Source: an uncultured Draconibacterium sp. (lineage in GTDB: Bacteria > Bacteroidota > Bacteroidia > Bacteroidales > Prolixibacteraceae). From it: a stretch of DNA of 64,000 nucleotides. Position numbers and translations under genes: made by a program. The notes beneath the pieces are model-generated. The model made no database searches. It had not been told where the DNA came from and saw only the letters and a list, made by a program, of their open reading frames with translations. Below are positions 1-64,000 of this stretch, piece after piece; the stretch's first letter is position 1, and each line of letters begins with the position of its first letter. Location of the stretch: contig NZ_CAJXTC010000025.1 of the NCBI RefSeq assembly GCF_913060805.1, forward strand, positions 1 to 64,000, in the 5' to 3' direction.

Positions 1-1127
1 CTCACTGTTTTGAAAACTGCTGAAGGTACTGATGACGTAACTATTTGTGAAAGCGAATTGCCATACACTTGGATCGACGGGAATGAATATAATGAAAGTA
101 CCAGCGGAGTGGTAACCGACACACTAACCGGACAGGCTGCTAATACTTGTGACTCGATCGTGACGCTTAACCTCACTGTTTTGAAAACTGCTGAAGGTAC
201 TGATGACGTAACTATTTGTGAAAGCGAATTACCTTACACTTGGATCGACGGAAATGAATACACTGAAAGTACCAGCGGAGTGGTAACCGATACACTAACC
301 GGACAGGCTGCTAATACTTGCGACTCGATCGTGACGCTTAACCTCACTGTTTTGAAAACGGCTTACGGTACTGACGTGCAGACTGCTTGTGATTCGTACA
401 CATGGATCGACGGTAATACTTACACCGAAAGCAACAATTCTGCTACTTATACAATGGTTGGTGGTGCAGCCAGCGGTTGCGACTCGATCGTTACTCTTGA
501 CCTGACAATTAACGAAACTGCATACGGCACTGACGTTCAAACTGCATGTGATTCATACACATGGATCGACGGTAATACTTATACCGAAAGCAACAGCACT
601 GCTACTTACACTATCGAAGGTGGTGCAGCGAGCGGTTGCGACTCGATCGTTACTCTTGATCTGACAATCAATCCAAGCTACAGTTTCACCGAAAACCACA
701 CAATGTGTGAAGGCGAAACTTACAACTGGCACAGAACTCAATATTCGCAGGCAGGAACTTACACTGCAGCTTACGAAACAGTAAACGGTTGTGACTCTAT
801 TTACACATTGAACCTGAGAACGCTTCAAAATGGAGCACAAACATTGAATATTACAGAGTGTGACAGCTACACGCTTAACGGAGTGACTTATGACGAAAGT
901 GGCAGATACACACAAACTGTTGAGAATGCAAACGGTTGTACGCTTACAATAACTTTAAACCTTACAATTTCAGGTGCGACTTACGGTACAGATACTCAAA
1001 CAGCTTGTAGCGAGTTTACCTGGATTGATGGTAACACTTATACTGAAGACAACAACACCGCAACATACACTACAACAAATGCAGCCGGTTGTGACTCGAT
1101 TGTTACTTTGAACCTGACTATTCTTGA
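1..1127 (+). repeat. In-frame tandem repeats in the adhesin, first two near-identical in DNA
   Basis: Units at 1-171 and 172-342 are 171 bp (57 codons) each and nearly identical in nucleotide sequence. A third unit starts at 343 with the same first bases and then diverges ([19 protein letters not shown] type); about four more diverged units follow to about 1127. Identity falls with distance from the window edge, which suggests recent duplication or recombination upstream and possible copy-number variation. Confidence 0.85.
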
Positions 1128-2925
1128 TCCTCTGGAATTAACCAGCGAAGCAAGCGACTTAACAGTTGAAAGCGACGGGTTAGGCAATACTGCTGAATTG
1201 GAGAACTGGTTACTTTCTAACGGAACTACAGGAAATGCTGAAGTTGCTGTTGGCGAAATTACATGGACCAACAACTTCGAAAGTTTAACTTCTGCATGTG
1301 GAAACACCGGCGAAGCAACAGTTACATTCACTGCAACTGACGACTGTGGAAACACCGTATCAACAGCAGCAACATTCAAAGTAGTAGATACTACTATTCC
1401 TGAAATTTCTTGCAACGACATAACAGTTCAGCTGGATGCAAACGGAGTTGCAACAATTTCTGCTGACGATCTTATCGGTTCAATTGACAATGCCGGAATC
1501 GACACTGTATTTATCGACAACGCAGAGTTCTACTGTGGCAATATTGGTGAAAACGCCGTAACACTTACTGCAATTGACGAGTGTGGAAATGTAGCCACCT
1601 GTACAGCAACAGTAACTGTTGAGCAAGGTGCTTCTGATTGTGGAATCAATCCATTAAGAGCATCGGCTGATATTCTTGATGTTGTGATTTGCCCTGGAAA
1701 TAATATTCTTTGGAATCCGAATATTCTTAGCAACGACGAAGGAATTGGTAGCGCTGGCGTAACCATTACAATCGACAGTGTTCCATCAACACTTACCATC
1801 GACCTTGAGTCGGGTGACCTGGATTTCTTCACAGATAACTACGAGGATTTCTTAGTAGAGATTCCTTACACAATCTGTTCAAATGCAGATCCTGATAACT
1901 GTTCATCGTCAACTATTACAATCATTGTTCAACTTGACTCGGATTGCGATGGCGTACCAAACTCAATTGATATTGACGATGATAACGACGGTATTCTTGA
2001 TATTCACGAACAAGATGCGAACAAATCGGTAACATTAGAAGATGATGATATTGATACTGACGGAGATGGTATTGTAGACCGTCTTGACCTTGACTCTGAC
2101 GGCGACGGTATTCCTGATAACATCGAGTGGCAACAAACAATTGCTGAAGCAGTAAATCATGATGATTACGTAGGTTTAGAGTATTACGAACCACTAGGAA
2201 CTGACTCTGACGGCGACGGATGGGATGACCGCTACGACGATAACGAAGAGAACATCTACTACACAGCATTTGATACCGATGGAGACGGAACTCCTGACTA
2301 CCTGGATTTAGATGCAGATGGCGACGATATCGACGATATTATTGAAGGAAACGATGCAAACTTAGACGGTGTTGCAGATAATCAACCTACCGGACAGGAT
2401 TCGGACAAGGATGGTATTGATGACGCATTCGATACTTTCGACAACTGGTTTGTAAAGAAAGACAAATACCGCAACACGGTAAGCAGTAACGTTGCTCTAC
2501 AAGATGAAGATAGCGATGGTAGAAGAGACTGGAGACAAGTACAGGATGTTGTTGTTCCGCCAATAACACCACCAGCGGCATTAACATTGGTGATTCCTGA
2601 AGGTTTCTCACCTAATACAGATAACAAGAATGATTATTTCGAGATTCAGATGAGCGTAGATGATGTTGACAACAGCATTTTCGGAGAAGAATATCCTGAT
2701 GCTCACCTGTATGTATACAACCGTTGGGGTAACCTGATTTTCGAAAAAGAACACTACGGAAACTATTCAGTTTGGGGTACCAATAAAGCCGAAGCATGGT
2801 GGGACGGAAGATCAGAAAGTTCGTTAACCATTGGAAGTGGAAAAGTACCACCGGCAACGTACATCTACATCTTACAATTAGACAACCAAACGGTTGAAAA
2901 AGGAACCATATTCATTAATTACTAA
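1..2925 (+). CDS. Giant repetitive T9SS-exported adhesin, 3' part only (CHU_C C-terminus)
   Basis: The reading frame is open at the left edge of the window, so the N-terminus is missing; the TTG at 10 is not a real start. The visible part is a large extracellular protein. From about nt 1 to 1127 there are seven repeats of 48-57 residues, most ending in a [14 protein letters not shown] motif. About nt 1150-1650 holds two HYR-like Ig-fold segments with paired cysteines (CGNTG, DECGN). About 1936-2470 is an acidic calcium-binding stretch of thrombospondin type-3-like DxDxDG repeats. The last about 110 residues (from about 2590) match the gliding-motility-associated CHU_C / type B T9SS sorting domain ([26 protein letters not shown] end). 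The PorP/SprF gene directly downstream is the usual partner of such type B substrates. The ligand is unknown; adhesion is inferred. Confidence 0.85.
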
Positions 2926-2944
2926 TCCATTAAATCACAAGACA

Positions 2945-3901
2945 ATGAATACTTTAAATAACAAAAAACAAAAAGTGGGTTTAAAAAATTGTGTACAATG
3001 GATTGTTGTACTCATGGTACTCATTTCAACAAATACATATGCTCAGCAAGAACCAACCTATACGCAGTACATGTTTAATACACAAACCGTTAACCCGGCC
3101 TATGCCGGAACATGGAATGCGCTTGGGTTTATGATGCTGGCACGCGAACAGTGGGTAGGAATCGACGGAGCTCCTTCAACTCAAACCTTTTCTTTTCAGA
3201 ATATTCATAAAAACGGAAGAACTGGTTACGGTTTAAATATTATCAACGATAAATATGGTAAGGAGAAACGTTTCTCTGTATTTGGAGATTATTCGCACAT
3301 GGTTATGGTGACTCCTGATTTGAAACTTCGCATGGGATTAAAAGCCGGATTTTCGGCCTACTCGAACAACCTGAGCGATTACCAGGTATTAACCGAAGAT
3401 GACCCGTTTTTCCAGGGAGAAGTTGATCAGAAATTCATGCCCAACTTCGGTATTGGTTTATTCCTTTATCAGAACAATTTCTATGCGGGAATATCAATTC
3501 CGAAAATGGTAAATAACGAATTCGAGAACAACTATAATAACTACTCGAGCCAGGCCGAATTGCGCCACTACTACATCATGGGAGGTTATGTTTTCGACCT
3601 ATCGGAAAAAGTGAAATTCAAACCAACCATGTTAGGAAAAATAGTATCGGGTGCTCCTGCTCAATTCGATTTTTCTGCCAACTTCCTGATTGCAGAAAAA
3701 GTATGGTTGGGTGCCATGTACCGTACTGGCGATGCCTTTGGATTTTTGGCTCAGTGGGTAATCAATAACAATTTGCGTTTGGGTTATTCTGTTGATTTTG
3801 CTTACGGCGAGATTGGCGGTTACCAAAGCGGAACTCACGAGATTATGGTATCGTACGAAATTGGTAAAGTTGTTGAAGAAGTAATTCACCGTTACTTCTA
3901 G
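2945..3901 (+). CDS. PorP/SprF family type IX secretion system outer-membrane protein
   Basis: 318-residue protein with a signal peptide ending near TYAQ and the family hallmark directly after it (QYMFNTQTVNPAYAGT), followed by alternating amphipathic strands typical of an outer-membrane beta-barrel. PorP/SprF proteins help export or anchor type B T9SS substrates and usually sit directly downstream of a CHU_C protein, as here. The ATG at 2945 is chosen because it lies in an A-rich leader and directly precedes the signal peptide; the upstream TTG at 2894 would add 17 residues overlapping the adhesin gene. It is probably cotranscribed with that gene (19 bp apart). Confidence 0.9.
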   Translation: MNTLNNKKQKVGLKNCVQWIVVLMVLISTNTYAQQEPTYTQYMFNTQTVNPAYAGTWNALGFMMLAREQWVGIDGAPSTQTFSFQNIHKNGRTGYGLNIINDKYGKEKRFSVFGDYSHMVMVTPDLKLRMGLKAGFSAYSNNLSDYQVLTEDDPFFQGEVDQKFMPNFGIGLFLYQNNFYAGISIPKMVNNEFENNYNNYSSQAELRHYYIMGGYVFDLSEKVKFKPTMLGKIVSGAPAQFDFSANFLIAEKVWLGAMYRTGDAFGFLAQWVINNNLRLGYSVDFAYGEIGGYQSGTHEIMVSYEIGKVVEEVIHRYF

Positions 3902-3923
3902 AGAAAATATTTTGATGTTGTGT

Positions 3924-4139
3924 TTAGAACCCGAGTCGCAGCTTCCCTTGCTGTGGCTTGGGTTTTGTTTTTAAATGACGTTCAACCAAATCGTCGATCA
4001 CCGGCAAACAGCGGCCACAAGAAGTTCCGGCACGTGTTAACGATTGAATCTGAGAAGTAGAATCAGCTCCTTTTTCCAGCAGCTTTTGAATCTCTGCTTC
4101 GTCAACAAAATTGCACATGCATACCAGTCTGTTTGCCAT
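3924..4139 (-). CDS. BFD-like [2Fe-2S] ferredoxin
   Basis: 71-residue protein with the four-cysteine pattern of bacterioferritin-associated-ferredoxin-type [2Fe-2S] domains: C7-x-C9, then 31 residues, then C41-x2-C44 (SCGRC). The family length is 60-75 residues, so it is complete. The C-terminal tail is lysine/proline rich. Its ATG overlaps the stop of the upstream yjbQ-like gene by one base (TAATG), so translation is probably coupled. BFD domains mobilise iron from bacterioferritin or act as redox modules; no bacterioferritin gene is nearby, so the partner is unknown. Confidence 0.85.
   Translation of the reverse strand: MANRLVCMCNFVDEAEIQKLLEKGADSTSQIQSLTRAGTSCGRCLPVIDDLVERHLKTKPKPQQGKLRLGF
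3928..3972 (+). terminator. Terminator of the adhesin-porP unit, inside the convergent gene
   Basis: A stem of AACCCGAG...GCTTGGGTT type with an inner CAGC/GCTG helix is followed by TTGTTTTT. It lies just after the porP stop and within the last codons of the opposing BFD-like gene (stop at 3924-3926), so one sequence serves as terminator and as coding DNA. Confidence 0.65.
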
Positions 4140-4549
4140 TATTTCTCTGATTCAATTAGGGTTATAACAATATTCCGGGAATTTCGGGGGCCATCGAATT
4201 CGCATAAAAAAATGTTTTGCCAGGTTGATAAGCCCATTTTTCCGTTAACGATCGGAATCGTTTCGCTTGGCCCTACTAATCCGGCTTTCAGATGCGAATC
4301 GCCATTATTATCCTGCGCATCATGCTCCCAAACACCGGCCGGTATCAGTTTTTTCATCAGGCTAACCACATCGTTTTGTACCGAATCGTCCCAGTTTTCC
4401 TGAATCATGATTCCTGCCGTTGCTCCCTGCACATAAACGTTTACCAAACCACTGCTAATACCGGCCAGCTTCACTACTTTCTCCACATCGGAAGTAATGT
4501 CAACCAGGATATTATGTTGCGGCGTTGATACCGTTATGGTTTTCTGCAT
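4139..4549 (-). CDS. YjbQ / UPF0047 family protein
   Basis: 136 residues, the standard length for the YjbQ (UPF0047) family, whose E. coli member has weak thiamine-phosphate synthase side activity. Visible family features are the central NVYVQGATAGIMIQE segment, the histidine-containing WEHDAQDNNGDSHLKA stretch (putative metal/active-site His) and the GLSTWQNIFLCEFDGPR C-terminal segment. It lies between the HD-domain gene (ATGA overlap at 4549) and the BFD gene (TAATG overlap at 4139), forming a tight three-gene operon. The physiological role is not established. Confidence 0.85.
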   Translation of the reverse strand: MQKTITVSTPQHNILVDITSDVEKVVKLAGISSGLVNVYVQGATAGIMIQENWDDSVQNDVVSLMKKLIPAGVWEHDAQDNNGDSHLKAGLVGPSETIPIVNGKMGLSTWQNIFLCEFDGPRNSRNIVITLIESEK

Positions 4550-5337
4550 CAGGCAATAATCTTGTTTTCTACAAATACTTTTACTTTTCGGTAAATTTCA
4601 ATGACCGTATCGCTTTTGGGCATCGAGTTATATATTTTCTCGAGGTAACGCTTTTCCATCATTAACTCGAACGATGGCCGGTAGTTTAAATCGTAAACCC
4701 ACGAAAGCTGCATAACTTTTATATCGAGCTCGTTTGTAATGCTGTCTTTTGATACCTGCGCTCCTTTCAAAATTTGTTTCGAAACATCTTTTGAAACGGT
4801 TCCTCCTTTTGGCATTTCCCAGGTTAAAGTATGGTTTGGTGCTGCCTTCGGATTGGTATAATAATCGGTTATTACATGCAGGATATCAAGTTTATCGGCA
4901 TCGCGGATAAGTTTTGCAAAAAGCCGTTCCTTATCCGTCATATCTTTTGTAAGGCCTAGTTTATTATGCTGACTGATCGCCAATAGGATCAGTGCAATCT
5001 GACCTTCCTCCAGATCATTAAAAAAGTCGCCTTGCTGCAGAACTTCAACGCCCAATTCGGCATGATCAACCGATTTGGCATCGTTAAAAGTGTTGTATTC
5101 TTTCAGCTGTCGGAATCGTCCGATGTCGTGAAACAATCCAATTAAATAAGCAAGCTGAGCCTCCGTTTCGTTAAGCTCCATATTTTTTGCCAATAGTAAA
5201 GCAAGATCAGCAACACGTAATGAATGATTTTTCTTTATCTCGAAATTTTTAAGCTGATCTTCGCTAAGTCCTGTAAAAGAGTCAACGTAATCGTTAAACT
5301 TCTTTATGGCCAGTCCTGTTCTCTCCTCCATATTCAT
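4549..5337 (-). CDS. HD-domain metal-dependent phosphohydrolase
   Basis: 262 residues. An HD domain begins with H38 (KKNHSLRVADLA), followed by the signature H70-D71 (GLFHDIGRFRQ) and a later conserved Asp in RDADKLDIL, matching single-domain bacterial HD phosphohydrolases. The substrate cannot be read from sequence; nucleotides or cyclic nucleotides are typical. It is the first gene of the three-gene minus-strand operon with yjbQ-like and BFD-like genes. A start at the second Met (5331) is also possible and would leave a slightly longer leader after the candidate -7 box at 5351-5358. Confidence 0.8.
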   Translation of the reverse strand: MNMEERTGLAIKKFNDYVDSFTGLSEDQLKNFEIKKNHSLRVADLALLLAKNMELNETEAQLAYLIGLFHDIGRFRQLKEYNTFNDAKSVDHAELGVEVLQQGDFFNDLEEGQIALILLAISQHNKLGLTKDMTDKERLFAKLIRDADKLDILHVITDYYTNPKAAPNHTLTWEMPKGGTVSKDVSKQILKGAQVSKDSITNELDIKVMQLSWVYDLNYRPSFELMMEKRYLEKIYNSMPKSDTVIEIYRKVKVFVENKIIA

Positions 5338-5350
5338 AGCTTTATGCCGA

Positions 5351-5358
5351 CAAATGTA
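5351..5358 (-). promoter_or_regulatory. Candidate -7 box (TACATTTG) of the HD-yjbQ-BFD operon
   Basis: On the minus strand this reads TACATTTG, matching the Bacteroidota TAnnTTTG -7 consensus, 13 bp before the ATG at 5337. No convincing TTG -33 element lies at the usual 19-21 bp spacing. The leader would be only about 8-14 nt. Confidence 0.4.
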
Positions 5359-5457
5359 GCGATATAAAAAAATGTGCGATGAGTGAAGCGGACGATTTTA
5401 TCAACATTTATTGGTAAGCTAACTTGCGAATGGACGGCAGACATTCGGGAATTTTGT

Positions 5458-5465
5458 TACTTTTG
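5458..5465 (+). promoter_or_regulatory. Candidate -7 box (TACTTTTG) of the tRNA-Arg gene
   Basis: TACTTTTG matches TAnnTTTG and ends 11 bp before the tRNA 5' end, a plausible distance for transcription start with a very short leader. No good -33 TTG is seen. Confidence 0.5.
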
Positions 5466-5476
5466 CAGCCAATACC

Positions 5477-5551
5477 GGTCCCATAGTTCAATGGATAGAA
5501 TACAAGATTCCGGTTCTTGCGATCTGGGTTCGAATCCCGGTGGGATCACCA
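5477..5551 (+). tRNA. tRNA-Arg (anticodon CCG)
   Basis: A full cloverleaf can be drawn: acceptor GGTCCCA pairs with TGGGATC (one G-T), the anticodon stem CAAGA/TCTTG encloses loop TTCCGGT with anticodon CCG (reads CGG, Arg), and the T-arm carries GGTTCGAATCC. The discriminator A (5548) and CCA (5549-5551) are genome-encoded. Length is 75 nt. It is the only RNA gene seen in the window and sits between the small HD operon and the xylan locus. Confidence 0.95.
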
Positions 5552-5564
5552 AATAGATTTTAAC

Positions 5565-5604
5565 AAAATAAAACCAACACAATAATTGTGTTGGTTTTAT
5601 TTTT
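5565..5604 (+). terminator. Strong bidirectional terminator after tRNA-Arg
   Basis: A perfect 16-bp inverted repeat (5565-5580 with 5588-5603, core AAACCAACAC/GTGTTGGTTT) has an AT-rich loop of 7 nt, an A-run on the 5' side and a T-run on the 3' side. It ends the tRNA transcript and could also stop transcription arriving from the xylan locus on the other strand. Confidence 0.8.
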
Positions 5605-5662
5605 GGTCAACGCTAATACAAAACGTCGACTAAATATCTTGATTTCTTAATTGATTCTGAGT

Positions 5663-5699
5663 TAAAACCGGGAGCAGATAATTTTTACCTACCCCCGGA
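5663..5699 (-). terminator. Candidate terminator at the 3' end of the xylan locus
   Basis: On the minus strand CCGGGGG and CTCCCGG arms (5668-5698) are followed by TTTTAAC, about 35-70 bp downstream of the GH10 stop. The loop is long (about 17 nt), so this is moderate support. The rest of 5605-5733 shows only a short CTAA-rich repetitive stretch near 5700-5725. Confidence 0.45.
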
Positions 5700-5733
5700 T
5701 TACTAACTACCTAACTAACTAAACTATTATGTG

Positions 5734-6855
5734 CTATTTTTTTACTTCCTCAATTAATTTCGGGACGATGCTTTTGGGCTGATATTCGCGATCGAACAAC
5801 AATGGATAATCTTTACGTCCTCGTATTGGAAAATTATTTTTCCATGATGTTGCGTCTGAAACGCCCCAAAGCGTTACTCGCGAAACCGCATCAGAATGTC
5901 TCAAAAACAATCGGAAAAAATCGAGCATGCGTTCGTCCCACTCATTCATTCTCTCTACAGGAACGCCTTCGGTATAGGGATTGAGTTGTTGTTGATATTC
6001 AAAGCTCGTGGCAATATCGGCACCAACATCACGGCTTTTATTGGGCAAAATCGACATATCAAGCTCGGTAACCATCACTTTCATACCTTCGTTGGCATAA
6101 GCTACTATAGCCGCTTCATAATCTTCAAGCGAAGGACTTTCCATTCCAATGTGTCCTTGCATTCCTATTCCGTCGATACGAATTCCGTCGGCTTTTAAAT
6201 CACGAATCATCTGAACAATCGCATCGCGTTTTCCGGGATACCATTCATTATAATCGTTGTAGTACAATTCGGCTTCCGGATCGGCCTCATGAGCAAACTG
6301 AAATGCCAGTTTTATAAAGTCGTCGCCAACAATCTGGCGGAACTTACTGTTTCTCATGCTACCATCTTCCATAATCGCTTCGTTAACCACATCCCAGCCT
6401 TTAATGCGGCCTTTGTAACGACCAACAACCGTGTTAATGTGGTTTTTCATGCGCTCGATCATTACCTCACGAGAAACGTCGTTTCCTTCATCGTCGGTAA
6501 AAAACCAACGCGGAGCCTGTGAATGCCAGATTAAACAATGACCGGTTATAAATTTGTTGTTCTTAACGCCAAACTCAACAAACTGGTCAGGAAGTTCAAA
6601 ATTGTATTCATTTTCTGTTGGGTGAATCGGCCCGCTTTTCATACAGTTTTCGGCAACTATCGCACTAAACTGATCTTTTATCACCTGCACACCGGCTGTA
6701 TCTTGTCCGGTAATTTGTGTTGCATTTAATGCTGTTCCAATATGAAACTTGTCCTTATATGCATCTTTTAGAGTTGCCTGATCTTCAATCTTTGGAGCAC
6801 TGCACGATGATAAAATCAGCGCAAACAATGCTATTATTAAATAGTAATTCTTCAC
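5734..6855 (-). CDS. GH10 endo-1,4-beta-xylanase, lipoprotein
   Basis: 373 residues: lipobox LSSC with Cys18, then a single GH10 (beta/alpha)8 barrel. Active-site features are intact: ENCMK (70-74), GHCLIWH (105-111), WDVVNEA with acid/base Glu159, NDYN (200-203), GMQGH (231-235) and VTELDMS with nucleophile Glu264, plus WGVSD near the C-terminus. It should cut internal xylan bonds at the cell surface or in the periplasm. It is the last gene of the locus, 40 bp after the GH115 gene. It probably supplies the backbone-cleaving GH10 activity that the degenerate GH10-like protein at 15311-17470 appears to lack. Confidence 0.95.
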   Translation of the reverse strand: MKNYYLIIALFALILSSCSAPKIEDQATLKDAYKDKFHIGTALNATQITGQDTAGVQVIKDQFSAIVAENCMKSGPIHPTENEYNFELPDQFVEFGVKNNKFITGHCLIWHSQAPRWFFTDDEGNDVSREVMIERMKNHINTVVGRYKGRIKGWDVVNEAIMEDGSMRNSKFRQIVGDDFIKLAFQFAHEADPEAELYYNDYNEWYPGKRDAIVQMIRDLKADGIRIDGIGMQGHIGMESPSLEDYEAAIVAYANEGMKVMVTELDMSILPNKSRDVGADIATSFEYQQQLNPYTEGVPVERMNEWDERMLDFFRLFLRHSDAVSRVTLWGVSDATSWKNNFPIRGRKDYPLLFDREYQPKSIVPKLIEEVKK

Positions 6856-6895
6856 TTCTTATACGATTTTGTTGATTTGAGATTCTTGTTTTCGT

Positions 6896-9445
6896 CTACA
6901 ATTTTATTTGCTCACTTTGAGGCGCTCCCAGATAACTCGGTTTTAAACCTCCTGTATCAATTAGAATTTTCTGTATAACTATTCCCGGCTCCAATACCCG
7001 AATCCGCAATCGGTGTATTCCAGGCTTCTGAAAAGTGTGTTTTGTTATTGTATCGATGATGCGTACGGCTTGCCATTTTCCTAACTCACCGCGATAAGCT
7101 CCGTTGGTATTTACAATTTGCTCTTCGCCGCCATCTACTGAAATCGCATAACGTAATCCTTTATTGGCATTAAAGTTTAGCGTTGTTGATAACATAACAT
7201 TCACATCAAACTCTCCTGTTGACTCCAGCTTAACTGCATATTCAAGGTAAATCGCATCACCGCTTTCCGGATATTCATTTTGTGGGAAAGTAGTAATGCC
7301 TGAATCGGTTTTTCCAAGATGCGGAATTACTTCCCAGTGTATTTTGTCATTTCCTTTTGCCAGCTGATAATTTGCCGCCTCAATAGAAACATAACCGTCA
7401 GCTTCCTGGAAGGCTAATTCTGAACGATCAATCTCTGGTTCCTCAATCCGAACAACCCGTGGCATAATCCTTTGGCGTGGCTCGGCCCATGATCTGTAGC
7501 CAATGCGAATTTGATCCATTTGGTGATTCCATTTACCACCGCCGATTTGCTGGTTGTAATGAACCGTAAACAGCGAATCGCGATCAAAACACTGCTTTGC
7601 CACATCGGCCCAGTAATTAGCCTCAGGGTCATTCGCTTCGGCAAGCTGATGATTTTTTGCCACCGCATAATACATCTCGTACAAATTCGAAGTGGCATTG
7701 GTTGGGAAAAGAACCAGCTGGTCAAATGCATCTTTATACTCGTTTGGAATGAAATTATACAAACGCAAAGCATCCAGCGTAAGATCACGATAATCGTTCC
7801 GAACCCTTTCAAACTCATTGTAGTTTTCCAGGCTGAAAGTCCTTGCATCCAGCAATTCCGGTGTTACCCGATGGTTATATTTTGTGTACAGATTCAGAAT
7901 GCGGGCTGCTTCCTCAGCATATTTCTCGCCAAACTGTTCGGCTGACCAGTCGACAATATATTGGTATATGTTATTTGCATTAAACTCCGTAGGATCCCAG
8001 GCCATATCCATGAAGAAACTGATCGGATATTCCATAGGCTTTAAATCGCCAACGTTTAACACCCAAACCCGATCGACACCGTGTGTATAGGTGAGGTTCA
8101 TCTGTTCCCAAATTCGCTGAATCTGACTAACGTTAATCCACTTATAACAGCGAGGACCACCAACATAATCAACGTGATAATACATGCCGTAACCGCCTTT
8201 TCGTACCGGAGCATCGATAGTTGGCAATTTGCGTACATTTCCCCAGTTATCGTCGCAAAGCAACAAAGTAACATCATCAGGAACACGCATTCCATCGTCG
8301 TAATAATCCTGAACTTCCTTGTAAAGTGCCCAAACCTGTGGCGTTTCTTCGGGCTTTTTACCGGTAACTTCACTTATAATTTCACGCTGGTCTTTTACAA
8401 TTTTTTCCAAAAGGGCAATGTTTGTTCCTTCTTCCATTGCTTCATCGCCATCTCCGCGCATCGCAATGGTCACCAAAGTTTCCCAATCTTTATTTCGCTC
8501 TATCCCTTTTCGCCAAAAATCTTTCAATACCTCGGCATTTTTGTTGTAATCCCATGGGCCGGAACCATAACGATGCCACTCGGCCTGAGCTCGTCCCATC
8601 GGTTCGTGATGCGTAGTTCCCATAACAATTCCCAGTCTATCTGCCATAGGACCGTTCTCCGGATCATCGTCGAAAAATGCCTTGCCCCACATGGCCGACC
8701 AATGGAAATTTCCTCGTTGGCGAAGTGTCAATTCAAACACCTTTTCGTAAAATTCATGGTTGAATCCTCCAAATTTTTCACGCACCCAGTTACCAAGTGC
8801 CGGTTCTTCATCATTCAGAAAAATTCCGCGGTATTTTACTTTCGGACTATCGGTTACAAACCTTCCGGCTTTTACATACACGGCTTCGTGTTTGACTACC
8901 GGAACATCGGCCCACCAATACCAGGGCGAAACTCCCATCTTACGCGATAAATTGAGCATCGCGTAAATAGTTCCGCGTTTGTCGCTACCTGCTAACACCA
9001 GCGCTTTATCTATACCCGGAAAAGGATTTTCGACAACTTGTGTGAGACTTCGTTCCCAATCGCCTTTAAAATCCGACACATCCAGTTTGCCGTCAGAAAC
9101 CAGTTGGTCAATCAATGAGCTTTTACCCACGGTACCCACCAAAATCAATTGTTTCGACTGAGGTAAATCTGATTCAAAAATTTGTGGCGACTGTCCGCTA
9201 ACCAGTTTTATATCGTTGGAAAACCATTCGGCCACGGTTTTAACACCCGGAAATTCATCCTGCCCATAAACAACCGGAGCCGGCTGTCCATTTTCAGCAA
9301 TGACAAAACTTCCTTTTTCTTTTGTGAATGATATATAATCTGAACTCTCCTGCGCAACACTACACTGCGGTATAAAAAGTGCCAACTGTGCAATAACAAA
9401 AAAGGCAGTTGCACTTCGAAGTAGCTTAAACAATTTTGTATTCAT
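6896..9445 (-). CDS. GH115 xylan alpha-1,2-glucuronidase (copy 1)
   Basis: 849 residues with an N-terminal signal peptide (about 1-31). Family hallmarks shared with the second copy at 40091-42742 include WYWWADVPV, KYRGIFLNDE, MGTTHHEPM, AMRGDGDE and LLCDDNWGN; a C-terminal beta-sandwich segment (from about residue 690, VSIEAANYQ) completes the usual GH115 architecture. GH115 removes 4-O-methyl-glucuronic acid side chains, including those on internal xylose residues, from glucuronoxylan. It lies between the SGNH esterase and GH10 genes. Length is normal for the family. Confidence 0.93.
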   Translation of the reverse strand: MNTKLFKLLRSATAFFVIAQLALFIPQCSVAQESSDYISFTKEKGSFVIAENGQPAPVVYGQDEFPGVKTVAEWFSNDIKLVSGQSPQIFESDLPQSKQLILVGTVGKSSLIDQLVSDGKLDVSDFKGDWERSLTQVVENPFPGIDKALVLAGSDKRGTIYAMLNLSRKMGVSPWYWWADVPVVKHEAVYVKAGRFVTDSPKVKYRGIFLNDEEPALGNWVREKFGGFNHEFYEKVFELTLRQRGNFHWSAMWGKAFFDDDPENGPMADRLGIVMGTTHHEPMGRAQAEWHRYGSGPWDYNKNAEVLKDFWRKGIERNKDWETLVTIAMRGDGDEAMEEGTNIALLEKIVKDQREIISEVTGKKPEETPQVWALYKEVQDYYDDGMRVPDDVTLLLCDDNWGNVRKLPTIDAPVRKGGYGMYYHVDYVGGPRCYKWINVSQIQRIWEQMNLTYTHGVDRVWVLNVGDLKPMEYPISFFMDMAWDPTEFNANNIYQYIVDWSAEQFGEKYAEEAARILNLYTKYNHRVTPELLDARTFSLENYNEFERVRNDYRDLTLDALRLYNFIPNEYKDAFDQLVLFPTNATSNLYEMYYAVAKNHQLAEANDPEANYWADVAKQCFDRDSLFTVHYNQQIGGGKWNHQMDQIRIGYRSWAEPRQRIMPRVVRIEEPEIDRSELAFQEADGYVSIEAANYQLAKGNDKIHWEVIPHLGKTDSGITTFPQNEYPESGDAIYLEYAVKLESTGEFDVNVMLSTTLNFNANKGLRYAISVDGGEEQIVNTNGAYRGELGKWQAVRIIDTITKHTFQKPGIHRLRIRVLEPGIVIQKILIDTGGLKPSYLGAPQSEQIKL

Positions 9446-9575
9446 CTTATTGGTTTATTTTAGTTCTTTCTTTTGTTCCATTTTATTGGTTTCGAAAATC
9501 AATTCGCTTAATTCTTACCCTTTAATTTTTTATTATCAGCTCCTTTTACAAGAAGTAAACAGGGTACTTTGTCTC

Positions 9576-9583
9576 CAAAAATA
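9576..9583 (-). promoter_or_regulatory. Candidate -7 box (TATTTTTG) upstream of GH115 copy 1
   Basis: The minus strand reads TATTTTTG, a TAnnTTTG match, 131 bp before the GH115 start in the 276-bp gap 9446-9721. The nearest TTG on the right side is 24 bp away, longer than usual. Nothing else is recognisable in this gap. Confidence 0.3.
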
Positions 9584-9721
9584 TATCTGCGTCACTTGTT
9601 GGATTTGCAATTTTGAATATTTGATTTCTATTTTTGCACACATCTTTTGTTATTCGACGAGTTGAATCATTTTTGGGTATTAAAGTTTCAAAAATCGATA
9701 TCAACCAGACATTTCAGACAA

Positions 9722-10996
9722 CTACTCAAATAAGGAAAGATCTATAGCTTCCCCCATCATTACATATCCGTTTTCGTTTGGGTGAAGGTAATCGCCAGAT
9801 TGGGCTTCGGGTAAAATGCTATAAATATCCTCCGGATTCCTGATCGCTTTATCAAAATCGATAACGGCATCAAAACGCCCACTGGTGCGAATCCACTCAT
9901 TAACCGTATTACGAGCTACTTCTCGGTAATCTTTATAATAAAACGATTTCATAATTGGCGTGATAGTCCCACCATACACTTTTATTCCCTGGGCATGCGC
10001 CTCATCAATCATTTTTCCGTACGCATCAATCAAGCCTTGTGCAACCTGTTCGGCCGCCTCTTTACTTCTGGTACCACCAAGATCATTCACTCCTTCCATA
10101 ATGATCAGCCAACGCACACCGTTTTGATTCAGGATGTCGCGTTCGAATCGATTAAGAGCTGTAGGTCCCAGTCCGCCACGAAGAACAGCATTACCGCCGA
10201 TTCCCATGTTTAGAACTCCTACATTTTGGGTCGCTTCATTTTTTAGAAGACGCTGTGCCAGAATATCGGGCCAACGATTTTGTTTGTTTGTGCCCGAGCC
10301 ACGTCCGTCGGTAATTGAGTTACCAATAATAGCAACTGCTGCCGCTGATTGTGGTGCCTCAACATCTATCCCGTTGATTACATACCAATGGTCAGTTTTA
10401 ACTGCATCGGCAAAATCAGTATTTTCCGAAACGTCGTTTCCTGCAACAATGTATGATGTTGTTCTCGATCCGGGATGACCGGTTACGTCGGGCGATGTTT
10501 CGCCAAACGCAATCGTAATGGCAACTTCCATCCTTGGCTCCAAGTCAAATGTAAAAGGATCGGAAACGATCGCTTCGCCAGGCTGCATGGTAACATCTGA
10601 CTTACCGTTAAATTTTAATTCTTTAACCGTAGCTTTATCAATCGCACTTGCTCCCTCTGAAACAGCAACCTGAACAGCTTTCATGGTAACCGGGCTTTTG
10701 CTGAATTCATTGGAAAATTTCAAACGCAGCTTGTCGCCGCCAATTGAAACGCAAACTACCTGCCGTAGCGTATTGTTCGTCAATCCCGGTTCAGGGGGCA
10801 TATTATGAGGCTCTACCAATTGAGGAGCAGTGCTCCAGGTTCCTACCCATTTTTTCTGGGCATTAGAATTTGTGCAAGCTGCAAAGCTGGTCATACCAAT
10901 TATCAGCCCGGCAGTGATTGCCATGGTTGATCTTTGACGCAATGAGTTCAGCATCTTGCAAAACATATTTTTTAAAGAAATTAGTTCAGACTTCAT
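9722..10996 (-). CDS. SGNH/GDSL-family esterase, probable lipoprotein
   Basis: 424 residues. A lipobox-like segment MTSFAAC lies near residue 41 after a hydrophobic stretch, so translation may start at a later Met (for example MLNSLRQ) giving a normal-length signal. An N-terminal beta-domain (KKWVGTWSTAPQ) is followed by the SGNH domain with block I IIGNSITDG, block II GIGGN, block III GVNDLGG and block V DYLHPNENG. The architecture resembles XynE-like xylan-associated acetylesterases, so deacetylation of xylan is the most likely role (inference). It sits between CE15-like and GH115 genes. Confidence 0.85.
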   Translation of the reverse strand: MKSELISLKNMFCKMLNSLRQRSTMAITAGLIIGMTSFAACTNSNAQKKWVGTWSTAPQLVEPHNMPPEPGLTNNTLRQVVCVSIGGDKLRLKFSNEFSKSPVTMKAVQVAVSEGASAIDKATVKELKFNGKSDVTMQPGEAIVSDPFTFDLEPRMEVAITIAFGETSPDVTGHPGSRTTSYIVAGNDVSENTDFADAVKTDHWYVINGIDVEAPQSAAAVAIIGNSITDGRGSGTNKQNRWPDILAQRLLKNEATQNVGVLNMGIGGNAVLRGGLGPTALNRFERDILNQNGVRWLIIMEGVNDLGGTRSKEAAEQVAQGLIDAYGKMIDEAHAQGIKVYGGTITPIMKSFYYKDYREVARNTVNEWIRTSGRFDAVIDFDKAIRNPEDIYSILPEAQSGDYLHPNENGYVMMGEAIDLSLFE

Positions 10997-11072
10997 TATT
11001 GTATTATTATGAGTTATTCTTAGTTAAAGTAGCTTATAAATAAGCATTTATCAAAGGCTTTCACTCTTTCAT

Positions 11073-13058
11073 TCAATTGTTTATCGTCATTTTCTGACTC
11101 GCAGTAAATGCGTCAGTTTTCATTTTATACACATAAATTCCTTTCGGAATATTATTACTATAAAATTCTAAATAATGCTTACCAGCAAAGTAATTTTTTC
11201 CAGCTAATTCAGCTATTTCAGAACCATTTATGTTAAAGACTTTTAACGATACATAAGTTTCGTTCGGGACTACAAATGAAATATTGGTTTTTGCATCGAA
11301 GGGATTTGGAAAGTTCTGATTTAAAGAATAACCTTTATTTATATCCTTCGAATCGATCCCGGTACGCAGACAGTTTACTGCATCGCCTCCCATTCCTTCA
11401 GGAATGTATGGACTGTCTGAAATACAAATTTTATCGATACCCGCTCCATTCTCACGGTTGGCAAGAGTAAATGTATGCTCACCGGCTGACAGCTTATAGT
11501 TGGTAATCCGCTTCCATTCCCATCCGCTGGTGGCTAATCCGTTTTGCATAACAAAAGCCCCGTCATCCATCTTCATCCAATACGAATCATCGTCGGCACT
11601 GGGGCAATTTAATCGTGTATACAAGTAATATGTGGTATCATTTTTTACCGTAAAATTGAAAACTACATGATCATCATCACTGGAAGAGGCTGCAGAAATA
11701 AATTCAATTTCAGGGCTGGCAACATAACTTGCTCCCGATGCTTGTGATTCGTTTGATTTAATGCTCCAGTTCTTTCCCACCTTCGCACATTCAGCTTCTA
11801 AATAAATTGATTCGGCATCTCCAACTTCAGGATTGGGCAAAACCGGATCTTCGGTTCCCCACCATTCTGTCCATCGCGAATAGTTAATATATTCGTAAGG
11901 ATTGGTTGTGATATTTGTATTCGCGCTTTCATTTCCGAGTAGAAATTTTTCGACAAAAGCTTCGATTTCCGGAATTTGACTTGCCGGAACCGCGCAGTGC
12001 CCGTGTCCGCCGATAATGGAAAAGCCGAAACGATCAGGGATTCCAAGTGTTTCATAAACTCGTTGAGTGGCTCTACTTGACACATAACCTGCAGGATCTG
12101 CCAACCATTCAAAGTCAGGGTTTCCGGTCACCAGTAGTGCACGTGGCGCTACCATTGCCATTAGCTGATGATGATCGTGCGGAAGTTTTGAAACATTTGA
12201 GCCTGCAAAGCGGAACATATCTTCGATAAACCAGTGGCCATCGGTTGAACCTAATTTTTCAACACTACCAAGCGTTTCAGACACACGCCATGCGGGGTAT
12301 CCACCACCTCCCGATTCCTGAGCGATTGTAAGGGCAATCCGCTCATCGAATGCACCGGCAAAAAGTGCCATTTTTCCTGCGAAAGAACAACCGGTTACTG
12401 CCAGGTGGCTCAAATCGATTGGCAGCTCATCCTGTACCAGCTCCAAACCATCAATTAAACGACTTACACCCCATGGCCAGGCGCTGTAAGCCCCCATGTA
12501 GGTCAGCTCAGGATAAAGTTTGTTTATTGGTTCATTGCCACGTACTTGCTGGTGCGCCATTACTTGTCCGAAGTTAAAGGAAATCTGTGCGATGTTCCGG
12601 CTACTGAATATGTTGGAAGGCAAACTGCCCGAACCACCTGTCATTCCAATCACAGCCGGAAAGGGTCCTTCACCTGATGGAAGAACAACCTCTGAAGTCA
12701 ATGTAAGCGTGTTTCCATTCACGGTTATATTCACGGTAAGTAAGCCATCCGAGTAGCTGGCAGTAATGTCGTCCGGGCGATCCGGTTTTGGTCCAATTTC
12801 ATATTTTTCTATCATCGCTTTATACTCGTTGCGATGACGTTCCCAGTTTTCAAATGTAGTATCACGGCCACTTCCATCAGCCCACAAAAAAGGATCGGGC
12901 AAAGGTTCGATAGATGGAAGGTTGTCAAAATCGGGTAAAGCCGGAACCGGTATGTCTTTGCCGGTATTCTCAACAGAATAAACCAGCGGAATATCCTGAG
13001 CAAAACTGGTTGTAACCAGGCAGGTGATTATTAAAAGTAGTAATAGTTTTGATTTCAT
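11073..13058 (-). CDS. CE15-like glucuronoyl esterase with CBM-like domain and T9SS tail
   Basis: 661 residues from the ATG at 13058, which directly precedes a clean signal peptide (LLLLIITCLVTTSFAQ); the longer frame adds 17 residues without signal character. The alpha/beta-hydrolase domain (about 40-375) has nucleophile Ser225 in GCSFAGK, acid candidate Glu248 (QESGGGG) and His354 (GHGHCAVP). CE15 members normally have GCSRxGK; here Arg is replaced by Phe226. A beta-sandwich CBM-like domain spans about 415-555 and a T9SS type A sorting domain about 580-661 (NQNFPNPF, PKGIYVYKM). CE15 enzymes split glucuronoyl esters linking xylan to lignin. A terminator separates it from the gene upstream. 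Confidence 0.85.
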   Translation of the reverse strand: MKSKLLLLLIITCLVTTSFAQDIPLVYSVENTGKDIPVPALPDFDNLPSIEPLPDPFLWADGSGRDTTFENWERHRNEYKAMIEKYEIGPKPDRPDDITASYSDGLLTVNITVNGNTLTLTSEVVLPSGEGPFPAVIGMTGGSGSLPSNIFSSRNIAQISFNFGQVMAHQQVRGNEPINKLYPELTYMGAYSAWPWGVSRLIDGLELVQDELPIDLSHLAVTGCSFAGKMALFAGAFDERIALTIAQESGGGGYPAWRVSETLGSVEKLGSTDGHWFIEDMFRFAGSNVSKLPHDHHQLMAMVAPRALLVTGNPDFEWLADPAGYVSSRATQRVYETLGIPDRFGFSIIGGHGHCAVPASQIPEIEAFVEKFLLGNESANTNITTNPYEYINYSRWTEWWGTEDPVLPNPEVGDAESIYLEAECAKVGKNWSIKSNESQASGASYVASPEIEFISAASSSDDDHVVFNFTVKNDTTYYLYTRLNCPSADDDSYWMKMDDGAFVMQNGLATSGWEWKRITNYKLSAGEHTFTLANRENGAGIDKICISDSPYIPEGMGGDAVNCLRTGIDSKDINKGYSLNQNFPNPFDAKTNISFVVPNETYVSLKVFNINGSEIAELAGKNYFAGKHYLEFYSNNIPKGIYVYKMKTDAFTASQKMTINN

Positions 13059-13107
13059 TTTTAGTTGGTTTAATTCAAATTCTATTATGTCTTGCCCGTT
13101 TTTGAGC

Positions 13108-13140
13108 AAAAAAGGAGTTGTAGTTATACAACTCCTTTTT
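13108..13140 (-). terminator. Strong symmetrical terminator between repeat protein and CE15 gene
   Basis: A perfect 14-bp stem (13109-13122 with 13127-13140, AAAAAGGAGTTGTA type) has a 4-nt loop and an A-run/T-run on its two sides. It lies 62 bp downstream of the stop of the four-repeat protein and 50 bp before the CE15 start, so the CE15-SGNH-GH115-GH10 genes may form a separate transcript or be expressed by read-through. Confidence 0.75.
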
Positions 13141-13201
13141 CAAATCTCTACTTTACAAATTCGTATTTGTTTTGAATTGTATCATCGATTTTTGATCCAG
13201 A

Positions 13202-15211
13202 TTAATACCCTGTACCCATTACAAAAACTTTAGTCCGATCAACAATATACAATCCCTGCTTCAATCCTTTTGTGGCCCTTGAGTATGGTATACCTTTGCG
13301 AAGTAAAACACCCGACATGTTATACACATCTACCAGTTTGTTCGGATCTGTAGTTTTTCTCACTACAATATTGTCAATTCCTGTAACTCGTTGTTTAAGC
13401 GCAACAAAGTCGATTGTACACGACTGGGTAGCCGGTAATCCTTCGTATGAAAAGCTCCAATGACTTGCTCCATTGTAAAAAATGATTCCTCCCATTAAAA
13501 CTGCTCCATCGATATTCACATAATCGGCCAAATCAATTTCTTCCATTACAATATTGGTATCTAACGGCAGTGTGAATACATGCGCATAGGTCCAGCCGTC
13601 AACAGAAAAGCGAAGTGCCACTTCACTTCCGGCATCAATAGAATCATAAACTACCTGAATAGCCAGTTTTTCATAAGCAGAGAAATCATACTCCAAACTT
13701 GATCCCCAGTCTTCCGGTGATCCCAACAGCTGATAGCTTTCATCTCCAGCCACCTCCAAAGGTGCAAGCGAAGCAGTATCTCCTATTACGTCATAAACCG
13801 AAATATAACCTTCAGGAATATCATGTATGTTTATTGCCGGCTTTTGTTTCAATGCAACGTAACCTATAGTACACGCCTGCGTTGCTGCCGTGCCATCGTA
13901 AGAGAAACTCCAGTGAGTAGCTCCGTTGTAAAAAAAGATTCCTCCGTTAATGGCATTTCCATTGGCGTCAGCGTATTGCAAAAGGTCAATCTCCTCAACT
14001 ACGCTAGTACCCTCTGTCGGAAGTGTTACGATGTGTAATTTTACACTACCGTTAATATTGAAACGAATAGCCACCTGGTTACCTGCATCAGCAGCATCAT
14101 AATTTATTTTGATAGCCAATGTTTCATAATCCGATAAATCGTAATCGGTTGCCGGCCCCCAATCAGCAGGTCCCGCAAGCTGAACAGCCTGCCCGCCAGG
14201 TATAGCAATCGGAGCTTTTTCCTCTTCATCTATGTTAACATTGGTGGTATAAAAAGAGACATAGCCCTCAGGAAGATCTAATTTCTTTTTAAGCGCAATG
14301 TAGTCTAGCGTACAATCCTCGGTAGCTGCTGTGCCGTCATAAGAAAAACTCCAGTGCGAAGCCCCGTTGTAGATAACGATTCCCCCATTGATGGCTGCCC
14401 CATTTTCATCGGCATATTGAGTAAGGTTGATCTTCTCAACAAAACTTGTTCCTGATTCCGGAAGTGTTACCTGGTGTAATTTTACACTACCATTAATGTT
14501 GAAACGAATCGCTATCTGATGACCGGCATCAGCAGGATCAAAAGTAATTTTGAACGCGATGTGATCGTAGTCAGATAAATCGTAATCCGTTGCCGGCCCC
14601 CAATCGGCAGGTCCCGCAACCTGAACAGCTTGCCCGCCGGGTATAACCATTGGAGCCCGCTCACTTTCCGGCTTGGTTGAATAAAAAGAAACATACCCTA
14701 GCGGGAGTTCGATTTTCTCGTTAACTGCTATATAATCGATAGTAGTTGCCTCGGTAGCTGCTGTGCCATCGTATGAAAAACTCCAGTGTGAAGCACCGTT
14801 GTAAAAAACGATTCCTCCGATTTGAGCCGTTCCATTTTCATCGGCATATTCCGATAAAAAGATATCTTCAACAAAGCTTGTACCTTCTTCCGGAAGTGTA
14901 ACAATGTGCAATTTTACGCTTAGGTTTACATTAAAACGAATGGCAACCTGTTTTCCAGCATCTGCCGGATCAAAAGTAATTTTGAACGACAGTTTTTCAT
15001 AGTTCGACAGATCGTAATCGGTTGATGCGCCCCAGCCGCTTGCAGGCCCTAATAATTGTGCGCTGGCTCCACCATCAATTGTAATGGGAGCCTGTTCTGT
15101 TTCGCCGTTTATTGAATAAACAGAAACAAATCCATCGGGCAGGTCGGGCTGAGAGTACCCTGCCAGTACTGACAACAAAAGTGTTGCTATTAGTGTAAAT
15201 AATTTTCTCAT
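13202..15211 (-). CDS. Secreted protein with four ~140-residue aromatic beta-modules, unknown function
   Basis: 669 residues with a signal peptide (1-20). Four tandem modules at about 25-165, 168-308, 313-455 and 465-607 share a start like LPxGYVSxYS, a middle DYDLSxYExLxxKIxxDxADAG-xVAIRFN and an almost invariant YNGASHWSFSYDGTAAT near the end. Modules 2 and 3 are closest; module 4 is most diverged. Residues about 615-669 resemble a short T9SS-type C-terminal domain (VDVYNMSGVLLRKG, GLYIV). No catalytic motif is recognised; no family is recognised with certainty, although the pattern resembles beta-sandwich carbohydrate-binding modules. Its place directly after the Xyn10C-like gene suggests a surface xylan-binding protein (inference). 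Confidence 0.85.
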   Translation of the reverse strand: MRKLFTLIATLLLSVLAGYSQPDLPDGFVSVYSINGETEQAPITIDGGASAQLLGPASGWGASTDYDLSNYEKLSFKITFDPADAGKQVAIRFNVNLSVKLHIVTLPEEGTSFVEDIFLSEYADENGTAQIGGIVFYNGASHWSFSYDGTAATEATTIDYIAVNEKIELPLGYVSFYSTKPESERAPMVIPGGQAVQVAGPADWGPATDYDLSDYDHIAFKITFDPADAGHQIAIRFNINGSVKLHQVTLPESGTSFVEKINLTQYADENGAAINGGIVIYNGASHWSFSYDGTAATEDCTLDYIALKKKLDLPEGYVSFYTTNVNIDEEEKAPIAIPGGQAVQLAGPADWGPATDYDLSDYETLAIKINYDAADAGNQVAIRFNINGSVKLHIVTLPTEGTSVVEEIDLLQYADANGNAINGGIFFYNGATHWSFSYDGTAATQACTIGYVALKQKPAINIHDIPEGYISVYDVIGDTASLAPLEVAGDESYQLLGSPEDWGSSLEYDFSAYEKLAIQVVYDSIDAGSEVALRFSVDGWTYAHVFTLPLDTNIVMEEIDLADYVNIDGAVLMGGIIFYNGASHWSFSYEGLPATQSCTIDFVALKQRVTGIDNIVVRKTTDPNKLVDVYNMSGVLLRKGIPYSRATKGLKQGLYIVDRTKVFVMGTGY

Positions 15212-15261
15212 AATTGTAGGAATTTAATTAATCTAAACAATCAAAATATCCGTTGTATGAA

Positions 15262-15299
15262 AGGGAAAGGAACGGTTTTCGAGAACCAGTCCCTTCCCT
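15262..15299 (-). terminator. Stem-loop between Xyn10C-like and four-repeat genes
   Basis: An imperfect long hairpin (AGGGAA...TTCCCT outer arms, GGTT...AACC inner arms) lies 12 bp after the Xyn10C-like stop. It has only a weak T-run, so it may be a partial terminator or an mRNA 3'-end stabiliser that sets the ratio of upstream to downstream genes. Confidence 0.4.
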
Positions 15300-15310
15300 C
15301 TTCTATTGAT

Positions 15311-17470
15311 TTAATTACCGGCAAATCCATCGGCAAAACCAGCGTAAGCAGGCTTGCGGTCATAATTCGCATCCCATAATCCGTTATTCTCACCATTGGC
15401 ATTGTTGGCACTTGAGAGAGAAATTCCGTAGCGCTGATCTGCAGGTACGTAAGTATTGTACAACTCAACAACCGACTTATACATATCGGCCTGTTCCTGT
15501 AGCATTTCTGCCGTTGGATCTGATGATTCCAGCGAAACTTTAAGTTCCGATATTCTTACCATTTTTCCTGATTCAGCAAGTATCTGCAGCATTGAGGCAA
15601 TATTATCCTTGTCGGATGAAAGGGTAAGGTGCAGCTTGGTTGAAATACCATCAATAGTTGCGCCCTGAGCCTCCACGTAATCCATGTAAGCTAACAGGCC
15701 ACGGCATTTCACCAAATTTTTCTCCAGGCCATAATCGCTGATGAATAACAGGTCGCCTGATTTACTGCTGTCACGCGCCATAATAAAGGCTTCAGCGGCG
15801 TATTTTGGTCCCAGGTAATCCTGCCAGTAAAATTCGCCATCAAGCTCTTCTTTATTTTTTCCTGTTTTAAGTTCCTGTGGATTAGAATCATCCATAGGTT
15901 CTTTTACAACAGTCCAGGCATTGATACCATCTTTACAGGCATTTAAAACACCCGAAATCCATGATTGCAGACTTCCGCGAATAATCTTTGCCTTTTCTTC
16001 GTTGGTAAGGTCAAGATTAACTTCTTCCTGCGCAATTGCAGCAGAACCAAGTCCGCTAGGCTCATTCATGGTCATCGTGATGTAGATTCTATCGAAATAG
16101 TGTCCACTTTCTCTAATTTTGAAAGCAACTGTATGTTCTCCGGCTTCCAGGTAAAATGAGTCTCCATTTCCATCAAAGTGTTTCGACCATTCCCATGAAT
16201 CAGTGTTTTGATTTTCGATACCGTTCGGATAATAATATTCGTTGTTATCAACACTGATGAACCACGAATCGTCACCACCATAAGGTTCATGACAACGGTG
16301 TCTTAACCAAATGTAGTAAGTTCCTGATGTTAGCACATTGAAGGTGTAAACAAACTGCATGTCGGTATTAACCGCATCGCTTGGTAAACCTGTACCTGTA
16401 TCGTATGTACCTCTGTCTCCATCAATAATACCTTCAAGGTATTTACCTCCTGAAATGCTCGATGCATCACCTTCTTCCAGGATCATAAACTGGCCGATTT
16501 GCTGCGCATCTTCACATTCGAGGAAAATCTCATCCGGATTTTCTACCGATCCGTTTACATTGATCAGCGATATACCCTGAATGTTCATATAGTAAGTAGC
16601 ATTTGGCGTATAGCCCATTTCAATTTTAAACGACAACGAGCCGCTTCCATCAAAATCGTCAACCTGAAACTGTACTTTATTCCAACCAACTTTTGTTTGG
16701 AATGTTGGAGACTCAACTCCTGCCGCGGTCCAATCCAATTCAGGTTCGTTTTCATTTAAGCCGGTGAAAACAACACGGCCTTCACCAACAATATCAGAAA
16801 GTACGTAAAAGGTTATCTCGAATTTGGCACCCTCATCAACTCGGTATTCAGGCGATTGTAAGGATGTTACACTACCGTCACCTTCCGATGCACCATTCAC
16901 CATTTTTACACAAGGTTGTCCCAGGTAATTTTCAACGGTTACATTCCCTTCCGTATTCCAGTCGGTAAACGAACCGTCGTTTAAAGGCGTAGGAATTACA
17001 AAGTTCGGGAACAGTGGCGTATAGAACGTAAAAGGCGCAATAAGCGATTTCAGATAAGTTGAATTTTGGTTTGAGCTTGATACAAGCGCATCGCCATAAA
17101 CCGACAGCCCTCTTTCTCCTGCTTTGCTCATGTAGTTTTGAATCGAGGTGAAATCGTAAATTCCATCGTCGGATAAAATTACATTCTGATTTAGCGCTGA
17201 TGTCGGAGTTACTTCTTCGAAATTTGTCTCCAGCAAGGTAGACAAAGGACTCGTACCGGAAATATTGTCTGAACTTGCATTCGCTCCTAAAACAAGATCT
17301 CCCGTGTACGATTTAAGAACATCGTATGCATTAAGTGCTTCCCTGTCAATTACACTGGCAGGTTTCTCCACCTCGATACCTGCATCCAGTACAGAATCGA
17401 GATCGGCACACGAAGCAAAAACCGCCAGGAAAGTCAACAAGACTATATGTTTTTTATTAAATCTTTTCAT
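15311..17470 (-). CDS. Xyn10C-like surface lipoprotein: degenerate GH10 with two inserted CBM-like modules
   Basis: 719 residues; lipobox VFASC with Cys21. A GH10 fold is split: N-part about 45-150, an inserted CBM4/9-like module about 165-305, a second CBM6/35-like module about 312-470, then the GH10 C-part about 490-719 ending GLWDANYDRKPAYAGFADG. Insertion of CBMs at this point matches Xyn10C-type xylanases of Bacteroidota. Active-site residues are eroded: GHxLxWH becomes G126-DALVSS, WDVVNE becomes W519-TVVKE (Glu524 kept), the NDYN motif becomes SDYG, Q before H614 is Lys612, and TELD becomes SELK (Glu642 kept). It probably binds xylan at the surface rather than cutting it. It is the sixth gene of the xus-like core. 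Confidence 0.88.
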   Translation of the reverse strand: MKRFNKKHIVLLTFLAVFASCADLDSVLDAGIEVEKPASVIDREALNAYDVLKSYTGDLVLGANASSDNISGTSPLSTLLETNFEEVTPTSALNQNVILSDDGIYDFTSIQNYMSKAGERGLSVYGDALVSSSNQNSTYLKSLIAPFTFYTPLFPNFVIPTPLNDGSFTDWNTEGNVTVENYLGQPCVKMVNGASEGDGSVTSLQSPEYRVDEGAKFEITFYVLSDIVGEGRVVFTGLNENEPELDWTAAGVESPTFQTKVGWNKVQFQVDDFDGSGSLSFKIEMGYTPNATYYMNIQGISLINVNGSVENPDEIFLECEDAQQIGQFMILEEGDASSISGGKYLEGIIDGDRGTYDTGTGLPSDAVNTDMQFVYTFNVLTSGTYYIWLRHRCHEPYGGDDSWFISVDNNEYYYPNGIENQNTDSWEWSKHFDGNGDSFYLEAGEHTVAFKIRESGHYFDRIYITMTMNEPSGLGSAAIAQEEVNLDLTNEEKAKIIRGSLQSWISGVLNACKDGINAWTVVKEPMDDSNPQELKTGKNKEELDGEFYWQDYLGPKYAAEAFIMARDSSKSGDLLFISDYGLEKNLVKCRGLLAYMDYVEAQGATIDGISTKLHLTLSSDKDNIASMLQILAESGKMVRISELKVSLESSDPTAEMLQEQADMYKSVVELYNTYVPADQRYGISLSSANNANGENNGLWDANYDRKPAYAGFADGFAGN

Positions 17471-17541
17471 AATTCAATGTTTTTATCAGCCCCGTTTTTC
17501 AGTTTTTCACCTATTCCGGGACTGAATGATTTTTACATATG

Positions 17542-18573
17542 TTACTCGACCGTAATGTTATAGTACTCAGGAACTATCCCTCTGTCTCTGCTAACCAATG
17601 TATCTTTAGTCGTGTAGGTATAACCTAAATCGATTAGTTCAACTGTATAGTCTAAATACAGTCCATCGCGGTCTACACCTCCCATGCTGTTTTTTTCACC
17701 ATCGGTAACAAATCTTCCAGTACCGCTAATCGAATAAGCAGAAGTACTTCCTGACACGGTGCAGTTGTTATCGCTATCAAATGTTAGTTTTAAATCGACT
17801 GTAGCACGAGTGGTTAAGTTATCTTCTTCGTATATCGAGATTGGAAGTGTGCACTCGGTAAGCGAATTTGTAGAAATACTAACAACTTCGTCATACTCAA
17901 CGAACTCGCTACGGCGAATGTCGGTTACAGTACCTGCACCATCCGAGATTTCATCAACACCTCTTCTCAGGTAGTTGGCATCCCATTTATTTACATACTT
18001 AACGGCATACAACACATAGTCTTTCGGAGCAATTTCCCAGTCTGCACTTACCATGCGGTTTGCATTGGCAACTGTTGCTTTACCAGACAAAATACTGTCG
18101 GCATTTGTCGCACCAGTCATCACCAGCGGTATTACATACTTATTGGTAATGCTTTGCGGGTCGTTAAAGAATGCATCGGTAAACTGAACTACAACTCCGC
18201 CAAGAATTTCACCTGCTTTAATTTCAATAGTATTAGCTTCCAGTGTGTAATAATTAGAAGGCATTGGAAGGATTTCTGAGCCGCCAACAAACGAAACGCC
18301 GTCACACAATGACTCATCAACACTTATATCGATAATTCGGTCTTCGTTGTTTGCATACACACCTCCCATGGTAGCCATAATCTTCACTTTGTGTTCATTG
18401 TCAAGCGAATTATCTACCTGAGGATCGTCTCCCAACTCCAGGGTTCTCAATGGATACTGATTGGCGAAATATACGGTCGTAAAATCGAAATCAGGAAATG
18501 AGACGTCTTGATTTCCGCAGGAAGACATTATTCCTGCGACAAGAACTGCTAGTAATATTTTATATACTTTCAT
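17542..18573 (-). CDS. XusE-like surface glycan-binding lipoprotein (DUF1735/DUF5627-like)
   Basis: 343 residues, lipobox IMSSC with Cys19. The N-terminal half (VYFANQYPLRTLELG, then DRIIDISVDESL) looks like the BT_3987-like/DUF1735 beta-domain of SusE-position proteins; the C-terminal half resembles DUF5627 (family names from memory). No enzyme motifs are seen. It lies 18 bp after the second SusD and before the Xyn10C-like gene, the position called XusE in the Prevotella xylan system. The likely role is xylan or xylo-oligosaccharide binding at the outer surface. The domain assignment is moderate, the locus role good. Confidence 0.8.
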   Translation of the reverse strand: MKVYKILLAVLVAGIMSSCGNQDVSFPDFDFTTVYFANQYPLRTLELGDDPQVDNSLDNEHKVKIMATMGGVYANNEDRIIDISVDESLCDGVSFVGGSEILPMPSNYYTLEANTIEIKAGEILGGVVVQFTDAFFNDPQSITNKYVIPLVMTGATNADSILSGKATVANANRMVSADWEIAPKDYVLYAVKYVNKWDANYLRRGVDEISDGAGTVTDIRRSEFVEYDEVVSISTNSLTECTLPISIYEEDNLTTRATVDLKLTFDSDNNCTVSGSTSAYSISGTGRFVTDGEKNSMGGVDRDGLYLDYTVELIDLGYTYTTKDTLVSRDRGIVPEYYNITVE

Positions 18574-18591
18574 GATCTTAATTATTAATTA

Positions 18592-20358
18592 TTATTCCCA
18601 ACCTCTGTTCTGTACAAGATTATTGTACTTAAGTATTTCACTGTATGGAATTGGTCCATAATTCTTATAGTCGGAAAAAGAACGAGGCTCTACATCAAAC
18701 ACCTCTCCGGTGCTTGCATCGTATCCTTTTGCAGTTTCGGTTAAATCGACTTTCCATCGGCGTAAATCCCAGAAACGGAATCCTTCGAAACAAAGCTCAA
18801 GTCTTCTTTCGTTGCGAATTAATTCGCGCATCAAATCCTGATCTCCAGAAATCTCATCGAGGTAAGGATCGCTTGTAATTCCGAGTGCTCTTTCTCTGAT
18901 GGCTCTGATTACATCAACTGCTGAATAACTTGCATTTGGTGCCGAACCGGTAGGGCCATAAGCCTCGTTGGCAGCCTCAGCATAGTTGAGGAACATTTCG
19001 GTATAACGAATGCGCGGTGTATAGTTGTTTTTACCTTGCCACGAACCGCCGGCATTGTCGTAGTTCACATCCATTCGCATGCGTTTTTTCATGTAATACC
19101 CTGTACGGGTTGAAGTTTCGCGGAAGTTGATGGCATCATCGGTACCGGAAGCGCTACCTGTTAGTATTTCAGTATTGTTTACACCAACAGTGCTACCGTT
19201 GTAGACGATAAAATGCGATAAACGTGGATCGCGGCCTGCATACGGATTTTCAGGATCGAATGTACTGGATGCGCTTGTAATTGGATAACCATTGCTATCC
19301 GGAAATGCATCAACCAGGTTCTGAGTCGGGTTCATTCTTCCCTCTCCGAATAATGATGGTGGGAAATTTTCTTCTTCCTGATCAGATGTTAAACTTGCAA
19401 TATTATTACGCCACAATATCTCGGCAGGATTATTTCCTTCGGCCACCGCATCCAGTTCGTCAGTATTTGCAAAATAAGTAACTCCGTTTGGTGCCAATCC
19501 CGATAGTCCGCCAATTTGTTCCAAAACATCAGCAGCGTACATTGCTGCATCTTCCCAACTTGTTGTGTTCGATGCATCGTCGAATGCAGGACTTGCAGCT
19601 AACAAAGCCACTTTTGAGCGATACGCCATGGCAATTTGTCCATCCATAAGTTGCTTAAATAAGTCGCCCATCGCCCTGTTGTAGGTACTCGACAGCGATA
19701 CCATACCGTTGTATTTCTCTGGTACCTGGTCTAATGATGCTACACTTTTGTATTCAACAGGAAGTAACAGAATAGCACTATCCAGGTCGCTTATAATCTG
19801 ATCGACACACGCTTGAAAGCTGGAACGTGGCAAATTAAAATCGGCATTGGCATCCTGAAACTCTGTTAAAATAGGAACACCTAACAATTCGCCACTGCCT
19901 GAAAAACCACCATGGTTTCTTAAAAGGTAGTACAAGAACACACCTCTTAAACCGTAGGCTTCACCTTTCATTCTAATATTAAAAAGCTCAGCTGCTTCAG
20001 GGTCATCTGCCCAGTCAACATTATCAACTCTTTCTAAAAATGTATTCAAATATTGAATAGCACCGTAACCGTCAACCCACATATTAACCGGGTTTTCCGT
20101 AGCTGTCCATGCACCTGTAGCCATCTCCAAATATGAATTCTCTCTGTCGTTTGTTACGGCATCATCAGTTGCATATTCGATGTTATTGTACGTATTCGGC
20201 AAAAACCGGTACGTGGTTGTTAATACACCTTGTGCATATATCGGGTCAGAGTACATCAGGTCGAGATCTTTAAAGTTCTCGATGGCAGGCTCGAACAGGT
20301 CTTCGCAGCCTGACATGATGAATAAACTGACCAACAGGAATAAAATATATCTTTTCAT
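18592..20358 (-). CDS. SusD/RagB-family glycan-binding lipoprotein (second pair, XusD-like)
   Basis: 588 residues, lipobox IMSGC with Cys18. SusD features are the N-terminal DxxPxxxY-type helical repeat region and the C-terminal RNERRLELCFEGFRFWDLRRW signature, with a YTPRIRYTEMFLNYAEAANEA segment. It caps the SusC transporter encoded 23 bp upstream and delivers oligosaccharides to it. A xylo-oligosaccharide ligand is inferred from the enzymes around it. Length is normal for the family. Confidence 0.95.
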   Translation of the reverse strand: MKRYILFLLVSLFIMSGCEDLFEPAIENFKDLDLMYSDPIYAQGVLTTTYRFLPNTYNNIEYATDDAVTNDRENSYLEMATGAWTATENPVNMWVDGYGAIQYLNTFLERVDNVDWADDPEAAELFNIRMKGEAYGLRGVFLYYLLRNHGGFSGSGELLGVPILTEFQDANADFNLPRSSFQACVDQIISDLDSAILLLPVEYKSVASLDQVPEKYNGMVSLSSTYNRAMGDLFKQLMDGQIAMAYRSKVALLAASPAFDDASNTTSWEDAAMYAADVLEQIGGLSGLAPNGVTYFANTDELDAVAEGNNPAEILWRNNIASLTSDQEEENFPPSLFGEGRMNPTQNLVDAFPDSNGYPITSASSTFDPENPYAGRDPRLSHFIVYNGSTVGVNNTEILTGSASGTDDAINFRETSTRTGYYMKKRMRMDVNYDNAGGSWQGKNNYTPRIRYTEMFLNYAEAANEAYGPTGSAPNASYSAVDVIRAIRERALGITSDPYLDEISGDQDLMRELIRNERRLELCFEGFRFWDLRRWKVDLTETAKGYDASTGEVFDVEPRSFSDYKNYGPIPYSEILKYNNLVQNRGWE

Positions 20359-20381
20359 TGTCTTACTTTTTAAATTTTAGA

Positions 20382-23252
20382 TTAGAAAGTAGCTTTAATA
20401 CCTATGTTATAAAAACGGTACTGAGGAGCACGTCCAACGTTCAATTCCATCATTTCACTTTCTTTTGAAATGGTCAGAAGATTTTCTCCGCTTACATATA
20501 AACCTAAATTGCTAAGCAACGAATTGGCTGAAAACATCGTTTCAGGGAAATCGAATGATAGCTGAACTTTGGTTAAATCGAAACGATCGTTGTTATACAT
20601 CCAGAAACTTGAATTTCTGAAGTTGTTGGTATTGGATGTAGTAGTTAAGCGCGGATAAGTTGCAGTAGAAGCAGTTTCGGGTGTCCATCGTCCCAGAACC
20701 GGTTCTGAATATTTACGATTTCCGTAAACCCAGTAGTACGATGAACTTTTGTACCCGATTGCTCCTGACTGTCCTTGTCCCATTGCAAATAATGTCCAGT
20801 TTTTATACTTCAGCGTTAAATTTACACCGTAAGTGAACGGCGAAGCAGAATTACCACTTTTCCCAAGTTCAACCTGGTCGCGTGTGTCAACAATTCCATC
20901 GTTGTTCATGTCCTTGTATTTCAAATCGCCAGGTAAAACATCTCCGAAAGTTTGAGTTGCATGATTATCGATATCAGCCTGATCGGCGAAGAATCCTTCC
21001 GAAACATAACCAAATGATGCATCGATAGGTTTGCCGGCTCTGTATTGGTAATCGTCCTGGTAAACTTCATCTCTGATGGTTGCTTCAGAACTATAAACCA
21101 TACCTACAAAACCAATGTTGTATTCGAAATCGCCAAATTTATTGTTGTGCGATACCGCAAAATCGAAACCACTTCTCTCGTCCTGGTCGTAGTTAATGTT
21201 AGGCAAATACGAGTAATCCCACCTTGAATAATACGAAGGATAAATTGTGTTATCGCCCTGGATTAATAAACCATCGGTTGTCTGATTAAAGTAGTTTACA
21301 TCGAAGGCAACTTTGTTGTTGAAAAGTGCTCCTTCCAAACCAACTCTGTACTCCTCGCGTGTAATAAAATCCAAATCAGGGTTTGAACCTCTTTCCGACA
21401 AAACGGTCGGGCCACCCATTGCATTGTCTCTCCACTGATACCATGCAGAATCATCGTAGTATCCCTGGTACATGTAGTATTCTTCAATATCGATATCCTG
21501 ATTCAGTTTTGCATACGAACCGGTTAATTTAAGATTATTGATAAACGACACGTTTTCCATGAAATTCTCGTCGCTTAATCTCCATCCTAAAGAAACTGAA
21601 GGCGAGAAAGCATTTCTGTTGTCTTTTGGCAATTTTGCCGAATGAATCATTGCACCTGAAAGGTCGATATAATACTTGTGTGCATAATTATAGGCTGCCT
21701 GAAATCCGAGGTTGGCGTTGCTCAGGCTGTGATAATCACTACCTTCATGATCTTCATCAACTGAATTTCGCGATTGATATCCCCATCCTACAATATTACC
21801 GGTAACATTGTGTACTGAATTAAATGTTCTTAGGTAATTTAATTGCGAATAAAATGTAACGGTTTGCTTGTAGCTTGAGTCACCGATGTACTCGTTTGTA
21901 GAGTTGGTATCATCACCATATTTGGTAAGCGAAATAATCATATCCTCACCGTTCATATTCGACCAGGCCGGCTGGTAAGTCGCATATCCAACACGGAAAG
22001 CTTCCGAGTACCTGTTGTTATAATCAATAGCAAAAGTATTTTTAAACGACAGACCTTCTGTAATTCCGCTCAAATCGGCGTTGGTACTTACTTTAAACTG
22101 GAAAACACGGGTTTTATAGCGAATATAACCGGCTTCCAACATGTCGGCAAACGTATTGGTTTGCACTGCATTGTTACCGCCCAGTAAATACTCGCCATCA
22201 ATAATGTGGTTACTGTTTTCAACAATACTTAGCAAGTCGGCATTGTTAGCATCCAGCATACTTATCGGAATAAAAGGAGTAAACCAGTTTGGTCGCATTG
22301 AGGAACTGCTTCCCCAAAAATCGCCACGCCCAACATAGTTGTTGTTAAAAATTACGGCAGCATCAGTTGTAGCAGACAACCAACTGGTAAGTTGCATATC
22401 AACATTACCGCGTACCCTAAAGTTAAGGTCCTGGTTTTCGGCTTGTTCACCATATTTAATGATGTCGTCGTTATAAGTCATACCAAAGTTGGTGTAAAAC
22501 TGCGTTTTCTTATCTCCACCCGAAATTTCAACAGTAGCATCCGTTTTGTTATATGCTTCTTTTAAATACTCGGAAGAGAAAAAGCTGATATCAGGATACT
22601 TATAAGGATTAACTCCTTCTGCAGTGTTGTAGATTGTAGCATCGTCGTAAATGCGTGCAATACCATCGTTATCTGATGCTTCGTTGTACAACGACATATA
22701 ACCGGCAGCATCAAGATATTTTGGATAACTTTTAGGAACATACATTCCTGTATTTGCTCGTGCCGAAATGGTTAAAGGTTGCTCTTTACCACGTTTAGTG
22801 GTAATAAGGATAGCTCCTTTGGCGGCCTTACTTCCGTAAAGAACCACTGCACTTGCTCCTTTCAAAACAGTAACCGACTCTACTTCGGTAGCATGCAGAT
22901 CATCAGCATCTCTCGGAATACCATCAACAAGGATTAAAGGATCCTGGCCCCAAACATTGCCCGTGTAACCGCCAACAAAGCTGCGGATTCCGTCGAGCGA
23001 ATTGGTTTGATAATTCATATCCAGTAATGATGCAACATTAACTGTTGAAACCGCACCAAGAATATCTTCTTTGGCCTGGGTACCAAATGCAACATTTACA
23101 AGTGAATCTGTCTTCAGCAGACCGTCGTCAGCGCTGGCCCCCGATGAGAGATAAATAATGCTATCCGGATTTGCCTGCGCCTGAACTTTTTCCATACCTA
23201 TTGTAAGTATGGCAAATAAAGCTGAGCAGGTATAAATAAATATTTTCTTCAT
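20382..23252 (-). CDS. SusC/RagA TonB-dependent transporter (second pair, XusC-like, no N-terminal CarboxypepD domain)
   Basis: 956 residues with a signal peptide ending near KVQAQA. A plug domain (about 65-160: DPLILVDGIPRD, SVTVLKGASAVVLYGSKAAKGAILITTKRGK) is followed by a long beta-barrel ending in a C-terminal aromatic (KATF). Unlike the first SusC (25224-28376), there is no carboxypeptidase-regulatory-like beta-sandwich before the plug; only about 45 residues with a possible TonB-box region separate signal and plug. Its SusD partner follows 23 bp downstream. The role is active import of xylan fragments. Confidence 0.95.
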   Translation of the reverse strand: MKKIFIYTCSALFAILTIGMEKVQAQANPDSIIYLSSGASADDGLLKTDSLVNVAFGTQAKEDILGAVSTVNVASLLDMNYQTNSLDGIRSFVGGYTGNVWGQDPLILVDGIPRDADDLHATEVESVTVLKGASAVVLYGSKAAKGAILITTKRGKEQPLTISARANTGMYVPKSYPKYLDAAGYMSLYNEASDNDGIARIYDDATIYNTAEGVNPYKYPDISFFSSEYLKEAYNKTDATVEISGGDKKTQFYTNFGMTYNDDIIKYGEQAENQDLNFRVRGNVDMQLTSWLSATTDAAVIFNNNYVGRGDFWGSSSSMRPNWFTPFIPISMLDANNADLLSIVENSNHIIDGEYLLGGNNAVQTNTFADMLEAGYIRYKTRVFQFKVSTNADLSGITEGLSFKNTFAIDYNNRYSEAFRVGYATYQPAWSNMNGEDMIISLTKYGDDTNSTNEYIGDSSYKQTVTFYSQLNYLRTFNSVHNVTGNIVGWGYQSRNSVDEDHEGSDYHSLSNANLGFQAAYNYAHKYYIDLSGAMIHSAKLPKDNRNAFSPSVSLGWRLSDENFMENVSFINNLKLTGSYAKLNQDIDIEEYYMYQGYYDDSAWYQWRDNAMGGPTVLSERGSNPDLDFITREEYRVGLEGALFNNKVAFDVNYFNQTTDGLLIQGDNTIYPSYYSRWDYSYLPNINYDQDERSGFDFAVSHNNKFGDFEYNIGFVGMVYSSEATIRDEVYQDDYQYRAGKPIDASFGYVSEGFFADQADIDNHATQTFGDVLPGDLKYKDMNNDGIVDTRDQVELGKSGNSASPFTYGVNLTLKYKNWTLFAMGQGQSGAIGYKSSSYYWVYGNRKYSEPVLGRWTPETASTATYPRLTTTSNTNNFRNSSFWMYNNDRFDLTKVQLSFDFPETMFSANSLLSNLGLYVSGENLLTISKESEMMELNVGRAPQYRFYNIGIKATF

Positions 23253-23308
23253 TTCATTTCAAATTAAAGTTTGATAAATCAATTGAAACTTTATCATCAT
23301 TAATCAAT

Positions 23309-25213
23309 TTACCATCCCGGATTCTGTTGAAACTCAGGATACAGATTAATATCATCAAGTAAAAATGGAAACCAGTAATGCTTTGAAGTGAGATGTCTTT
23401 CAAAAATCGTGTGCATACTCAAATTCAATACTTTAGCATTTTGATAATCCTCAGCTAGTGCTGCACCTGATAAACCTTCCGGATCTCTTTCAAATTCAAG
23501 TGCTTGTTTTAAGGTATATGGTTGTTTATCCAGAAGTTTCCATCGGCGTAAATCGCAAAAACGGTGTCCTTCGAATGATAATTCCACTGCACGTTCTCTC
23601 TGTAGCTCGCTCATAAAACCGTCGATCGACGATAAATACTGATCGGCAACATGCCCAACGCCTGCTCTGTCTCTAACAACGTTAACTGCATCAGCAGCCG
23701 ACAGCGAATAAGAATTTGAACTTGCACTTACACCATAAGAAACTGCTGTAGCTTCGGCATACATTAAGTAAACATCAGCTAAACGCATCAAACTCAATAC
23801 CGTACAATTGTTGCTCATTGTTGTACTTTCGGTATTTCGTTCTGCTAAGCGTGGTTTCCATTTTGTAAGCATCAGGCCGGTAAGGTTTGAACGACCTCCG
23901 TTTACGGTTCTGAATCTACCACCTGAATACAGGCTGGCAAACTGAATGTCTTCCTGAAGCGACTCGGTTGCACTGCACCTTTCACCGTCCAAAATAAAAT
24001 CCTTATAAAACCTTGGATCTCTGTCTTTCCATGGATATTCCGGATCGTATCCCGATGCTCCATCGGCTTCCGTTACATCTCTGTCTTGGTTGATTGGCAA
24101 ACCATTCGCCATTCCGTAATTGAAGAAAGCATAGTTTGCTGTCGGGCTGATATAATATCCCCCCTGACTCATGTCTTTAGGGATGTAGTTATTAATCTGA
24201 TTCCATCTGAATCGTCCGGCAGCTCCTACAGTATTTTCCCAGAAGATGGTTTCTTTTAAACCGGGAATTCTACCTCCACTGTTTTGCGTGTAAAACAATT
24301 CGGTGTACTCGCTAAAAGGAGCTAATTCGTATCGTCCTGTTGATTCTGACAAAGCCAGGGCTTCGCCAAGAGCGTCAGCTGCACGTTTACAATAATCCTC
24401 GTTGTAAGTTGCAGAACCTCCGGAAGCTTCATTCATTAACGGGCTACCGGCATACAACAAGTTCTTACCGAGGTAGGCAAGCGCCATAATTTTATTAGCA
24501 CGCTGCATGTTATTACCCAGAGTAGCTCTACCGGCATCGGTATCATCCCAGTCAATTGGTAACAACTCAGCAGCCCGCTGTAAGTCGGCAGCTACTTTTT
24601 CTGCAGTTTCCTGGTAATTTAAACGAGGTATACGAATAGGTTCGTTTGCAGGAATTACATGGTCAACATATGGAAGTCCTCCCCAATATTTCATTAACTG
24701 GAAATGAAACCAGCCTCGGAAGAAGTAAAGTTGTCCTTCAATCAAATCTTTTTCTTCCTGTGTAGCATCAATTAGCAGCTCCAGGTTTTCTAACCCGATA
24801 TTTGCTTTTCTGATACCGTACCACGAAAATCCCCATACATTTCCTTTTTGTTTTGAATCAGTAGAATTAGTTCCTGAGGTTCCGGTTCCAAACGGAGATC
24901 CATAAGCACTCCAGTCCCAGTAGTTACCTCGGTCAATATCAAAAGCAAATACTTCGGTAGCTGATTGATCCCAGTGTTCTTCATCGCCCATATTCCAGGT
25001 ATTATGCCACGCATAAAGTGTGTAAACCGGAATACAGTTGTATAATTCTTCGGTAAATCCCTGAAAATTTCTAAAATTCTCAAAAGGTTCTGTTGGGCTA
25101 ATATCACTATTAGGCGCTTTATCCAGGTAATCCTCGCAGGAAACCAGCCCTAACACGCTTGTAAAAAGCAATGTCGCAATAAGCGTTTTTATATGTTTTA
25201 TTCTCAAATTCAT
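23309..25213 (-). CDS. SusD/RagB-family glycan-binding lipoprotein (first pair, XusB-like)
   Basis: 634 residues, lipobox GLVSC with Cys26 followed by EDYLDKAPNSDISP, a typical SusD start. Further SusD features are the TPR-like helices (GQLYFFRGWFHFQLMKYWGG) and the C-terminal RERAVELSFEGHRFCDLRRWK signature. It is encoded 10 bp after its SusC. It should bind long xylan or oligosaccharide chains at the outer surface. The protein is longer than the second SusD (588) and clearly diverged from it, so the two pairs may handle different chain lengths or decorations (inference). Confidence 0.95.
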   Translation of the reverse strand: MNLRIKHIKTLIATLLFTSVLGLVSCEDYLDKAPNSDISPTEPFENFRNFQGFTEELYNCIPVYTLYAWHNTWNMGDEEHWDQSATEVFAFDIDRGNYWDWSAYGSPFGTGTSGTNSTDSKQKGNVWGFSWYGIRKANIGLENLELLIDATQEEKDLIEGQLYFFRGWFHFQLMKYWGGLPYVDHVIPANEPIRIPRLNYQETAEKVAADLQRAAELLPIDWDDTDAGRATLGNNMQRANKIMALAYLGKNLLYAGSPLMNEASGGSATYNEDYCKRAADALGEALALSESTGRYELAPFSEYTELFYTQNSGGRIPGLKETIFWENTVGAAGRFRWNQINNYIPKDMSQGGYYISPTANYAFFNYGMANGLPINQDRDVTEADGASGYDPEYPWKDRDPRFYKDFILDGERCSATESLQEDIQFASLYSGGRFRTVNGGRSNLTGLMLTKWKPRLAERNTESTTMSNNCTVLSLMRLADVYLMYAEATAVSYGVSASSNSYSLSAADAVNVVRDRAGVGHVADQYLSSIDGFMSELQRERAVELSFEGHRFCDLRRWKLLDKQPYTLKQALEFERDPEGLSGAALAEDYQNAKVLNLSMHTIFERHLTSKHYWFPFLLDDINLYPEFQQNPGW

Positions 25214-25223
25214 TGCATTAGTT

Positions 25224-28200
25224 TTAGAAAGTTATATCAACACCTAAATTAACACGACGCATGGTTGGATATGCTCCGGTTCTTGAGCCTCCGCCAAAGT
25301 TACTTTCGCGGTCATCCGGCATATCTGTCCACAAGATCAGGTTATTTCCACTCACGTATAACTTACAAGCTTTCATACCTGCCTGTTGTATCCAGCCACC
25401 GGAAAATGTGTATCCGAGTTCGGCTGTTTTTAAACGCATGTACGAACCATCGTACAGGTATCTTGTACCGCGCGATTCATCACCTTTGGAAGCAATCCAT
25501 CGTGGTAAAGGAACATCGCCACCATCTTCAACAGTCCAATACGTTCCTTCGAGGTACGCGCTGTTTTTGGCCTGGTAGAAAGTTGGGAAAAGAACTTCCC
25601 TTGTAACGTTTGATACACCATAAAACTGCATCGAAAAGTTTAAACCTTTCCAGTCGGCTCCAATTGTTGTACTAAATGTATTTTGCGGAACTCCTGTATA
25701 TCCGTAAGGTGCTCTGTCGTAATTATCAATAAGTCCGTCGCCGTTAAAGTCAACAATATTGTAATCTCCGGCTAACTTAACTCCGTTGTTAATCTGGCGG
25801 TTTGTACTTCCCAACACATCATCCCAACTTGCCAGGTATCCGGCATCGATGTACGACGAAGTTTGGTTAATAGCATATCCGGCAGTTTTCTGATAATCAG
25901 GATACAACTCCGGATCGTCGGCAAAAATAACCTCGTTGGTAGCGTGTGTAAAGTTGGTATTGGCCCAAAGTCGGAGGCTCTGATTAATTACCTTGCTTAA
26001 CCTCACTTCAAGCTCGAATCCAGAACTTTTAACTTCTCCAAGGTTACCGGTAGGTGCCGATCCTCCGAAATACGAAGGTATTGCACGCGATGAACCGCTA
26101 ATAAGAATGTCAGTTCTGTTGTCGTTAAAGTAGTCGAACGAACCGGCGATTAAACCATCAAAGAATGAGTAGTCGGCTCCAATATTTCTTTTCTCAACGG
26201 TTTCCCACGAAATTGCAGGGTTACCAATCGATGTATTTCTGAAATATTCGTAAGGCGATGCGTTTGATGCAATCGCTCCCAATAATGAATTATCTCCGTA
26301 ACTCCACTGATCGGCATACAACCAGCGGCCACCAACGGCATCATCACCAATTCTACCCCACGAACCACGAACTTTCAACATATCGAGGAACCAAACTGAC
26401 TCCATAAAACTTTCTTCCGAAATCATCCATCCTCCCGAGAATGACGGGAAGAAAGCAAAGCGGTTTTGAGGTCCGAATTTTTCCGATCCGTTGTAGGCAC
26501 CGTTCACTTCGAAGAAATATTTTCCTCCGTAGTTGTATGTACTACGGAATACCCAGTCTTCGCGGAAATGGGAAAATTCGCTACCGCCTGCATACTTTTC
26601 GCGACTGAACAGTGCGAGCGCAGTAACATTGTGTTTTCCAAAATCGCGGGCGTAGTTCATTCGCAGCGAGTAGTACTGTCTTCTGAAAGTTGAATTAGTA
26701 CTTACATTACCCGCCTGTGTACTCCATATAATCTGATCGATATAATCGAATTGCGTTGATGCATCAATTGGCAAATCATAAATAATTTCGCCGTTACCTG
26801 GATCAACCCACATACGTTGAACAGTTTTGAAAGAATTATCTTGTACTCCCCTGTCAACTTCTCTGAAAGTGTTATCGATAGAATAAGAACCTTCAAATTT
26901 TAAACCTTCGGTAATAAAATCAAGCTCTTGTTTTAAGATAAAGTCGGTGGTAATTTTTGTTTGCGTTTGTTTTTCAATTCCGTTACGTGCCAACTGGAAA
27001 ACCGAGTTTGGCTGGTTGGCATCGTGTGGGAAATAAAAACCCCAAATTCCGGTTGATTCGTAAACAGGTTGCATGGCATCAGGCGCAGTAAAATAAGCTG
27101 CCTGCCAAGGCCCGTTACCATTGAAATTCCACGGTGTTTGCTGCACACCGTTCGAACCAAACAAATTCGCACTGAAGCTGGTAGTTTTGGTTAACTGAAA
27201 ATCGAGGTTACTACGAACGTTGATACGGTTGTAGTTAAAACCGGGATCGTAACCCTGGCCATTATCAACTGTTTTAAACAAGTCGCCTTCGTTAATAAAA
27301 TCGGCCGCAGCAAAATATTTGGCAAATTTGGTACCGCCCGATACGTTGATACTTGCGTTGTACGCCATCGCAAAATCCTTGAACAACACATCTTCCCAAT
27401 TTACATTTGGGTAGCGTTCAAATTCGGTAAGGTCGGCCGGATAGCGGTATTTATTAATTACCGACATTGGCGTATAATCTTCCCAACTTACCGGAGACAC
27501 ACCCATTTCTCGTTCGATTGCCTGATTACGTAACATCAAGGCATCGTATGAATCGTATTTCTCAGGAAGTTTTGAAGGAATCTTCATGGTAGCATTGGCA
27601 CGAACCTGAATATTGGCTTTACCTTGCTTACCGCGTTTTGTAGTAATAAGAATTACACCGTTTGCACCACGTACACCATAAACTGCAGTGGCCGAAGCAT
27701 CTTTTAATACCGACACACTCTCAACCGATGAAATATCTACATCGCTCATCGAACGTTCAATTCCATCAACAAGAATAAGCGGATCGCTGTTATTCCACGA
27801 TGATTGTGTACGAATAATAATCTTTGGATCTTCAGAACCAGGCTGACCGGTAGAAGAATAGGTAATTACCCCCGGCAATTTACCGGTAAGCGCAGTACCT
27901 ACGTTTGTTACACCACCCGATTTTTCAAGAACATCTCCGGTGGTTTGTGTAATTGCTCCAACTACACTCTCTTTTTTCTGCTGACCATAACCAACTACAA
28001 CTGTTTCTTCCAGTTGTACACTCGACGATTCGAGCGTAACATTGATCTGGCTCTGGTTGGAAATATCAATTTCCTTTGTTTCCATTCCAATGAACGAGAT
28101 TACAAGTATCTCTTTATCCGTTGGAACATTCAGCTCAAAATCTCCATCCACATTTGTGGGAATACCGATAGTAGTACCTTTAACGATTACCGTTGCACCA

Positions 28201-28376
28201 ATTACAGGCATATCCTGATCATCGACTACAGTACCTTTAATCGTTCTGGTATCTTGTGCAAACAGCGATGTATTGATTAAAATCCCAAGTACTAATACCA
28301 GTGTTTTTATCAAGTAGTTCTTTATCAGTGACGATAAAGCAACTTTTTGAGATGATAAATTAATTCTGTGTTTCAT
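25224..28376 (-). CDS. SusC/RagA TonB-dependent transporter (first pair, XusA-like)
   Basis: 1050 residues. After a long signal region ending NTSLFAQD there is a CarboxypepD_reg-like domain (about 44-125, IKGTVVDDQDMPVIGATV), a TonB box (ETVVVGYG), a plug domain (about 130-245, DPLILVDGIERS, GVRGANGVILITTKRGK) and a beta-barrel ending DITF. It is the first gene of the six-gene core (SusC-D-C-D-E-Xyn10C-like), whose internal gaps are 10-71 bp, so one operon is likely. Its 282-bp upstream gap is the probable regulatory region for the hybrid two-component protein encoded at 30679-34599. Confidence 0.96.
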   Translation of the reverse strand: MKHRINLSSQKVALSSLIKNYLIKTLVLVLGILINTSLFAQDTRTIKGTVVDDQDMPVIGATVIVKGTTIGIPTNVDGDFELNVPTDKEILVISFIGMETKEIDISNQSQINVTLESSSVQLEETVVVGYGQQKKESVVGAITQTTGDVLEKSGGVTNVGTALTGKLPGVITYSSTGQPGSEDPKIIIRTQSSWNNSDPLILVDGIERSMSDVDISSVESVSVLKDASATAVYGVRGANGVILITTKRGKQGKANIQVRANATMKIPSKLPEKYDSYDALMLRNQAIEREMGVSPVSWEDYTPMSVINKYRYPADLTEFERYPNVNWEDVLFKDFAMAYNASINVSGGTKFAKYFAAADFINEGDLFKTVDNGQGYDPGFNYNRINVRSNLDFQLTKTTSFSANLFGSNGVQQTPWNFNGNGPWQAAYFTAPDAMQPVYESTGIWGFYFPHDANQPNSVFQLARNGIEKQTQTKITTDFILKQELDFITEGLKFEGSYSIDNTFREVDRGVQDNSFKTVQRMWVDPGNGEIIYDLPIDASTQFDYIDQIIWSTQAGNVSTNSTFRRQYYSLRMNYARDFGKHNVTALALFSREKYAGGSEFSHFREDWVFRSTYNYGGKYFFEVNGAYNGSEKFGPQNRFAFFPSFSGGWMISEESFMESVWFLDMLKVRGSWGRIGDDAVGGRWLYADQWSYGDNSLLGAIASNASPYEYFRNTSIGNPAISWETVEKRNIGADYSFFDGLIAGSFDYFNDNRTDILISGSSRAIPSYFGGSAPTGNLGEVKSSGFELEVRLSKVINQSLRLWANTNFTHATNEVIFADDPELYPDYQKTAGYAINQTSSYIDAGYLASWDDVLGSTNRQINNGVKLAGDYNIVDFNGDGLIDNYDRAPYGYTGVPQNTFSTTIGADWKGLNFSMQFYGVSNVTREVLFPTFYQAKNSAYLEGTYWTVEDGGDVPLPRWIASKGDESRGTRYLYDGSYMRLKTAELGYTFSGGWIQQAGMKACKLYVSGNNLILWTDMPDDRESNFGGGSRTGAYPTMRRVNLGVDITF

Positions 28377-28575
28377 TATATTCTCTAATTAAATTGATAA
28401 AAGAGTTCTAAATTTCATCTTCTTAAATGTTTAATTTTTAAGGACTAAGATGGAACTCATCCCTGCGTCAAACCGACGGATCGGGATTCGTTTCATTAGA
28501 AGCTATTTTTACTTACTCTGAATTGATTTGGCTCAACCTTTACGGCGAGCATTGTACAGGTAATCGGAAATAATG

Positions 28576-28592
28576 AAAGACAGAATGTCTTT
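28576..28592. promoter_or_regulatory. Perfect palindrome in the gap upstream of the core susC gene
   Basis: AAAGACA-GAA-TGTCTTT is a 7+7 bp perfect dyad with a 3-bp centre, 200 bp before the susC ATG and 66 bp after the GH43 stop (minus-strand order). It could be an operator for the locus regulator or a short 3' hairpin of the GH43 mRNA; it has no following T-run. No TAnnTTTG -7 box was found in the rest of 28377-28658. Confidence 0.4.
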
Positions 28593-28658
28593 TGTAGATG
28601 TTTTTACTCATAAGATCAAAGTTTTAGTGTTCATAAATGATATTGATTAAATTTCTTG

Positions 28659-30398
28659 TTATTCAAAACTGAACTCCTTAGCCGACGCATACATACCAAT
28701 GGTTGTTCCTGTGAACCCACCGGCTCTGGCAGTCGACAAAAAAGAAGCATCAACTTTATCTGCTATTAGTTTCCAGTCATCGTCTCCAAGCGCGTAGTAG
28801 AAAGAAAATTCGTACCCGTTGGAGGCTATTTTTAGTCGTATTTGTTCGTCGTGTAGAATGATGGTTTCGGAGCTTACTACATCAAGGGTTGTTGCTCCCA
28901 CCTTTTTTACCGAAATCGCAGTCTGTCCGTCAATTTTCTCCACCACCATTAAATACTGATGTTGCTCATTTTTCATAATTAGCATACCGGCCGATTCCGT
29001 CTCAGAATTTGGCGAGTAATACATGGCACTGGTACTTTCGAATTTATGGTGTTGCAAACGTCGACCAATAAAGGCAGGAACTTTTAGTTCGTTGGCTGCT
29101 ACATCGGCGCATTTTAAATTCAGGTAACCCGGATTTTCAGCTAGCGAATACAAACCGGCTGCATTTCCGCGCACGGTTAACCACTCCATTCCTAAGGTTG
29201 CGGCATCAAACTCATCATTCTTTGTAAAATTCCCGAAAGTGATCGACGAGTCTCTTTTTACGCCTTCCATGCGAATAATGCGGGGAACCACTTCGTCGCC
29301 TTTGGTCATATAAGGATAACCGTCCTTGCCCCATCGCACGGGCATCATAAATGTTTCGCGCCCCAGGTTTTCGAATTTGTTATCGATAGGCCGGCAAGCC
29401 AAAAATACCGACCACCACTCTCCATTGTCTTTTTGAATGATATCAGCGTGTCCGGCGCAGGTAATTGGCAACTCTCTCTCCGGACTAAGATGTTTTTGGG
29501 TAAGCATCGGATTTTCATCCCACGGCGTATATTTACCAAATGGTTTTGTACTTTTAAATATTACTTCACGGTGATTTACTGAAGTACCACCTTCTGCGCA
29601 CATCAGGTAATAGCTTCCATTTATTTTATACATGTGTGGTCCTTCAATCCAAATCGGTTTCTCCGAAAGGTCAACACCACCATTCACCAACATTATACTT
29701 TTGCCAACCGTTTTATCGGTTTCCAAATCGTACTCAATACCACGAATAGCACGATGTCCCTGGTAAGTAGATCCTCCATCCGGTTCATCATTATTTACGA
29801 TGTACGCTTTGCCGTCGTCATCAAAAAACAACGAAGGATCGATACCATGAACCTCGGGTAACCAGATTGGATCGGACCAATCGCCAAAGGGATCAGTGGT
29901 TTTTACCAGAAAATTACCACCAAGCATATTTGTGGTAATCATGTAATAGGTTTTGTTATGCGGATTGTAACTAATTGCCGGAGCAAAAATCCCGCGCGAA
30001 ATCCCCTGACCTTCCAACGGTAATTGTTCCGGCCGGTTTAACACATTTCCTATTTGTTTCCAGTTCATTAAATCGGTGCTGTGGAAAATAGGCACACCCG
30101 GGAAATAGCTGAACGTGGAAGTAACCAGGAAATAATCTTCTCCGTTGGTACAAATACTCGGATCGGAATACCACCCCGGAATTATCGGATTGTAATAATA
30201 ATCGTCGCCGGGTAATGGATTCTCGTTGTAGAAATCGTCGTTGCCGGTATAAGTGAAATAATCAAAATGTGCCACCAAACTATCGGATTTAAAATCCGGA
30301 CGGATTGAAGTGGACATCTGCTTACAGGAAGTAGAAAAAATAATTCCCACGAATGCAAGAATTAAGATCAAAGCCTGATTTAAGTTCGTTAGTTTCAT
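28659..30398 (-). CDS. GH43 beta-xylosidase / arabinofuranosidase, lipoprotein
   Basis: 579 residues, lipobox FSTSC with Cys25. A five-bladed GH43 propeller (about 66-370) has base Asp79 (WYSDPSI), the pKa-modulating Asp in HGIDPSLFFDD and the acid Glu in KPIWIEGPHMY. A C-terminal ConA-like sandwich (about 385-579) is typical of GH43 enzymes with a beta-xylosidase C2 domain. It is clearly a paralogue of the gene at 47300-49063. It should act on xylo- or arabinoxylo-oligosaccharides; exact specificity cannot be read. It lies alone between the regulator gene and the susC core. Confidence 0.9.
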   Translation of the reverse strand: MKLTNLNQALILILAFVGIIFSTSCKQMSTSIRPDFKSDSLVAHFDYFTYTGNDDFYNENPLPGDDYYYNPIIPGWYSDPSICTNGEDYFLVTSTFSYFPGVPIFHSTDLMNWKQIGNVLNRPEQLPLEGQGISRGIFAPAISYNPHNKTYYMITTNMLGGNFLVKTTDPFGDWSDPIWLPEVHGIDPSLFFDDDGKAYIVNNDEPDGGSTYQGHRAIRGIEYDLETDKTVGKSIMLVNGGVDLSEKPIWIEGPHMYKINGSYYLMCAEGGTSVNHREVIFKSTKPFGKYTPWDENPMLTQKHLSPERELPITCAGHADIIQKDNGEWWSVFLACRPIDNKFENLGRETFMMPVRWGKDGYPYMTKGDEVVPRIIRMEGVKRDSSITFGNFTKNDEFDAATLGMEWLTVRGNAAGLYSLAENPGYLNLKCADVAANELKVPAFIGRRLQHHKFESTSAMYYSPNSETESAGMLIMKNEQHQYLMVVEKIDGQTAISVKKVGATTLDVVSSETIILHDEQIRLKIASNGYEFSFYYALGDDDWKLIADKVDASFLSTARAGGFTGTTIGMYASAKEFSFE

Positions 30399-30466
30399 TT
30401 ATACTTTCAATTTAGGCGAACAATTATGAGTGCTTTCGCCATGCGTTATTCACTCGTTGTCAATTT

Positions 30467-30474
30467 CAAAAATA
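30467..30474 (-). promoter_or_regulatory. Candidate -7 box (TATTTTTG) upstream of the GH43 lipoprotein gene
   Basis: The minus strand reads TATTTTTG, a TAnnTTTG match, 69 bp before the GH43 start. No proper -33 element is seen, which would fit dependence on an activator. The rest of 30399-30678 holds an imperfect TATTGT/ACAATA inverted repeat near 30633-30655, possibly the 3' hairpin of the regulator mRNA. Confidence 0.35.
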
Positions 30475-30678
30475 TAATGAGCTACCAACGACGATTTTTA
30501 ATTTTGGATATTTAATGTTTAAATTGAGATACAATTCAGAACACGGGACAGAACAGACTGGAACACTGATACTTACAAAAGCACATTTTTAGCAAAAGGA
30601 TGTGTAAATCAGGCAAATAAGAGGATTATTGTCTGTAATTTTAAACAATAAATGAGTGTTAAAGTGGTTCAGGAATCC

Positions 30679-33600
30679 TTATCCCATCATTTGAGTAGGC
30701 GATTTTCCGAAGTGTTTACGAAATACGGTACTAAAATACCCCACACTGGCAAAACCACACTGCTCGCTTACCTCGGTTATTGAAAGTTCTTTTGTTTGTA
30801 ATAACTCCAAGGCGTGATTTAAACGAACAGCTTTTATGAAATCTGTAGGCGACTGATCCGTCAGCGATTTAATTTTTTTATACAAAAGCGAAGGACTAAC
30901 ATTCATGGCAGAGGCAAAATCGTTTTTCGAAAATTGTGCATTCGCCATGTTTTCATGTACCACCTCAATCATGCTTTTCAGAAATTTATCGTTGAGTTGG
31001 TTCTCCACAATGGCTGATTCCTCTCCCCTGCGAATCAACTTTAAGGCTTTCTCACGAATGATTTCGCGATTATTAATCAACGATCGAATACGTTGCTGAA
31101 GAATGGAAACATCAAATGGTTTAGTGAGGTAATCATCGGCACCAAGTCCCAGTCCCTGCAATTGTTCAGCTTTTCCAGCCAAAGCGGTTAATAAAATAAT
31201 TGGTAAATGCGAGGTTTCATAGGTTGATTTAATTTTACGGCACAACTCAAAACCGTCCATGTTGGGCATCATAATATCCGAAACTACCAAATCGGGCGTT
31301 TGCTTCTGAATAATATCCCAGGCTTGTACCCCATCTTCGGCCAGGTATACCTGAAATTGTGGTTCCATTGCCGTTTTCAGAAACTCGCGTAAATATTCGT
31401 TATCCTCAACAATTATCACTTTCATTTTAAGCGTAACCTGCTCTTGCTCATCATCTTCTTCATTCATAGCTGCCGGGCTTAATTCGCGGGCAGATTCAAC
31501 CGGAATGGCATTTTCCACTGCAGGTTCATTCTTTTCAACCGACGAAACGTCAACGCTCTTAACCGGAATGATTACCTGAAACAACGAACCTTCGTTCAAC
31601 TGACTTATACAGTTGATCTTTCCGCCATGCAAAGTCACGTAGTTTTTTACCAAAAGTAAACCAATACCAGACCCAACAATTTTTGAGTTCACCACATTTT
31701 CGGCCCGGTAATACTCCTTAAACAACTGACGTTGTGCCTTTTTGCTAATTCCTATTCCATGATCCTGAACTTCAAGCATCCATCTGCTTTCCGAACAGTT
31801 TAAACGGACTGTAACCTCAGTATTTGGTTTCGAATATTTTATGGCGTTCGAGATTAAATTGTCAACTACCTTGTCGATCAATGTTTCGTCGATTGCTGTA
31901 ATAAATTCAGAAAGATTAGCCGAAAACCTGAGAGCGATATCTTTATTGCCCGCATACGATTCGAACATCATTACCCGGTTTTCGATGATTTTTACCAAAT
32001 CCACCATTTGAAGCGAAAGGCGTTCTTTCCCTATATCCGATTTCTGAAAATCCATAAGTTGTGTTACCACATTTAGCAAACGTTGCGTTTGTTCCGTTGC
32101 CAGGTGCAAATAATGATGCCCTTTTCCCGACAGACCGGATTCCTTGTTCAACTCTTCTACCGGACCTTTGATCAGGGTTAATGAAGTACGAATATCGTGC
32201 GCAGTATTGGCAAAAAACCGGATCTTTTCTTCCGAATGGATTTTCTTCAGGTTATGAATATAATAGAGAAGCAAAAAGAACAGCAGCCCAACGACGAAGG
32301 TAATTACAAGCAGTTGGAACCACCAGGCTGCCCAAAAAGGTGGAATAACATTTAACTCAATGGAACGCTCGGCCAAAAGCCGTGTATTTGAGCTATCGAA
32401 CATCTTAATTTGCAAGGTATAATCTCCGCTTGGAATATTTGAATAAGAAAGAATCCTGTTGTTTGAAGGGTTTGTCCAATCCTCATCAAGACCATTCATT
32501 TTCCAGGAGAATTTAGCTCCCGGAGAAACGACCTCGATGGGTAACATTTCAAGCGTAATGGTATTCTGAGTGTATTTCAGTGACAATTTTTCAAGTTCGT
32601 TCAACGGACTGTCGAGCATAGTTGAATCGAGATCGCGAATGGATCGGCCCGATATGGAAAGTTCCTGCAAAAATATGCTCCCCTTACCTTCTACCGGTTC
32701 AATTTCTTTTGGATCGACAATTACCACCCCGTTATTTGTTCCCCACATCAATCGCCCATCATCAATAATCTGCGAGGCACGAAGATTATACGATACATTG
32801 CTAATACCCGGAAACGAATTAAATGTTAGTACCGATTTATCCTTTTCATCCATCCTGCACAGTCCCTGTTCTGTTGCAATCCAGAGATAACCATTGAAGT
32901 ACTCGATACTTGATATGAAATTTGAAGGCAGGCCTTCATCTACCGTGTAACTTTCCGTTTCCCCGGTTACAAAGTCGTAGTGAATTACTCCACTTCCCAC
33001 GGTACAAAGCCAAGCCTCGTTGTTTTTTAAGAATATATCGTTTATAATATTGCCTTCAACAATATTTTCAGTCTCACCCGTATTTTTATCGAATAAAACA
33101 AGTCCGTTGGTGTTGCATATCAGCAATTTGTATTCTTCGTAATCAACTAATTTACCGGCCGTAACAATTGGAAATGAAGTGTATTCATCTCGTCTTAAAT
33201 CATAGCGAATTAAGTCGCCCCGAACGCCACCGATCCACAAAAAACCATCCCGGTCTTCCATAAAATCAAACACGTAATCGCCGGCAAACTGACCATTTGT
33301 AGTTTTCTGGCTCAGGTGTTTTAACTCGCGGCCTGTTTTTTCATCTAAAACGTACACACCCGAAGAATAAGTACCGGCCCATATCCTTCCCCGGCTATCT
33401 TCTTCGAGGGTTAAAAATACCTGCGCGTCGTCTTCATTATTGTGGTAAAACGATTTCCATTGTCGGGTAGAAACATTCTGAAAACTAATGCCGTTATTCG
33501 TAGCAAACCAAAGGTTGCCACGTGAATCTTCCAGTACATCGTTTACATCATCGTTAATCAACGAATTTGTATTGTTTGTAATGTGCCTGATCTGCGAATA

Positions 33601-34599
33601 CACCGGGTTAGCCATATCGAAATAAGAAGCTCCGCCACTGTAGGTACACACCCAAATTCGGTTATTCTTGTCGCGGTATATATCGTAAACGCCGTTCCCT
33701 TTTAACGATTCAGGATTATCGGCATCTTCTTTCATTACATCTAATATCTGGTGAGTATACTTATCTATTTCCCAAACTCCTTGTCCGTCAATTCCAATTA
33801 ATACAGATGAACCTGTATAGTTTTCGATTGCAAGAACAGGTTGATTGGCAATATCAGGTATATGTATTAATTGCTTTTCGTCACCATCGCGCAACACATA
33901 AACCCCGTCTCCAATCGTTCCAATCCATATCTCGTTGGGTATAATTTTAGTGGACAAAAAAGAAACACTGAACACTTCGTCCTCAGGATATTCAAAATAG
34001 GTTCCGGCACTCATGTCCGTTGTATTATAAATACCAATTCTGTCAGTAGCCGAAAATATGATTGTCTCATCATCCAGCCAGGTCATGGCCCGAATACCAT
34101 TTGTTACCGATGTAGCTTTCTGCCCCTCCTCCTCTGAAAAGTAGAACATTCCGGCGGTTGTTGAAATCCATAAACGTCCCTCTTGATCAACCAACAAACT
34201 GGAAACTGACAGGTATGGATTTCGAAGTTTCTGAGAGAGATTAACAAGAAACTCAAAACGGTCTTTTATTTCGTTGTATTTATAAATCTGACTACTATTG
34301 GTAAAAGCATAGAGCCCGTTTTCTGAATAGGTCAACTTCACATTAACAATATCCGTGGTTTCGTAAGGAAGTTGGTAAATACGAATATCGTCCTGCGTGT
34401 AACGAATAATTCCCATTTTCGACGAGATCCAGATAAAACCATTATCGTTGCCACAAACCTTGTTGGTTTCGCGTAAGGAAATGTCATATTCATCGTTCAG
34501 ATTGTAAAAATGAACATTATTACGGTTTTGAGCGAACAACACTGAGTTCGCACCGATGAAACAGAATAGAACAAATAGAATGTAATAATACCTCTTCAT
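30679..34599 (-). CDS. Hybrid two-component system regulator (HTCS) of the xylan locus
   Basis: 1306 residues. After a signal peptide (about 1-24) come periplasmic Reg_prop beta-propeller repeats (about 25-690) and a Y_Y_Y Ig-like domain (about 690-752), then one membrane helix (about 757-781). Inside the cell are a HisKA domain with phospho-His801 in NTAHDIRTSLTLI, an HATPase domain (N box NLISNAIKYSK, G boxes DHGIGIS and GSGIGL), a receiver domain from 1059 with phospho-Asp1108 (VVSDIMMPNMDG) and Lys in LTKPF, and an AraC-type HTH (about 1210-1306). HTCS proteins bind a linear oligosaccharide in the periplasm and activate their cognate locus. It is the only regulator visible among the xylan genes. 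Confidence 0.96.
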   Translation of the reverse strand: MKRYYYILFVLFCFIGANSVLFAQNRNNVHFYNLNDEYDISLRETNKVCGNDNGFIWISSKMGIIRYTQDDIRIYQLPYETTDIVNVKLTYSENGLYAFTNSSQIYKYNEIKDRFEFLVNLSQKLRNPYLSVSSLLVDQEGRLWISTTAGMFYFSEEEGQKATSVTNGIRAMTWLDDETIIFSATDRIGIYNTTDMSAGTYFEYPEDEVFSVSFLSTKIIPNEIWIGTIGDGVYVLRDGDEKQLIHIPDIANQPVLAIENYTGSSVLIGIDGQGVWEIDKYTHQILDVMKEDADNPESLKGNGVYDIYRDKNNRIWVCTYSGGASYFDMANPVYSQIRHITNNTNSLINDDVNDVLEDSRGNLWFATNNGISFQNVSTRQWKSFYHNNEDDAQVFLTLEEDSRGRIWAGTYSSGVYVLDEKTGRELKHLSQKTTNGQFAGDYVFDFMEDRDGFLWIGGVRGDLIRYDLRRDEYTSFPIVTAGKLVDYEEYKLLICNTNGLVLFDKNTGETENIVEGNIINDIFLKNNEAWLCTVGSGVIHYDFVTGETESYTVDEGLPSNFISSIEYFNGYLWIATEQGLCRMDEKDKSVLTFNSFPGISNVSYNLRASQIIDDGRLMWGTNNGVVIVDPKEIEPVEGKGSIFLQELSISGRSIRDLDSTMLDSPLNELEKLSLKYTQNTITLEMLPIEVVSPGAKFSWKMNGLDEDWTNPSNNRILSYSNIPSGDYTLQIKMFDSSNTRLLAERSIELNVIPPFWAAWWFQLLVITFVVGLLFFLLLYYIHNLKKIHSEEKIRFFANTAHDIRTSLTLIKGPVEELNKESGLSGKGHHYLHLATEQTQRLLNVVTQLMDFQKSDIGKERLSLQMVDLVKIIENRVMMFESYAGNKDIALRFSANLSEFITAIDETLIDKVVDNLISNAIKYSKPNTEVTVRLNCSESRWMLEVQDHGIGISKKAQRQLFKEYYRAENVVNSKIVGSGIGLLLVKNYVTLHGGKINCISQLNEGSLFQVIIPVKSVDVSSVEKNEPAVENAIPVESARELSPAAMNEEDDEQEQVTLKMKVIIVEDNEYLREFLKTAMEPQFQVYLAEDGVQAWDIIQKQTPDLVVSDIMMPNMDGFELCRKIKSTYETSHLPIILLTALAGKAEQLQGLGLGADDYLTKPFDVSILQQRIRSLINNREIIREKALKLIRRGEESAIVENQLNDKFLKSMIEVVHENMANAQFSKNDFASAMNVSPSLLYKKIKSLTDQSPTDFIKAVRLNHALELLQTKELSITEVSEQCGFASVGYFSTVFRKHFGKSPTQMMG

Positions 34600-34751
34600 A
34601 AAAACCTCCCCAGACTTAATAGCTTATCACAGTATAAAAAAACAGAAATTCTTAAAACAATCTATACTACTATTAATAAAAATGACTTTCGTATTTATCC
34701 CTCTTTTCTTAAAAACACCTCTCGGCTGGTACTAGTTAGCAAAATGACAGA

Positions 34752-34785
34752 GGACCCGGATGAAGTTTTATACTTTTCCGGATCC
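34752..34785 (-). terminator. Stem-loop downstream of GH8
   Basis: GGATCCGGA pairs with TCCGGGTCC (one G-U) and an inner AAGT/AACTT helix extends the stem; it lies 75 bp after the GH8 stop on the minus strand. There is little T-run, so it may be a weak terminator or mRNA stabiliser ending the GH43-to-GH8 unit before the regulator gene. No TAnnTTTG box was seen in the remaining gap 34600-34859. Confidence 0.45.
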
Positions 34786-34859
34786 TTCTGATCAATGTAA
34801 ACTAATCTATCAATAACTATAAAAACTAAATCTCATAACTAATTCAAAAACGCAATTCC

Positions 34860-36152
34860 TTACTTCGCTGCAGCGGGTAATATTGCCTGGTAATTACCGC
34901 TTAAATGCATTAAACTAAAAAGGTACATCAAGCCGTCGAAATACTGATCGAAGTAACCGTCATCGTAAGGTTCGAATTTGGCATTCCACAACTCGTGCAC
35001 AAAATCATAATCAGGATCAACATCTCCAATTAATGAGGCAGAAGCCGAAGTTGCCACCAAACCCAACGAATGACGCAGTTTTCTGTATCCTCCTGCAGCC
35101 AGAATCCATTCCGGCTCTGTTCCGTCAGGATTATACTGATCGTTAAATGTTTTAATTCCCTCTTTTCGCAAAAATCCCTGAAACCGGCTGGCGTAATCTT
35201 CCTGCCACGCTTTGTCTTTGTCAAACCAAACGTAGTCCATGGCAATGTTCATAGGCACGCGCCACGAATCATATCGAAACGCCTGTGGCATCCAACGCGC
35301 ATCGTGTTTTGAGCCGTCAAAATTGGCATAATCGTAATTTAAGCCGGTTACCGGATGACAAGCACGATGCAGAAATACACGAGCCGTATCGGCACAATCG
35401 CGGTAAAACTGTTCGTGACCATCGTTGGCAAAATCGGCCCACACTTCCATAAACGCCGGTAAGTGGTACGACGGATCGGTCCAGTTGTAACCATCTCCTT
35501 CGGGAACAAAACTTATTTGTTTGTGCTCCACATTTATTACATGATGAATGCCGCCTGTTCCGTCTTTTGCCCACATTGCATCCAGTATGCGGCGCGCCTC
35601 GGCATAGTAATCAATTCCGGTGTCGTTACCCCAACGGTTAGATGCAAACAACAGCGAGGTTACAAAATACAACTCACCATCGGAAGCCGAACCAACTGAA
35701 TTTTTCTCGTTGGTTTTTGGGTTGATACTCCAGGCAAAATAAGCTTCGCGCGGCCCCGACTGGTGCTGCATATATTTTTTACTCCAACGCCAGAGCTTGT
35801 CGAACATTTCCTTTTTATTGAACTGAACGGCCACCATCATTCCGTACGACATTCCCTCTGAACGTGCGTCGTGGTTTTTCAAATCGGAAACATAGGCCAG
35901 TGAATCTTCCACTTCGAAATAAACACGGTTCGGCCCTTCAAAAAGATCTGTGTAAGCTTTCTTCAATTTGGCATCAATTTCGGTTTGTGAATAACCGGCT
36001 TGTAAAAGGAGGTTTGGATACTCACCCGTGTAATAAGCTCCCGTTTTTTGATTCGTTTGTGCGAATAAAACAGAGGAAATACTTAAAAGCAACATTAACA
36101 AGTACACCTTGTAAACAGCTTTATATTTTATGGTTTTAAGTTTTAAGTTCAT
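34860..36152 (-). CDS. GH8 xylanase / reducing-end xylose-releasing exo-oligoxylanase
   Basis: 430 residues with a signal peptide ending VLFAQ (about 32). The GH8 (alpha/alpha)6 barrel has the acid Glu99 in ARSEGMSYGMM and the conserved SASDGELYFVTSLLFA segment with the catalytic-region Asp. Close relatives in xylan loci are either endo-xylanases or Rex-type enzymes trimming xylose from reducing ends; the sequence alone does not decide. It is the last gene of the seven-gene group running from the GH43 at 49063. Length is normal for single-domain GH8. Confidence 0.92.
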   Translation of the reverse strand: MNLKLKTIKYKAVYKVYLLMLLLSISSVLFAQTNQKTGAYYTGEYPNLLLQAGYSQTEIDAKLKKAYTDLFEGPNRVYFEVEDSLAYVSDLKNHDARSEGMSYGMMVAVQFNKKEMFDKLWRWSKKYMQHQSGPREAYFAWSINPKTNEKNSVGSASDGELYFVTSLLFASNRWGNDTGIDYYAEARRILDAMWAKDGTGGIHHVINVEHKQISFVPEGDGYNWTDPSYHLPAFMEVWADFANDGHEQFYRDCADTARVFLHRACHPVTGLNYDYANFDGSKHDARWMPQAFRYDSWRVPMNIAMDYVWFDKDKAWQEDYASRFQGFLRKEGIKTFNDQYNPDGTEPEWILAAGGYRKLRHSLGLVATSASASLIGDVDPDYDFVHELWNAKFEPYDDGYFDQYFDGLMYLFSLMHLSGNYQAILPAAAK

Positions 36153-36196
36153 TGGTAAAGTCTTTAAATTATTTGGTGATTTTCAATTCAAATGTG

Positions 36197-37549
36197 TTAG
36201 CGATCAAACTGAATCCAATCGATTTCTACCGGATCATTGCTGATGTGTTCCACCTTTAAATTATGCACTCCTTTTACTGATTTTAACGTTTTGGTTTCTA
36301 TTGTTTTCCATCCATTATTTGCCGGCACTTCAATTTTTGCGATTACATTTTCATTATCAGATACTACCTGAATTACTCCTCCATTATCTGCTTTAACACG
36401 CACCTGGATCGTTTTCGGTTTCTTCTTAAAATCAACCGAATTATAGCTAATCCAGTCGCCTTTTTTCTCAAAAATTGTTTTCCAGCCGTCAAAAGTGTTT
36501 TCAGGATTCAGAAACTCAATACTTGCATTTTCACTTTTAGCACTGTAGCGATCGATTTCAATATTTGAGTTAGAAGGTGTCACTCCTACTCCACGAAGCG
36601 TCGGAGCTACCTTTTGAATAGTACCATCCGCATTAAAAAACAGGCTGTCGATTCGTACGGAGCGGTTTTTATCAAATTGCGGCGAATAATCATTGTGGTG
36701 ATAAAACAGGTACCACTGATCTTTGTACTCAATTACTGAGTGGTGGTTGGTCCAACAACCTACAGGCGACTCGTCCATGATCACTCCGGTCATTTCAAAA
36801 GGCCCCATTGGATGATCTCCTATGGCATATTCCAGACGTTCAGTTTTGTTTTCAACGTGTGGAAAAGTCAGGTAATATTTATCATTTCGTTCAAACACCC
36901 ACGGACCTTCTTTTAATCCTTCTTCCGGGAGATTAGGAATGATCATCGGCTCCGAATCCAGCTCCAGCATATTGTCTTTCAGTTTAGCGACAAAAATATT
37001 TCCTTGCGACCAGTACAAATATGCTTGCCCATCCTTATCAATCAATACATTCGGATCTATTCCGTGTACTCCTTCAATATTCTTTTCCTGCGGAACATAC
37101 GGTCCTTCAGGCTTATCCGCAACGGCAACACCAATTCCAAAACCTCGCTCGCCACTTGGGCCGTCAGCCTTTGTATTGGACGGAAAATAAAAATAGTATT
37201 TACCGTTTCGTTCCACACAATCGGGCGCCCACATGCTGTACGATGTAGCATCCACCCAGTCAGCATCGTACTGGCTCACAATCATTCCATGATCAGTCCA
37301 ATCAGTAAGATTTTCAGAAGAAAATACATGATAATCTTCCATGCAAAACCAATCTTTACGGAGGCCGTTACCTTCGGGTGCCTGAATATCGTGCGATGGA
37401 AACACATAAACTTTCCCATTGAAGACTCTCGCCGACGGATCGGCAGTAAATTGGTCGCGAATAAATGGATTCTGAGCAGAAGTACTTTTCATACTACACA
37501 TGGAAACCACACAAATAAACGCGAATATCAGATTTATTTTATTCTTCAT
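36197..37549 (-). CDS. GH43 arabinofuranosidase-type enzyme with C-terminal CBM6
   Basis: 450 residues with a signal peptide ending STSAQ. The propeller (about 27-320) has base Asp (TADPSARV), Asp in HGIDPNVLIDKDG and acid Glu in LKEGPWVFE; the WTNHHSVIEY segment is also typical. Residues about 325-450 form a CBM6-like sandwich (FDGWKTIFEKKGDWISYNSVDF, ending DWIQFDR). Enzymes of this layout release arabinofuranose from arabinoxylan. It differs clearly from the other three GH43s of the locus. It lies 44 bp after the CE6-like gene and 44 bp before GH8 (transcription order), so cotranscription is likely. Confidence 0.88.
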   Translation of the reverse strand: MKNKINLIFAFICVVSMCSMKSTSAQNPFIRDQFTADPSARVFNGKVYVFPSHDIQAPEGNGLRKDWFCMEDYHVFSSENLTDWTDHGMIVSQYDADWVDATSYSMWAPDCVERNGKYYFYFPSNTKADGPSGERGFGIGVAVADKPEGPYVPQEKNIEGVHGIDPNVLIDKDGQAYLYWSQGNIFVAKLKDNMLELDSEPMIIPNLPEEGLKEGPWVFERNDKYYLTFPHVENKTERLEYAIGDHPMGPFEMTGVIMDESPVGCWTNHHSVIEYKDQWYLFYHHNDYSPQFDKNRSVRIDSLFFNADGTIQKVAPTLRGVGVTPSNSNIEIDRYSAKSENASIEFLNPENTFDGWKTIFEKKGDWISYNSVDFKKKPKTIQVRVKADNGGVIQVVSDNENVIAKIEVPANNGWKTIETKTLKSVKGVHNLKVEHISNDPVEIDWIQFDR

Positions 37550-37593
37550 TGGTTTTAGTTTTTTCGTTTTATTGTCCTTTAGTTATCAATATT

Positions 37594-38469
<876 letters not shown>

Positions 38470-38486
38470 CTATCCGATTACAGTCA

Positions 38487-40061
38487 TTATTTTTCTGTAA
38501 GTTGATCACTGATTTTGAAATAATCAAAGTCCACAAAACCTCCCGGATTTTTGGTCGCGTAATTAAACAAGCCAAAACGATAGCCCATAAAATGATCCAG
38601 GGTATACAACATTTTCAGTTGCGAACCAATTGGAGTCCAGTTTTTACCGTCGAGGCTATAAAAGAAATTTGCAACATCTTTACGATCCTTAAAATCACAC
38701 TCAGCTTTCAGATAAACCGTTTTCTGTGTAAGCGGTAAACTTTCAACCTCTTCAGGCGTGTCGGTCTGGCCACTTACCATGACGATCTTTTTCTTGCCGT
38801 TTTCAAACTTCACCCCTACCTGACCGAAATTTTTCTGCAAGAGTACCAGCCCGGCAAAATCACCTTCTTTCATATTCGAAACATCAATGGAAGTTGAGCC
38901 CGAGCACTCAGGGCCGATAGTACGTTGCGTCAATGTATTTTTTGCCAGGAAAATACTATTGTCAATCCGTCCGGTTTTTAGACGCAAATAGCCTTTGCGC
39001 TCGCGAACCGACCAAAGCGAATGATCCGGATTGTGGTTCCATTGCCAAACCAGTGGAAGATCGGCATCTTTTTTACTGCGTTTAAAATCGTCTGAAGCGA
39101 CAATACCCGGAATCAATCCCTTGCTTGCGGGAAGCTCGAGAGTTTCCGGCACTTTTCCATCAACACCTAACACCGGCCAGTCATTTTCCCAATTTACCGG
39201 CACGAGATACGGAATACGGCCAACGGCGCCATTGTCGCGGAACAAATAGCTAAACCAGCGTCCATCGGGGGTATCGATTAAACCGCCCTGAGCAACACCT
39301 TTATCCTGCAGCGCTAATTTGCCCTCCCACGGGCCATTGATGTTATCGGCGCGATGAATGACCACAGTGCGCATGCCACCGCGAGGCCAGGTAATATTAA
39401 ACAGGTAGTATTTACCGTTTACTTTGAATAACTGCGAACCTTCGGCGCCAAGCATAATATTATCGCCAGCCGGTGCACTCGCATCTTCAATTAACACCCT
39501 TTCAGTTCCTTCTTTAATTCCGGAAAGGTCAGCTTTCAACTCTACAATTGCCAGCTTTCTAACTCCCCAAATCATATATATCCGGCCATCATCGTCGAAG
39601 AAAATGCTGTGATCATGATAAGACGGTTTAAATTTTTTAAGCTCCCAAGGACCATTCTCAATGTCTTTGGTGGAATAAATATAAGTGGTTCCTGTAGTTC
39701 CGGAAAAGGTCGATACATAGTAAGTATCGTTATGGTATCGGATACAACTTGCCCATGATCCGCGGCCATAGTCGCTCTTGCCGTTTTCCAGATTCTGAAC
39801 GTCGGTATCCTCCAAAATGTCGTAACAATAATTCACCAGTTCCCAATTCACCAGATCTTTCGATTTCATAATAGGCACCCCGGGATTCATGTGCATGGTA
39901 GTGCTACTCATGTAATAAGTGTCTCCCACACGGATCATCGCCATATCAGGGACATCGGCGTAAATAAGAGGATTCGTGGCTTTGTTGTCCTGCGCAAAAG
40001 TTGGATTTACTGTCAGGAACATGCTGAGTAAGTAGAAAAAAAGCAAATATTGTTTAAGCAT
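38487..40061 (-). CDS. GH43 (subfamily 12-like) exo-enzyme with ConA-like C-domain
   Basis: 524 residues, signal peptide ending PTFAQ. The propeller carries Asp in YADVPDMAMIR, the SKDLVNWELV motif, Asp in YHDHSIFFDDDGRIYMIWG and Glu in LGAEGSQLFKV; a ConA-like domain fills about 325-524. The DVPDM form of the base motif and the 520-residue length fit GH43_12-type enzymes (from memory), which include arabinofuranosidases and beta-xylosidases. It lies 29 bp after GH115 copy 2 and 47 bp before the CE6-like gene. Confidence 0.88.
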   Translation of the reverse strand: MLKQYLLFFYLLSMFLTVNPTFAQDNKATNPLIYADVPDMAMIRVGDTYYMSSTTMHMNPGVPIMKSKDLVNWELVNYCYDILEDTDVQNLENGKSDYGRGSWASCIRYHNDTYYVSTFSGTTGTTYIYSTKDIENGPWELKKFKPSYHDHSIFFDDDGRIYMIWGVRKLAIVELKADLSGIKEGTERVLIEDASAPAGDNIMLGAEGSQLFKVNGKYYLFNITWPRGGMRTVVIHRADNINGPWEGKLALQDKGVAQGGLIDTPDGRWFSYLFRDNGAVGRIPYLVPVNWENDWPVLGVDGKVPETLELPASKGLIPGIVASDDFKRSKKDADLPLVWQWNHNPDHSLWSVRERKGYLRLKTGRIDNSIFLAKNTLTQRTIGPECSGSTSIDVSNMKEGDFAGLVLLQKNFGQVGVKFENGKKKIVMVSGQTDTPEEVESLPLTQKTVYLKAECDFKDRKDVANFFYSLDGKNWTPIGSQLKMLYTLDHFMGYRFGLFNYATKNPGGFVDFDYFKISDQLTEK

Positions 40062-40090
40062 GGTTCAATTTATTTTGATTGTTTATTTTT

Positions 40091-42742
40091 TCATCTTTTA
40101 TACGGACTTTCCGTCATCTTTAAAAAAGTTTCTTCGTATCCGCCATTGTCTACAACCACTTTGTAAAGAACAATCCCCGGATCGAGGGGACGAATTTTAA
40201 GCACTTGCATTCCATCGGCGTTTTTTGATAAAGGAAGTGAAACTAAAGATTCAATTACGCGGGCAGCAGCAGTCGGATACATTTTTGAATAATTGTTTTT
40301 CCAGGTTAACTCTTCATTGATACTCCAGACTTTCTCAGCCTCGCTATCAAAAGATGCAGCAACCCGATGTCCACCGTCTTTAAACGGCATTGTACTATCA
40401 AAGAAAAAACGAACCTGAATACTATCCGGCCGGGTATTTAATTTCATTTTATAACTAATCGATGCGCCGTCTGTTTGTTCCGTATAAGGCATTAAAGCCA
40501 TACCCGAAAGCGTCCGGCCTATAACAGGAATCACGGTCCATTGAGTAGAACTACTATTTTTGCATTCGAAATAATGTTCCGCTTCTATGGCAACCACTCC
40601 ATTTTTCTCCTCAAAAACATATCCACCTTTTTGTGCTTCGTCCGCAGAAACACGAACTACTTCAGGCATAATATTAAATTGGGGAGCATGCCATGTGGTA
40701 TAACCAATGTGCACCTGATCCATCATGTGATTCCATTTTCCATTGGCCATATTATGGTTGTAATCGGCACTAAGAAGGGAGTCACGTTTGAAACAATATT
40801 CAACATGATCAGCCCATTGATTAGCTGTTAGATCTTGCTCGGCTGCAAGCTTCTTATTCATGGCAACAGCATAATACATATCATAAAGATTGGCCAAAGC
40901 TTGTACTGGAAAAAGCACCAATTGTTTGTAGACATCGTTATACCGCTCGGGCAACGTTAAATACAGTCTCAGCGCCCTGGCTTCGAGCGCCAAAAACTCA
41001 TCCTTCACCATTTTAAACTCACCGCTTTCGAGGTTGTAGGTTTTATCGTCGAGCATTTCTGGTGTTACCCGACCAGCATACTTGCAGTAGGTGTTAAGAA
41101 TTCGAGCTGCCTCATCGGCTTGTGCTTCGCCAAATTGTTGTGCACAAAATTCGTGCGAATACGTTTCCAGATTATCTACTGTAAAAGTTTCAGGATTCCA
41201 GGCCATGCGCAAAAAGAAATCCATTGGATATTCATTCGGTTTTAAATCGCCAACATTGAGTATCCATATCTTATTCACACCATAGTCGTATGTCAGTTGA
41301 AGCTGTTCCCACATTTGTTGAATCTGAGTGACATTTAACCACTTATTTGCGCGGGGTGCGCCATAATAACCAACATGATAATACATGCCATAACCTCCGG
41401 GATGCATTTTACTGTTCAGCTCCGGCAGCCGACGTACATCGCCCCAGTTGTCATCGCACAGCATAATGATCATATCATCGGGAACTTTCATCCCCTTATC
41501 GTAATAATCAAGCACTTCTTTGTAAAGCGTCCACACCTGCGGCATTTCTGAAGCCGGTTTTCCGGTTACTTCTTCAATAATCCGGCGCTGATCTTTCATT
41601 ATGCCTTCCAATATACTGAAATTGGCTTCGGCACTCCCGGCATCAACCATTGGTTTATCTTCATCGCCACGCATTCCCATGGTAACGAGACTTTCGTAAT
41701 TTTTGGCGTTTTCAATTCCATCCCGGAAGAACTGCTGAATTCCTTCCTTATTGGACATATAATTCCATTCGCCGTTGCCATATTTGTTTTTGTTCCTGAT
41801 CCATTCCTGCTGCGATCGTTGCATTGGTTCGTGGTGCGAAGTTCCCATCACAATGCCATATTCATCGGCCAGGCGTTGGTTTTCCGGATCATCCTCGTTA
41901 AACGAATTTCCCAGGTAGTTTCCGTTCTCATCTTTAAGAATCGGAACCATTGGTTTGTACTCTTTAAACGATCCCCACATCCCCGGCCACAGCAAATTGG
42001 CCTTTAAACGCAAAAGCAACTCAAACATGTGGCTGTACATCTCGCTGTTCATGCCACCAAATTTTTCGTTGGCCCACCGTTGCATACATGGATTCTCGTC
42101 GTTAATAAAGATTCCGCGATACTTAACTTTCGGTTCACCCGAAACATAGCGACCTGCCAGTAAATAAGCAGAAGAACGTTTTAAAACCGGAACATCGGCC
42201 CACCAATACCAGGGAGAAACGCCCAGTTGTTGCGACAATTCGTAAATTCCATAAATGGTTCCGCGTTTATCGCTACCGGCAATAACCAGCGCTTTTTTCA
42301 CATCCTTGTTTGGCTGATCAATTGTTGCAATAACAAAACTTTCCCACTTCCCTGTCACCTCCGAAACATCCAGTTTACCGGATGAAACCAATTTGTCGAT
42401 TGGGCCGCTTTTCCCAACAGTACCGATAATTATCTCATAATCTGCACCTTTTTTTGAATCCGTAAAAAGCTCGGGTTTAACTCCCGTCACACGATCAATA
42501 TCATTCTGAAGGTCGCCAATAGCACGAATAACACCTTGATAATCGTTCTGGTCGTAATAAATTGATGCAGCAAGGCTGTTGGCAACAATAGGAAAATCAG
42601 AATCACTTTTGCTTGCTTCAACAATCATATTCTGACTGAGCCCGCTTTTTGCCTGTGCTTCGGCCTGAAAAGCCAGCAAGACATTGAGCCCGACAAGAAT
42701 CCATGTGAAACAAGAAATTGATTTTTTACGATTTCCCATCAT
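40091..42742 (-). CDS. GH115 xylan alpha-1,2-glucuronidase (copy 2)
   Basis: 883 residues with a signal peptide (about 1-31). It shares the family blocks with copy 1 (WYWWADVPV, KYRGIFINDENP, MGTSHHEPMQ, MGMRGDEDK, MLCDDNWGD) but is overall diverged and has an extra insertion after LLWPGMWG (EYKPMVPILKDENG region). The C-terminal sandwich starts near VAIEAEHYF. It should remove (methyl)glucuronic acid from xylan. Two GH115s in one locus suggests division of labour, for example 4-O-methylated against unmethylated or internal against terminal positions (inference). It is encoded 20 bp after the GH98 gene. Confidence 0.93.
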   Translation of the reverse strand: MMGNRKKSISCFTWILVGLNVLLAFQAEAQAKSGLSQNMIVEASKSDSDFPIVANSLAASIYYDQNDYQGVIRAIGDLQNDIDRVTGVKPELFTDSKKGADYEIIIGTVGKSGPIDKLVSSGKLDVSEVTGKWESFVIATIDQPNKDVKKALVIAGSDKRGTIYGIYELSQQLGVSPWYWWADVPVLKRSSAYLLAGRYVSGEPKVKYRGIFINDENPCMQRWANEKFGGMNSEMYSHMFELLLRLKANLLWPGMWGSFKEYKPMVPILKDENGNYLGNSFNEDDPENQRLADEYGIVMGTSHHEPMQRSQQEWIRNKNKYGNGEWNYMSNKEGIQQFFRDGIENAKNYESLVTMGMRGDEDKPMVDAGSAEANFSILEGIMKDQRRIIEEVTGKPASEMPQVWTLYKEVLDYYDKGMKVPDDMIIMLCDDNWGDVRRLPELNSKMHPGGYGMYYHVGYYGAPRANKWLNVTQIQQMWEQLQLTYDYGVNKIWILNVGDLKPNEYPMDFFLRMAWNPETFTVDNLETYSHEFCAQQFGEAQADEAARILNTYCKYAGRVTPEMLDDKTYNLESGEFKMVKDEFLALEARALRLYLTLPERYNDVYKQLVLFPVQALANLYDMYYAVAMNKKLAAEQDLTANQWADHVEYCFKRDSLLSADYNHNMANGKWNHMMDQVHIGYTTWHAPQFNIMPEVVRVSADEAQKGGYVFEEKNGVVAIEAEHYFECKNSSSTQWTVIPVIGRTLSGMALMPYTEQTDGASISYKMKLNTRPDSIQVRFFFDSTMPFKDGGHRVAASFDSEAEKVWSINEELTWKNNYSKMYPTAAARVIESLVSLPLSKNADGMQVLKIRPLDPGIVLYKVVVDNGGYEETFLKMTESPYKR

Positions 42743-42762
42743 ATTAAACTAGCTATGAAATT

Positions 42763-45700
42763 TTATCTATTATATACGTCTATATATTTTTTCGATACAA
42801 CTACTGAATCGTCAGACATCAATGTCCGCACAATATAAATTCCACTTATTTGAGGCTTGTTGATCACTCGTTGCCCGGTTATCGAATAATACTCTGTTGA
42901 TACAACTGTAGCCGAAGAACCAACGGGCAGATCACCGATTCCTGTCGGGACTTCAACGGTTCCGGTAAGAGCGATGTACTTAGTTACAAAGCCCGGTGAC
43001 GATACTGATATCTCACCATTATAATCACCAATTTCCAGTCCTGACTTAAGACGAATATATACCGTTATTTCGTTAACCGTATTGTCCATAGGAGAAAGTG
43101 ATACTGACGATGAATATGTACCATCAGTACTTAACGAAATCTCATAGTTCGCAGAAACACCAAGCTCAAGATCCTCGCTTATATCGCTTGCTGACACCGA
43201 AAAGAATTGAGCATCAGAAGGACCAGAGCCTTTCTCGTAACTAAATCCATCCAGGTTAGAAGCAGATACTTCAATCAAATCTTTCAGATTTGCTGAGTTT
43301 TCGTCTAAACCATAAAACTCAATATTATCGACATAAAAATCAACACTGCTAACACCAAGTCCCCAAACCAACTGTGTAGCCCCCGATGTAAATACTGATG
43401 AAGCATCAGTTACGGCAGCACCGGTTTCCCATGTTATACTGTCTTTTGAATACTCGATTTGCAGCGAAACCGGTGAAGTTCCTGAAACAGACGCTCGGTA
43501 CCAAATCGGTTGTCCGGCTGTTGGCACCAGTGCGTTTGCACTTTGGTTAACCAGCGTACTTAGGGTGTTATAGCCTGATGTAGACTTGTAAACACGGAAC
43601 TCGGAATGACTGGAACCGCCGGCAGTATACACCAGCAAAAGATAACCTTCCATTAAACCCTGAACGTAACCTGTTGATGCGCTGCCTCGATTATCGACAT
43701 CACCTCTCATCAGCATTCCAACTTTGTAATCAGTGCCTGAAGAACCAACACTCTGCTTCCAGGTAACGGAATAGTCAGTTCCTGTTTGCGAAAACAAATT
43801 TAAATCAATAACACCGGTTGCATTTCGATTACCCCCACTATACGGTTTTAAGGCATTACTGGTTAAACCATTGGCATCGGTGTATGAAACTACCCCCGCA
43901 GTAGCACCATTACTTAACGGGATAGCCGTATTTAATGCGGGCGGTGTTTGGGCAACAGTTGTAGCCACATCATTCGAGAAATTATAAATAACAGATGTCG
44001 GCTGCGGCAACACTTCTCCGCTCACACTAAGCAAGCGGTCTGCAACAGCTTCAGAACTTATATGAATATCGCCGCTCCTTGTTCCCATAGATAATCCGGC
44101 CTTCATCCTCACATAAACGGTTTGAGAAGCTGCTTCTCCGTTCACCGGAGTAATTGTTAACGATGAGTTGTAATCTGAATTTTCAGATAAAGAAACTTCG
44201 AAACCAGCCGGTACAGTGATCAAAATATCGCCAGTAAGTGAACTTCCGGTAACCTTAAACGACTGACTTTCGGATGGCCCTTTTCCCTGCTCGTATCTGA
44301 AAGCTGCCAACTCTACTTTTGAGACAGATAGATTTCCTGTAGAGTAACGAATGTTATCCATCACCCACGAGTAATTATCGGTATTAAAGCCCCAAACCAA
44401 TTGCGTTGAGCCTAATAAATAATTATCATCTGTAAAAGCTGTTACATCGCCGCCTTCCCAGTTCAAACTATCTTTTGAGCATTCAAAAACCATCTGATTG
44501 TCAACAACTGTAGCCCGGTACCAGCAAGGCTCTCCGGGTAGTACAGCGAAACCGGATGTATAGGACGTTTTTGCAAGCAAACCTCCGGCATTCGCAACAT
44601 TCGATTCTAATGTTACGGTATTATCCTCATTATTTAGTACTGTAAACAAGTAACCTTGTTTCATTCCGTCTGCGTAGGCACTCAATACTGTGTTTCCCCT
44701 TAAAAGCAAACCTTTTTTACCTCCTGCCGTGTCGTAATATTCTTCCCAGGTAACCGAATAATTATCAGCCGTTTCCGGAAACATATCCAAATCAACTACT
44801 CCAGTGCCATTCGTTTCTCCTGCAGAATAAGTTTTGAAAGCGTTAGTCGTTTCGTCGTTACTGTTGGTGTAGGCAACAACTCCTGCACTTCCACTTTGAA
44901 TTGTTACGAGTTCGGCAGGCGGAGTAGTAGCTGCTAAAGACGATTGGTCGTTTTGAAAATGATATACGCCATTGCTTTCTCCCTGGGTAATAACGAAGTT
45001 ATCGAAATTCAAACTGTACGAACTGCCGGCATTAGCTCTAAATTCAATTGCATTTTTTCCGGCCGATAATTCAACTGTTTGTTCTAAATATGCCCAGTCA
45101 CTTTCTGTAGCCGTTTTTGTAAAAGTTGGCGTACTGATTTTCGAGCCGTTGACATACAGATCCAGTGTGTTGACATCGCCACCGGATACCGAATATTTAG
45201 TTATCAGCTTATATTTACCTGCGCGTAAGGCTGTTACCGTATCGCGAACTGCTGCAGAAGAGCTTGTTCCAAGTTGTAAATATCCTTGTCCGGTGTAGTT
45301 TCTTATACTGTAATTGTATCCTCCTTTAATAATTCTGTTAATGTTTTTGTAGTCGAAACATTCTGCTTCGTACTGCCGTGGTCCGGTATATAGTGCCGGT
45401 TTTTTAGGCGTTGCAATTGATGCTTCAGTATATGATGTTAAGCGTTCGCTTGCAGAACCAGAACAGTTAACCGTAATATCGATCGGGCCATTATGCTGAA
45501 CGGTAAGTGTATAAACTCCATCGGCCCAGTTTTCGCTTACCGAGCTCGGCGCATGGTTGGCTCTGTCGGTATAACTAAAAGTGGGTTTAGATGAACTTCC
45601 GTAAATTTTAATCTCATCGGTTTTAAGTGTTGAAGGACTGCGCTCATCGTAATTGGTCAGGTAAAAAGTCAGACGATCAGTATACTCTTTCATCACACCT

Positions 45701-47214
45701 GAAGTGTACTGCGCATAAGTCAGTTCAACACGTTCGCAGGTGTTGTATTTAAACGGAATGCTTCCGCTGGCAGTTTGCCCTGTTTTATAAGGATTGTAGG
45801 TAACCCAACCGTTTTCATGTCGGCCTGCATAAATATCGCCTGTGTATTCTTCAGGAAAAAGGTTATTCAATTCATTTACCTTGCTGGAGATATTCGGCCA
45901 ACGGCTTGAATAATCTGTTGTATTTACTTCAACATCAAAAGTGTTGGCAACAGCATCTTCCAGTTGGTAAACCGTTGGAATAGTTGGATAGCGCCCTGTC
46001 TTCTTAAAAAAGGTTTTGTTGTCTCTTAGGTTACCGTCACCATCCATGCGGTAAAGTCCTTCAAACAGCGTTTCAGGCGAACTGTAAACCTCATCAGAAG
46101 TACCAGAGTTCTGGTCATTCACTACAACTACTTTTGTGCGGTCAATCACTTCCTGACGACTTGGAATACGAACCGTTCCGTCTAAAACTTTTCGGAATAG
46201 ATCGATGCTAAAATTGTCAAATTGCGGGAAAGTTCCCCATTGTCGTTCGGTGTATCCACCGGTAGTTCCGGCCGGATTAAGTTCGCGAAAACACTGGGTC
46301 CAGATTAATTCGGGTGCATCAATAACGGTTTGCCCCGTTAGCATGATGTGCTCAAGATGAGCAGCCCCACCGGTTGCCAAAGTAAAATTTTCATGTTCTC
46401 CGTACTGATCCGACCATCCGGTATCGTCGTAACGTATCCCGTACTGCCCGCTAAACCCTGAAAGATAGGTACCCAAACAGATACTTTCCATATCTAAAAT
46501 ATAGGATTGCTGCGTATATTTCTCGCACAAAATATAGTTTTCGGTGTACTTACTTGAAGCCTCTGCAAATTTCGGAATGCGTTTCAGCATGGCAATCGGG
46601 TTGATATTGGCACTCCATTGATTACCGCACCAACTTACCACCAAATAACCTCCGTACTTATTACTCAGTTCCAAAAGATTGGCAAAGTGCGTAATACGTT
46701 CGGGCCAGGTAGGTGAAAATTGAGACTCCGAGTCGCCAAATCCCCAAAACTGCTCGGCATAACTAAAGCCGATGAGATTAGGAAACTCCTGGTATAATTC
46801 TTCATAAACAGTTAAATCGAAGTCGGAGAATTGCGCATAACCACCACTGGCAAGCTGAACCACCGCCCACATCTGATTTTGGGCACAAGTTCGCAGCCAC
46901 GATTTGGCAATTTCGTAGCCATACTCCGCCACTTTGAACCGGTCGTCTTCGTCATGACTAATCGACAAGGCGATATTCATCACTACAAACGGACGAATGT
47001 CTTCCGGAATCAGGTCGATGATCTTTTGAGGATCGGCATAATTCCACGTATCAATATGTACAAGCCACATTGGCTGATCGGGCGATATAGGGCGCCTAAG
47101 TTGATTATTCGATTGCGCTACTGACGAAATCTGAAAGGTAATCAGGAATAAAAATAATAGTAGTGGCTTGCCCCAAAAACGGCTTTTGCCAAATGATTGA
47201 TAGTCGTGTTTCAT
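42763..47214 (-). CDS. Modular GH98 endo-xylanase-type enzyme with CBM, duplicated modules and T9SS tail
   Basis: 1483 residues. Signal peptide to about 33; GH98 catalytic domain about 38-350 (RRPISPDQPMWLVHIDTWNY, DIRPFVVMNIALSISHD, GFSYAEQFWG with candidate acid Glu154); GH98 C-domain about 350-600; CBM35-like module about 612-745; then a duplicated pair of a ConA/LamG-like module (750-960 and 1075-1302, both with VVDLD/VIDLN, CWYR/IWYR, SKDSxxWE, QLVWG and VDNIEF-like motifs) and an Ig-like module (963-1070 and 1313-1423, both with a YExGxGPS start); a short T9SS-type tail about 1427-1483 (GQRVINKP, GIYIVRT). GH98 includes blood-group endo-galactosidases, but members in Bacteroides xylan loci are endo-xylanases acting on highly decorated xylan; context favours the latter. 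Confidence 0.88.
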   Translation of the reverse strand: MKHDYQSFGKSRFWGKPLLLFLFLITFQISSVAQSNNQLRRPISPDQPMWLVHIDTWNYADPQKIIDLIPEDIRPFVVMNIALSISHDEDDRFKVAEYGYEIAKSWLRTCAQNQMWAVVQLASGGYAQFSDFDLTVYEELYQEFPNLIGFSYAEQFWGFGDSESQFSPTWPERITHFANLLELSNKYGGYLVVSWCGNQWSANINPIAMLKRIPKFAEASSKYTENYILCEKYTQQSYILDMESICLGTYLSGFSGQYGIRYDDTGWSDQYGEHENFTLATGGAAHLEHIMLTGQTVIDAPELIWTQCFRELNPAGTTGGYTERQWGTFPQFDNFSIDLFRKVLDGTVRIPSRQEVIDRTKVVVVNDQNSGTSDEVYSSPETLFEGLYRMDGDGNLRDNKTFFKKTGRYPTIPTVYQLEDAVANTFDVEVNTTDYSSRWPNISSKVNELNNLFPEEYTGDIYAGRHENGWVTYNPYKTGQTASGSIPFKYNTCERVELTYAQYTSGVMKEYTDRLTFYLTNYDERSPSTLKTDEIKIYGSSSKPTFSYTDRANHAPSSVSENWADGVYTLTVQHNGPIDITVNCSGSASERLTSYTEASIATPKKPALYTGPRQYEAECFDYKNINRIIKGGYNYSIRNYTGQGYLQLGTSSSAAVRDTVTALRAGKYKLITKYSVSGGDVNTLDLYVNGSKISTPTFTKTATESDWAYLEQTVELSAGKNAIEFRANAGSSYSLNFDNFVITQGESNGVYHFQNDQSSLAATTPPAELVTIQSGSAGVVAYTNSNDETTNAFKTYSAGETNGTGVVDLDMFPETADNYSVTWEEYYDTAGGKKGLLLRGNTVLSAYADGMKQGYLFTVLNNEDNTVTLESNVANAGGLLAKTSYTSGFAVLPGEPCWYRATVVDNQMVFECSKDSLNWEGGDVTAFTDDNYLLGSTQLVWGFNTDNYSWVMDNIRYSTGNLSVSKVELAAFRYEQGKGPSESQSFKVTGSSLTGDILITVPAGFEVSLSENSDYNSSLTITPVNGEAASQTVYVRMKAGLSMGTRSGDIHISSEAVADRLLSVSGEVLPQPTSVIYNFSNDVATTVAQTPPALNTAIPLSNGATAGVVSYTDANGLTSNALKPYSGGNRNATGVIDLNLFSQTGTDYSVTWKQSVGSSGTDYKVGMLMRGDVDNRGSASTGYVQGLMEGYLLLVYTAGGSSHSEFRVYKSTSGYNTLSTLVNQSANALVPTAGQPIWYRASVSGTSPVSLQIEYSKDSITWETGAAVTDASSVFTSGATQLVWGLGVSSVDFYVDNIEFYGLDENSANLKDLIEVSASNLDGFSYEKGSGPSDAQFFSVSASDISEDLELGVSANYEISLSTDGTYSSSVSLSPMDNTVNEITVYIRLKSGLEIGDYNGEISVSSPGFVTKYIALTGTVEVPTGIGDLPVGSSATVVSTEYYSITGQRVINKPQISGIYIVRTLMSDDSVVVSKKYIDVYNR

Positions 47215-47299
47215 AAATTAAATAATAGAAGACAGTAACTTATTCTTCACCAATTCCCTGCCCAATTAAAAGTTACTTCTATAAATAAATTTCCTTTCG

Positions 47300-49063
47300 T
47301 TATTGCGGAACGGCATCGTTTGCCGAAGTTGCATACAAACCAAGTAAACAACCGGTAAAACCACCGGCCACATCGGTTGAAAGTATATCTCCCGAAACAG
47401 TGCCGCCCACATTCACAAAGTCGGTCCCGTTGGTTGAATACGAAAACTGGTAGTCATCACCTTTTGCTTCCACCTTCAATTTTAGTGGATTATCAAGCAT
47501 TATTTTTGTACTTGCCAAAATTTCTGATTTGTTTTCCCTTCTTACTCTTGAGCCCGCATTTCTTTCTAAAACAATAAAGTAATCATCTCCTTTTTTAGTA
47601 ACACCAAAAACATAATTGGAGTATTCATTCTGCAGACAAGTCAGGCCAGCAAGGTCTTTCTCCGATTCGGGCTTGTAGTCAACGTTAGCCTCAAATGAAA
47701 AGTTCCTATGCATCTGACGGTAAAATAAAGTAGACGTAGGTTTCAGCTCTTTAATGTTGGCATCAAATGGTTTAATCTGAATACCATTCTTCGCTTTTTC
47801 GATAAAAGCTTCTCGTGGGCCTCTTAATCCAATCCAGCGATAATCGAGTTCTTCTGAAGAAAAATCTTCCTCATAGGTAAAATTACCATTCGGGAAGAAA
47901 CCATCTTTACCTGTATTATTTTCAACGCCTTTTGGCATTTTCAACTTCGGTTCCATCGGAACAAGTCCGTTTTCGAATACAGGGAATGTGCCCGACCAGT
48001 CGACAGGTAAAATAAAAGTCTCACGGCCGGTATTTACACGTTGTTTTTCGTTAGGTCGAACCGCCAGAAAAACACCATAATATTTACCATCAGGTCCTTC
48101 AACCACGTCGGCATGACCGGCCCAATCAACTTTGTTTGCCCGTTCTCTTGGGAAATGACGCTGCGTAAGAATAGGATTACTTGGTGCCGGTGTAAAAGGT
48201 CCTGTCGGGCTGTCGCTGATAAAAATCACTTCGCTGTGCCAGCCTCCGGTACCACCTTCGGCACACATTAAATAATACTTACCATCTTTTTTATACAAAT
48301 GAGGCGCTTCAATCCAAATCGGTTTTTTCGAAAGATCTACTCCGCCATCCACGATGATTTTGTCCGTTCCGGCAATCACCTGGTCATTTTCCACATCGTA
48401 TTCCCATACTTTTATAACACGGTGACCATTATATAATGCTTTTCCTTTGTCAGGAGCATCGTTGTGCACCACATAGGCTTTGCCATCATCATCAAAGAAA
48501 ATCGACGGATCGATTCCATCAAATTGCAACTTTATCGGGTCACTCCAGTTTTTCTTCAACGGATCTTTGGTCTTTACAATAATGTTTCCCAAACCACCGG
48601 TAAATGCAGTGGTAATCATGTAAAAAGTATCGTTGTGCGGATTATAGGTAATGCCGGGAGCATATACGCCGGAGCTAATTCCACAATTGTGAACATCGAG
48701 CTGCGACGGGCGATTTAACACACCGCCAAGGTCGGTCCAGTTAACCAGGTCTTTTGAATGAAATATTGGTACTCCCGGAAACATAGCAAACGACGAACAA
48801 ACCAGATAATAGTCGTCTCCTTTGCGCGTAATCGCCGGGTCGGGGTAGCAACCTTGCAAAATGGGATTGTAAAACTCATCAGCTTTCAGCGGGTAATTAT
48901 TATATACATCGTCGGTTCCCTTATAAACAAAACCAGAGAACACAGGACTATTTGAAGATTTTGACTTCGTTCCCGGCTGGTTACTATATCCGGTTATTGA
49001 AAACAGGATGGCCAACACAGTTATGCTGAGCTTCAAATCTAATTTTAAAATTCTATTCTTCAT
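47300..49063 (-). CDS. GH43 beta-xylosidase / arabinofuranosidase (paralogue)
   Basis: 587 residues; hydrophobic N-terminal signal (about 1-28) without a clear lipobox. The propeller has base Asp in CYPDPAI, Asp in FDGIDPSIFFDDDG and acid Glu in KPIWIEAPHLY, with a ConA-like C-domain from about 390. It is a clear paralogue of the GH43 lipoprotein at 28659-30398 (shared MFPGVPIFHS/YFPGVPIFHS, VLNRPxQL, GGVDLS-KPIWIE) but lacks the lipid anchor, suggesting a different compartment. It is the first gene of the seven-gene enzyme group that runs to GH8; no TAnnTTTG box is seen in the 300 bp upstream. Confidence 0.9.
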   Translation of the reverse strand: MKNRILKLDLKLSITVLAILFSITGYSNQPGTKSKSSNSPVFSGFVYKGTDDVYNNYPLKADEFYNPILQGCYPDPAITRKGDDYYLVCSSFAMFPGVPIFHSKDLVNWTDLGGVLNRPSQLDVHNCGISSGVYAPGITYNPHNDTFYMITTAFTGGLGNIIVKTKDPLKKNWSDPIKLQFDGIDPSIFFDDDGKAYVVHNDAPDKGKALYNGHRVIKVWEYDVENDQVIAGTDKIIVDGGVDLSKKPIWIEAPHLYKKDGKYYLMCAEGGTGGWHSEVIFISDSPTGPFTPAPSNPILTQRHFPRERANKVDWAGHADVVEGPDGKYYGVFLAVRPNEKQRVNTGRETFILPVDWSGTFPVFENGLVPMEPKLKMPKGVENNTGKDGFFPNGNFTYEEDFSSEELDYRWIGLRGPREAFIEKAKNGIQIKPFDANIKELKPTSTLFYRQMHRNFSFEANVDYKPESEKDLAGLTCLQNEYSNYVFGVTKKGDDYFIVLERNAGSRVRRENKSEILASTKIMLDNPLKLKVEAKGDDYQFSYSTNGTDFVNVGGTVSGDILSTDVAGGFTGCLLGLYATSANDAVPQ

Positions 49064-49458
49064 TTCGTTTGATCTATTTCATTTGAATTTTAATCGGATA
49101 ATTTTTATGCGTAACAACGGTTTTGTTACCGACATTTTAAAAAGACTAATTGAATTAAATTCGGGGGTACTATGAGATAATTTGGCTTCTTCATTTTTAT
49201 TGGTTTTAGTCGACGATAAAAGTAGTAGTTGAAGATCTGTAGCATTTTTGATTACAGACATTATATTTTCAATTTCGAGTATTTCATGCGAAATTTGGTT
49301 GAAAGAGCTAGTTACTCGATAGCTGAATACCAGTAAAAACGCGCCAAACAAAAACTAAGGACATTTATTATCTATTGCTTCATCATAAATTAGATCCTCG
49401 CTTGTAATTCAGTATTGATAAAGTAAAAACGAGAATCACAACCAGTTTTTTACCTACC

Positions 49459-49504
49459 TGACATTCCATGTCATGTCTCCTACCCTTTTGCTTCTATATC
49501 TTTG
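49459..49504 (+). promoter_or_regulatory. Operator-promoter unit A: TGACATTCCATGTCA plus -7 box TATCTTTG
   Basis: A 6+6 bp perfect dyad (TGACAT-TCC-ATGTCA, 49459-49473) lies upstream of TATCTTTG (49497-49504), a TAnnTTTG match. The dyad centre is 31 bp from the first base of the box, which puts it near -43 from the expected start, a class II activator position. Unit B (50052-50097, other strand) has the same spacing. It would drive the small ORF at 49536. Confidence 0.5.
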
Positions 49505-49535
49505 CCAGCGAAACAATTTTAAAAGCGAAACAAAC

Positions 49536-49631
49536 ATGAAAACAACAATTGAAAAATATCTGGCGGCTAGTGCGATCCTTATGGTAGCTTCTTTTTTCAC
49601 TCTTATAACAATGCTGATTATTCATTCATAA
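49536..49631 (+). CDS. Small single-span membrane protein, 31 residues
   Basis: ATG in an A-rich leader (AAACAAAC), 31 bp after a TAnnTTTG box. The product starts MKTTIEKYLAAS and is then almost wholly hydrophobic to the end at HS, so it is a one-helix inner-membrane peptide. A hairpin terminator follows at 49748. The unit promoter-ORF-terminator is about 260 nt long. No family is recognised. The ORF is short enough to be chance, but promoter, leader and composition together support expression. Confidence 0.45.
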   Translation: MKTTIEKYLAASAILMVASFFTLITMLIIHS

Positions 49632-49747
49632 TTCAGCAATCCCAAATTGGGCCAAACACTATTGCAACAAATTCACTCTTCTCTTCAATTACCTGCTAAC
49701 CGGGTAATATTTCAATTTAAGCGGTAGTTAAATCATTTTACAAAGTC

Positions 49748-49772
49748 AACGAAGTGCGTTCGTTTTCTTTTT
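49748..49772 (+). terminator. Terminator of the short plus-strand unit
   Basis: AACGAA-GTGCG-TTCGTT hairpin followed by TTCTTTTT on the plus strand. It ends the transcript expected to start near 49509. Confidence 0.55.
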
Positions 49773-49828
49773 AGCAAAGTCGTGAAGTTTATTCAGGGCT
49801 TTTTTTGTTGGTTTCTTTCGTTCATTTC

Positions 49829-49861
49829 AAAAAAAAGACCCCGGCCATAATAACCGGAGTC
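49829..49861 (-). terminator. Terminator of the short minus-strand unit
   Basis: On the minus strand GACTCCGG and CCGGGGTC arms (one G-U pair, 9-nt loop) are followed by eight T residues, a textbook intrinsic terminator. It lies 8 bp after the stop of the 47-codon ORF and about 190-220 nt from the expected start at promoter unit B. Confidence 0.8.
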
Positions 49862-49869
49862 CTGATTCT

Positions 49870-50013
49870 TTATGTTGTTTTGTGTTTCAACCGTTTCCTG
49901 AAAGCCGAACGTTTTTTCATCGAAGAGAGAATGGCCCTCAGCAAAGAATGGTCCTTGCTGAGGCCACTGTCCTCCCCCTGAGAATCAGAACTCTTATCCG
50001 ATTTCCTCTTCAA
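49870..50013 (-). CDS. Possible small basic protein, 47 residues, or sRNA body
   Basis: An open frame on the minus strand from a TTG at 50013 to TAA at 49870 encodes a Ser/Lys/Arg-rich peptide (KRKSDKSSDSQGEDSG, later SSMKKRSAFRKRLKHK). The frame stays open upstream only to about 50034 and contains no ATG at a suitable place. It fits exactly between promoter unit B and the strong terminator, so the segment is very likely transcribed; whether it is translated or is a roughly 200-nt regulatory RNA is open. Confidence 0.3.
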   Translation of the reverse strand: MKRKSDKSSDSQGEDSGLSKDHSLLRAILSSMKKRSAFRKRLKHKTT

Positions 50014-50051
50014 GAGCCCTGTATAATGTTCGCTTTAAAAACTTTCAGGAG

Positions 50052-50097
50052 CAAAAATACAGCGCACCGTCAAATAAGGATATGACACTAAATGTCA
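50052..50097 (-). promoter_or_regulatory. Operator-promoter unit B: TGACATTTAGTGTCA plus -7 box TATTTTTG
   Basis: Read on the minus strand, a TGACA-N5-TGTCA dyad (50097-50083) is followed by TATTTTTG (50059-50052). The dyad centre (50090) is 31 bp from the first base of the box, identical to unit A. In the direction of transcription both sites fit TGACATTNNNTGTCA. It drives the short minus-strand unit. Confidence 0.5.
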
Positions 50098-50134
50098 GGT
50101 TGATAAAAATCATATTTTCACTTCCAGTAATGCA

Positions 50135-50149
50135 TGACACGAAATATGA
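50135..50149 (-). promoter_or_regulatory. Third, degenerate operator copy
   Basis: Read on the minus strand TCATATTTCGTGTCA fits TGACATTNNNTGTCA with two mismatches. Its centre is 52 bp (about five helical turns) upstream of the unit B operator, so it may be an auxiliary site of the same promoter. No TAnnTTTG box lies 31 bp from it. Confidence 0.3.
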
Positions 50150-50211
50150 AAAACTACCACTCTTCTGGTGAATGGTTGGCGGATTACCGTAAACACTGCT
50201 AACTAATTTTG

Positions 50212-50753
50212 CTGCCATGTTTGATTTGGGGTGTTACGTTACAAAAGTTTCATGTTGCCATCTTCTTACCGGGTAATTTTAATCGTTTTTTCTATAACGA
50301 CATCGAGTTCTTTTGGCTGTTCAGCGGGTATTTTGACCTCCTATAATCCCCAATATATATCATAAACATCTACGCGGTAAAACAACATATATCGTAAGCT
50401 GAAACTTTCATAAAAATCGTTACTATTTAATAAACTAACCAACAATACATTACCTTTTCATTAATCAAAATTAACCTCCAAAATTTGCATATACCAAAGC
50501 TTACACCTACATTTGAATTGTACAAAACGAGTTCATTGAGAGAGAAAAAAATATTTTCCGCATTGATCTATAAATTGGTAAACTCAACAGAAAAAATTTA
50601 ACCGAGTAAGCTCTTTATGGTTGTAAAAGCAGGCCTTGTAGTCCCGATTTATCGGGGTGAGTCTTCGGACCGGTGGAAGTTTGATCAACCGGGCGCTCAA
50701 ATCCTGTTATACAGGGGTTTTACACAATGGATTAGTGCGGATTTTTTTTGTCC
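50212..50753. other. AT-rich stretch without recognisable gene
   Basis: No convincing coding frame on either strand. It holds a TAATTTTG -7-like box just before it (50204-50211), a perfect 14-bp palindrome CCCGATTTATCGGG at 50643-50656 and a CCTGT-TAT-ACAGG hairpin at 50703-50715 followed by GGTTTT, which together resemble a small intergenic repeat or the edge of a decayed element. Open frames here look like chance. Confidence 0.5.
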
Positions 50754-52340
50754 TTATGCGAACCTTCTCACAAACACCAACAACACCATTAATACACTTA
50801 TAAACACTGAAGTACGTGCGATAAAATCGCCATGTTTCATGTAAAATGTCATTGCCTCATTTTTGTTGATAGAACCAGAAATAGTCGCTTGCTGCCACCA
50901 GTTGGTTGCTTGCAGAACATCGCCACGTTGATTAATAAAACATGATGTTCCGGTGTTTGCCGACCGTGCTATACTTCTCCGCGTTTCCACTGCCCGCAAC
51001 TGCGAAAACAACAGATGTTGTTTGTAACCACGCGAATTTTTCCACCAGCCATCGTTGGTGATCACAAATATTACATCGGCTCCTTTTTTAACGTAATCAG
51101 TCACATATTCACCAAACACCGATTCGAAACAAATTACCGGTGCAATTACCGCTTTTTCGGCGACGAGGTTCGAGGCATCTTTTTGTCTCCCCAGCGATCC
51201 GGAAGCACCTCCCAAATCAATGTAGTTGTTTTTCAGAAATGAAAAATATTTTTGAAATGGCACCTTCTCCACTCCCGCAACCAATTTCGATTTGTGGTAA
51301 ATCTGAATTTCGCCGGATTTGGTAAAAAGCATTGCCGTATTATAGCGGTCGTATATTATGCCGTTGTTTTGCTGGGCTGTATAAGTAATATCCTCTTCCT
51401 TGTTGTAAACTTCGAAAGACGAAACTCCAAACACCATATCCGCCTTTTCATATTGCTGAAGAAAATTTTCCAGACGAATTAAAAACGGATTGGATTCGAA
51501 AGTTGCTTCATCCCATAGCGTTTGATGCTCAAACAAGGTTTCGGGGCCAACGATAAAGTCGGTACTGTCGTTTGTAACTTCATCTGCCAAACGAAGAAAA
51601 TCATCCAGTTTTTGTGTCTCGGCTTCAAGGTCAAACTTCTCGTTATACGGATCAACATTGGGTTGTACGATGGCGACGTTTATTGGATTTTCTTTTTCCT
51701 GATATGAGGAATACATCCGAAAAGAAATACCTAACGGAACAACCAATAAAATAAGTAGAACTGTTGAACTAGTTAACTTCTTTTTCAGTGTTTTTTTAAA
51801 CTGAATATTTCGTAAAAGCTGAAATAGGAAAAGATTCAAAAGCAGAATCCACAACGATCCGCCAAAAGTTCCGGTGTATTCGTACCATTGAATGATTTTT
51901 ACGTTATTGCCCAATACGCTTCCCAATTGCAGGCACGGCCATTCAATGTCCCATTTAAACTGCAGATACTCCAGCGAAATCCAAAAAACAACCAGTGAAA
52001 TATAACCCAGCGGCGACGATAATTTTCTTCGGATAGAATGAGCGGCCCACCAGACCAACGACATCAAAAAGGCATTGAAAATCATGGCAGATCCCACTCC
52101 CACCAGCGAAACTTTTGTCATCCACCATGATGCCAAAACATTCCAAATCAGTGATGCAAGAAAAACATGCCCCCACAGCGAAACTGGAGGGAAACCTTCT
52201 TTAAATTTGAAAAAGAAATTCTCGAGATATAGTAGCGGAAGGATTGCAATAAAAAGCACCCAACCGGGAAATCCCAGCCAGGGCAAACTTAACAATACAC
52301 CGGTACTAACCGAAAGTAAGAGCCTGTGAAATCGGTTCAT
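50754..52340 (-). CDS. lnt: Apolipoprotein N-acyltransferase
   Basis: 528 residues: about six to seven N-terminal membrane segments (1-215) and a periplasmic carbon-nitrogen-hydrolase domain (about 219-500) with catalytic triad candidates Glu267 (VGPETLF), Lys352 (YHKSKLVAGVE) and Cys404 (PVICFESVFG). The later NDGWWKNSRGYKQHLLFSQLRAVE region is also typical. It adds the third acyl chain to lipoproteins, which is essential for sorting the many SusD-type lipoproteins of such an organism. It follows the two 5'-nucleotidase genes by 14 bp and is probably cotranscribed. Confidence 0.95.
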   Translation of the reverse strand: MNRFHRLLLSVSTGVLLSLPWLGFPGWVLFIAILPLLYLENFFFKFKEGFPPVSLWGHVFLASLIWNVLASWWMTKVSLVGVGSAMIFNAFLMSLVWWAAHSIRRKLSSPLGYISLVVFWISLEYLQFKWDIEWPCLQLGSVLGNNVKIIQWYEYTGTFGGSLWILLLNLFLFQLLRNIQFKKTLKKKLTSSTVLLILLVVPLGISFRMYSSYQEKENPINVAIVQPNVDPYNEKFDLEAETQKLDDFLRLADEVTNDSTDFIVGPETLFEHQTLWDEATFESNPFLIRLENFLQQYEKADMVFGVSSFEVYNKEEDITYTAQQNNGIIYDRYNTAMLFTKSGEIQIYHKSKLVAGVEKVPFQKYFSFLKNNYIDLGGASGSLGRQKDASNLVAEKAVIAPVICFESVFGEYVTDYVKKGADVIFVITNDGWWKNSRGYKQHLLFSQLRAVETRRSIARSANTGTSCFINQRGDVLQATNWWQQATISGSINKNEAMTFYMKHGDFIARTSVFISVLMVLLVFVRRFA

Positions 52341-52354
52341 AGGCAGTTGAGTTT

Positions 52355-53263
52355 TTATAGCAGGTCTGAATAAACAGCTTTTTTATTCCTTTTTGATTTT
52401 TCAAAAACAAAATCAACTTTTCCAACCACAAGACCACCCCACCAGGCCTGATTTACAATTACCGGCTGTCCGAGTTTATTCTTCTCTTCCAGCGGTTTTT
52501 CAAGGTACGAGTGCGTGTGTCCGCCAATAATCAAATCGGTGAATGAAGTTTCTGACGCCAAATCCATGTCGCTAACTTTGTTATCGCGGTAGCGTAATCC
52601 TAAATGCGAAAGACAGATCACCAAATCACACTTCTTGTCATTTTTCAGGAAACTTTCCATCCGTTGCGCAACAAGCAGCGGATCGTTGTAAACGGTTGCT
52701 CCGTAATTCTTCTTTCCAACCAGATTTTCCAACTCGATTCCTACGCCGTAAATTCCGATTTTTACGCCATCCCGTTTAAAGATCTTATACTCCGGGAAAC
52801 TTCCCGATAAAATGGTATCCGAAAAATCGTAATTCGATGAGATGATCGGGAATTCGGCATTTGGCAATGGGTCTTTAATTCCCTGCAAACCGTTATCAAA
52901 TTCGTGGTTACCAATTGTACTTGCATCGTAACCGGCCTCGCTCATCACCTTCAACATCAACTCACCCTTAAAGTAGTTAAAGTATGGCGTTCCCTGAAAC
53001 ATATCGCCGGCATCGAGCAGTAGAGTATTCGGATTTTTTTGTCGTTCGAGAGTGGCCAGTTTTGCAATTCGTGCTAAACCACCTTTATTGGCATACCGTT
53101 CGTTGGTGCCGCTAAACGGCTCAATATGGCAGTGAATATCGTTGGTGTGCAGTATCGATATCGTGGTAAAATCTTCGTGAGCAAATAATTCGTAAGGTAC
53201 CGCTCCTATAGTAATTCCGGCTGTTCCTGCAGCAACGTTTCTTATAAATCTTCTTCTATCCAT
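52355..53263 (-). CDS. 5'-nucleotidase-type metallophosphatase, catalytic half
   Basis: 302 residues with a Tat-like signal (MDRRRFIRNVAAGTAG). The metallophosphatase motifs are complete: HTNDIHCHIEPF, LLDAGDMFQGTPYFNY, TIGNHEFDNG, CLSHLGLR and LIIGGHTHSYLEKP. It stops after the catalytic domain; the C-terminal nucleotide-binding domain is encoded by the separate gene directly upstream, whose stop overlaps this ATG by one base (TAATG). The two products would form a two-chain nucleotidase working outside the cytoplasm. Confidence 0.9.
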   Translation of the reverse strand: MDRRRFIRNVAAGTAGITIGAVPYELFAHEDFTTISILHTNDIHCHIEPFSGTNERYANKGGLARIAKLATLERQKNPNTLLLDAGDMFQGTPYFNYFKGELMLKVMSEAGYDASTIGNHEFDNGLQGIKDPLPNAEFPIISSNYDFSDTILSGSFPEYKIFKRDGVKIGIYGVGIELENLVGKKNYGATVYNDPLLVAQRMESFLKNDKKCDLVICLSHLGLRYRDNKVSDMDLASETSFTDLIIGGHTHSYLEKPLEEKNKLGQPVIVNQAWWGGLVVGKVDFVFEKSKRNKKAVYSDLL

Positions 53264-54021
53264 TATTTTATCCTCCCATCCAGTTTTGGATCAACGTGCT
53301 GATTATTATTGGTCACCCCTTCGAGGTACTCAATTATCGCATCACGTATTTTCTCTCCACTGTTTATAAACTGCTCATTTTCTGCCAACATTTCAAGGCC
53401 ATCGCCACCGGCTGCCACATAATCATTCGTTACCAACCAGTAAGTTTTATTGAAATCAATTTTCTGTCCACCGATTTTTACATCAGTGGCTTTATCACCT
53501 GAAATAATCATTTCCACTCCGCCAACACTTCCACCTCCGTGATCGGCAATATAATCCAGAAAAGCCTGCATTTTGTCGCCTTTCAGTTCAAGCAAAACCA
53601 TTTCATTTTCGAAAGGCATTAACTCAAAAATATTCCCAACGGTAATTTCTCCTTTTGGAAGTGCCGAACGAATTCCACCGTAATTAAAAAACGATACATC
53701 AGGTGTTAAATCCAGTTGTTGATCGTTGGCCACCACTGCTCCTTGTTCGAGTAACAAGTCGGCCAAAAAGTTCGTCAGCAAACTTTCTGGCTTGTCTTTA
53801 ACCAATTCATTTTCAGAGATGGCAAGCACCCGGTTCATATCTTTTTCAAGTATGTTTTTATATGGCGCATAAAGCTGTACAATAGTACTATCCATTGTTC
53901 CAACTTCTTCTGACACAGAAACATTCTCGATTTCATAACTTTTTTGAACAAACTGTGTTTTACACGAAAAAGTGAATAACAGGCAAGTTATTAACAACAG
54001 ATAGCTGATAGTTTGTCGCAT
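53263..54021 (-). CDS. 5'-nucleotidase C-terminal domain lipoprotein
   Basis: 252 residues, signal with lipobox LFTFSC (Cys20). It matches the 5'-nucleotidase C-terminal domain: ENELVKDKPESLLTNFLADLL, FFNYGGIRSALPKGEITVGNIFELMPFEN, and the substrate-stacking region YWLVTNDYVAAGGDGLEML. It contains no metallophosphatase domain and precedes that half, the reverse of the order in the fused enzyme. The start lies only 42 bp from the divergent amidase gene, so the two promoters must overlap or lie in coding sequence. Confidence 0.88.
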   Translation of the reverse strand: MRQTISYLLLITCLLFTFSCKTQFVQKSYEIENVSVSEEVGTMDSTIVQLYAPYKNILEKDMNRVLAISENELVKDKPESLLTNFLADLLLEQGAVVANDQQLDLTPDVSFFNYGGIRSALPKGEITVGNIFELMPFENEMVLLELKGDKMQAFLDYIADHGGGSVGGVEMIISGDKATDVKIGGQKIDFNKTYWLVTNDYVAAGGDGLEMLAENEQFINSGEKIRDAIIEYLEGVTNNNQHVDPKLDGRIK

Positions 54022-54063
54022 AAATAAATTATAATTTTTTCCGTTAATTCTATTTTAGCATTA

Positions 54064-55149
54064 ATGTTGTTCAAAGGAAACAAAATAGTAGTAAACATGT
54101 TCGGGTCAAACTTACATATAAAATCAGTTACCAAAATACTTTTCATATTATTTTTGGCAATAATTCTGCTTCCCTTAAACAGCCTGTCGCAAAGCAAGGA
54201 AGTTGTTGCGCTAAAAGGCGATGGAATTTACCGTTTGCTTACCAGATACGGCTTATCATCATCGGAATATATGGATGATTTTATAGCCCTAAACAAAACC
54301 AGTCTTGGGAAAAACAACACCTTGCTGGCAGGAGTAAAATACAAACTTCCCGATTCGGCGAATTTACCGAAAGCGTCAACAACAAGTGCCACACCATCAA
54401 AAGGAACCGGCAAAGTTGTCCATTACGATATTTTTGGAAGCAAGTATGCCGATGTTGAGATTGTAAGTAACGACCTGAAAGGAGCTGTTTATTACCTGGT
54501 TGGCGGCCATGGAGGCCCCGATCCCGGTGCTGTTGGAAAATACAATGGCTACCACGTTTATGAAGATGAATATGCTTACGATGTTACCTTACGCCTGGCA
54601 CGAAAGCTTATTGAAAATGGAGCCACAGTGTATATGATCACCCGTGACAAAAACGACGGGATTCGTGATGATTACAGCCTGAAAGCCGATAAAGATGAGG
54701 TTTGTTATCCGAACTTAAGAATTCCTTTGAACCAAACCAAGCGACTGCGTCAACGCACCGATGCGGTGAATCAGCTTTATAAAAAACACAAAGGATCTTT
54801 TCAGCGCATGATTGCGGTTCATGTCGACTCAAGATCCAGAAGCGAAAACATCGATATCTTTTTCTATCACGATAAACGCAGCGAAACCGGGGAAAAAGCA
54901 TGTAAAATCCTTCGCAACACGATTGAAAAAAAATACCACGAAGCTCAGCCCAACCGTGGTTACACCGGCACGGTATCAACCCGGAATTTATACGTTGTGA
55001 GAAGTACATGGCCTACCGCCATTTTTATTGAATTGGGGAACATGAACCACCAGCGCGATGTAAAACGTTTGGTTATTCCCGACAACCGTCAGGCAGTGGC
55101 CAACTGGTTAACTTATGGTTTAATAACCGACTACAAAACCAATAAATAA
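54064..55149 (+). CDS. N-acetylmuramoyl-L-alanine amidase (Amidase_3) with LysM-like N-domain
   Basis: 361 residues. A signal/anchor segment (about 24-42) is followed by a LysM-like region (about 45-100, KGDGIYRLLTRYGLS, LLAGVKYKLPD) and the zinc amidase domain (about 140-355): zinc ligands His in GGHGGPDPGAVG, Glu in YEDEYAYDV and His in IAVHVDSRS, and the IELGNMNHQRD end carrying the catalytic Glu. It cleaves the amide bond between MurNAc and the stem peptide. A start at the second Met (54097) would also give a signal peptide. It is divergent from the nucleotidase operon. Confidence 0.9.
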   Translation: MLFKGNKIVVNMFGSNLHIKSVTKILFILFLAIILLPLNSLSQSKEVVALKGDGIYRLLTRYGLSSSEYMDDFIALNKTSLGKNNTLLAGVKYKLPDSANLPKASTTSATPSKGTGKVVHYDIFGSKYADVEIVSNDLKGAVYYLVGGHGGPDPGAVGKYNGYHVYEDEYAYDVTLRLARKLIENGATVYMITRDKNDGIRDDYSLKADKDEVCYPNLRIPLNQTKRLRQRTDAVNQLYKKHKGSFQRMIAVHVDSRSRSENIDIFFYHDKRSETGEKACKILRNTIEKKYHEAQPNRGYTGTVSTRNLYVVRSTWPTAIFIELGNMNHQRDVKRLVIPDNRQAVANWLTYGLITDYKTNK

Positions 55150-55213
55150 TCCACTACTTACCAACTCAACTTAATACCAAAGCGTTTGTTATGCTTGTGT
55201 GAAGCAAAAACAA

Positions 55214-55570
55214 ATGATAATACTGTTTGATGGCGTTTGTAATCTCTGCAATTCGGCAGTAGATTTTATCCTGGAAAAAGCGCGGGAGAAGGACTTTAAA
55301 CTTGTCGCGCTACAATCGGAAGAAGGACAGCAAATCTTAAAGGAGTTTGATTTATCGCTTCAAATTAACACCGTATTACTTATTCAAAACAACCAGGTAT
55401 TTTCTGAATCGGATGCCGTAATTGAAATCTGTAAGCACCTAAAATCGCCGTGGAGTTGGCTGGCACCATTTAAGATATTTCCTAAAACCTGGCGCAATAG
55501 TTTGTATCGTTATGTGGCAAAAAAACGCTACAAATGGTTTGGAAAAAGAACGAGTTGCCGAAGTTTCTAA
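55214..55570 (+). CDS. DCC-family thiol-disulfide oxidoreductase-like protein
   Basis: 118 residues from the ATG at 55214; a GTG at 55199 would add five residues, but the ATG has the A-rich leader usual here. The DCC signature is the N-terminal FDGVCNLCN with a CxxC pair, then LVALQSEEGQQIL and SDAVIEICKHL, ending YRYVAKKRYKWFGK. Family members (DUF393) have a thioredoxin-like fold; the partner is unknown. It lies 64 bp after the amidase gene and is the last gene before the 21-bp repeat array. Confidence 0.88.
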   Translation: MIILFDGVCNLCNSAVDFILEKAREKDFKLVALQSEEGQQILKEFDLSLQINTVLLIQNNQVFSESDAVIEICKHLKSPWSWLAPFKIFPKTWRNSLYRYVAKKRYKWFGKRTSCRSF

Positions 55571-55604
55571 CGCAAAAAACCCATCCTTGCATCCAATATC
55601 ACCC

Positions 55605-55831
55605 TGCGAGCATATTATAAAGTAGTGCGAGGGACTATTATTTACGTGCGAGGGAATTATAATATATTGCGAGCTAAGTATATTACTGTGCGAGCAACGA
55701 TTATAACCATGCGAGTATACCTCGCACCTGTTTATAGGTTGCTCGCATATCTTTATTTATTGCTCGCTTACCATTATTTGTACCTCGCGCGCTTGTATTT
55801 ATACCTCACAAGGTATTTTTACTACCTCGCA
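55605..55831. repeat. Dyad-symmetric array of twelve TGCGAG-type sites at exact 21-bp spacing
   Basis: GCGAG starts at 55606, 55627, 55648, 55669, 55690 and 55711, each preceded by T. Its reverse complement CTCGC starts at 55721, 55742, 55763, 55784, 55805 (variant CTCAC) and 55826. Both halves step by exactly 21 bp and are symmetric about 55718; the two inner sites are 10 bp apart. The 15-bp spacers are AT-rich with a TTAT/ATTA-like centre but not conserved in sequence. The 341-bp gap lies between convergent gene ends. The 21-bp step equals seven codons, which produces a spurious open frame; no gene is supported. Protein-binding array is the likely nature. Confidence 0.9.
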
Positions 55832-55911
55832 GCCATATTTCAGTAACCGGCGTAACTATAAATCAAATGAGATTAGCGATAACGTTTCGGGGAAATCAAC
55901 AAAAAGCTTGT

Positions 55912-56451
55912 TTAGAAAGTAAAATCACCGCTTTCGAAATCGCGGTATAATTTAGAGAGATCACCTAACCATTTACTGATGCGTTTTATGGCCTCCAGCG
56001 TATCGATCGAAATATCTTTTTGTTGCATTTTAAGCAGCAAAAAACCGTAAACAGCAGTAATTCCCAAATCAACATCGTTTTTGGCTTCCGGGTTTTTCTC
56101 TTTCAACTCCGATACCAGCCCCGCAACAGTTTTGTAGGTTTGCACGTACTTACCGTCTTTCGAGGTTTCCATCAGCTTCAAATGAAAATCGTTAACATCC
56201 GAAACCAGGTTGGTAAGAAACTGGAGATGCCCTTTTTCACGGATCTGCTCTTTATCCATCATCAGCACCAAATTGGCATACCAGTCGGTAATGGCAGCTT
56301 TGGTTTTATCATCGGCTTTGTAGCTGGACACTAAACGCTCTTCAATAAGCTCCATATCCATTTTAAAAGCCCGGATCATGTCTTCAATTTGGTACAAATA
56401 CAGGATGTATTCGGCAATATTCTCTTTACGTTTTTGTTTTGCTACAAGCAT
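55912..56451 (-). CDS. DUF4924-like conserved protein
   Basis: 179 residues, all-helical and soluble, with no signal peptide. It begins MLVAKQKRKENIAEYILYLYQIEDMIRAF, matching my recollection of the Bacteroidota-specific DUF4924 family; charged helices continue to the end (RISKWLGDLSKLYRDFES). The function is unknown. It is expressed alone from a TACTTTTG box 46 bp upstream and converges on the repeat array. Confidence 0.75.
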   Translation of the reverse strand: MLVAKQKRKENIAEYILYLYQIEDMIRAFKMDMELIEERLVSSYKADDKTKAAITDWYANLVLMMDKEQIREKGHLQFLTNLVSDVNDFHLKLMETSKDGKYVQTYKTVAGLVSELKEKNPEAKNDVDLGITAVYGFLLLKMQQKDISIDTLEAIKRISKWLGDLSKLYRDFESGDFTF

Positions 56452-56496
56452 AATTATTGTTTTTTATTTCGATGATTCAAGATAAAAGTAAAAAGG

Positions 56497-56504
56497 CAAA
56501 AGTA
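56497..56504 (-). promoter_or_regulatory. Candidate -7 box (TACTTTTG) of the DUF4924-like gene
   Basis: The minus strand reads TACTTTTG, a TAnnTTTG match, 45 bp before the ATG at 56451. It lies in a short imperfect direct repeat (AAAAGTAAAAAGG twice). Confidence 0.45.
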
Positions 56505-56601
56505 AAAAGTGGTGAGTTTTCAATCTCTTTTCAATCTCACCTTCACAAAGTCTCAGCGCTCAAAAACTCTGTTCAATCTTAAACTAAATCTTTCTTAACT
56601 A

Positions 56602-56979
56602 TCACCATTCAAAAAAGTCGTCCAAATCGCGGCGATCTTTTTTGGTCGGACGTCCGGTGCCTTTTTCGCGTACACTCCAGCGCATGTGTTTTTGCATCTC
56701 GAGCAATTCTATTTCTTCCGGCGGTGTTACATCTTCAACAAAATCGGCAACCAGTTTGGCTCCCATTCTTTTTCCGGAAAGTGCCAGCACTTTAAAACTT
56801 TTGGTAATTGGCGATTTCCGCACCTTTACTACCTCGCCCACATGAATCTCTCGCGAGGCTTTTACCACTGAGTCATCGATTGTTACATGGCCTTTTTTAC
56901 AAGCTTCCGTAGCCTGACTGCGGGTTTTAAAAATCCGCACGGCCCACAACCATTTATCTATGCGAACTCCTTCAGCCAT
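56602..56979 (-). CDS. hslR: S4-domain RNA-binding protein, Hsp15-like
   Basis: 125 residues. The S4 domain is N-terminal (RIDKWLWAVRIFKTRSQATEACKKGHVTIDD, then VKASREIHVGEVVKVRK), with a basic C-terminal tail (GRPTKKDRRDLDDFF), the size and layout of Hsp15, which recycles free 50S subunits with stuck nascent chains. Its ATG follows the pth stop directly (TAAATG), so the two are translationally coupled. Confidence 0.85.
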   Translation of the reverse strand: MAEGVRIDKWLWAVRIFKTRSQATEACKKGHVTIDDSVVKASREIHVGEVVKVRKSPITKSFKVLALSGKRMGAKLVADFVEDVTPPEEIELLEMQKHMRWSVREKGTGRPTKKDRRDLDDFFEW

Positions 56980-57543
56980 TTATCTTTTGTTATGAAAATT
57001 CATTGTGCGTTCAACACCAATCGTTCCAAAGCTTTTTATTATTTCAATGGAATCGTCGATCTTAAACGGCAATTCTTTCTGCTCCTCTTTCGACCACTCG
57101 CCTAACACATAATTTACCTGGTGTCCTTTGTGGAAATCGTCGCCAATACCAAAACGCAAACGGGCATAATCATTACGTCCCAGCACCTGATTAATGTTCT
57201 CGAGCCCGTTGTGACCGCCGGCTCCGCCTTTTGCACGTACTCTTAACGTGCCAAACGGCAATGCCAGATCATCAACCAGTACCAGCATATTTTTTATGTC
57301 GATCTTCTCCTTTTGTAACCAGTAATTTATTGCCCGCCCACTCAGGTTCATGTAGGTGGTTGGCTTTAACAAAATAAACGTTCGGCCTTTGAATTTGTAT
57401 TCAGCTACAAAGCCGTAACGCTTATCGTTAAAACTAATATTGGACGCCTCAGCGAGTGCGTCCAATATTTGAAAGCCAATATTATGGCGAGTATTTTTAT
57501 ATTCTGGTCCTATATTACCGAGTCCGGCAATTAAGTACTTCAT
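56980..57543 (-). CDS. pth: Peptidyl-tRNA hydrolase
   Basis: 187 residues, standard length. Pth motifs are present: LIAGLGNIGPEYKNTRHNIGF with the catalytic His at about 20, KPTTYMNLSG, VLVDDLALPFGTLRVRAKGGAGGHNGL and RLRFGIG. It frees tRNA from peptidyl-tRNA drop-off products. It lies between rplY and hslR, all in translation or ribosome maintenance. Confidence 0.97.
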   Translation of the reverse strand: MKYLIAGLGNIGPEYKNTRHNIGFQILDALAEASNISFNDKRYGFVAEYKFKGRTFILLKPTTYMNLSGRAINYWLQKEKIDIKNMLVLVDDLALPFGTLRVRAKGGAGGHNGLENINQVLGRNDYARLRFGIGDDFHKGHQVNYVLGEWSKEEQKELPFKIDDSIEIIKSFGTIGVERTMNFHNKR

Positions 57544-57613
57544 ACGATTCTGTTTTTAATTTGGGTATCGTACGAAATTCGCCCCGCTATTCACGAAGCT
57601 TATTTCACAGAAT

Positions 57614-58243
57614 TTATTCTTCTGAAGATTCTGAAGCTTCAGCTCCTTCTTCTCCTTCTTCCTCTTCATCCTCATCAGCAGCACCAGCAGCCGATCTTGC
57701 AGCCCTTGTGATACCAACACCAACGATTACGTTTGATTTAGGATCTAACAACTCAATACCTTCAATATTCAGGTCAGCCACTTTAATACTTTGGCCGATA
57801 TCAAGTTTTGTTACATCAATATCAATTGTATCAGGTAATTTCTCAGCCAATGCTCTTACGCTCAAACGACGCAGAGTAGTGTTCAGTTTACCACCTTTTC
57901 TTAAACCTTTTGCAAAACCACCGATTTTAACCGGAATGTTGATTTTTACTGGTTTATCATCTTTGATTTCAAGGAAATCGATGTGAAGAACCATTTCGTC
58001 AACCGGGTGCCACTGAATGTCTTGCATAATTGCTTTATGCACAGTACCGTCAATGTCAAGGTCGATAAGGTATACGTTTGGTGTATAAACTAATTGTCTT
58101 AACTCGGCAAAAGAAACTGCAAAGTGAATTGGCGATTCGCCACCGTACAATACCGCAGGAGCTTTCTCTTCTGCGCGAAGTTTTTTGGAATCTTTCTTTC
58201 CAAGAGAGCTTCTTAACTCTCCTTTAATTACTACTGATTTCAT
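57614..58243 (-). CDS. rplY: 50S ribosomal protein L25 / general stress protein Ctc
   Basis: 209 residues, the long CTC-type form: N-terminal L25 domain (about 1-95, GELRSSLGKKDSKKLRAEEKAPAVLYG), a C-terminal beta domain (to about 180) and an acidic tail (EDEEEEGEEG). It binds 5S rRNA. It sits between prs and pth, a gene order common in bacteria. Confidence 0.95.
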   Translation of the reverse strand: MKSVVIKGELRSSLGKKDSKKLRAEEKAPAVLYGGESPIHFAVSFAELRQLVYTPNVYLIDLDIDGTVHKAIMQDIQWHPVDEMVLHIDFLEIKDDKPVKINIPVKIGGFAKGLRKGGKLNTTLRRLSVRALAEKLPDTIDIDVTKLDIGQSIKVADLNIEGIELLDPKSNVIVGVGITRAARSAAGAADEDEEEEGEEGAEASESSEE

Positions 58244-58360
58244 TTTAAATAATTTACGTTAATAAATATGGTACTCAGTCCTCCCTTCCTTTGGGTCGGG
58301 CAAACAGCATACACATCATTAATGTATCTGCCTATGGAAAAAGCGGTGCAAAAATAGAAA

Positions 58361-59302
58361 TTATTTATAATATAACGAACTTATTGACTGATTTTTATAA
58401 ACTCTTCGAATAGCCTCGCCAAAAGCCTCGGCTGTAGAGATATATTTAATTTTGTCGCAGCCTGTTTTTGGTTTAATCGAATCGGTAAAATATACTTCTT
58501 CCAACTCCGATTTTTCAATTCTTTCCACTGCTGGTCCCGATAAAACTCCGTGTGCTGCAAAAGCACGAACGCTTCTGGCACCTTTTTTCTTCATCAGGTT
58601 GGCAGCTTTGGTAATTGTTCCGGCTGTGTCGATCATGTCGTCAACAATAATCACGTCTTTGTTTTCAACATCACCAATAACAGTCATGTTACCCACCTCG
58701 TTAGGACGTGCACGTGTTTTGTGACAAATAACGATACCGGTGTTCAACATTTTTGCATACGTATTGGCACGTTTGGTACCACCCACATCCGGCGAAGCGA
58801 TAATTACATTATCCAATCCCATTTTCTCGATAAACGGAACGAAAAGCGTTGACGCGTACAAATGGTCTACCGGAACATCAAAAAATCCCTGAATCTGGTC
58901 GGCATGCAAATCCATAGTTATCAGCCTGTCGATTCCGGAAACTGAAAGCAGGTCGGCAACCAGTTTAGCACCGATTGAAACCCTTGGCTTGTCTTTACGG
59001 TCCTGACGCGCATAACCAAAATATGGTATTACGGCAATTACTTTGTAAGCGCTTGCACGTTTTGCGGCATCAACCATTAACAACAGCTCCAACAGGTTAT
59101 CGGCAGTAGGAGGAGTTGACTGCACAATAAAAATATGCGAGCCACGAATCGTCTCTTCGTAACAAGGTTCAAATTCGCCGTCGGCAAAAACCGGGCACGA
59201 CGAATGGCCCAGATCAACGTCCAGACTATCGCAAATTTTTTCTGTTAAATGTCGGGTTGCTCGTCCGGTAAAAATTTTAAGTGGGTGAGTTTTCATCTCC
59301 AT
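58361..59302 (-). CDS. prs: Ribose-phosphate pyrophosphokinase
   Basis: 313 residues. PRPP synthetase motifs are the FADGEFEPCYEETIRGSHIFIVQS start, YFGYARQDRKDKPR, the MDLHADQIQGFFDVPVDHL loop and the PRPP-binding VIIVDDMIDTAGT. It makes PRPP for nucleotide, His and Trp synthesis. Starts at the first or third codon (both Met) are possible. It is preceded with no gap by a 34-codon ORF and a TAACTTTG box. Confidence 0.97.
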   Translation of the reverse strand: MEMKTHPLKIFTGRATRHLTEKICDSLDVDLGHSSCPVFADGEFEPCYEETIRGSHIFIVQSTPPTADNLLELLLMVDAAKRASAYKVIAVIPYFGYARQDRKDKPRVSIGAKLVADLLSVSGIDRLITMDLHADQIQGFFDVPVDHLYASTLFVPFIEKMGLDNVIIASPDVGGTKRANTYAKMLNTGIVICHKTRARPNEVGNMTVIGDVENKDVIIVDDMIDTAGTITKAANLMKKKGARSVRAFAAHGVLSGPAVERIEKSELEEVYFTDSIKPKTGCDKIKYISTAEAFGEAIRRVYKNQSISSLYYK

Positions 59303-59407
59303 TTATTTAGTAATTTTTGTTTCAATAAATTGTGTTGGAGTAGATATGGCGATTTGGTCAGACCACATTTCAGAAGTAAAATTCAACAGTACTTTACGTT
59401 TCGCCAT
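59303..59407 (-). CDS. Possible 34-residue leader ORF directly upstream of prs
   Basis: An ATG at 59407 opens a frame starting MAKRKVLLNF and ending ETKITK; its TAA is followed directly by the prs ATG (TAAATG). A TAACTTTG -7 box lies 29 bp upstream, so the ORF would be the first translated segment of the prs mRNA and could couple translation. Composition looks protein-like, but the family is unknown and chance cannot be excluded at this length. Confidence 0.4.
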   Translation of the reverse strand: MAKRKVLLNFTSEMWSDQIAISTPTQFIETKITK

Positions 59408-59435
59408 CTTGATTTCTTTAATAGTAAAGATTCTG

Positions 59436-59443
59436 CAAAGTTA
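59436..59443 (-). promoter_or_regulatory. Candidate -7 box (TAACTTTG) of the prs-rplY-pth-hslR unit
   Basis: The minus strand reads TAACTTTG, a TAnnTTTG match, 28 bp before the 34-codon ORF. No clear -33 TTG lies at standard spacing. Placement suggests one promoter for the small ORF and prs. Confidence 0.5.
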
Positions 59444-59505
59444 AAAACTTTACAGTTTTCTTAAATAATTGTTAGCTCAATTAGTTTGTTCCGTTCAACG
59501 AAAAT

Positions 59506-60102
59506 CTATTGTTGCTTATTTATGTCGGCAATCATCCCCAGAATTTCGTCTTTTCCAATTCCCTTTTCAGCCGAAGATATAAAATAACCGGGCATTGTTT
59601 CCCATATTTCAAACATCTTTTCTTCGTATGCTTTCAAGTTGTTTTCCAACTCTTTAGGTTTCAGCTTATCTGTTTTAGTAAAAACTATATTGAAAGGAAT
59701 TTCGCTAATGCCCAGCCATTCCATAAACTCAAGATCGACTTTTTGTGCTTCGTGGCGCGAGTCGATCAATACAAACAGGCAATACAGATTTTCCCGTTTC
59801 AGGATATAATTTTTGAGCATTTTCTCCCATTTCAGCCGCTCGGCTTTTGGAACCTGAGCATAACCGTAACCGGGTAAATCAACCAGATACCATTCTTTAT
59901 TGATAAGAAAATGATTGATCAGACGCGTTTTTCCGGGTTTGCCCGAAATTTTTGCCAACGATCTTTTGTTGGTGAGCATATTAATTAACGATGACTTGCC
60001 CACATTCGACCGGCCTATAAAAGCGTACTCCGGTCGGTCGGGTGCCGGACATTTGTCAACTGCAGTATTGCTCATCACAAACTGAGCTTCTTTTATCTCC
60101 AT
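59506..60102 (-). CDS. ysxC: Ribosome biogenesis GTPase YsxC/EngB
   Basis: 198 residues. All G motifs are visible: G1 [12 protein letters not shown]2-region [12 protein letters not shown]3 DLPGYGYA, G4 TKTDK and G5 SSAEKG. EngB/YsxC helps assemble the 50S subunit. Length is typical. It follows manA by 46 bp on the same strand. Confidence 0.96.
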
Positions 60103-60148
60103 AAAAGGTGCATTTTTAGAATGATTTCTTAAGGTAAGAAATATTCTG

Positions 60149-61132
60149 CTATTTGATATAAACCTCGAGAATTTTTACCGATTCGCTTTTTGGTTTCAAT
60201 TGTACCGATTCAAGGCTGGCCGGCAAAAGAACGGTCTCTCCCATCGCCACTGTTTCTGTTCCGCCTTCGGTAACAATTTCAAAATCGCCCTCCATTGTCA
60301 TATAAATAACAAACGAATCGAGCTGGTTGTAATCTTTATCCTGCTCTTTATTGAATTCGATAATATTGGTGGTGAAATACGGGCAGCTTACAATTTCCAC
60401 CGCTTTATTTTCCTCGGTTTTGTAATCTGTTTTATACTGGCTCGAGTACGAAAAATCGATGGCGTCCAACGCTAGATCGGTATGCAATTCGCGCTCGTTT
60501 CCTTTGTCGTCTTTGCGGTTGTAATCGAAAATACGATAAGTTACATCCGACGTTTGCTGAATTTCGGCTACCAAACAGCCTTTGCCAATGGCATGAACAC
60601 GGCCTGCCGGAATGAAGAAAACATCGCCAACCTGTGCCTCATCGTAATGCAGCAAATCGGTTAATTTACCGGCGTTGAAATATTCCAGGTATTTTTCGCG
60701 ATCAACTTCCTGGTTAAATCCTGAATTGATCAACGCTCCTTTTTCGGTTCCGGCCACATACCACATTTCGGTTTTTCCGTAAGCATTATGTCTTTCTTTC
60801 GACAGTTTATCGTTGGGATGAACCTGGATAGAAAGATCGTCCTGCGCATCGATGAATTTAATGAGCAGCGGAAATTCATTTCCAAACTTTTCGTAGACTT
60901 TATCGCCTACCAAATCTCCCATGTAAATTTCAATCAACTCATTCAGGTCGTTACCGGCTAAAAAACCGTTGCTTACCACCGAGATATTTCCGTTAACACC
61001 CGAAAGTTCCCAGCTTTCGCCACAGTTGGGCATATCGCCAAAATCTTTGTTCAGGATGGTTTTCATTCGGTTTCCACCCCAGATTTTATCATGAAAAATA
61101 GGTGTGAATTTTATGGGATACAGATTACTCAT
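60149..61132 (-). CDS. manA: Class I mannose-6-phosphate isomerase
   Basis: 327 residues, the short Gram-positive/Bacteroidota form. Zinc-site and family motifs include [49 protein letters not shown] and [29 protein letters not shown]. It interconverts mannose-6-phosphate and fructose-6-phosphate for mannose catabolism or GDP-sugar synthesis. It is located 36 bp after the Dabb-family gene. Confidence 0.94.
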
Positions 61133-61168
61133 AGTTGGTACGGATTATCGTATAATTTAAAAATTGGA

Positions 61169-61468
61169 TTAAAATTTGAAATCAACAGCAGCGCGTGCCT
61201 CGGTAGTTTCGCCAATGCGTTTAACTACTTTTAAATGCTCGGGATGCACACGATATACATCCAGATCTTCAACACTTTCGAAATGCGAAAGCAAGGCCAT
61301 ATCGTAACTTTTCGAGTCTAACTCATAATTTTCGCCTACCTCAATGTGCTTCAATTCGGCAATTTTATCTTTTAAACCCAATAGCATTGCTTTTAGTTCG
61401 GCAATTATTTCCGTTTTTTCTTCGGCCGGATAATCCTTCAATTTAAAAAGAACGACGTGATTAATCAT
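61169..61468 (-). CDS. Dabb-family (stress-responsive A/B barrel) protein
   Basis: 99 residues: MINHVVLFKLKDY start, VGENYE and MALLSHFESVEDLDVYRVHPEHLKVV, the hallmark of the dimeric alpha/beta barrel (Dabb) domain. No active site is evident; many members have unknown roles. It is the first gene of the manA-engB direction; the gap of about 105 bp to the divergent udk contains only a near-match -7 box. Confidence 0.88.
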   Translation of the reverse strand: MINHVVLFKLKDYPAEEKTEIIAELKAMLLGLKDKIAELKHIEVGENYELDSKSYDMALLSHFESVEDLDVYRVHPEHLKVVKRIGETTEARAAVDFKF

Positions 61469-61573
61469 TGCTGTCTATTTTTTGTAACTTGTGCTTTTCT
61501 GGCTGCGAAAATAGTGTTTTCTTAGCGTTTAATTTTAATCTTCAATTATCATTTAACAAATAAATTGGACAGT

Positions 61574-62188
61574 ATGCTGGTAATTGGCATTGCAGGCGGC
61601 ACCGGTTCGGGAAAAACCACGGTTGTAAAAAAAATTAGCGAAAAGTTTTGCGACAACGAGGTGGCGATACTTTCGCACGACTCGTATTATTACGACAACA
61701 GCGATCTTTCGCTGGAAGAACGCAGACAAAAAAACTTCGACCACCCCGATTCTATAGAGTTCGATTTGATGATCGACCACGTAAAAAAATTAAAACAAGG
61801 GCTATCGATCGAAGAGCCGGTTTATTCGTTTATTAGCTGCACCCGACAGGAAGCAACAAATATTGTTGAGCCGAAACAAGTGTTGATAATTGAAGGGATT
61901 TTGTGTCTTACAAATGCAGCATTACGCGATTTAATGGACATAAAAGTTTATGTTGATTGCGACTCGGATGTTCGGCTGGCACGCGTGATACAACGCGATA
62001 TTCAAGAGCGCGGCCGGGATGTTGAACAAGTACTGAAACGCTACAAAAAAACAGTTCGCCCAAGTCACATTCAGTTTATTGAACCAACAAAACGGTACGC
62101 CGATATTATTGTTCCTCAGGGTGGCAAAAACAAAATTGCCATCCAGATTTTAACCAACCACATACTACAAACTTTAAACAAAACCTGA
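61574..62188 (+). CDS. udk: Uridine kinase
   Basis: 204 residues. Walker A GGTGSGKTT at the N-terminus, SHDSYYYDNSDLS, NFDHPDSIEFDLM, IEGILCLTN (Walker B region) and RDIQERGRDVEQVLKRY are typical. It phosphorylates uridine and cytidine. The ATG at 61574 starts directly at the first beta-strand; the TTG at 61565 would add three residues only. Its TGA overlaps the next ATG (TGATG). Confidence 0.96.
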   Translation: MLVIGIAGGTGSGKTTVVKKISEKFCDNEVAILSHDSYYYDNSDLSLEERRQKNFDHPDSIEFDLMIDHVKKLKQGLSIEEPVYSFISCTRQEATNIVEPKQVLIIEGILCLTNAALRDLMDIKVYVDCDSDVRLARVIQRDIQERGRDVEQVLKRYKKTVRPSHIQFIEPTKRYADIIVPQGGKNKIAIQILTNHILQTLNKT

Positions 62189-62910
62189 TGCTTAAAAACC
62201 TAAATATCGAAGAGATTCTTTTTCTCGACATTGAAACCGTGCCGCTTGCACCGGAATATACCGAGCTAAACGAAAAATGGCAACAACTTTGGGAGCGCAA
62301 AATGCAGTTCCAGATCAACGACGGCAAACTACCGCACGAGCTATACGAGCGCGCCGGAATTTATGCTGAGTTTGGTAAAATCGCCTGCATTTCGGCCGGT
62401 TACGTTGTTCAGAAAAAAGGAGAGCCCTATTTTCGTGTGAAATCGTTTTACGATGACGACGAGAAAAAGCTGATCCAGGATTTTTTTAATGCATTAGATA
62501 GTTTTGCACGCGCCGGTAAACGCCGGCTTTGTGCGCACAATGGTCAGGAATTCGATTTTCCATATATTTCGAGAAGAGCGTTGGTAAATAATTTAACGCT
62601 TCCGAAAGTGTTGGATATTGCCGGTGCCAAACCATGGGAAGTAAAAGATATCCTGATCGACACCTTGCAGCTTTGGAAATTTGGTGATTATAAACATTAC
62701 ACATCGTTGTCGTTGTTGTGCGAGTTATTCAACATTCCAACCCCAAAAGACGACATTGACGGTAGCCAGGTTGCCAAAGTTTACTGGGAAGAAAACGATA
62801 TTGACCGCATTGTAAAATACTGCGAAAAAGATACAATGGCCGTTGCCAACCTGCTGTTAAAATACAAAGGCGATAAGATTATTCCTTTTGAGAATCTGGA
62901 GAGCGTGTAA
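62188..62910 (+). CDS. Predicted 3'-5' exonuclease (DEDD fold, PolB-like)
   Basis: 240 residues. The exonuclease motifs are Exo I FLDIETVP, Exo II HNGQEFDFPYISRR and Exo III YCEKDTMAV (DEDDy type). No polymerase domain is present. It matches the stand-alone predicted 3'-5' exonuclease family related to DNA polymerase B. It is translationally coupled to udk. The substrate, DNA or RNA, is unknown. Confidence 0.9.
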   Translation: MLKNLNIEEILFLDIETVPLAPEYTELNEKWQQLWERKMQFQINDGKLPHELYERAGIYAEFGKIACISAGYVVQKKGEPYFRVKSFYDDDEKKLIQDFFNALDSFARAGKRRLCAHNGQEFDFPYISRRALVNNLTLPKVLDIAGAKPWEVKDILIDTLQLWKFGDYKHYTSLSLLCELFNIPTPKDDIDGSQVAKVYWEENDIDRIVKYCEKDTMAVANLLLKYKGDKIIPFENLESV

Positions 62911-62925
62911 ATATTCTTGAACAAG

Positions 62926-63285
62926 CTAGATAAGCAAACCCAGTAAGTACGAAAACAAATTACACAGAAAAGCCAGCAATAGCATTTTCCGGTAATCGAT
63001 TTTAAAGAACAAGTAAAAGATCAGCGATTCAACAATTACTACGCCCAGCTCGCCAATAAGATGATACCACAGTTTATCGGAGATAAAAGCGGGCAGAATA
63101 AACCATAAGTAAGGCAATGTTGTAGCGGTAGCCAAAGCAACAACGGCCAGCATTTTTGGCCAGCCGCTTTTGCGAATTTCTTTAAAATAAGGACTGCAGA
63201 TTAAAATAAAGAAACAAATTACCTCGGCTAAAATGGTAATTAGCAGCGCACTTATAAAATCTTTTTCGTATTGAAAAGCTTCCAT
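62926..63285 (-). CDS. Small integral membrane protein, unknown
   Basis: 119 residues with about four hydrophobic helices (about 13-33, 45-68, 75-97, 100-119) and short basic loops. It is not recognised as a family. Its ATG overlaps the stop of the upstream gene by one base (TAATG), so it works with, or is at least made with, the 168-residue protein upstream. It converges on the exonuclease gene with a 15-bp gap. Confidence 0.75.
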   Translation of the reverse strand: MEAFQYEKDFISALLITILAEVICFFILICSPYFKEIRKSGWPKMLAVVALATATTLPYLWFILPAFISDKLWYHLIGELGVVIVESLIFYLFFKIDYRKMLLLAFLCNLFSYLLGLLI

Positions 63286-63791
63286 TAATATTCCTCAACG
63301 TCTTTTGAGTTATCAGAGAAATACGAGATATGTGTTTTTAGTTTTGCCACAAAAACATCATCCGTAACTTTCTCCATTTCATAAAATATCTCTTCTTTTT
63401 CAAGCATCGATGAATTGGATATAAACAAAGTCTCCGAACTTAATATCGCTCCCGGATCAACCTTCTCCAAGACATAATCCTGGGTAAGATTTTCAACACC
63501 TCCAAGTTCTGTCAGCCTGCTTTTTTTAATTCCAAAAACATATAACGAATTAAACTTGTACCCTTTATGTAGCGATTGATCATCATCAATCAGGTAAAAA
63601 TCGTTTTCATCAGCCATTGGACCTGTTATATAACCGACAAATTGGATATCGGGGAAATCGCTGCAATTGGTTATTTGCACTGTTCGCTGAACCTGATGCG
63701 AATTTTCAGGAATTATGTCAGACTTTAAAACAACGAATGCGAATAAAAAGATAACTCCAAGTACAATTTTATTGGGACGGTAGTTCTTCAT
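63285..63791 (-). CDS. Single-span extracytoplasmic protein, unknown
   Basis: 168 residues from the ATG at 63791 (the earlier TTG would add five residues). One N-terminal hydrophobic segment (about 8-25) serves as signal or anchor; the rest is an acidic soluble domain (ENDFYLIDDDQSLHKGYKF, FYEMEKVTDDVFVAKLK). No family is recognised. It lies between a small lipoprotein gene and a membrane-protein gene, forming a three-gene unit of unknown role. Confidence 0.75.
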   Translation of the reverse strand: MKNYRPNKIVLGVIFLFAFVVLKSDIIPENSHQVQRTVQITNCSDFPDIQFVGYITGPMADENDFYLIDDDQSLHKGYKFNSLYVFGIKKSRLTELGGVENLTQDYVLEKVDPGAILSSETLFISNSSMLEKEEIFYEMEKVTDDVFVAKLKTHISYFSDNSKDVEEY

Positions 63792-63798
63792 AGCTTTA

Positions 63799-63924
63799 TT
63801 ATTCAATGATTTCTACTCTTACATTTTCATATGTCGAATCAATCTCGACTTTTTGTTTCTTATCTTCATCGGTACACGATGCGAGAATGAGTAGTGCGAT
63901 AACAGCAAAGAGGATTTTTTTCAT
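63799..63924 (-). CDS. Small lipoprotein, 41 residues
   Basis: ATG at 63924 in an A-rich leader (AAAAAAAACAAACC). The product is a classical lipoprotein signal MKKILFAVIALLILASC with Cys17, then a 24-residue charged tail (DEDKKQK...VRVEIIE). It ends 8 bp before the next gene. The size is at the lower limit, but the lipobox, leader and close spacing make a real gene likely. Upstream to the window end only AT-rich sequence is seen. Confidence 0.7.
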   Translation of the reverse strand: MKKILFAVIALLILASCTDEDKKQKVEIDSTYENVRVEIIE

Positions 63925-64000
63925 GGTTTGTTTTTTTTGAGTATTGTTTCGGTTAAGATGCATTTGCAGTAAAAAAGGTTGCTTTTAAATTTACATAAAA

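Follow-up and report, generated by a model that had tools for sequence, protein, structure and literature searches.

The window analysed here, a stretch of 64,000 nucleotides of DNA from an uncultured Draconibacterium sp., contains a mirrored array of short sites at positions 55605–55831. The array lies between the gene for a DCC1-like thiol-disulfide oxidoreductase (PF04134; 55199–55570, plus strand) and the gene for a DUF4924 protein (PF16271; 55912–56451, minus strand), which serve here as its setting only. Its left arm (55605–55715, plus strand) is made up of six TGCGAG sites that start at 55605 + 21n for n = 0–5 (55605, 55626, 55647, 55668, 55689 and 55710), with GCGAG itself starting at 55606 + 21n. 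The right arm (55721–55831) holds six sites of the same type on the minus strand, seen on the plus strand as CTCGC starting at 55721 + 21n; a single site is altered, to CTCAC at 55805, and the base preceding GCGAG differs at two sites of this arm. At the junction of the two inverted sets is a 5-bp centre, TATAC (55716–55720 from the pattern-match positions, with no strand of its own), and the mirror point falls at 55718. The unit layout places a seventh unit in register outside the left arm (55584–55604, plus strand), in which a start of the CCTTG/CCCTG type replaces GCGAG, and by eye this cap is mirrored by a more degenerate one outside the right arm (55832–55852, minus strand). By eye, the left cap units of different arrays show a weak likeness.

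The pattern TGCGAGN14-16TGCGAG has six matches in the window, every one within the array, and none in 100 dinucleotide shuffles, while a three-site pattern searched against the 5.48-Mb window genome also matched six times, in the array only, with no match to the reversed control. The initial annotation had described twelve mirrored sites at a 21-bp step, one of them changed, and this description is confirmed by the coordinates, the shuffles and the whole-genome pattern search. Its statement that the step is exactly 21 bp holds for the window array but not for relatives, among which the array of G053 has an occasional 20-bp step. Similarly, the convergent genes that it reported on either side are present at the window locus, but at another locus the array has the 3' end of a gene on one side and the 5' end of a gene on the other, and the convergent setting of the window array is incidental.

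An open frame of 73 codons runs through the array (55625–55846), in frame with the DCC1-like gene. A translated heptad-repeat gene was the reading that the initial annotation had named as fatal to its own, and we rejected it, as the window frame is not kept in any of its six orthologues: in five, every one of the six frames is interrupted by stops, and the array of G121 is open in a different frame. The array could also be thought to work as RNA, either as a long hairpin or as a guide-RNA array resembling those of TIGR or CRISPR systems. The array strand does fold better than its shuffles (z = -7.3) and the centre can form a hairpin, but low folding energy is expected from the mirrored cores alone and would be found in any mirrored array. 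Spacers that would be paired are 0.425 alike versus 0.436 for unpaired spacers (permutation p = 0.86). Pairing between the arms is 49.6% in the spacers versus 53.7% in shuffles, and 94.7% in the cores, equal to shuffles. A search for compensatory changes between the arms found no excess covariation in spacers or cores, and on this, together with the spacer pairing below that of shuffles, a hairpin RNA or a cruciform was rejected. Rfam gave no match overlapping the array even at E 1 and one sub-threshold match outside it, so a known RNA family was also rejected. The spacers have a common base-specific consensus, and a Nop-type domain is not listed for the linked proteins described below, both of which argue against an RNA role. 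An RNA role is thus very improbable, and the absent covariation supports the view that the array probably acts as double-stranded DNA.

Searches of the window genome and its relatives, which the initial annotation had suggested, established that the array is unique in the window genome for the GCGAG pattern and that arrays of a common plan are dispersed among relatives in the genus. Three GCGAG sites in phase were matched in 11 of the 37 genus genomes (0 of 37 for the reversed control). A sequence-only profile, built from 22 arrays with that of G122 excluded for its indels, matched 15 of the 37 genomes at E ≤ 0.01, with a best E-value of 1.4e-7 or better in 12 genomes and of 0.001–0.007 in three; the strong matches in these 12 genomes mostly number one to three per genome. 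When 23 arrays were laid out per unit on a model assuming a 5-bp centre, most had six sites per arm, with individual sites altered here and there and a degenerate unit flanking the array at either end. In a pattern search independent of this model, the centre gap was 5 bp in all 15 arrays matched from both sides, that of the window included. The consensus of 220 units from the 22 arrays is TGCGAG-nTA-nW-AATA-WW-nnnn, in which position 15 is A in 94% of units.

The GCGAG arrays occupy at least four settings. Setting A has on one side the 3' end of a gene and on the other the 5' end of a second gene, which we take from their sequences to be MutS-like and parE-like, respectively; setting B is the window locus; setting C is behind a 236-residue gene; and setting D, in G077, is between two further genes. 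The initial annotation had also proposed mapping copies relative to the origin and terminus. In G103 the GC skew changes sign at 1.9–2.2 Mb and 4.3–4.6 Mb, and the eight arrays found there lie around the chromosome, at 0.22, 1.98, 2.59, 3.35, 3.61, 3.93, 4.07 and 4.79 Mb. Confinement to the origin or terminus was therefore rejected, with one of the eight arrays near the likely origin and the rest spread. Pattern scans were extended to a wider set of genome contigs and to viral sequences, and 235 loci among the matches listed from the two were checked. Two of these (L116 and L136) have both orientations in phase; they are from high-GC actinobacteria and are taken as effects of composition. No locus with a GC content under 50% was flagged as mirrored among the 235 checked.

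At locus B, the genus relatives are found in one of three states: with the array (G099, G083, G053, G103, G104 and G121), with a degraded remnant only (G087) or with no array (G030, G096 and G090). In the latter three, a segment of about 345 bp (55566–55910 in the window) is missing and the two flanking stop codons overlap. Alignment of filled and empty sites gives a segment of 342–345 bp whose two borders carry similar short words, GTTTCTA and TTGTTTA in the window and CTTTTTA and GTTTTTA in G053, and these words are weak evidence of target duplication because they include stop codons needed by both genes.

Between the window genome (G000) and G083, 1 of 60 core positions differs at locus B versus 30 of 180 spacer positions (Fisher p = 0.0014), a comparison that understates spacer divergence since the "spacer" positions of the innermost units cross the centre into the opposite core. 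Eleven of the 12 cores are intact in the window genome and all 12 in G083. The earlier proposal that selection acts on the sites and their phase is supported here, as relatives retain cores and phase while spacers drift. Core retention is not general, however: G087 has only its remnant, 8 of 12 cores are intact at locus A of G083 and 7 of 11 at locus A of G030. G104 and G053 differ at 5 of 60 core positions, alongside the 20-bp step in G053. Such decay, found in some arrays that lack the linked gene introduced below, and the open frame in the window array are what could be said for reading the array as a tandem repeat, whether due to chance or in decay, or as a translated heptad-repeat gene. 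With cores and phase persisting as spacers drift, and with the frame lost in the orthologues, the sequences largely refute this alternative, to which we give almost no weight.

One class of array sits directly 3' of genes from a multi-copy family whose products are distant relatives of the uncharacterised NCBIfam family NF052641, "PQLLE". At 95 of 99 family loci, the dominant 5-mer repeat offset within 400 bp downstream of the stop codon is 20, 21, 41 or 42 bp (4 have no such best offset), counted over related sequences such that the loci are not independent events; the 99 loci are 113 gene hits minus those with repeated or short (under 250 bp) downstream flanks. In the upstream flanks of family genes, a best offset of 21 or 42 bp was found in 7 of 98. 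That gene and adjoining array belong together is strongly supported, at the level of sequence. Of 140 genomes in the host family, 48 contain the aligned gene family, whose profile matched none of 395 phylum genomes, the window genome among them; a viral scan found no relative of the linked protein. The linked proteins gave no match above chance in Pfam, PHROGs (two proteins), PADLOC or PDB, and none of the anti-phage model families of PADLOC-DB was matched by seven proteins. NF052641 scored 35.3 and 34.2 bits against two array-linked proteins, under its curated cut-off of 80 bits, and matched 22 of 30 aligned family members at E ≤ 0.01. A full-text search for PQLLE in open-licence PubMed Central found nothing.

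The cores of the linked arrays vary widely and include GCGAG, CCTGT, CCTGC, CGAGTA, GTGATA, TGTAGG, GAGAAC, TGCGGA and more. Cores were called automatically, a rough procedure in which 14 of the 99 arrays fell below the score limit and were omitted from the tail tests, leaving 85, and core words are uncertain for a short-tailed subgroup (tails such as RYYR). With both arms summed, 12 units per array is the commonest number (21 of 85), followed by 11 (18 of 85), with a range of 7–21. Between gene and array, some family members have what by eye is a terminator-like hairpin. This bears on the suggestion that the arrays regulate their neighbours, as an operator cluster or a bidirectional terminator, a role that would fit their intergenic position, often after stop codons, and a possible hairpin at the centre. 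But a separate hairpin already stands ahead of these arrays, the settings differ, with some arrays lying between convergent genes and others flanked by one 3' and one 5' gene end, and the arms lack covariation, making regulation an improbable purpose.

The link to more distant relatives is drawn through NF052641, because the family profile had no match in the phylum genomes. NF052641 has hits in 14 of the 395 phylum genomes, above the cut-off in 5 (eight hits). The set examined, mostly of sub-cut-off members, comprised 32 hits, from which two without a locus and L515, whose frame looks by eye like that of a flagellar protein, were dropped to leave 29. An array with an offset of 20, 21, 41 or 42 bp, beyond all 60 shuffles of the locus's own flanks, is carried by 23 of the 29 and is missing from 6; it lies upstream in 21 and downstream in 5, three having both. 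Several kinds occur among these arrays: some repeat in tandem almost perfectly, at least one is mirrored by eye (L530), and some are located in stretches that are partly open reading frames. The distant set is thus more mixed than that of the host family. Two distant relatives have sub-cut-off Pfam matches, to DUF4473 (E = 0.0002) and to an MCM7-type winged helix (E = 0.0009). PQLLE-type proteins of L513, L528, L530 and others of the phylum sample are longer; that of L513 matches fibronectin type III structures in PDB, and the others appear alike by eye. At L507, what looks by eye like a Y1 (RAYT-like) transposase (2205–2768) is encoded directly behind a PQLLE-family gene.

Across the 85 proteins with kept arrays, core identity is tracked best by six alignment columns, and every one of these falls in the C-terminal tail, which is counted from the W of GYxSxYW. 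Among proteins whose bodies are 65–95% identical, tail identity is 0.225 higher in same-core than in different-core pairs, versus 0.081 (sd 0.029) when cores were permuted within clusters; none of 2000 permutations was as high, and no 12-column window ahead of the tail exceeded 0.10. The residue that could be read most directly is the fourth after the tryptophan. In the CAGG-type arrays (27 of the 85), Asn goes with ACAGG in 13 of 13 and His with GCAGG in 7 of 8, one being mixed, while Lys has two GCAGG and two mixed arrays, Arg one GCAGG and Ser one ACAGG. Asn with adenine, and His or Arg with guanine, are common pairings in protein–DNA complexes.

In eight gene-linked GCGAG arrays, the same residue was compared with unit position 7, the base after GCGAG. 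Where it is Asp (G053, G103, G121 and G099), G follows GCGAG in 45 of 47 units; where it is Asn (G104, G030, G077 and G070), G follows in 0 of 45 units, C or T taking its place. G053 and G104 have GCGAG-gene proteins with 91% identity, which makes the switch between Asp and Asn look recent. Elsewhere in the family, proteins 90% alike can bear quite different cores (L446 and L408), and sites with common upstream or downstream sequence have array parts that still align and cores that differ. Upstream sequence is in common at L410 (G030:C1:1874308), L399 and L446; no array was found at L410, and the relatives G087 and G099 at L399/L446 have differing cores. The idea of mutual core avoidance among paralogues within a genome was rejected, with 5 of 63 pairs sharing a core versus 6.6 expected. 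These comparisons strongly support the view that the tail has a bearing on which core the linked array carries.

The window array itself has no such gene. No family gene was detected in the whole window (0 hits at E ≤ 10) or in the window genome, and among the 23 GCGAG arrays, 8 have a family gene within the few kilobases examined and 15, including the window copy, do not. We read the window array as a probable orphan binding array in a genome without the family gene. No GCGAG-type family gene was found in G083 either; the cores of the window (55606–55829) and of L326 in G083 are preserved though neither genome has such a gene.

Orphans are also found with CAGG-type cores. A CAGGA three-site pattern occurs in at least 26 of the 37 genus genomes, a count in which single matches include chance ones (the reversed control gave up to 4 per genome). 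Of 20 CAGGA places picked as not gene-linked, at least 15 are by eye clear mirrored arrays with a short centre; 19 of the 20 have no family gene and one has a gene fragment. The window genome has two mirrored CAGGA arrays with no family gene nearby (L562, G000:C4:7262-7408, and L563, G000:C10:130271-130428). Beside the arrays at L578 (G070:C65:54800-59900) and G106:C98:15576-15692 there is only a C-terminal fragment of the family gene, and these two loci are read as orphans in the making. Such fragments, and an orphan in G070 with the same ACGAG core as one of that genome's own gene-linked arrays (L500 and L401), point to gene decay as one route to orphans; movement of the array alone is proposed as the other.

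The expectation that an orphan array would suit the tail of the gene in its own genome failed at position 7 for locus A and locus B. In genomes whose gene has the Asp tail, the locus B orphans have G in 3 of 11 units (G053), 1 of 12 (G103), 0 of 9 (G121) and 1 of 12 (G099), together 5 of 44 (L308, L310, L314 and L317), with mostly C or T instead. The locus A orphan of the Asn-tail genome G030 (L323) has G in 9 of 11. In the window array, position 7 is mixed (five C, six G and one T). This mismatch between position 7 and the resident tail counts against the reading of orphans as binding arrays for the family protein; they may be relics of different ages or may be served by another reader.

Taken together, these results suggest that the array offers, as double-stranded DNA, a binding platform to a small and presumably helical protein of an undescribed family distantly related to PQLLE, and that the window holds an orphan copy; we assign this reading a probability of about 0.8. 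The initial annotation had proposed a protein-binding platform of an undescribed type, and the link of gene to array and that of tail to core, both drawn from sequence comparison, favour such a platform. The compared arrays have a core of about 5–8 bp, a step of 20–21 bp and usually two inverted arms, most often with 11–12 units. We infer the binding itself, the oligomer and the purpose as follows. The C-terminal tail would read the core in the major groove, and one protein unit would cover 21 bp, or two turns, with a contact to A/T-rich sequence one turn from the core. The next unit would dock two turns on, placing units side by side on the same face of the DNA, and about twelve units, usually in two opposed arms, could form a nucleoprotein body of defined size. 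Orphans would arise through gene decay or through movement of the array only. The most likely use, to which we give about an even chance, is a scaffold that anchors or organises DNA, serving either the host chromosome or the persistence of the element itself. A wider picture is a phylum-wide, self-diversifying system in which a residue-to-base code in the tail directs a body of about twelve subunits, a linked tail and its cores change together, and orphans persist; this we offer tentatively, as falling a little short of an even chance.

The main rival to the scaffold is a non-autonomous mobile element, in which the twelve sites would be end sites for a transposition complex and the linked gene, or a transposase acting in trans, would move the array. 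This is compatible with protein binding and differs on purpose. It draws on the clean presence or absence of some 345 bp at locus B with similar border words of 6–7 bp, on gene-plus-array units and arrays in differing gene settings, on the dispersal of the orphans and on the occurrence of Y1 transposases in all 15 genomes tested. However, Y1 transposases also occur in G042, G090 and G096, genomes without GCGAG arrays, so that their presence favours neither side, and no transposase domain was recognised in the linked protein in Pfam, NCBIfam, PHROGs (for two proteins) or PDB. In addition, array copy number is low, several orphans are at the same locus across several species, and the required stop codons within the border words leave only a weak sign of target duplication. 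We consider a mobile element unlikely as the purpose, though less so than the other alternatives.

One of the closest known families is NF052641 itself, which the linked proteins match weakly and whose phylum hits also carry 21/42-bp arrays; the model description gives no function, and the arrays are mostly upstream there but downstream in the host family. Iterons and partition centromeres provide the general precedent of a protein whose clustered sites adjoin the gene that encodes it; in iterons and in the par centromeres (ParR/parC, ParB/parS and TubR/tubC), a small DNA-binding protein is encoded beside clustered, helically phased sites and could coat them. The family gene likewise lies beside clustered, phased sites at 95 of 99 host-family loci and 23 of 29 distant ones, where its product would be the binding protein, though the window locus is gene-less. 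The present arrays differ in being dispersed, usually with two inverted arms and about twelve units, and in being unconfined to the origin or terminus in G103, and no replication or partition gene was recognised by eye among the ORFs listed beside GCGAG arrays.

REP/REPIN sequences and RAYT proteins pair a gene family with matching dispersed, palindromic intergenic DNA (PMC2817692, PMC3116915, PMC3733652). The REP palindromes are of 20–40 bp and exceed 100 per genome, whereas the present arrays are of about 230 bp in few copies; the Y1 domain PF01797 is absent from the Pfam matches at E ≤ 0.1 of 30 aligned family members. TIGR arrays have two alternating repeats of 8–12 nt, 9-nt spacers and a Nop-domain protein (PMC12045711). 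TIGR-Tas resembles the present system in that a protein is encoded beside the array and repeats differ between loci, but here there is a single core, a spacer consensus in common, mirrored arms and no Nop domain found. The TAACTGA heptamer repeats are intergenic, some of them in Bacteroidetes, and present or absent between relatives; according to the sections consulted they are mainly direct heptamers with a proposed role in translation, and those sections report neither the mirrored arms nor the linked protein family that are present in the arrays here (PMC4679880). In open-licence PubMed Central, no described family was found to combine this gene with mirrored arms, about twelve units, dispersed orphans and a tail code.

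The comparison ties a protein family with no recognised domain or function to DNA arrays whose geometry is nearly constant while their letters change. Individual tail residues are associated with individual bases in the linked array, so that what was an isolated oddity becomes a system that comes with a rule open to testing. If the binding is true, the system would amount to a compact natural code for DNA recognition and to a bacterial nucleoprotein scaffold whose size is defined; it would also show a dozen or so binding sites changing in concert with the protein that reads them. The retention of orphans, sometimes without a gene or with letters unsuited to the resident gene, is made testable by these loci. 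One further difference concerns spacing: the CAGG-type arrays (L396, L403, L404 and others) have best offsets of 20 and 41 bp with steps of 20 and 21 bp mixed, unlike the GCGAG arrays, which hold their 21-bp step, and A-tracts in the spacers may shorten the helical repeat there.
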